From IMG/VR virus record IMGVR_UViG_3300040801_002990, positions 1 through 21,296 of that record: a DNA stretch of 21,296 bases; one strand, given 5' to 3'. The position numbers were made by a program, and so were the translations under genes. This document shows, one piece after another, positions 1 through 21,296 of this stretch. The DNA is from a virus. The notes below the pieces were generated by a model. It was given only the letters and a program-made list of their open reading frames with translations, was not told the origin of the DNA and did not search any database. Within the stretch, counting starts at the first letter, position 1, and every line of letters begins with the position of its first letter.

Positions 1-167
1 ACCTCCATTACCAGGTTGTCTTTACGCTGCACATGAAGGATCATGTGCGGGTTGAGTTTCTGAACGTTCTTTGGCCACCGCTGATTTTTACCGGCATTCC
101 AAAGCATTACAATTGAGCCTTCTTCATTCAGGGCAAGGCTGTAATCCCCGTTTCTGCTGTGTTCCAT
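1..167 (-). CDS. Partial gene, possible bulb-lectin-like domain (N-terminal 55 residues)
   Basis: An open frame begins at an ATG at 167 on the minus strand and runs off the window without a stop. The visible residues include an NGDYSLALNEEGSIVMLWN stretch and, about 35 residues later, VQRKDNLVMEV. Both resemble the repeated strand pattern of B-lectin (mannose-binding bulb lectin) domains, where a QxDxNxVxY motif binds the sugar; the second stretch matches Q, D, N and V. I infer a carbohydrate-binding or surface protein, but only a fragment is visible and the match is by eye. The bases around the start codon can pair with a segment 43 bases upstream in the mRNA, so translation may be controlled. 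It is transcribed away from the plus-strand module. Confidence 0.45.
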   Translation of the reverse strand, partial: MEHSRNGDYSLALNEEGSIVMLWNAGKNQRWPKNVQKLNPHMILHVQRKDNLVME

Positions 168-441
168 AACTACAGATTGAATTGAATAGAGGCTGCCCTT
201 ACAAGTGGTTGGAACACAGCCGAACCGGAGTCCGAATTCTGTACCACAAGCTCGGGCAGCTTTATCTTAAAAAAATGAAGTCGATTGGATTGCTCCAATT
301 CGGCTATGTTCCAGGAACAAAATTAGCGCAAGAAGGCGTTGGTTGCTTTGGTTTTATTGCTACTGTAATGCTATGCTTTTGCAATGGTTTGTTGCAATTT
401 GAGTGCCAAAGCGTGGCGTTGCAAAAATAATAGTACAAGTA
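168..441. other. Non-coding left intergenic region with inverted repeats
   Basis: No convincing gene is present here. GCTGCCC at 192-198 and GGGCAGC at 254-260 form a 7-bp stem, with inner pairings GTGGT 205-209 / ACCAC 243-247 and ACAG 216-219 / CTGT 239-242, giving a long interrupted hairpin. A separate perfect 11-bp inverted repeat pairs 156-166 with 210-220 and would compete with it. The region also holds GCTTTGG 345-351 / CCAAAGC 406-412 and a direct repeat GGCGTTG at 335-341 and 415-421. It separates divergently transcribed genes, so it probably carries their control signals. Confidence 0.5.
379..424. repeat. Three TTGCAA palindromes, operator candidate
   Basis: The self-complementary hexamer TTGCAA occurs at 379-384, 392-397 and 419-424, just upstream of the -33 element of the operon promoter. 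Clustered palindromes in this position are typical of a repressor or activator site. The helix-turn-helix protein at the end of the same operon is the obvious candidate ligand, but that is inference. Confidence 0.35.
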
Positions 442-472
442 TTTGTTCGTTCAAGAAATTGTACTATATTTG
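442..472 (+). promoter_or_regulatory. Bacteroidetes-type promoter of the helicase/IbrA/IbrB operon
   Basis: TTTG at 442-445 and TATATTTG at 465-472 are separated by 19 bases. This fits the Bacteroidetes primary-sigma consensus (TTTG, 19-21 bases, TAnnTTTG). It lies 39 bases before the ATG at 512. It also shows that the longer frame opening at TTG 443 cannot be the real gene start, because that codon is part of the -33 box. Confidence 0.75.
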
Positions 473-511
473 TTTCACCAAAGTAAAACAGTAACACAAA
501 ACTTAGCAGTT

Positions 512-808
512 ATGAAAACAATGAAACTAGAAGAAACAGAAACATATCAGGTTTACCAAGAGCTTATTCAGGCTCAATTTGAAACCGCCGTATTGTCAAT
601 CACAAAAATGTTCGAACATTCCTATGACGAGAATCACAAGTATGCAGCAATCATAGTAGACACTCCCTCTCATAATGACTTACAACAAGTTTGGAAAAAA
701 GTGAAGTCAACAACTCACGAAATCGTCTTGATAAAGTTTGCCAATTCAGGTGAATTGGGTTACGAAGTGAGAAAGCCAGCATCCTTAAAAGAGCTGGTTG
801 AAGAATGA
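512..808 (+). CDS. Hypothetical 98 aa protein, first gene of the helicase/IbrAB operon
   Basis: Product unknown. The frame is open from a TTG at 443, but the promoter overlaps that part, so the ATG at 512 (start MKTMKLEETE) is the sensible start. The protein is soluble with no signal or membrane segment. It has a helical, acidic N-terminal half and a probable alpha/beta C-terminal half containing AAIIVDTP and HEIVLIKFANSGELGYEV. Its TGA overlaps the next ATG (ATGA), which indicates translational coupling. It is AT-rich compared with the phage structural genes on the other strand, which fits an accessory, recently acquired module. No family is recognised. Confidence 0.7.
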   Translation: MKTMKLEETETYQVYQELIQAQFETAVLSITKMFEHSYDENHKYAAIIVDTPSHNDLQQVWKKVKSTTHEIVLIKFANSGELGYEVRKPASLKELVEE

Positions 809-1128
809 AAACGCTTTGCTACTCAATTAGACTCAAAAGCCTGGTCAGTATATCTGACCGGGCATATAAAGCGACAGCTTTTGATGGATCTGAAGATATC
901 ATACCTAAATCACAAGTGTTTGGATCTGATTACAGTGTAGGTAAGTCTGAAGCTTACTGGATTGCAGCTTGGGTACTTAAGAAGAAAACTTTACAGTATT
1001 CGCATAAAAAACAAGCTTGGTTTGATCGGGAAACATTAAAAATGCTTCCAACGAAAACAATTCGGGTTCACAAGCCTGATTATATTAAACCAATTGATTC
1101 GAAGCCAGATGAAACCCTTACTCGATAG
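805..1128 (+). CDS. Hypothetical 107 aa protein coupled to the helicase gene
   Basis: Product unknown. It starts at the ATG that overlaps the previous stop and ends 20 bases inside the helicase gene, so the three genes form one translation unit. The protein has no membrane segment. A central region, TAFDGSEDIIPKSQVFG followed by SEAYWIAAWVLKKKTLQYS and KKQAWFD, looks like a small beta-rich fold with a tryptophan-rich helix. The C-terminus is basic and lysine/proline-rich. Its fixed place directly before a SNF2-like ATPase suggests a partner or substrate-recognition subunit, but nothing in the sequence proves this. Confidence 0.7.
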   Translation: MKTLCYSIRLKSLVSISDRAYKATAFDGSEDIIPKSQVFGSDYSVGKSEAYWIAAWVLKKKTLQYSHKKQAWFDRETLKMLPTKTIRVHKPDYIKPIDSKPDETLTR

Positions 1129-2305
1129 TCAATCTACCGCATTTCAAAAACTCCGATCCCTTAAGGTCGGAGCCTTGTTTATGGAAGCCGGAACGGGTAA
1201 GACACGGACAGCATTGGAACTGATTAGAAGCGCAAACCCCGATTACATTCTTTGGCTCACACCCTACCAAACAAAAGACAACCTTCGGGCAGAGTTAGAC
1301 AAGTGGGGTGGACTGGATTGTGATATTGTAGGGGTGGAATCACTCAGCAATAGCGACCGGGTGTATCTGAAGCTTCGCAAAAAGTTGGAGCAGGTCAACA
1401 ATGCCTTCATTGTAGCTGATGAAAGCCTGAAAATAAAAAATAGTGATGCCAAGCGCACCCAGCGCACTATTGCCCTGGGCCGGATGTCAACTTATAGGTT
1501 GATTTTGAACGGTACTCCCCTTAGCAGGAACTTATTGGATCTGTGGAGCCAGATGGATTTCCTGAGCCCCAAAATCCTCCAGATGAGCGAGACCCAATTC
1601 AAGAATACCTTCTGCGAATGGGTGCAGATCACTTACCATTCACCCGGCCACGGCAGGAGCTTTACTAGGGGATTTATCAAGAAGTATCACAACCTCGATT
1701 ATCTGTATTCTCTCGTTCAGCCCTACATCTTTGAGAGCAAACTTAGCTTAAGTATTGGCCAGCAACACATTGACTTAAGCTATTGCTTAACCGATGAGGA
1801 GGTGGCTGAACACAATCGGCTGAAAGAAAAATACCTAGATGATGAAATGCTGCTGGCGCGGAGTAACAATATATTCCTGGAACTCACGCAAAAGATGCAG
1901 CATAACTACAGCCGGAGCCCTGAGAAATTTCGCCTCGTGGATAAAGTACTGCAACAGGAAGACCCTTCCAAAGTGCTGATCTATGCCAAATATATTGATA
2001 CCCAGGAGGAGCTACAGAAGCGATACCCAAGGGCGCGTATCATGAGTCTGGGCAAGCACGCCTATGGACTGAACCTCCAGCAGTATACCCGAATTATCTT
2101 TTTCGATAAGACCTGGGACTATGCACAGCGGGAGCAGGTGGAGCACCGTATATACCGGGAGGGACAAACAGATGATAGTATCTATTATGACCTGACCAGC
2201 AATGCTGGGCTAGATTCGCTCATCAATCAGAACATTAAGAAGAAAACCAATATGCTCCAGATATTTAAGCAATTGACTAATCATGAATTGAAAGAACTGC
2301 TATGA
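1109..2305 (+). CDS. SNF2-family helicase-like ATPase/translocase
   Basis: A superfamily 2 ATPase of 398 residues, which would use ATP to move along or remodel DNA. Motif I is MEAGTGKTRTA (about 25-35), motif II is DESLKIKN (104-111, the SNF2-type DExx-IKN form), motif III is LILNGTPLSRN (131-141) and is followed by a DLWSQMDFLSP stretch typical of SNF2 proteins. The C-terminal lobe has GLNLQQ and QVEHRIYREGQ (343-353), matching motifs V and VI. It is short for the family and has no obvious extra domain, as is usual for phage versions. The frame opens at TTG 1094, but the ATG at 1109 is preferred. The stop overlaps the next ATG (ATGA). Confidence 0.88.
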   Translation: MKPLLDSQSTAFQKLRSLKVGALFMEAGTGKTRTALELIRSANPDYILWLTPYQTKDNLRAELDKWGGLDCDIVGVESLSNSDRVYLKLRKKLEQVNNAFIVADESLKIKNSDAKRTQRTIALGRMSTYRLILNGTPLSRNLLDLWSQMDFLSPKILQMSETQFKNTFCEWVQITYHSPGHGRSFTRGFIKKYHNLDYLYSLVQPYIFESKLSLSIGQQHIDLSYCLTDEEVAEHNRLKEKYLDDEMLLARSNNIFLELTQKMQHNYSRSPEKFRLVDKVLQQEDPSKVLIYAKYIDTQEELQKRYPRARIMSLGKHAYGLNLQQYTRIIFFDKTWDYAQREQVEHRIYREGQTDDSIYYDLTSNAGLDSLINQNIKKKTNMLQIFKQLTNHELKELL

Positions 2306-3597
2306 AGAAATACCTAGATAAGAATGTTTACGAAGCATTCGTAGAGCGGATAAACTATGTGTTTGATGAGTTTGACCTGGTTTATTTCAGCATTTCTGGC
2401 GGAAAGGACTCATCTGTGATGGTTCAGCTGGCGAATAACATTGCGAAGGAAAGAGGGAGGATGTTTGATGTTTTCTATGTTGACTACGAGGCGCAATATC
2501 AAGCCACGATTGACCATGTGTATGAACTGAAGCAGCTTTCTCAGATTCGTGATTTCTATCACTTAACACTTCCTTTTAATTCGCACAATGCAAGTAGCAT
2601 TTTTCAGCCGCATTGGCAGCCGTGGAATCCCGATGAAAAAGATAAATGGGTAAGACCCATGCCTAATGATTCTATAAACATAAACAACCAGCCTTTCGGC
2701 GATCTATTCATCCAAGGCGAAGAAGTAGAAGATTTTATGATGAAGTTTCCAAAATGGCTTATGAAGAAACACAGCGCAGATAAAGTGGCTTGCCTAGTTG
2801 GAATCAGGTCTGATGAAAGCATGAACCGGTTTCGCGCGATTGCTTTTGGGAAACACATCTATGAAGGTAAGAATTGGACAACTCAAATCGGCCGGAATAT
2901 CTACAACGCCTACCCAATATATGACTGGCGAACCGAAGACATTTGGGCCGCTGTAGCTAAGTTCGATTTAAAATTCAATCAGGTCTATGAAATGCTCTGG
3001 AAGAATGGTATGAGCATTCATGAACAGCGTATCTGTCAGCCATATGGACCAGATCAGCGTGTTTCGCTTAATCAATGGGCTGTGCTTGAGCCTGACACTT
3101 GGCATAAGGTTGTGAACCGAGTGAGTGGGGCAAACTTTGGAAACATCTATTGTAAGAGCTCATTACTTGGCCACAACGGAACTGAAAAGCCAGCACATAT
3201 GAGCTGGGAAGAATACACGGTGTTCCTGCTAGAGAGCCTTGGAATGTATTCACGTGAGCTAATGCTTCACTATGTGCGCAAAATCAACATCTTCTTTGAT
3301 TTTTTCGAACAGGAAGAAGGAATCAAAAAGCATCAGATTCATGATGAACTTTCAACTTCATACATCAAAGAAAACCTAGCCCCAACAGGTAAATGGATAC
3401 ATTGGAAGCGAATAGCTCGGTGTATCGAAAAAAACGACTTCGCATGTAGATCTTTGAGTTATGGTATCACAAAGGCAGACCGAGAAGATATGATCAAACT
3501 AAAAGAAAAGTGGGGTGCTTTACTTGGAATCCAGCAAACCACAAAAGAAATGCGAGAACTTTCTAAAAAAATAGGATATGAGCCGAAAGAAAATTGA
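2302..3597 (+). CDS. ibrA-like: DUF3440/IbrA-like PP-loop protein (PAPS reductase family)
   Basis: A 431-residue member of the adenine-nucleotide alpha-hydrolase (PP-loop) superfamily. SISGGKDSSVM (30-40) is the pyrophosphatase loop, and the later CLVGIRSDESMNR segment matches the arginine/serine motif of PAPS reductase relatives. I see no C-terminal ECGLH-type motif carrying the redox cysteine of true PAPS reductases, so sulfite production is unlikely; substrate adenylation is more plausible. Length and the long C-terminal extension fit DUF3440, which includes E. coli IbrA. IbrA works with IbrB, and an IbrB-like gene follows directly with a 20-base overlap. The true substrate is unknown; DNA, RNA or protein modification is inference. 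Confidence 0.85.
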   Translation: MKKYLDKNVYEAFVERINYVFDEFDLVYFSISGGKDSSVMVQLANNIAKERGRMFDVFYVDYEAQYQATIDHVYELKQLSQIRDFYHLTLPFNSHNASSIFQPHWQPWNPDEKDKWVRPMPNDSININNQPFGDLFIQGEEVEDFMMKFPKWLMKKHSADKVACLVGIRSDESMNRFRAIAFGKHIYEGKNWTTQIGRNIYNAYPIYDWRTEDIWAAVAKFDLKFNQVYEMLWKNGMSIHEQRICQPYGPDQRVSLNQWAVLEPDTWHKVVNRVSGANFGNIYCKSSLLGHNGTEKPAHMSWEEYTVFLLESLGMYSRELMLHYVRKINIFFDFFEQEEGIKKHQIHDELSTSYIKENLAPTGKWIHWKRIARCIEKNDFACRSLSYGITKADREDMIKLKEKWGALLGIQQTTKEMRELSKKIGYEPKEN

Positions 3598-4108
3598 ATT
3601 CCCCGTTCTAAACGTTAAGATGGTGCCGTTGGATAAGCTAGTGGCTAATGATTACAACCCAAACTCAGTGGCTCCACCAGAGATGAAGCTACTAAGGTTA
3701 AGCATCGAAGAAGACGGCTATACTCAACCAATTGTAGTGTATTACAATAAGGATGCAGACCAGTATGTGATTGTGGACGGTTTTCACCGATATCGCTGCG
3801 CTAAGGAATACTTTAAGCTGGATGAAGTGCCGGTGACTGTTATTGACAAACCGATCAATAACAGAATAGCAAGCACTATACGGCATAATCGCGCCAGAGG
3901 CACACACGCTATCCGCGGGATGAGCGATATTGTATTGTCATTGGTTCGTGGTGGATGGAGTGATGAGGATATAAGCAAGCATCTTGGAATGGATGCGGAA
4001 GAAGTTATCCGTTTAAAGCAGATCACTGGATTAAAAGAAGCGTTTGCTAACCACGAATTTTCCAAGAGCTGGGAGGAGTTCGAATCAAAAATTAAAGCAC
4101 AAATCTGA
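3578..4108 (+). CDS. ibrB-like: IbrB-like ParB/sulfiredoxin-fold protein
   Basis: A 176-residue protein with a ParB N-terminal-type domain. VPLDKLVANDYNPN (16-29), VDGFHRYR (66-73) and RHNRARGTH (102-110) correspond to the conserved boxes that bind nucleotide in ParB/Srx-fold proteins. A small helical region with a likely helix-turn-helix (GGWSDEDISKHLGMDAEEV) follows. It is far shorter than chromosomal ParB and has no partner ParA here, so a partitioning role is unlikely. The start at 3578 has AGGA five bases upstream and overlaps the IbrA-like gene by 20 bases. In E. coli, IbrA and IbrB act together in regulating immunoglobulin-binding genes; the biochemistry is unresolved. Confidence 0.85.
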   Translation: MSRKKIEFPVLNVKMVPLDKLVANDYNPNSVAPPEMKLLRLSIEEDGYTQPIVVYYNKDADQYVIVDGFHRYRCAKEYFKLDEVPVTVIDKPINNRIASTIRHNRARGTHAIRGMSDIVLSLVRGGWSDEDISKHLGMDAEEVIRLKQITGLKEAFANHEFSKSWEEFESKIKAQI

Positions 4109-4111
4109 GCT

Positions 4112-4396
4112 ATGAAAAGCAATCAAAAAGACCAACAATACCTAACCACCGCCAAGAAGAAAATAGGTGAAGCGATAGCCTTCGCCATTAAAGAGCGCGG
4201 ATACACCAAGGACAGACTTGCACAGGAGTCTGGCGTAAGCAAGACCATCATTTACAAGGTGCTGAGAGGTCAGAACTATGAGATCAATGCAATTGTGCGC
4301 ATCATGCGCGTACTACAGATGCACCTTGAGATGAGCTTAATGTCTGCGGATAATAATGTGCATACCATGACAGGCAATAAACCCCCTAAGAATTGA
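4112..4396 (+). CDS. Cro/C1 (XRE)-type helix-turn-helix protein
   Basis: A 94-residue DNA-binding protein that begins three bases after the IbrB-like stop. IGEAIAFAIKERGYTKDRLA followed by QESGVSKTIIYKVLRGQ (about 18-54) is a typical five-helix lambda-repressor fold with the recognition helix around SKTIIYKVL. The rest, INAIVRIMRVLQMHLEM, completes the helical bundle. It probably regulates this operon, and the palindromes at 379-424 are candidate sites. It could also be the antitoxin-like or immunity component of the module. There is no sign of a peptidase or dimerisation extension as in full C1 repressors. Confidence 0.8.
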   Translation: MKSNQKDQQYLTTAKKKIGEAIAFAIKERGYTKDRLAQESGVSKTIIYKVLRGQNYEINAIVRIMRVLQMHLEMSLMSADNNVHTMTGNKPPKN

Positions 4397-4402
4397 TGAT
4401 GT

Positions 4403-4437
4403 TTGTCAACGGATTGGCTATGCTGACGTTGCGACTT
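4403..4437 (+). other. Bulged inverted repeat upstream of the orphan gene
   Basis: GTCAACG near 4405-4411 can pair with CGTTG-GAC near 4427-4434, with two unpaired bases in the right arm. A bulged repeat ending in a GTTG-type core before an AT-rich orphan gene resembles half of an integron attC site. The match is loose and the assignment is tentative. Confidence 0.25.
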
Positions 4438-4462
4438 TGAATAATAATTAAACTTAATTAAA

Positions 4463-4684
4463 ATGGAAAAAGATAGAGGAATAAAAATTACAAATGTAGA
4501 AAGTGATAAGCAATGCAGTATAGGTGTTGTTAGCAGTAGTGCTTTTTTATGTGAAATACATTTTGGAACAGAAAGCTGGAAGACAGTAATATTAGCTGAA
4601 GACGAAACTGACATACCTATAAAAGCAGCAGAGCAGTACGGAAATGTAAGGTGTGAAATAATTGATGTTTACGACTGGTTTTAG
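4463..4684 (+). CDS. AT-rich orphan 73 aa protein
   Basis: Product unknown. The 73-residue acidic protein begins MEKDRGIKITNVESDK and ends IIDVYDWF, and looks like a small all-beta or alpha/beta soluble domain. Base use is strikingly AT-rich compared with its neighbours, and it sits 66 bases beyond the helix-turn-helix gene rather than overlapping it, so it is probably not part of the coupled operon. It is flanked by a bulged repeat on the left and an extended hairpin on the right, the layout of an integron-type gene cassette. I saw no promoter of the TAnnTTTG type directly upstream. Confidence 0.6.
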   Translation: MEKDRGIKITNVESDKQCSIGVVSSSAFLCEIHFGTESWKTVILAEDETDIPIKAAEQYGNVRCEIIDVYDWF

Positions 4685-4690
4685 CATTAC

Positions 4691-4741
4691 TGCTAACAAT
4701 CGGATAGTGCGCGTTTCAATGCGCTCTATCCTGGGTTGGCA
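4691..4741. terminator. Extended hairpin between converging operons (terminator or attC-like)
   Basis: The core stem pairs 4702-4712 with 4721-4731 (11 positions, one mismatch, 8-base loop). Outer arms TGCTAAC (4691-4697) and GTTGGCA (4735-4741) pair with one mismatch. There is no U-tract, so it is a weak intrinsic terminator on either strand. Its position exactly between the 3' ends of converging genes fits a two-way terminator, while the outer AAC/GTT boxes recall attC ends. Confidence 0.5.
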
Positions 4742-4749
4742 ACCGTCTG

Positions 4750-5169
4750 CTACGTCTTCTTCCTCAACTTCTCCAACACAACACTCTCCTTCACCGCCTG
4801 ATCTCCTCTGATCTCTGACACCTTATCCGCAATTTTTGGCACCATCCGGTTAGCTACTGGTGTGTACCAGTCTTGGGCCGCCTTTTGCTTCAAGAAGTAA
4901 GACCTGGAGCTTCTTCGCTCCACAGGCTTTGTTCGGGTAATCCCGTGCAGCTTGATCATACCATAGCGGGTGGTGTTAAACCGCATCGCATCAACAGCAC
5001 CATAGCGGTAGCGAATATTCAGCCTCATTTTGCGTAATAGCACACCACGATCGTTTAACCCCATGAGGGCCATCTGGCCAGCGAGCATTTGCTCCATCAC
5101 TTTACCCTCACGCTTTACCAGCTGGGCAATCTTCAGGTCGGCAATATGTTCTTCCTTGCCTTTACTCAA
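4750..5169 (-). CDS. Basic protein of unknown function, last gene of the structural operon
   Basis: A 139-residue, strongly basic, helical protein with no membrane segment. The reading frame is closed by a stop just upstream of a TTG at 5169 (start MSKGKEEHIADL), and the first ATG is 23 codons in. The TTG overlaps the end of the preceding gene by 8 bases, like the other junctions in this operon, so I take TTG as the start. The segment RLNIRYRYGAVDAMRFNTTRYG resembles the compact basic core seen in some phage completion proteins, but no family is recognised. The only gene downstream converges from the other strand. Confidence 0.7.
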   Translation of the reverse strand: MSKGKEEHIADLKIAQLVKREGKVMEQMLAGQMALMGLNDRGVLLRKMRLNIRYRYGAVDAMRFNTTRYGMIKLHGITRTKPVERRSSRSYFLKQKAAQDWYTPVANRMVPKIADKVSEIRGDQAVKESVVLEKLRKKT

Positions 5170-7177
5170 TGTGGTTCAATTTGATGAACTCACCAAAGCA
5201 GTCACCAATCTTGTTGGTCTCGTATGAGACACGCAGCTCCAGTAATAGGTACTCGGTGCCGTTGATGAGCTTCTTCTTGGTGAAGTCGAGGTTCTGTAGA
5301 TCTACCGACGTCAACCGTAAAGGGATGGTGACCGGTTCTGCGTTCACCAACACCTTAGCCGTCTCTCGCCAGTAGTATTCAATGGCGTCTCTGAAAGTGC
5401 GCCTCGATGTTTCGTCCTGGTTGTCTGCCGGCAGCTCAATGAAGCGTAGTTCTCTCCTGGTGTCTTCAAGACCATAGTCTGGTGATATCGCCTTCCCGCC
5501 AGACACGAACATGTACTCCGTGACTGCCGCTGCATTGGTGGTCTGTAACTCAGACCTGAGCGCCTCAAAGCTTGGCGATACGGTCACTGTGTTTACATCA
5601 TTTTCTTCCGCCTCTTGACGGTAGACATCCCCTTCCAGATCCTGATCATTACACTTCCACTCGTGGTGTTTACTTTTTGAAAAATCAATTCTTGGCCTAC
5701 CTACAGCTTTATCGCTCCAGTCTTCAGAAGCCCCGGTCTTTAAAAGGCTTTCAATGCGGGTGAATCTCAGGGTCTTATTCACTTCGTTCGGAGTGATCAG
5801 TACTGCGAACCACTGCTTGATGGATTGCAAGAAGTCCTTGATCTCGACGTCTGGAACGGTCTCGAGCTTGTTGAAGGACTTCGCCCAAACATTCAGCTCT
5901 GCGGTGCTGATGTTCTCGATCTTCACATTCATGGAGTCGACCCGTGAATAGATGCTCTCTGTTTCTCCCGTGCTCAGGTTGATCAACAGCGATTCAACCT
6001 GGAAGAACAGATCATCATCAAGATCAAGGTTCAACTCATGGGGTTGCCATCCGCCGAAGTACCTGTCCGGGTCCCGTTCAATCTGCCGAATTCTTCCAGC
6101 GGTTTGCCAAACATGAGCAACAATGGAAGGGCCACCACCAGCAGGCCTGCGAACAAGCTTCAGCGTAATCTCCACATTGTGATTGGAAGAGGTGAGTATG
6201 CCTTCAGAGAACGAAGCCGCCAAGCTCAACGCGCCAGTGCTTGCATCGATGAAGACATCAGAAAGCGTCACACGATGGGTGCCGGCTTCTTGCGCAGTGT
6301 AGTAGCTGTAGTCTACATCTACGTTCTCCGGAACTTCCAAGTTCACGGCCGTATAGGTGTCAGTAGTCCGATAGCTTGCCCCTTCCTGCACAGTTTGGAA
6401 GTGTAGGAAGTTGGGGAAGTACTTCGGAAGGATCACGTATCGAGCGCTACCCCGAAAACGATACGCCTGTCCTCCCCGCTCATCGATGGGGCGGTTATTG
6501 AACAAGGCAAAGCGCTTGAAGCGGTCATCCTCCAGCAGATCTCCGGTAACGCGATAGCCGATGAAGTCACCGATCTTCTCTAAGATATGTGTCAAGTACA
6601 ACATGGGTGCGAAGGAGAACTTGTTATCCACGCCACCGGCATTCGTGTTGAGTAGGTTGGCGATAGGCCCATTGGCCTTCGGGTTCAATCCACCGGTCCA
6701 TCCGGTCATCTTATCACCATAGAATTCAGGAGCGTATACTGATGGCCAGCAATAGCCATCGCCAGGCGCATCAGATTGAGCCGCGGTAGCAACATCGGTC
6801 GGTGTGGATCCGAGGTTGATATCCTCATCTAAGCTCAGCATGTTGTCCAGGGTTCTGCTCAGGCCTGAAAGCGATATGCTTGAAGGATAGAAGTAGCAAT
6901 GATAGGCCTCGCCTGTATTGAATAGCACAAGACGGCCACTGTGCAGCGTGCCTCCATTGTACATCAGCTCGCAATCGAAGCTACGAGAACCCTTACCGGT
7001 ATCCTCGTAGCGAGCAAACTGAAACACACGATCATTGGTGCTGGTGAATGGAAACTTGATAGAGAATGATCTATTGCCGGCAGAAGCATTGATATCCAAG
7101 ATCGAGCTTCTGTAGATCATGCCCAGCGGAGCACCATCATAGTCCAGGTATGTATCGCCAACTCTAAAGCTAACCAT
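5162..7177 (-). CDS. Large tail/baseplate-like structural protein (671 aa)
   Basis: The largest protein in the window. The frame is open to 7270, but the ATG at 7177 (start MVSFRVGDTYLDYDG) overlaps the preceding gene by only 8 bases and is the likely start. The first 120 residues are beta-rich, with a GNRSFSIKFPFT segment. The middle is beta-sandwich-like. Around the last third, VEIKDFLQSIKQWFAVLI then NKTLRFTRIESLL matches a pattern I associate with tail hub or baseplate proteins of Bacteroidetes phages. It is followed only by a small basic protein. I infer a tail tip or adsorption role; the family assignment rests on general resemblance. Confidence 0.65.
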   Translation of the reverse strand: MVSFRVGDTYLDYDGAPLGMIYRSSILDINASAGNRSFSIKFPFTSTNDRVFQFARYEDTGKGSRSFDCELMYNGGTLHSGRLVLFNTGEAYHCYFYPSSISLSGLSRTLDNMLSLDEDINLGSTPTDVATAAQSDAPGDGYCWPSVYAPEFYGDKMTGWTGGLNPKANGPIANLLNTNAGGVDNKFSFAPMLYLTHILEKIGDFIGYRVTGDLLEDDRFKRFALFNNRPIDERGGQAYRFRGSARYVILPKYFPNFLHFQTVQEGASYRTTDTYTAVNLEVPENVDVDYSYYTAQEAGTHRVTLSDVFIDASTGALSLAASFSEGILTSSNHNVEITLKLVRRPAGGGPSIVAHVWQTAGRIRQIERDPDRYFGGWQPHELNLDLDDDLFFQVESLLINLSTGETESIYSRVDSMNVKIENISTAELNVWAKSFNKLETVPDVEIKDFLQSIKQWFAVLITPNEVNKTLRFTRIESLLKTGASEDWSDKAVGRPRIDFSKSKHHEWKCNDQDLEGDVYRQEAEENDVNTVTVSPSFEALRSELQTTNAAAVTEYMFVSGGKAISPDYGLEDTRRELRFIELPADNQDETSRRTFRDAIEYYWRETAKVLVNAEPVTIPLRLTSVDLQNLDFTKKKLINGTEYLLLELRVSYETNKIGDCFGEFIKLNHIE

Positions 7178-7832
7178 GGGTATTGCTGAATGCTTGGTTG
7201 GTGAATGACTTGATGAGCTTAATGTTGAAAGCGTACTCATAGGCGCCTTCACTCTCAGACTCCTGAACAACCTGGTACTCGCCTTGTGGAATCATCACTG
7301 GAATGCGCTGCGCATTCTTGATCATCCATACCCGCGGAGAAATCAGTAGATCGATGTACGGCTTCAGCTCTTTGATGGATAGGTATCCCGTGCTCACCTC
7401 AATGGTTTCTTGGTTCCTGACATCACCGCTCGCAATGCGATGCTTGGTGATGTCGATCTGGAAGGGCAGGTTCTTCTGGAACTGCTCCTTCTCTATCTTG
7501 ATGCCTTCGGCCGTTCCTGATCGCAACACAACAGACTCCGGAACTCCATAAGAGTTCTGAAACCACAGCTCCACTTCATTGTATTCGTGATCTCTCAGAT
7601 AGAAGCGCCGCTTTTCTGCGATCAGGGTACCATTGCCATTATTGAGCCACACCTCATAATAGTCTGGCGTCTTCTCCGGATGAAGCAAGTGAAGCCCCAA
7701 GGACTGAAAGCCTACCGGGTAGGTCACGATCTCACGGAGCGCCAAGTTGCTTGTTTGTCCCAGTGGTGACTGCTTGGCAGATGAGGATCCATCTGTGTAG
7801 AATACTTGGGCACGTAGAATGAAGTTGATCAT
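7170..7832 (-). CDS. Phage structural protein, probably tail (220 aa)
   Basis: A soluble 220-residue protein beginning MINFILRAQVFYTDGSSSA. The sequence alternates short beta strands with turns and has no signal peptide, membrane segment or catalytic motif. Segments such as PEKTPDYYEVWLNNGNG and VSTGYLSIKELKPYIDLLIS suggest a beta-sandwich tail component. Its ATG overlaps the preceding stop by one base (TGATG), and its end overlaps the next gene by 8 bases. Position between the 311 aa protein and the large hub-like protein supports a distal tail role. No named family is recognised. Confidence 0.6.
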   Translation of the reverse strand: MINFILRAQVFYTDGSSSAKQSPLGQTSNLALREIVTYPVGFQSLGLHLLHPEKTPDYYEVWLNNGNGTLIAEKRRFYLRDHEYNEVELWFQNSYGVPESVVLRSGTAEGIKIEKEQFQKNLPFQIDITKHRIASGDVRNQETIEVSTGYLSIKELKPYIDLLISPRVWMIKNAQRIPVMIPQGEYQVVQESESEGAYEYAFNIKLIKSFTNQAFSNTHG

Positions 7833-8767
7833 CAGATTCCAATTGAGTTGTCATGATTGATGTAGGAGAGAAAGTGCTCTTGATCTTCTCGCACTTCACG
7901 ATCGTTTGGAAACCAGGTCAACCACTTTTTTCCAGCAGCTATCCAAGACGTGACTGGGTCAGGATGAGCGGAGAAGTCTTCTTCGGTGAATCCAGCAAAC
8001 CACGCGCTTTTTCCTTCCACTGCCGCAACGGGCTGCATACTACCTGCAGCAGATGGCTTCTTCTCAAAGAACAGGATCTGGTAATCCCGTACCACAGAAG
8101 TCTGACGAAGCTCCGAGGTCATGCCAATGGTAGGTAAGATGAAGTCATCTACGGCCGCCTTGAGCTTCTCTGCAACATCCACTTCAAGGCTCTGATCACT
8201 GAGAGGCTTGGTAAGGATCTCGGTTAGGTACACGTAGTCGCCCGCGTCATTTTTCACATAGAGCTTTGACACTACATAGAACTGGCCATCGTATAGCTCA
8301 CCGGCACTAAGCGCGGTTCTGATCCACTCGTGCCAGGGCTCAGTGCTCAGTGTTTCAAGCGCTGTTTCAACCCCAACTGCGCGCTGGGTGAAGTCCACGA
8401 ACCAGTCACTACCAATATTCACCACGTCGATGGTGAAGTTGGCGTTGATCATCACATTCCCTTCAAGCCTCGTCTTGATAGCCAGCGCTGCACCTTGTCT
8501 TGAAGATATAGGCGTGGCATAGATCACCGTATTGGTGGTGTCAGCATTGAACTCTGCAAGGGAGCCAAACTTCACTTGTATGTCTACATTGAAGTCATCC
8601 CAGGCAACTTGGAAAGAGTCACCTTCAACTGGAGTAGTAACGATCTCCAGTCGGCAAGTACCTGCCTGTCCATCGAAGTCCTTGTAGTTATCGGTGGTCA
8701 TAGCGAAGATCATCTTGTTCTTCACAAGACCAACATCGCCCGGTTGTGATGTGATAGTTACTGCCAT
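7832..8767 (-). CDS. Phage structural protein, tail or fibre-like (311 aa)
   Basis: A 311-residue protein starting MAVTITSQPGDVGLVKNKM. The N-terminal half is rich in valine, threonine and aspartate and reads as a series of beta strands (FQVAWDDFNVDIQVKFGS, then INANFTIDVVNIGSDWFVDF), as in tail-tube or fibre domains. The C-terminal half mixes helix and strand and contains aromatic clusters (KSAWFAGFTEEDFSAHP, SWIAAGKKWLTWFPN) that may be surface-binding. Its start overlaps the previous gene by 10 bases. Length would also suit a capsid protein, but nothing in the sequence looks like the HK97 fold, so I leave it as a tail candidate. Confidence 0.6.
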   Translation of the reverse strand: MAVTITSQPGDVGLVKNKMIFAMTTDNYKDFDGQAGTCRLEIVTTPVEGDSFQVAWDDFNVDIQVKFGSLAEFNADTTNTVIYATPISSRQGAALAIKTRLEGNVMINANFTIDVVNIGSDWFVDFTQRAVGVETALETLSTEPWHEWIRTALSAGELYDGQFYVVSKLYVKNDAGDYVYLTEILTKPLSDQSLEVDVAEKLKAAVDDFILPTIGMTSELRQTSVVRDYQILFFEKKPSAAGSMQPVAAVEGKSAWFAGFTEEDFSAHPDPVTSWIAAGKKWLTWFPNDREVREDQEHFLSYINHDNSIGI

Positions 8768-9285
8768 ACGTCATCATTGGTTTCAAGAAGGTTTACCTCG
8801 TCAACGTAGTTATAGGTGAAGCGCATCCCGAAGCAGTTTGTAATGATGGGACCAACGGCCATCACTTCAACTGATCCTTCATCGAACTCAATCAGGTTGG
8901 ATGCCTCGTCTGCGTCCTCGCCCTGGAATGCCAGCTCAGCATCTTGGTACATGCGCTGCATGAATTGAAGGCCGACTTTCTCAGATGCGTCTTGGACCCG
9001 ATCGATCATCTTGTGATCTTGTGGAGCGCATGAGGCTGCAAGGATGAATGCGCCACCCCATACACGCTTTGGGAAGTCGCTGTCTTGGTTCCTGAGGTTC
9101 CACTCGATAGGCTCCAGGGCAAGAAACAGCTCTTCTTGAGGCGGAAGATCACTGATTCCACCTTCCAAGATCTCCTTCAAGCCTAGCTCGAAGAAACGCG
9201 GACGCTTCTCCGTGTGTTTCACTCGGATGTGCTCCGTGGCCAGTCGTCGCATATAGGCGCGGTATTGATCTGTGCTGAAACTCAT
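8758..9285 (-). CDS. Phage protein of unknown function, possible tail completion (175 aa)
   Basis: A 175-residue acidic protein. The N-terminus (MSFSTDQYRAYMRRLATEHI) is a basic helix. The middle, EEIKGG-free but with PPQEELFLALEPIEWNLR and RVWGGAFILAAS, looks alpha/beta, and the C-terminus is beta-rich (MRFTYNYVDEVNLLE). Size, acidity and position between the 261 aa protein and the fibre-like protein fit a head-tail or tail completion protein. Both ends overlap the neighbours by 4 and 10 bases. No family is recognised, so the functional suggestion is from context only. Confidence 0.6.
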   Translation of the reverse strand: MSFSTDQYRAYMRRLATEHIRVKHTEKRPRFFELGLKEILEGGISDLPPQEELFLALEPIEWNLRNQDSDFPKRVWGGAFILAASCAPQDHKMIDRVQDASEKVGLQFMQRMYQDAELAFQGEDADEASNLIEFDEGSVEVMAVGPIITNCFGMRFTYNYVDEVNLLETNDDVWQ

Positions 9286-10067
9286 GATTCTTGCAATTGG
9301 TCAAGCACGCGGAACACGTCCGGTACCATCATCTTATTGATCTGGTCAATGGTGCCGACTTTCTCTCCGGCAATGTTGAACGGAAGGCTCAATGCCCATT
9401 CAGCAGGGTCTTCATCGCTTGCTTGTAGTGCACGAATGGGATCTGGTTCTTGTTCGGTTTCCTCCTTGGGTTGCTCAGGTTCTGCCTGAATACCCATCAC
9501 ACCATTACGAAGGCCCATGTAGTTGAGCACCATAGCCAACCGGTCAGCCAATGGCCAACCTTGCACAACCTTATACACGGTGGGAGACGCGCTTGGACGA
9601 TACTCATCTCTGTAGTAGATGAAGGCGATCAAGCAATTTAAGTCGTATTCATCCCGAGACTCTAGGTAATCTGAAAAGAACATCTCCGCTTTCGCGAATT
9701 GATGCCACTGGAGGTTCTCCAGCCCATCAGCTGGACCGCTAAAGCCTCGGTATTCTGAGCAAGCCGAATGATAAAAGACTGGCCGGAGTTTCAACACGAA
9801 GTCAATGGTCTCGTAGAGCTGCACCATAGCCTCTACTCCATCATCATCCGCCATCAGAAGCTCACCGAGTTGCCTCAGCCGCTTCTTGGGAAGCACCGTA
9901 AGCTGAGAAAGCACTTCACCACGATGCACATCCATGGCCAGCGGATCACCGAAGATGATCTTCTGTACCACTTTGAGGTCATCGAAGTTCAACTCATCCC
10001 ATGACTCCTTGACTTCGAACTCGATTGGAGCCTTTCTTCCTGGTATTTCAATCCTTACATTCTTCAT
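9282..10067 (-). CDS. Phage protein of unknown function (261 aa), tail-assembly context
   Basis: A mostly helical 261-residue protein. The N-terminus forms a small strand pair (VRIEIPGRKAPIEFEVKESW), then a long helical domain contains FSGPADGLENLQWHQFAKAE and CLIAFIYYRDEYRPS, a pattern I have seen in uncharacterised Bacteroidetes phage proteins. The last 60 residues include a low-complexity acidic linker (QPKEETEQEPDP). The preferred ATG at 10067 overlaps the holin stop as TGATG; a GTG at 10070 is also in frame. Position before the fibre-like genes would suit a tail assembly chaperone, but no slippage site or tape-measure gene follows. Confidence 0.6.
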   Translation of the reverse strand: MKNVRIEIPGRKAPIEFEVKESWDELNFDDLKVVQKIIFGDPLAMDVHRGEVLSQLTVLPKKRLRQLGELLMADDDGVEAMVQLYETIDFVLKLRPVFYHSACSEYRGFSGPADGLENLQWHQFAKAEMFFSDYLESRDEYDLNCLIAFIYYRDEYRPSASPTVYKVVQGWPLADRLAMVLNYMGLRNGVMGIQAEPEQPKEETEQEPDPIRALQASDEDPAEWALSLPFNIAGEKVGTIDQINKMMVPDVFRVLDQLQES

Positions 10068-10495
10068 CACTTAGAAACTCCTCGAGCCTTTTCAATGGTT
10101 CTGTAAGCACCAAGACCAAGCATACCCAGCAAGATGGGCATCAAGTGCTCCATCTGGAGCGCGGGTGGATGAGCTAGTCCTGGTGTAAGGATGGTCATTC
10201 CCCAGGCGATGAGATCTCGGATGATGAAATTGTAGAACAAAGCCAATCCACACACCCAGCCAATGGCAGGACGCCAGCCAGCCACAAACAGAGATCTGTG
10301 CCTTGCCTCGATCTTGTTCAGCTCTTGCATCACTTCAGAAGGCCTCTGACGAAGCTTCTCGAGGATCTCTTGATGGGTAAGCTTCTCATCCTTGGATGTG
10401 AAGATCTTGTCGATGGCGTTTCCAACCGCCTCAATAGGTTCTGCTGCGGCTGCTCCGCCAGCTGTTCCGAGTATCTTTCCGAGTATTCCAGGCAT
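10067..10495 (-). CDS. Holin, three-helix GTA type
   Basis: A 142-residue membrane protein expected to permeabilise the inner membrane so that the endolysin can reach peptidoglycan. The N-terminal half is soluble and helical (residues 25-65). Then come SLFVAGWRPAIGWVCGLALF and YNFIIRDLIAWGMTIL as adjoining membrane helices, and a last one at LMPILLGMLGLGAYRT. The GWRPAIGW motif at 73-80 is the hallmark of the 3TM holin family first named from gene-transfer agents. The C-terminus is basic, as usual for holins. It sits 11 bases after a 31-residue membrane peptide gene and next to the endolysin gene, giving a compact lysis cassette. Confidence 0.82.
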   Translation of the reverse strand: MPGILGKILGTAGGAAAAEPIEAVGNAIDKIFTSKDEKLTHQEILEKLRQRPSEVMQELNKIEARHRSLFVAGWRPAIGWVCGLALFYNFIIRDLIAWGMTILTPGLAHPPALQMEHLMPILLGMLGLGAYRTIEKARGVSK

Positions 10496-10506
10496 TGAAA
10501 ATGGAT

Positions 10507-10602
10507 TTAGATTGTGATCATGATGAGGAGCGCGGCCGCAGCGATCAGGAGTAGAATCGCTGCGACCTTCGCTGAATTGATATGGTCATCGGATGGCATC
10601 AT
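10507..10602 (-). CDS. 31 aa single-span membrane peptide of the lysis cassette
   Basis: A short frame that starts with ATGATG overlapping the endolysin stop (ATGA). The peptide has a polar N-terminus (MMPSDDHINSAK) and one continuous hydrophobic stretch (VAAILLLIAAAALLIMITI) ending at the C-terminus. The overlap with the endolysin, the short gap before the holin and the clean membrane helix support a real gene. By position it could be a second holin, an antiholin or a pinholin-type regulator; which of these is inference. There is no lipobox, so it does not look like an outer-membrane spanin. Confidence 0.62.
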   Translation of the reverse strand: MMPSDDHINSAKVAAILLLIAAAALLIMITI

Positions 10603-11420
10603 GCGGTAGCTTGGATGTGCATCCAGTCATAGTTTTTCTCGCGTCCTAGGGAAACGAATCCTTCTGCCTCCCAGATCTTCCACCACTGATCATATACCGG
10701 CTTTGCAAACTGAGCTTGCCTGGCTGTCCACCGGAGTCGGTTTCGATCAGGGTCAAAATCAAAGGCCGCAGCAAACGCATGTGTGCTCAAGGTGCTTCCA
10801 CCTCTCTTCTTACGGAGGTTGAAGCATCCACCAAAGAGGTTTAGGCCGAGCTCTTCGATCTGCTCATTTCCGTAGACTTCTTGCACCTTATGCAGCACTC
10901 GAAGCACCGGATCTTCGAGTTTCTTATTCACGGTCATGCGCCGGGTAGTGTGTTCGGGGTTCCAGGCAATGCGCATAGCAAATGGAAGTTCAATCAAGCG
11001 ATGGCAGTCAGGATCACCAGGCATTCCATAGAATTCTTTCATGCTTTCCATATCACCCGCAGGGAATCCATTTGGGTTCTTCGTGGTTGGAAAAGCAACC
11101 TCCGCTTCATCATCACGCCATCGAGGAACCGCCTTACCACCATTGAGCGTCTCAATGGTCTCAGAAAGGCTATACTCTGTGCCGGGCCCGTAGTAACCGT
11201 CAACAACAAGCGTCTCAGACAGTCCGATCATGTTCAAAATGATCTGGCAGCTTGCAATTAGCCTGCGCTTAATATCCCAATTACAAGCATCTGGTCTGTA
11301 CTGAGCCAGAATCTTCATAATAGCCTGATGCGTTCGGTTTCCAGCAATGCCGTCTACCGGTCCCGCGTCATAACCAAGGTTGTTGAGTTGTAGTTGTACG
11401 AATTTGATAAGCTCCTTCAT
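10599..11420 (-). CDS. Endolysin: peptidoglycan-binding repeats plus M15 peptidase
   Basis: A 273-residue cell-wall hydrolase. Two peptidoglycan-binding-like repeats occupy the N-terminus: LGYDAGPVDGIAGNRTHQAI (15-34) and a weaker VVDGYYGPGTEYSLSETI (72-89). The C-terminal domain has GGSTLSTHAFAAAFDFDP and YDWMHIQA, giving H214, D221 and H268 as the zinc ligands expected of M15 (D-Ala-D-Ala carboxypeptidase or L-Ala-D-Glu endopeptidase). There is no signal peptide, so release depends on the neighbouring holin. Having the binding domain at the N-terminus is common in such lysins. The gene is unusual in lying between head and tail genes instead of at the operon end. Confidence 0.85.
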   Translation of the reverse strand: MKELIKFVQLQLNNLGYDAGPVDGIAGNRTHQAIMKILAQYRPDACNWDIKRRLIASCQIILNMIGLSETLVVDGYYGPGTEYSLSETIETLNGGKAVPRWRDDEAEVAFPTTKNPNGFPAGDMESMKEFYGMPGDPDCHRLIELPFAMRIAWNPEHTTRRMTVNKKLEDPVLRVLHKVQEVYGNEQIEELGLNLFGGCFNLRKKRGGSTLSTHAFAAAFDFDPDRNRLRWTARQAQFAKPVYDQWWKIWEAEGFVSLGREKNYDWMHIQATA

Positions 11421-11444
11421 AGTTCATTAAAGTTTGGATGAAAC

Positions 11445-12434
11445 TCACACGAGCGCCGCATATCCAGGATCATCATCATCTAGATGAGATCTAGTGAGGT
11501 ACGAATCGTCTTCCTCTACGCTATCCAGCTCCTTAACCTTCCGCTCCAATTCCGTCAGATAGTACTCCCCTTTCCGTAGCTCTGAGTTTCTGAGGTTAAA
11601 CATATAATTCTCTGGGGCCTCCTTGTAAGTTACTACCGTGCCCCGTGCGCTTTCCGTATTGAGAATAGTGACTCCACGCTCATCTACGGTAACCGCTAAG
11701 TCAATGATCGCGTCAGCAAAGGCAAGATGTGCCATTGCTGGGCGAACATAGTCGTTCATCAACGCCTCATTCTCTTCGCTCAGCGTAGTGAGCAATTGAG
11801 CCTTGATGGTAGTGAAACGACTCTCCGTAAGTGCAGACTTGATGCGCGTGTTTGCGATGTGGTCCATGTGTGGCCGCATCAGAAGGAAGATCCAACGGCT
11901 CTCGCTGATGTCTCGATACTTACTGAAAGTCGTAGCATCTTGAATAAACCGCTCTTTGAGCGCTTTTCGTGTGCTAGAGTTCTTATAGGTTGTGAAAATG
12001 TCTTCATTCAGGTCAAGGTGCGCCATTAGCTCATCGAGCGCACGGAAGCCTTGATCTTTACGTGATCGTCTGTAATCCTCAACCTGGTATTGGTAGGCAG
12101 ACTTGTTGCTGTCGGTTTCCGATCTAAGCGCTCCGCCTTGCGTGATCGATACATTGAAGGTGTGCACGCCTTCATACATAGCAAGGTGAGCGATCGCTTG
12201 CACCGCATGCTCCCAGAGCAACTTCATATCGTCACTCATCGGAGTTGGCGTAGCCGATGATATCGAAGCCTGATAGTTGCTCACGAGCTCTGCGTACATC
12301 TCCGGACCCATCGCCCGGGATATGTACTTCTGTTCTGCCTCCTTAATGAAAGGTTTGAGGTCATGAAAGCTCCAGCTCTTGTAAACGTTCAAGTGCTCTT
12401 GCAGTTCTTCTATGTTGGTCACTAAGAGTTTCAT
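11445..12434 (-). CDS. DUF6712-like Bacteroidetes phage protein
   Basis: A 329-residue, mainly helical protein that follows the portal with a 4-base overlap. The start MKLLVTNIEELQEHLNV and the early DLKPFIKEAEQKYISRAMG, together with WEHAVQAIAHLAMYEGVHTF and SITQGGALRSET, match my memory of DUF6712 proteins found in Bacteroidetes phages. The sequence seems to contain two related halves: a second WIFLLMRPHMDHIANTRI then MAHLAFADAIIDLAV repeats the helical pattern. The C-terminus is acidic. Position after the portal suggests a head-completion or connector role, but the family function is not known to me. Confidence 0.68.
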   Translation of the reverse strand: MKLLVTNIEELQEHLNVYKSWSFHDLKPFIKEAEQKYISRAMGPEMYAELVSNYQASISSATPTPMSDDMKLLWEHAVQAIAHLAMYEGVHTFNVSITQGGALRSETDSNKSAYQYQVEDYRRSRKDQGFRALDELMAHLDLNEDIFTTYKNSSTRKALKERFIQDATTFSKYRDISESRWIFLLMRPHMDHIANTRIKSALTESRFTTIKAQLLTTLSEENEALMNDYVRPAMAHLAFADAIIDLAVTVDERGVTILNTESARGTVVTYKEAPENYMFNLRNSELRKGEYYLTELERKVKELDSVEEDDSYLTRSHLDDDDPGYAALV

Positions 12435-13846
12435 GCGTCTTCTTTTTTGTCGCCGTTATTGGTGGTGTTCTCTGCAGGAGCTACCTCTTGGCCGAGCTCC
12501 AACTTGGCGATGTGGTAGTTCCTTAGCCTGAAGGTGAGCTTCGCTCCACTCTGACCAGACGCCTTCTGTGCAAGCTCATGCCACCCATTGAATCGAGCTG
12601 CCCAGTGCAGCGGTTCAAGTAGGGCGTCTTGCTCTGGCTTGCACAACAGCATGTAGTGATTGAAGGCTACCCGCTTATCAGATCCACTACCGGCTCCCAT
12701 CTTGGCGCCCGGAGTCTGACCGATCAGTGTCGGATCCACGCCAAAGGCCCTGATGATATGGAAGTCTGCCTCTTGGCTGTCTTCAATGTAGTCGCCGCCT
12801 TGCTTGGTATTATCAATGCGCTCGATCTGCCACAGTGGAATGTACTTGTCGGTCAGTTCATCGAAGATCTGCTCGGTCCAAAGGGCATTTCCTGCCTTCT
12901 CTGTTCCAGTAAGCGCTTTAAGCGCGTTCTTGATTTCTTCGCGCTTCTTTTTGTGGCGCTCCTCGTCAGTCATCTTCTCCCAGGAGTCTTTGTACTTGCG
13001 CTCCCAATAAGACTGATGAATGATGAACTGATACTTGATGCTCGCAGCATTGGCCATGAGCGCAGCTTTCCAGATTGGAATATGCTTGGCCAGCTCTAGC
13101 CACTTGGACTTTTTCAAGCCATACCAGGCGGGGATCTCGTACGCTACGTTTCCATTGATGCGAGTGTAGATCGGATAGTAGATCTTGCTCTTGGCATTGC
13201 GCAGTTGCTTATCGATATTACCATAGCGGTCAACGGCCGGGTGATCTTTGAGGTCAGGCGGATCTATCTCAGATTCACCAAATCGACCAGATACCCACAC
13301 CTTGTTGATGTGATTCAATCGCCCTTCCTGGCGTCCCATTCTGATGTGATGCGGATCCTCGGTGTAGAGCTCTTTGATCTTCTTTTGACCGGGCGTATTC
13401 GCTCGGTTCATCACGAAGTATGGGAAGAATGACTTGTAAGTGTAGATGTTGTGCGCACTTGCCGGCAGGTAATTGGTGAGCACACAACTGTTCTCGAGGA
13501 AAGTGTCAACCTCATCAAGCATGAGCTGCTTGAATTTCTCTACGCCGTCTTCGATATAACGCGCACCAAAGATCAGTCCTCCACTGATCAGTGCTCTTTT
13601 CTTCCAATCCAAGACCATCGGAGCTACATCATTGCTCTCGATCTCTTTCCATGCTTTCTGCGGCCACATGTTATCCTCACCCCAGAGGATGAACTTCGCT
13701 GAGTCATACTCGTCAGGCACCTTCGGCTGCTTGGCTCCGTCGGTTCCATTGCTCTGAGCCGCAGAACGCGCACTTAAATCATTGGAGAAGGGAAAAGCAA
13801 TCGCGATTGCGTTGCCTTCTGTCTCCACCATTACATCGGTCATCAT
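12431..13846 (-). CDS. Phage portal protein
   Basis: A 471-residue protein expected to form the ring at the packaging vertex through which the terminase drives DNA. Support comes from the N-terminal segment FILWGEDNMWPQKAWKEIES and KRALISGGLIFGARY, and from the C-terminal GVDPTLIGQTPGAKMGAGSGS followed by NHYMLLCKPEQDALLEPL, the usual portal arrangement of a conserved Pro-containing loop and a long helix ending in the clip/wing. A highly charged helical segment (about 285-320) fits the portal stem/crown region. It overlaps both neighbours by 4 bases. The family was recognised by pattern, not by search. Confidence 0.72.
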   Translation of the reverse strand: MMTDVMVETEGNAIAIAFPFSNDLSARSAAQSNGTDGAKQPKVPDEYDSAKFILWGEDNMWPQKAWKEIESNDVAPMVLDWKKRALISGGLIFGARYIEDGVEKFKQLMLDEVDTFLENSCVLTNYLPASAHNIYTYKSFFPYFVMNRANTPGQKKIKELYTEDPHHIRMGRQEGRLNHINKVWVSGRFGESEIDPPDLKDHPAVDRYGNIDKQLRNAKSKIYYPIYTRINGNVAYEIPAWYGLKKSKWLELAKHIPIWKAALMANAASIKYQFIIHQSYWERKYKDSWEKMTDEERHKKKREEIKNALKALTGTEKAGNALWTEQIFDELTDKYIPLWQIERIDNTKQGGDYIEDSQEADFHIIRAFGVDPTLIGQTPGAKMGAGSGSDKRVAFNHYMLLCKPEQDALLEPLHWAARFNGWHELAQKASGQSGAKLTFRLRNYHIAKLELGQEVAPAENTTNNGDKKEDA

Positions 13847-14133
13847 ATGAATACCTCCATTTCGTTGAAGTACTTAATATGAGTTAGCAGGATCCTGGTA
13901 TCATGATGACCGCCGGAGCTATATCGCACGTCGATATACCGTCCTTTCATATCATCAAGCTGACCACACAAAATCAAGTCAAACTCTTCTCTGAACTTTC
14001 CAGCGTTTTCGAAATGAGGAGGGCTGCCAGCTTCAAACCAGCCAAGTGAGAAAGGAATAGGATCACCAGAGGGTGTAACCTTTCTCATTTCCCTGAGAGC
14101 AGCCCGCAAATCGATCATGCGTTGGAAAGCCAT
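13843..14133 (-). CDS. Hypothetical 96 aa phage protein
   Basis: The frame opens at a TTG at 14151, but the ATG at 14133 (start MAFQRMIDLRAALREM) is the better start. The protein has a basic N-terminal helix, a central DPIPFSLGWFEAG loop and a beta-rich C-terminus with RYIDVRYSSGGHHDTRI. No family is recognised. Its TGA overlaps the portal ATG pair, so it is co-translated with the portal. On the minus strand a run of nine T residues (14168-14160) lies between this gene and the previous one and may weaken transcription. Confidence 0.65.
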   Translation of the reverse strand: MAFQRMIDLRAALREMRKVTPSGDPIPFSLGWFEAGSPPHFENAGKFREEFDLILCGQLDDMKGRYIDVRYSSGGHHDTRILLTHIKYFNEMEVFI

Positions 14134-14175
14134 AACCCGAAGGTGCTCCAAGGACCAAGAAAAAAAAAGGACAGG

Positions 14176-14406
14176 CTATTTTACCAGCCAAAAGCACTCA
14201 GATCCGACCATAGTCTTGCGAAAACCGAGCGCATTGAGCTCCGTGATCACTTCAAAGCGATCGAGGTCAAAGCCAGTTGATTGTTCGAGTCGTTCGATAA
14301 GATCATCAGTAGTAGGAGGTAGATCCAACTCGGCCAGCGATTCAACGGGAGTAAAGGATGCTTTGATGACGCTTTTGAGATCGTTATGAGTAGCTTCTTC
14401 TGCCAT
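14176..14406 (-). CDS. Hypothetical 76 aa protein, first gene of the late operon
   Basis: A 76-residue acidic helical protein beginning MAEEATHNDLKSVIKASF and ending GSECFWLVK. A repeated helix with LIERLEQSTGFDLDRFEV suggests a small helical bundle. No family is recognised. It is the first gene behind the structured leader at 14418-14522 and is therefore the direct target of any control by that element. It could be a structural accessory protein or a small regulator; nothing in the sequence decides this. Confidence 0.65.
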   Translation of the reverse strand: MAEEATHNDLKSVIKASFTPVESLAELDLPPTTDDLIERLEQSTGFDLDRFEVITELNALGFRKTMVGSECFWLVK

Positions 14407-14417
14407 GTCTTAAAAAT

Positions 14418-14522
14418 GAGCGGTTCTGGCGTCTGTATGCACGAATGCACTGCACGGGCTTTCACCGTACCCGAACCGCTCAAGACTGAGCAGACCAGGG
14501 TGCATTCGCGATACATACAGAC
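14418..14522 (-). ncRNA. Structured, pseudoknot-capable 5' leader of the late operon
   Basis: Three perfect 9-bp pairings are interleaved. P1 pairs 14431-14439 with 14514-14522; P2 pairs 14442-14450 with 14500-14508; P3 pairs 14418-14426 with 14473-14481. P3 has one arm outside P1/P2 and one inside their loop, so all three together make a pseudoknot. On the minus strand P3's last arm is followed by ATTTTTAAG, 12 bases before the ATG at 14406, so P3 alone could also act as a terminator-like or start-blocking hairpin. A -7 box lies directly upstream, placing the element at the very 5' end of the transcript. It matches no riboswitch class I can recall. Confidence 0.6.
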
Positions 14523-14526
14523 CAGT

Positions 14527-14562
14527 CAAAAGTAAGACATGAAGTCGATGGAGTCACTCAAA
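14527..14562 (-). promoter_or_regulatory. Candidate promoter of the late structural operon
   Basis: On the minus strand TACTTTTG (14534-14527) is an exact TAnnTTTG -7 box, and TTTG lies at 14562-14559. The spacing is 24 bases, longer than the usual 19-21, so the upstream element may be imperfect or replaced by an activator. The terminator at 14579-14600 separates it from upstream transcription, which makes a promoter here necessary if the 403-base gap is not read through. Confidence 0.5.
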
Positions 14563-14578
14563 GAACTTTAGAAGTCAA

Positions 14579-14600
14579 AAGCCCGCAACGGGGCGGGCTT
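14579..14600 (-). terminator. Intrinsic terminator upstream of the late promoter
   Basis: AAGCCCGC (14579-14586) and GCGGGCTT (14593-14600) form a perfect 8-bp GC-rich stem with a six-base loop. Read on the minus strand it ends in TTTTGA. It is the second terminator after the 46 aa gene and insulates the late promoter. Confidence 0.75.
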
Positions 14601-14753
14601 CTGACGTCAATGAAAACACATATATAACGCTTCAAACGTAGTAAGTGAGGAGGATAAGTGATTTGCGCTATGCGCAACTGTCTAAATACAACCGATTGAA
14701 AATCGCAAACACCCCGCTGAAGGATCACCAGTGAGCCGAAGCGTTCGCATCTC
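14601..14753. other. Non-coding stretch between the two terminators
   Basis: No gene is seen. A short perfect hairpin, TTGCGC (14663-14668) / GCGCAA (14672-14677) with a three-base loop, is present, as is a TAnnTTTG-like box on the minus strand at 14640-14633 without a matching -33 element. Nothing else stands out. Confidence 0.4.
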
Positions 14754-14778
14754 GTTTTTTTGGCGACCGAAGGGAGTC

Positions 14779-14801
14779 AAAAAAACGCGCCCGGGGGGCG
14801 C
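14779..14801 (-). terminator. Strong intrinsic terminator after the 46 aa gene
   Basis: GCGCCC (14787-14792) and GGGCGC (14796-14801) make a 6-bp all-GC stem with a three-base loop. On the minus strand it is followed by G and seven T residues. It begins nine bases after the stop codon at 14810. The T-run pairs with a second run at 14755-14761, giving a 9-bp AT-rich inverted repeat. Confidence 0.85.
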
Positions 14802-14809
14802 ATGCAGGT

Positions 14810-14950
14810 CTAGTCTAGCGCATCAATGCCGGCGCTGTCTAGTCTTCCTTTCTCAAACATCCAATAAGCCTCTGTGAAGGGCGTGTAGGGATTGGATTCG
14901 TTCATCAAGTCTTGTCCGCTATTGTAGGCGGTTGTTTCCTTACTTGACAT
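14810..14950 (-). CDS. 46 aa acidic microprotein downstream of the ArdC-like gene
   Basis: A short frame starting at ATG 14950 inside the end of the ArdC-like gene (11-base overlap), with a strong Shine-Dalgarno GGGAGG six bases upstream, unusual in this window. The peptide begins MSSKETTAYNSGQDLMNE and ends KGRLDSAGIDALD; the middle, YTPFTEAYWMFEKG, is aromatic and likely helical. A terminator follows directly, so it is the last gene of this unit. The SD, overlap and terminator together make a real gene likely. Function is unknown; by position it may be a partner or decoy used together with the ArdC-like protein. Confidence 0.7.
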   Translation of the reverse strand: MSSKETTAYNSGQDLMNESNPYTPFTEAYWMFEKGRLDSAGIDALD

Positions 14951-15362
14951 TCTTACCTCCCTTTTCCCTTGGTTCTACTTGGTTCGAGCTGAACAGATAT
15001 GCAAGCGGATAGAATTCGTCTTTCTTGCTGTTCTCTTCTTCGCTCTCCCCTTCTTTGGCTTCTTTGGCGTCCTCTTCGCTTTCAATCTTGCGAGGGCGAC
15101 CCCATACAAGAAATGCGCTTTCGCCTTTTTTCACTTGGTGTCCAAGCTTTCGCCATTGTTTGTAGGTGTGGAATTCTGCTTCCTCACCTTCTTGCTCTTG
15201 GTAGAGAATTAGTAAGTACTCGTTAACGGTTTCACATTCTCCCGACTCCACGAGTAACTCGGCATCCTTGGAAAGGCTACGCAAAAAGTTCCTTTTCGCT
15301 GCTCGCGTTTCGAGATTTGGATTCAATACTGTAACTTCGGTTTCCTCAATTGATTTAGACAT
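14940..15362 (-). CDS. ArdC N-terminal-domain-like protein (possible antirestriction)
   Basis: A 140-residue acidic protein. FHTYKQWRKLGHQVKKGE followed by SAFLVWGRPR (64-91) and FYPLAYLFSSNQVE (117-130) match the ssDNA-binding N-terminal domain of ArdC, the antirestriction protein of plasmids and mobile elements that shields incoming DNA. Between these lies an acidic low-complexity insert (92-116, mostly Glu, Lys and Ser). Full ArdC is about twice as long and carries a metallopeptidase domain; here only the N-domain is present, with no HExxH motif. It may be a stand-alone DNA-binding or anti-defence protein. A terminator lies just upstream (15381-15409), so expression may depend on read-through. 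Confidence 0.7.
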   Translation of the reverse strand: MSKSIEETEVTVLNPNLETRAAKRNFLRSLSKDAELLVESGECETVNEYLLILYQEQEGEEAEFHTYKQWRKLGHQVKKGESAFLVWGRPRKIESEEDAKEAKEGESEEENSKKDEFYPLAYLFSSNQVEPREKGGKNVK

Positions 15363-15380
15363 ATCAGTTGTTTTTGACTT

Positions 15381-15411
15381 AAAAGCGCAGCCTGCACCGC
15401 TGCGCTTTTTT
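15381..15411. terminator. Two-way intrinsic terminator between the 127 aa and ArdC-like genes
   Basis: AAAAGCGCAGC (15381-15391) and GCTGCGCTTTT (15399-15409) form a perfect 11-bp stem with a seven-base loop. The plus strand continues to six T residues; the minus strand ends in TTTTAAG. It follows the stop of the 127 aa gene by nine bases and leaves only about 18 bases before the ArdC-like start codon. Confidence 0.82.
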
Positions 15412-15419
15412 CGTTGTTG

Positions 15420-15803
15420 TTAGACTAAGATTTGTTTATCGAGTTCTTGAATTCGCTCCTCGCATCGTTCAATAAAGAACTGTCGAAAGTCCTCGATGAA
15501 GGCACGACTTGAAATCTTCAAGACTTCGTTGTTGTAACCTTCATAGAATACGACTCGCAATCCTGAGTGCTGGTCAAACGGTTTGAGGCTCTCGGGATCA
15601 TCGACTTTAATCTCCTGCACCTTGTCAAGGGTGTCTTGAAGTAAAAGCCTGTTATTCACTAGCTCCTTTTTCGCGTTGATAGCTTGGATTTTCTCTGCGA
15701 GGGCTTCCGCTGGGTTCAACCTTGCAGTCTTGGTGGTGCTTTGGGGTGTAGCCGTAGCTTTCCCGTTAGGGGCTGCACCTGCCCCTTTCTTGGTATTAGA
15801 CAT
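15420..15803 (-). CDS. Hypothetical 127 aa protein upstream of the ArdC-like gene
   Basis: The ATG at 15803 (start MSNTKKGAGAAPNGKAT) is preferred over a TTG two codons earlier. Residues 1-30 are a disordered, alanine/threonine/lysine-rich tail. The rest is helical with two coiled-coil-like segments: ALAEKIQAINAKKELVNNR near 35 and FFIERCEERIQELDKQI at the C-terminus. The part between them (SGLRVVFYEGYNNEVLKIS) is a likely beta hairpin. No family is recognised, though genes of this type accompany ArdC-like genes in Bacteroidetes mobile elements in my memory. It ends at a terminator. Confidence 0.65.
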   Translation of the reverse strand: MSNTKKGAGAAPNGKATATPQSTTKTARLNPAEALAEKIQAINAKKELVNNRLLLQDTLDKVQEIKVDDPESLKPFDQHSGLRVVFYEGYNNEVLKISSRAFIEDFRQFFIERCEERIQELDKQILV

Positions 15804-15827
15804 AATCAATTTGTTTTTGAATTCTAT

Positions 15828-15858
15828 TCAATATACTGAATTTCAGCGTAATACGCAA
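15828..15858 (-). promoter_or_regulatory. Weak promoter candidate for the 127 aa gene
   Basis: On the minus strand TTG (15858-15856) and TATATTGA (15835-15828) are separated by 20 bases. The spacing fits the Bacteroidetes consensus, but the last two bases of the -7 box differ from TAnnTTTG. Confidence 0.3.
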
Positions 15859-16151
15859 GGTTTTGTGTGCTTTTTTCGCAGAAAAAATCATGTATTTCTC
15901 TAGACATGAAGTCGTTACAAAGTGCGGAGGTGAAACCGCTCGCAATTTGACAGACGGCACCCGCGGCTCGCCCCTTTCGAGAATCGCAATTGTCATTAAG
16001 AGGTCTTGAGGATATATGACAGCGCACCGCGCCCCTACTGACAGCGGCAGCCCCTACTTGTAGGGGATGTCGATGTTGGTAGGATAATGAGATAGAAGCC
16101 AAGTGCGTGTACGCTCTTGGCGCCTCAACTGAATGATGATTAAAGGAAGCT
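15859..16151. other. Non-coding region with repeats and hairpins behind the large terminase gene
   Basis: No convincing gene. TGACAG occurs at 15948-15953, 16017-16022 and 16039-16044. The last two head an imperfect tandem repeat of 22 and 20 bases (16017-16038 and 16039-16058), each ending GCCCCTAC. A hairpin CCCCTA / TAGGGG lies at 16051-16066, and another, with a 10-position stem and one mismatch, at 16098-16121. This could be a protein-binding array, a packaging site or a small RNA; I cannot tell which. Confidence 0.45.
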
Positions 16152-16184
16152 CTTCAAGTAGTCGCCGGAGGCAGCTACTTGAAG
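16152..16184. terminator. Hairpin directly after the large terminase gene
   Basis: CTTCAAGTAG (16152-16161) and CTACTTGAAG (16175-16184) form a perfect 10-bp stem. A small GCC/GGC stem lies in the loop. On the minus strand it begins nine bases after the terminase stop. It is not followed by a U-run, so it may stabilise the 3' end more than terminate. Confidence 0.5.
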
Positions 16185-16192
16185 TGCTGACG

Positions 16193-17839
16193 TCATACTA
16201 CTCCACCACCTGAGCCATATCCAGCTGATGAAGCTGATCCTTTTTTCAGCTCACCAAACACGAGCGTGTCGAGTGCATCTGAATAGTGCGTCGCGTGTTC
16301 GGGACGTACACCTTTCCGTAGGTCTTCATTGGACTTGTCCTTTTCGATTCCGGAGCGCCCTTCTTTAGCTGGGGCGTTCAGAACCGATATCTCCATGGAT
16401 TGACAGTGATCTGTACTGTAACGAAACTCAGGAAGATCACTGCGTATTGCTCTCAATAGATCAGACCAGAAGGTATGTCGGACTTCATAGTCTGGTGTCT
16501 TACCAATGTATTTGGGTATCACCTTCCAACCTCTGTCCTGGCATGCACTTATCCATTGAGACTTGTATGTCTCCTTGGTTGTTCCATACTTGGGTATGGC
16601 CGTATGATCGTAATAGTAGTACATGACCTTCGTGGGATGATGCTTATGGTAATCGCACCACTTACGTGCTAGGTCCCTTACCAGCTTATCACCTGAGACA
16701 TGGAATCCAGAGAACACGCGATATTCATTACCGATGCGCTGTCCAGTGACCACACAATTGAAGTTGCCACCATTGTCTAGGGCAACGCTCAGTCCTTTGC
16801 TTGTATCGATACCCCCATCAGCTCTGCTGTCTTTTGACGCACTGGATAGCTTATGCATGTCATATCCCAATGAGTCCAGGAACTCATCGTTTGTCCAAGA
16901 CTGACCATGACGCTCAGGCTTCCAATCTGGGTAGAATCCATTCTCAATTCTTTTCAGACGCTCATTGAGTACTGATGTGCGATACACCAATGGCGACAGC
17001 TCCTTCTTCATCTGCTTGAGGTAGCTCACGCCTAGCACCTCGAGGTTATCAAGTGCTGAAGCCTCTATGTAGTGCACAGCATCTTTGCGTAGATCATTGA
17101 GGATAGCATCCAAGGCATTGATCTCATCAAGTAGCCGCTTCCGATAAGAGTCGCTCCTGGTATTGAAGAATGCAATTCGCTTCTTCTCTCGCTCATAGAA
17201 GTAGTACTTGATCGCGCGGATCTGCTCACGATCCATCATCTTCTCAAACTCAAAGATCCAATCTGCTTGGTTACTCGTTGGCATGTCGGTCACGTACATT
17301 ACTGACTTGTAGAGCGATTTCTTTGACCAATGCACTCGAGCTGGTCCTGCAGTGGATCCTCTTAGCGTTGGCATGATCTCTTCCATGTACCTCTCCCGGT
17401 CGATGAACTTAGATTCATCGGTGATCTTCCAGTCAGAGCTGAGTCCGTTGGCTGATCCTGGGCGCTCCATTGAGATCATCATGATACCGGTACCATTCCT
17501 CCAATGAATGAAGTTCCGCAGATCTTCAGGCATAAAGTATGGTATAGGCCAATGCTGTGGGCCACGCTTTCCGATAACGAAGTCTTTGTCTCGTTGATAT
17601 CCAAGTAGCCTCCAACCTTCAATCACCGGTGGTAGCGTCTTTGTCTTGAGCTGCATAAAGCTTTTGGCAACGAATAAGCCCAGAGACTGAGGCATCTCAA
17701 ACACGCATCGAGCCGCTCGAGGTGCGATGATCATCGTGCTCTTTCCGATGCCCCTACCGGCAACAACTACTTCGGTATTGGCATCTACTGCCAACACCTC
17801 AGCCTGTGGCCTGTTGATATGGCCTTTTCTACTCTCCAT
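16193..17839 (-). CDS. Phage terminase large subunit
   Basis: A 548-residue DNA-packaging motor. The ATPase domain has the Walker A variant VAGRGIGKST (26-35) and a Walker B ending in KITDESKF (138-145) with D141/E142. The C-terminal RNase H-fold nuclease shows SVALDNGGNF (D355), YYYYDHT (D411) and HYSDALDTLV (D521 and D524), so the metal-binding acids for DNA cleavage look intact. The C-terminus is a flexible Gly/Ser tail. The start is the ATG at 17839, overlapping the preceding gene by 11 bases, instead of the in-frame TTG at 17842. Unlike the common order, the portal is not adjacent: about 2.3 kb of accessory genes lie between. Confidence 0.92.
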   Translation of the reverse strand: MESRKGHINRPQAEVLAVDANTEVVVAGRGIGKSTMIIAPRAARCVFEMPQSLGLFVAKSFMQLKTKTLPPVIEGWRLLGYQRDKDFVIGKRGPQHWPIPYFMPEDLRNFIHWRNGTGIMMISMERPGSANGLSSDWKITDESKFIDRERYMEEIMPTLRGSTAGPARVHWSKKSLYKSVMYVTDMPTSNQADWIFEFEKMMDREQIRAIKYYFYEREKKRIAFFNTRSDSYRKRLLDEINALDAILNDLRKDAVHYIEASALDNLEVLGVSYLKQMKKELSPLVYRTSVLNERLKRIENGFYPDWKPERHGQSWTNDEFLDSLGYDMHKLSSASKDSRADGGIDTSKGLSVALDNGGNFNCVVTGQRIGNEYRVFSGFHVSGDKLVRDLARKWCDYHKHHPTKVMYYYYDHTAIPKYGTTKETYKSQWISACQDRGWKVIPKYIGKTPDYEVRHTFWSDLLRAIRSDLPEFRYSTDHCQSMEISVLNAPAKEGRSGIEKDKSNEDLRKGVRPEHATHYSDALDTLVFGELKKGSASSAGYGSGGGVV

Positions 17840-18434
17840 CAACTAACTCGAAGTCTATGTCCTCAGCATCTACTTGCCTTCTATTCTCGAGCTTACGTCG
17901 GAATGCTTCTGCTTCCTCTTTGCTCATGCGTTCTCCCACGAGCTCCGGATGATCACCAACGATCAAAGGAATAGGGTTCTGCAGTGCTTCAAGTGGAATC
18001 TCATCTGTAGCTTTCAGATCTGCGATCTCAGCGAGCACCTTGGCCATCGCTGGTATTGACTTCCACTGGCCAGCCTGCTCCATCTTCCTGAGTAAGCTGG
18101 TGTACCATTCCTCCAGGAACACCCTTCGGTACTCCTTGTTTGATCGGTTCAATGGACCGAATACCCGCTCCATAAGCTCGAATCTTCTGTAGGCAGTTGC
18201 CAGGTGAATGCCCTTCCCGTCAGGATCCTGATCCTTCTTTCTCTTCATGAATAGCGCTACCACCGTACGCTTTGACTTGTAGTGCGACATCCACTTGTCT
18301 AGTAGGCAGATATCATCGTACTCCTCTTGCACCTTAGGTGGAAGCGTGATGTTGGCCTCCGGGTTCGATGCGTATTCGAATAGTAGGTCAACGTTGTTCT
18401 TTTCTTCAGTGAAGCGTTGCAGTTCTGAACTCAT
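17829..18434 (-). CDS. Terminase-associated protein, possible small subunit (201 aa)
   Basis: A 201-residue charged helical protein directly before the large terminase and overlapping both neighbours. The middle has KRTVVALFMKRKKD then LATAYRRFELMERVFGPL, a likely helix-turn-helix, followed by WYTSLLRKMEQAGQWKSI and a helical oligomerisation-like region. The C-terminus is acidic (VDAEDIDFELVDGE). This layout of a DNA-binding N-terminal part and an acidic tail fits a small terminase subunit that recognises the packaging site. The 94 aa protein upstream is a second candidate, so the two may share the role. Confidence 0.55.
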   Translation of the reverse strand: MSSELQRFTEEKNNVDLLFEYASNPEANITLPPKVQEEYDDICLLDKWMSHYKSKRTVVALFMKRKKDQDPDGKGIHLATAYRRFELMERVFGPLNRSNKEYRRVFLEEWYTSLLRKMEQAGQWKSIPAMAKVLAEIADLKATDEIPLEALQNPIPLIVGDHPELVGERMSKEEAEAFRRKLENRRQVDAEDIDFELVDGE

Positions 18435-18715
18435 GCGATTCGATTTAGTTTCTCTTGCTCAATGAGCTTCATTGCCAGAGATTGCGCTGGACTACTCCCC
18501 TGGGCAGCACATTCAATGATGCTCTTCCTTACTCGAGCTTCGGCTGTGAGTCTTGCTTTCATGATTACTCCGTAGATCTGGGAGCTATGGTCTTCCATTT
18601 CCAGAGAGAACTCGTCCGGTGAGATCTCCAGCATTGTGCAGATCTCCGTGTCCGTCATCATTCCCTCGGCCGCAAGCGTTAGCGTTTCTATTTCCTGTTC
18701 AGTCAATGATCTCAT
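18431..18715 (-). CDS. Small helix-turn-helix protein, terminase small-subunit-like (94 aa)
   Basis: A 94-residue helical protein. LTEQEIETLTLAAEGMMTD followed by TEICTMLEISPDEF (about 4-36) is a helix-turn-helix of the type in phage small terminases, and ARVRKSIIECAAQGSSPAQ then SLAMKLIEQEKL is the usual second helical part (A..G....A). It overlaps the PLD-like gene by 17 bases and the next by 4. It could recognise the packaging site on phage DNA. The size is at the short end for small terminases. Confidence 0.6.
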   Translation of the reverse strand: MRSLTEQEIETLTLAAEGMMTDTEICTMLEISPDEFSLEMEDHSSQIYGVIMKARLTAEARVRKSIIECAAQGSSPAQSLAMKLIEQEKLNRIA

Positions 18716-19283
18716 CCGTGATGTGTTCGATCCAGTGCTTATGTTGCTGCCAGACTTTCGGCATCGTCATGATGTCGAATGTCTCGCAGCGGGTATTCTC
18801 GGTGAAGTTGGCTGTCATCCGCACACTTACCTTCCACTGATCATTCCATGCAATAAATCCTTTTGCGTGGTTCTTCTTTAGCCAGTAACGGTCTGTGTTG
18901 GCTTTTAAAAGCTGGAAGGCCTGAGGGCATACTGTCTCTACTCGGTCGCTCAGAATGCAGCCTTTGAAGTCAATCAGGCCATGATCATTCATATCGATGA
19001 TCATCTTCACGCTCCTGAGGCTAAAAGCCCATGTAGTGAAGAATAAACGGCATGGACCAATAGCCTCAAGCACATAAGCAAGTACATGCCTGGCATGTAC
19101 TCCTCCAAGGCTCAGCACGCAGTGTAGAGACTCAGGCTGCAGCTCACCAATCTGGTCTTTGACTTCGTTAAACCGATCAGGATTAAGCACAAGGTCTTTG
19201 ACTTGGACCCGGTCTGAGAACAGTCTTCTCTCCGGATCATTCGATGACTCCTGTGGAATCGATATACCTTCAAGTAAGCTCAT
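18699..19283 (-). CDS. PLD-like protein with a single HxK...N motif (194 aa)
   Basis: A 194-residue protein with a phospholipase-D-like half-site. H139 and K141 in KNHAKGFIAWND and N159 in MTANFTENTRCETFDI sit at the spacing of the HxK(x)n N signature; the expected Asp or Glu may be E162 or E167. The earlier CRLFFTTWAFSLRSVKMII is the typical strand-helix start of the fold. Single-motif members dimerise to form one active site and are often nucleases. It lies inside the packaging operon, so a DNA-processing or anti-host nuclease role is possible. Overlaps of 14 and 17 bases with neighbours show it belongs to this operon. Confidence 0.6.
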   Translation of the reverse strand: MSLLEGISIPQESSNDPERRLFSDRVQVKDLVLNPDRFNEVKDQIGELQPESLHCVLSLGGVHARHVLAYVLEAIGPCRLFFTTWAFSLRSVKMIIDMNDHGLIDFKGCILSDRVETVCPQAFQLLKANTDRYWLKKNHAKGFIAWNDQWKVSVRMTANFTENTRCETFDIMTMPKVWQQHKHWIEHITDEIID

Positions 19284-19914
19284 AGAGTCGTTCTTCGAGT
19301 TTTTGAAGGGTTTGTAGATCCGTCTCCAGTTGCTCCATACGCTCGGCCACCCGATCAGCGAGATGTGGCTTCTTTCTGCGTCTGGCGATGTATTCGCGGT
19401 GGGCTTGCACGAGTCTTTCTTGAGACTTGTATCTGGCGAACAAGCCCCTACTCTCTTCTTCTCCCGTCTCTATGAACTTCTTGGCGCGTTCAAAGTAGAT
19501 ATCAAGCTGTTTAGAGATCTCTCTGAGCTGCTTGCTCACCTGCGCATTATGTTCCTGAGGCTTCTTAGGATCAAAGAGGCCGTGCACCTTTTGTCTGTGG
19601 TTGAAGAGCGGACGGATCCGGTTATAGTATTCCTCCAGGAGGTCTTCCGATAGCTTCTCCGGATGAAACCATTTGCCAGTGAACTTAGACTCCTCCTGTT
19701 TTGGCTTGCGAGGCTTCTTCTGAGTTGCAGAGTCTTGTTCAGACTTGACTTCAATCAAGGCTTCTTTCAGCCATGACCGGTGCGCCGGTATAGCGCCAAA
19801 CTTCTTAAGTATAAAAAGCTTCGGGTGCTTTGGATTGAGTTCTTCCAGCAGATCTACTCCAGTGGAGTAGTCCTGGTCACCATTCAGCCATTCTTCAAGT
19901 GCAGCAATTGCCAT
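19270..19914 (-). CDS. Coiled-coil protein of unknown function (214 aa)
   Basis: A highly charged, helical protein. The first 60 residues (EEWLNGDQDYSTGVDLLEEL) form a small globular part ending with FGAIPAHRSWLKEALIEV. A basic, glutamine- and proline-rich linker follows (70-85), then a long coiled coil whose last 40 residues, DRVAERMEQLETDLQTLQKL, have a clean heptad pattern. No family is recognised. It is the first gene of the packaging operon, 42 bases after the 245 aa gene, so it could be a packaging accessory or scaffold-like factor. Confidence 0.62.
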   Translation of the reverse strand: MAIAALEEWLNGDQDYSTGVDLLEELNPKHPKLFILKKFGAIPAHRSWLKEALIEVKSEQDSATQKKPRKPKQEESKFTGKWFHPEKLSEDLLEEYYNRIRPLFNHRQKVHGLFDPKKPQEHNAQVSKQLREISKQLDIYFERAKKFIETGEEESRGLFARYKSQERLVQAHREYIARRRKKPHLADRVAERMEQLETDLQTLQKLEERLYELT

Positions 19915-19956
19915 GCATCGAAGTAGGCAATTGTTGGGTTAAGGAAAAAGGACACT

Positions 19957-20694
19957 TTATGAATATTCTAGATCTTGTAGAAGATCCTCGATTAAGGATC
20001 GTCCTTCAATATCAGAGCTTAATACAGTAAGACCGCCTAAGCTTGCTTTCATATTAATAAGCATAGAGACCAAGCTCATCATATACATGTTGTAAAACAC
20101 CTTATCACTTACTCGAGACTGCAATACATCATACATGAATCCGTAATGCTCGTATTTGGAGAAAGCATCATAGACATTTAAGACTTTCTCCATGAGTTTC
20201 TTGTCATCAGACCCATTAAAAAACTTAGTCGCCCCAGACATTGGCTTGTACTGGAGTTCGCCGGACGAATCAATTAAATATGGAAATGTTCTTTCAATAG
20301 CCTCGGCTGTCAAATGACCCTTCTTCTTGAGATGCTCGACCTGATCCGTCAATACTCTCTTTATCCGAAGATCTAGTAGACTCTTATCACCTGAAAGCAC
20401 CCATGAAAGCATCAATGCGTCTAAACAGCTAGTTCTTCCAGTTAAGGCGAAACCGACCCTAACTGCAGGGCTAAATCTAGGGATGCTAGGCAAGTCTACG
20501 CTTAGCTTGTAGTAAGTGAACGCACCAGAGTATGCCCTAGTAATAACATCGAGGAAGAAGTTCACCACAGGGTCATGTTGAAAAGACCCTTGATCTCTTG
20601 CCTGGTAAAGGGTCTGAATATCTCCCAAAACCGAATCCAAGACAGGTTTCAGCCTATCGCAAATGTAAGTGATGCCCTTAGGTGGTTTCTTCAT
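19957..20694 (-). CDS. Helical protein of unknown function (245 aa)
   Basis: The frame is open further upstream, but the extension crosses two terminator hairpins, so the ATG at 20694 (start MKKPPKGITYICDRL) is the real start. The protein is almost entirely helical with no membrane segment. Segments such as RVGFALTGRTSCLDALMLSW and FSKYEHYGFMYDVLQ vaguely recall HEPN-like/DUF5677-type host-interaction proteins, but I do not see a firm RxxxxH motif. Base use is more AT-rich than the terminase genes. It sits alone behind its own leader and may be a cargo gene, possibly in defence; this is inference. Confidence 0.62.
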   Translation of the reverse strand: MKKPPKGITYICDRLKPVLDSVLGDIQTLYQARDQGSFQHDPVVNFFLDVITRAYSGAFTYYKLSVDLPSIPRFSPAVRVGFALTGRTSCLDALMLSWVLSGDKSLLDLRIKRVLTDQVEHLKKKGHLTAEAIERTFPYLIDSSGELQYKPMSGATKFFNGSDDKKLMEKVLNVYDAFSKYEHYGFMYDVLQSRVSDKVFYNMYMMSLVSMLINMKASLGGLTVLSSDIEGRSLIEDLLQDLEYS

Positions 20695-20700
20695 GATGAT

Positions 20701-20730
20701 AAAAACCCCGACTTGGGAAGCCGGGGTTTT
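20701..20730 (-). terminator. Terminator-like hairpin in the leader of the 245 aa gene
   Basis: AAAACCCCG (20702-20710) and CGGGGTTTT (20722-20730) form a perfect 9-bp stem with an 11-base loop. On the minus strand it is followed by TTTTTATC, and the start codon at 20694 lies only a few bases further on. It can therefore act as a transcription attenuator or mask the ribosome entry site. Confidence 0.75.
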
Positions 20731-20767
20731 GCTACGGATTGAGGACTGAGTGTAAAACTCAGGAATC

Positions 20768-20775
20768 CAAATATA
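20768..20775 (-). promoter_or_regulatory. TATATTTG -7 box between two terminators
   Basis: On the minus strand TATATTTG matches the Bacteroidetes -7 consensus. It directly follows the T-run of the upstream terminator. No TTG was found at 19-21 bases upstream, so it may need an activator. A small hairpin, CTGAGT / ACTCAG, lies just downstream. Confidence 0.4.
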
Positions 20776-20802
20776 AAAAAGCCCTCGCAACTACGAGGGC
20801 TT
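20775..20802 (-). terminator. Intrinsic terminator of the secreted-protein gene
   Basis: AAGCCCTCG (20779-20787) and CGAGGGCTT (20794-20802) form a perfect 9-bp stem with a six-base loop. On the minus strand it ends in six T residues. It follows the stop of the secreted-protein gene by 15 bases. Confidence 0.88.
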
Positions 20803-20817
20803 CTTCAGATTGATACG

Positions 20818-21186
20818 CTATGAATAAATGAATGCTATCAATGGCGGTCCGTTCTGTTTCGGGACGTATCCAGTATGATTTCCCTTTCCAGTGTTGGTGC
20901 GAGTATGCCAGTGTTTAATCTTCGATTCATGAATCACTAAGCTTGGCGGCCGTTCCATGGCTTTGTTAACCAAGACAGAACAATTGGTGCCGTCTTCAGA
21001 GACTCGGTAATGAATCACATGATCTACGTTGAAAACTTCCACTTCAACGGCAGTGGACGCCGTCTCGTTTACCACATCACAAACAGTGATCTGGCCATCT
21101 TGGTCAATGTCAGGAGACGAGTACCCAACATTCGGCAGAACTGCTAACAGCACTACTACCGCAAGGAATGCGACTAGGTTTTTCAT
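20818..21186 (-). CDS. Secreted protein with an EF-hand/dockerin-like loop (122 aa)
   Basis: The ATG at 21186 is chosen because it gives a clean signal peptide, MKNLVAFLAVVVLLAVLP then NVGYSS, with likely cleavage after about residue 20-24; the longer frame to 21258 would bury it. The mature protein begins with DIDQDGQITVCDVV, one Ca-binding-type loop as in dockerin or EF-hand domains. Two cysteines (ITVCDV and TNCSVL) may form a disulfide. The rest is a beta-rich, His-containing domain (KIKHWHTRTNTGKGNH). It likely works outside the cytoplasm. Only one loop is present, so it is not a full dockerin. Its own terminator shows it is an independent unit. Confidence 0.65.
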   Translation of the reverse strand: MKNLVAFLAVVVLLAVLPNVGYSSPDIDQDGQITVCDVVNETASTAVEVEVFNVDHVIHYRVSEDGTNCSVLVNKAMERPPSLVIHESKIKHWHTRTNTGKGNHTGYVPKQNGPPLIAFIYS

Positions 21187-21236
21187 GGTATTGAAAATTG
21201 AATTTGGTTTGAGACTTGACATATCCGCTGCCTGAC

Positions 21237-21296
21237 TTATCTTTTGAATACCTCCCACTCTTGAAGGACGATCACCAGCTGATCTTTCTTCAGCTC
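21237..21296 (-). CDS. 3' end of a minus-strand gene entering the window
   Basis: The last 19 codons of a frame that begins beyond the window: ELKKDQLVIVLQEWEVFKR, then TAA at 21239-21237. Codon use and composition look like real coding sequence. The product cannot be identified. A 6-bp inverted repeat, AGCTGA 21277-21282 / TCAGCT 21290-21295, lies within the codons. Confidence 0.5.
   Translation of the reverse strand, partial: ELKKDQLVIVLQEWEVFKR

Follow-up and report, generated by a model that had tools for sequence, protein, structure and literature searches.

What is the function of a compact set of viral genes that encode a SNF2-family ATPase, an IbrA-like PP-loop enzyme and an IbrB-like ParB-fold protein? 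The set lies at positions 512–4396 of a stretch of 21,296 bases, here called the window, which constitutes a whole IMG/VR virus record. An earlier note had proposed from the letters of this DNA that the helicase and the IbrAB pair form a coupled system that could modify, mark or sense DNA, for instance for phage-borne defence or superinfection control, and had pointed to the phosphorothioation chemistry of DndC. In the following, the coupling, the individual proteins and the candidate roles are considered in turn.

Layout of the cassette

442–472, + strand: match to a Bacteroidota-type promoter, TTTG-N19-TANNTTTG (given also as TTTG-N19-TATATTTG), 40 bases ahead of the first ATG
512–808, + strand: P0001, 98 aa, orphan small protein
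805–1128, + strand: P0002, 107 aa, PHROG_5809 family (2.6e-46), predicted small beta-rich protein with the C-terminal tail HKPDYIKPIDSKPDETL
1109–2305, + strand: P0003, 398 aa, minimal SNF2-family ATPase (SNF2-rel_dom PF00176, 7.6e-15)
2302–3597, + strand: P0004, 431 aa, IbrA-like N-type PP-loop enzyme (DUF3440 PF11922, 9.6e-29; PAPS_reduct PF01507, 1.6e-13)
3578–4108, + strand: P0005, 176 aa, IbrB-like ParB/Srx-fold protein (ParB_N PF02195, 1.9e-9) with the nucleotide motif DGFHR
4112–4396, + strand: P0006, 94 aa, HTH regulator (HTH_3, weak, 8.6e-5)
4463–4684, + strand: P0007, 73 aa, open frame 3' of the cassette, without relatives and of doubtful membership

The cassette at 512–4396 consists of six plus-strand genes, most of which overlap. 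The earlier note had described ATGA or 20-base overlaps; the coordinates confirmed four of them (ATGA at 805–808 and 2302–2305, 20 bases at 1109–1128 and 3578–3597), whereas the ParB and HTH genes are separated by 3 bases. The direction of the cassette is opposite to that of the phage genes, all of which, as far as identified, lie on the minus strand from 4750 rightward and include holin, endolysin and terminase large subunit. The operon is also more AT-rich, with a GC content of 0.38–0.45 in comparison with roughly 0.45–0.53 for most of the remaining window. The description of a single promoter was borne out as well, since the match directly upstream is the sole Bacteroidota-type one in the window, although, with 0.36 expected by chance, its position is a better argument than its uniqueness. 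A cluster containing HTH proteins was found again directly after ParB in relatives, and P0006 is probably an autoregulator of the cassette.

Elsewhere on the minus strand, a protein with an ArdC N-terminal domain (14940–15362; PF08401, 2.2e-9; PHROG anti-restriction, 4.4e-8) is possibly an anti-restriction gene product of the same phage, judging by these profile matches. A small protein at 18434–18715 shows a weak match to a sigma-factor PHROG (7.5e-4).

Linkage and distribution of SNF2, IbrA and IbrB

We fetched three locus sets without using neighbours: viral contigs were searched for relatives of the helicase and, separately, of IbrA, and bacterial and archaeal genomes, one for each species, for relatives of the helicase. 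Neighbours were counted by profile searches over all open frames, with contig ends set aside. The results showed that IbrA lies within 4 kb of SNF2 in 106 of the 108 testable loci (44/45 viral, 62/63 bacterial), the exceptions being L051 and L109; other absent ParB genes sit at contig ends. Four distant SNF2 loci (24–28% identity, L052–L055) are devoid of IbrA. The coupling of the helicase with the IbrAB pair, which the earlier note had left open to refutation by rare joint occurrence, thus withstood this check. In the reverse direction, ParB was found within 3 kb of IbrA in 79 of 80 viral loci, whereas this SNF2 was within 4 kb of IbrA in only 20 of the 80, suggesting that IbrAB constitutes the core and SNF2 a dedicated add-on. 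Since the other 60 IbrAB pairs have no such SNF2 nearby, the motor is not always needed. Among phage records, 114 contain the helicase (90 from Flavobacterium, 18 Streptococcus, 3 Lactobacillus, 2 Listeria, 1 Fusobacterium), and 215 match IbrA.

The partners have been exchanged. The SNF2 of the window is 64–68% identical to those of six loci (L067, L021, L006, L005, L007, L008) whose IbrA proteins are only 29–43% identical to that of the window, and the closest IbrA sequences (76% in L033, 70% in L002) are paired with more distant SNF2 genes. ParB precedes IbrA in L006 and also in L009, where SNF2 is 60% identical. In the IbrA tree, SNF2-linked sequences appear in the clade of the window and in the most distant clade (Flavobacterium type, branch 0.83). 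Because the SNF2 and IbrA halves recombine yet remain together, this is better evidence for a joint function than a single inherited block would be, and we regard such a function of SNF2, IbrA and IbrB as well supported and very probable. At the level of sequence and neighbourhood, the three were shown to be a selected functional unit, both in phages and on chromosomes. An open literature search, with most subscription papers outside its reach, returned no paper describing a SNF2-IbrA-IbrB system. A Crocinitomicaceae locus (L086) contains two divergent IbrA-ParB pairs, at 1168–2846 and 8001–11423, only one of which adjoins SNF2.

The distribution of the cassette extends beyond phages, which is a new finding: Listeria has it as a core locus on the chromosome, and it is also present in phages without lysogeny genes. 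The Listeria cassette (small protein, SNF2, DUF3440, ParB) is flanked by pyrH-frr and tkt-lexA and corresponds to lmo1309–lmo1311, which have been classed as core genes or Listeria sensu stricto genes (PMC7020466, PMC5736727); inter-protein coevolving residues have been reported for Lmo1309 and Lmo1310 (PMC7020466). Between Listeria cossartiae and L. marthii, dN/dS was approximately 0.02 for SNF2, IbrA and ParB alike, this being the only informative pair, as synonymous sites were saturated in most pairs, those with the window included. In a Puniceicoccaceae chromosome the cassette is found among purA, clpC-like and purL-like genes, and some chromosomal copies are island-like. In Flavobacterium columnare phage FCL-2 it sits between terminase and portal, and for this phage neither integrase or lysogeny genes nor lysogeny have been seen (PMC4541368). 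Two database entries deserve a comment: (i) L215 (NZ_LR134403.1), a 407-kb L. monocytogenes 'plasmid 6' with a DNA polymerase III alpha gene, pyrH, frr and tkt, resembles a piece of chromosome mislabelled as a plasmid, and (ii) two short phage records of about 3 kb (OR848947.1 and OR848903.1, Listeria phage LM 4-14-1), which show the same identity in their match to the cassette of the Listeria chromosome, are possibly host DNA.

These findings bear on the suggestion that the cassette is a moron for anti-phage defence or superinfection exclusion. Its own promoter match, opposite strand and lower GC content would fit such a role, as would the island-like chromosomal copies and the matches of P0003 to the SNF2 parts of the PADLOC profiles ZorD, DpdE and DrmD. 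The latter, however, reflect generic SNF2 similarity, and the cassette contains no recognised nuclease, toxin or membrane effector. Comparison with the anti-phage systems of PADLOC-DB gave no full-length match to a core protein, just partial matches to SNF2, PP-loop and ParB domains. The occurrence in FCL-2, together with the Listeria core locus, makes defence or superinfection control less likely as the sole role. If the function benefits free-living chromosomes and lytic phages alike, it would, as an argument, fit work on resident DNA better than phage killing. We consider the defence explanation quite unlikely.

The motor and the small proteins encoded upstream

P0003 displays Walker A GTGKT, DES, LNGTP and YREGQ, and the columns GTGK, DES, LNGTP and R..GQ are conserved in the family, so that the SNF2-type helicase motifs I, II, III and VI are kept. 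Its best match among solved structures was PDB 1z63, a SNF2/Rad54-family helicase (5.8e-17). SNF2 proteins can displace proteins bound to DNA. The similarity to Rad54 would agree with a role in DNA repair or fork processing, useful to lytic phages and bacteria alike, in which SNF2 would be a remodeller of the Rad54 kind, IbrB would load onto DNA and IbrA would activate a ligation-like step. The neighbours of SNF2-less IbrAB pairs (Erf, RecE, NinG, replication initiator and helicase genes) and the occurrence on chromosomes point the same way. On the other hand, there is no obvious repair step for a PP-loop adenylating enzyme, and the form with SNF2 is often located outside the replication module, either after the lysis genes or between terminase and portal. 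Repair appears an unlikely explanation.

Of the two small proteins upstream of SNF2, for which the earlier note had suggested a search for homologues, P0002 has conserved relatives ahead of SNF2, but for P0001 no relative was found in domain and family libraries, the fetched loci or phage records. In the P0002 family alignment, H89 and L105 are invariant and P91 is conserved in more than 90% of the sequences. Searches of its AF2 model (mean pLDDT 90) against PDB and BFVD with Foldseek gave nothing significant, and with VIA-align the best match was a ribosomal protein (Z 3.9, rmsd 3.2 over 73 residues), followed by an SH3 domain at Z 3.5. The modelled fold is small and mostly beta, and our claim goes no further.

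The small open frames directly 5' of SNF2 belong to several families. By profile comparison, P0002 and clusters 8, 26, 122 and 986 look remotely related, while clusters 14, 41 and 179 showed no remote relation to this group. Many of these proteins end in HxPxx[IVLM]x9-11L. Of the 560 open frames in the 2.5 kb ahead of SNF2, 83 had the strict form, HxPxx[I/V]x9-11L, as against 3 of the 3294 frames elsewhere (30/471 upstream when the P0002 family was left out; counted by families, 8/303 upstream and 3/2093 elsewhere), and 77 of 144 SNF2 loci have a tail-bearing upstream frame; as the pattern was defined after inspection of the sequences, these counts are descriptive. The tail, newly noticed here and common to unrelated families, is probably a docking peptide for the motor, and P0002 is a probable SNF2 adaptor. 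A VRR-NUC-helicase pairing was also considered for the small upstream frames, and Pfam found no VRR-NUC in them. In L048 (5080–5451), L024, L026 and L050, the tail-bearing small protein has a segment resembling the C-terminus of Cas_Csd1 (PF09709, 3.9e-9). Four clostridial loci (L119, L122, L124, L127) encode, 5' of SNF2, a protein of 380–400 aa with an N-terminal zinc-ribbon-like CGH..CPxC motif (phrog_16123), which is perhaps a replacement adaptor.

The IbrAB pair, candidate roles and known systems

In an alignment of 185 IbrA sequences, S32, GKDS at 34–37, G167xR169xxE172S173xxR176 and P205xxDW..D213xW215 were conserved at 97% or more, a motif layout also seen in PAPS reductase, CysD and FAD synthase. 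In agreement with this, the N-terminal 260 residues of the AF2 model (mean pLDDT 80) matched FAD synthase (Z 15.3, rmsd 2.8 over 173 residues) as well as APS/PAPS reductases and ATP sulfurylase (Z 13–15). AMP transfer by FAD synthase and ATP sulfurylase needs no catalytic cysteine. No cysteine of IbrA was invariant in the 185 sequences: the best column, C382, reached 82% and the others less than 80%. The proposed DndC-like sulphur chemistry thus gained no support. A Dnd/Ssp-like phosphorothioation or other sulphur modification of DNA could be argued from the relation of the enzyme to PAPS reductase, the weak matches to DndC profiles (around 1e-6), the several frequent cysteines and the ParB fold that DndB likewise possesses (PMC12704722). 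However, no cysteine column attains 90%, and the cassette has no gene for a desulfurase, DndD/E or SspB, which makes this explanation very improbable.

In the IbrB family, D67, G68, H70, R71, T100, N104, G108 and H110 are invariant and form the motifs DGxHR and TxRHNxARGxH. From its position, DGxHR would be the P motif with which the ParB/Srx fold binds nucleotides (ATP, CTP or GTP); fusions of this fold to DNA methyltransferases are common in phages (PMC12704722). P0005 matched profiles of ParB-bearing methyltransferases, and in Dpd systems a DNA-base-exchanging enzyme has the ParB-like ATPase DpdB as its partner (PMC12839542). A canonical ParABS partition role was rejected, as the cassette contains no ParA and TIGR00180 scored below its cut-off (34.7 vs 58.45 bits). 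Judged by their alignments, SNF2, IbrA and IbrB were all shown to retain nucleotide-binding residues.

The sole function attributed to the IbrAB pair in the literature found is prophage gene activation in E. coli (PMC4541368). The pair together with SNF2 might accordingly be a transcription co-activator that changes phage or host gene expression, a notion in line with the annotation 'co-activator of prophage gene expression' and with the E. coli work summarised in the same paper. The HTH gene adjoining ParB and the general ability of SNF2 proteins to clear DNA-bound proteins are consistent with this. Nevertheless, the invariant PP-loop and DGxHR residues suggest an enzyme, and the effect in E. 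coli may be indirect; we find a co-activator improbable.

As a single guess we prefer DNA marking, because the type of PP-loop enzyme is combined with a DNA motor and with a ParB/Srx partner that elsewhere is paired with DNA-modifying enzymes (DpdB with TGT, methyltransferase fusions, DndB). The operon would be a self-contained DNA-acting machine for adenylation-dependent marking of resident DNA, to which SNF2 gives access, a proposal that we hold tentatively and at less than even confidence. The tail would dock the small protein onto the motor and supply the target, and SNF2 would travel on double-stranded DNA and expose it. IbrB would bind nucleotide via its DGxHR pocket and hold the DNA, and IbrA would spend ATP on adenylating either a substrate within DNA or a small molecule that is later put on DNA. 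The DNA of the cassette-carrying element would be marked in this way, with protection from nucleases or labelling as self as the most likely purpose, and the HTH protein would tune expression. The substrate could instead be RNA, protein or a small molecule. Whether the cassette represents a new class of DNA-marking machine, in which an adenylating PP-loop enzyme without sulphur chemistry is joined by an NTP-binding ParB/Srx protein and a SNF2 motor whose tail-docked adaptors are interchangeable, and which lytic phages, prophages and a Listeria core locus have in common, is a more speculative matter, and we think it rather doubtful.

IbrAB/DUF3440 genes are widespread in phages, where their usual label is PAPS reductase or auxiliary sulphur metabolism. 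Three observations argue for a DNA-acting enzyme and against a metabolic gene: this SNF2 is almost obligatorily linked to the pair, selection on the cassette is strong in Listeria, and phages without lysogeny genes have it as well. The long unexplained pair is thereby made testable in easy systems such as Streptococcus thermophilus phage CHPC1148 and, if it has the locus, the non-pathogenic Listeria innocua.

Among known systems, Dnd/Ssp likewise combines an N-type PP-loop enzyme with a ParB-fold protein (DndB), but the cassette lacks the invariant cysteines, the cysteine desulfurase and DndD/E; domain and family searches of the seven plus-strand proteins of the window found no DndA/IscS, DndD or DndE. 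Dpd (DpdA, DpdB, DpdE) similarly joins a modifying enzyme, a ParB-like ATPase and a SNF2-like protein. Its modifying enzyme, however, is a TGT and not a PP-loop enzyme, its large restriction module is absent from the cassette, and the same kind of searches revealed no TGT-type DpdA among the cassette proteins. In Fusobacterium phage phiFN37 (L062), the IbrA-ParB-helicase cassette has, about 1.4 kb away, a further ParB-like gene with a queuine tRNA-ribosyltransferase-like gene behind it (9745–11030), a hint that two ParB-partnered nucleic-acid modification modules adjoin there.

The cassette has what characterises IbrA and IbrB: DUF3440 with a PAPS-reductase-type PP-loop, and a ParB-fold partner overlapping by 20 bases. 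In IbrAB of E. coli phage PhiR5_2 and YbdN/YbdM of K-12, too, the DUF3440 PP-loop enzyme adjoins the ParB-fold protein and the genes overlap, but in the locus inspected, L064, neither SNF2 nor a tail-bearing small protein accompanies the pair. The region of Flavobacterium phages FCL-2 and 6H shares a P0002 relative (62% identical), SNF2 (43%), ParB and IbrA; it differs in that ParB precedes IbrA, IbrA is only about 30% identical and the helicase is annotated 'hypothetical protein'. Finally, Listeria lmo1309–lmo1311 shares the tail-bearing small protein, SNF2 (52%), DUF3440 and ParB in a single run, and differs in lacking surrounding phage genes and in being a chromosomal core locus between pyrH and tkt.
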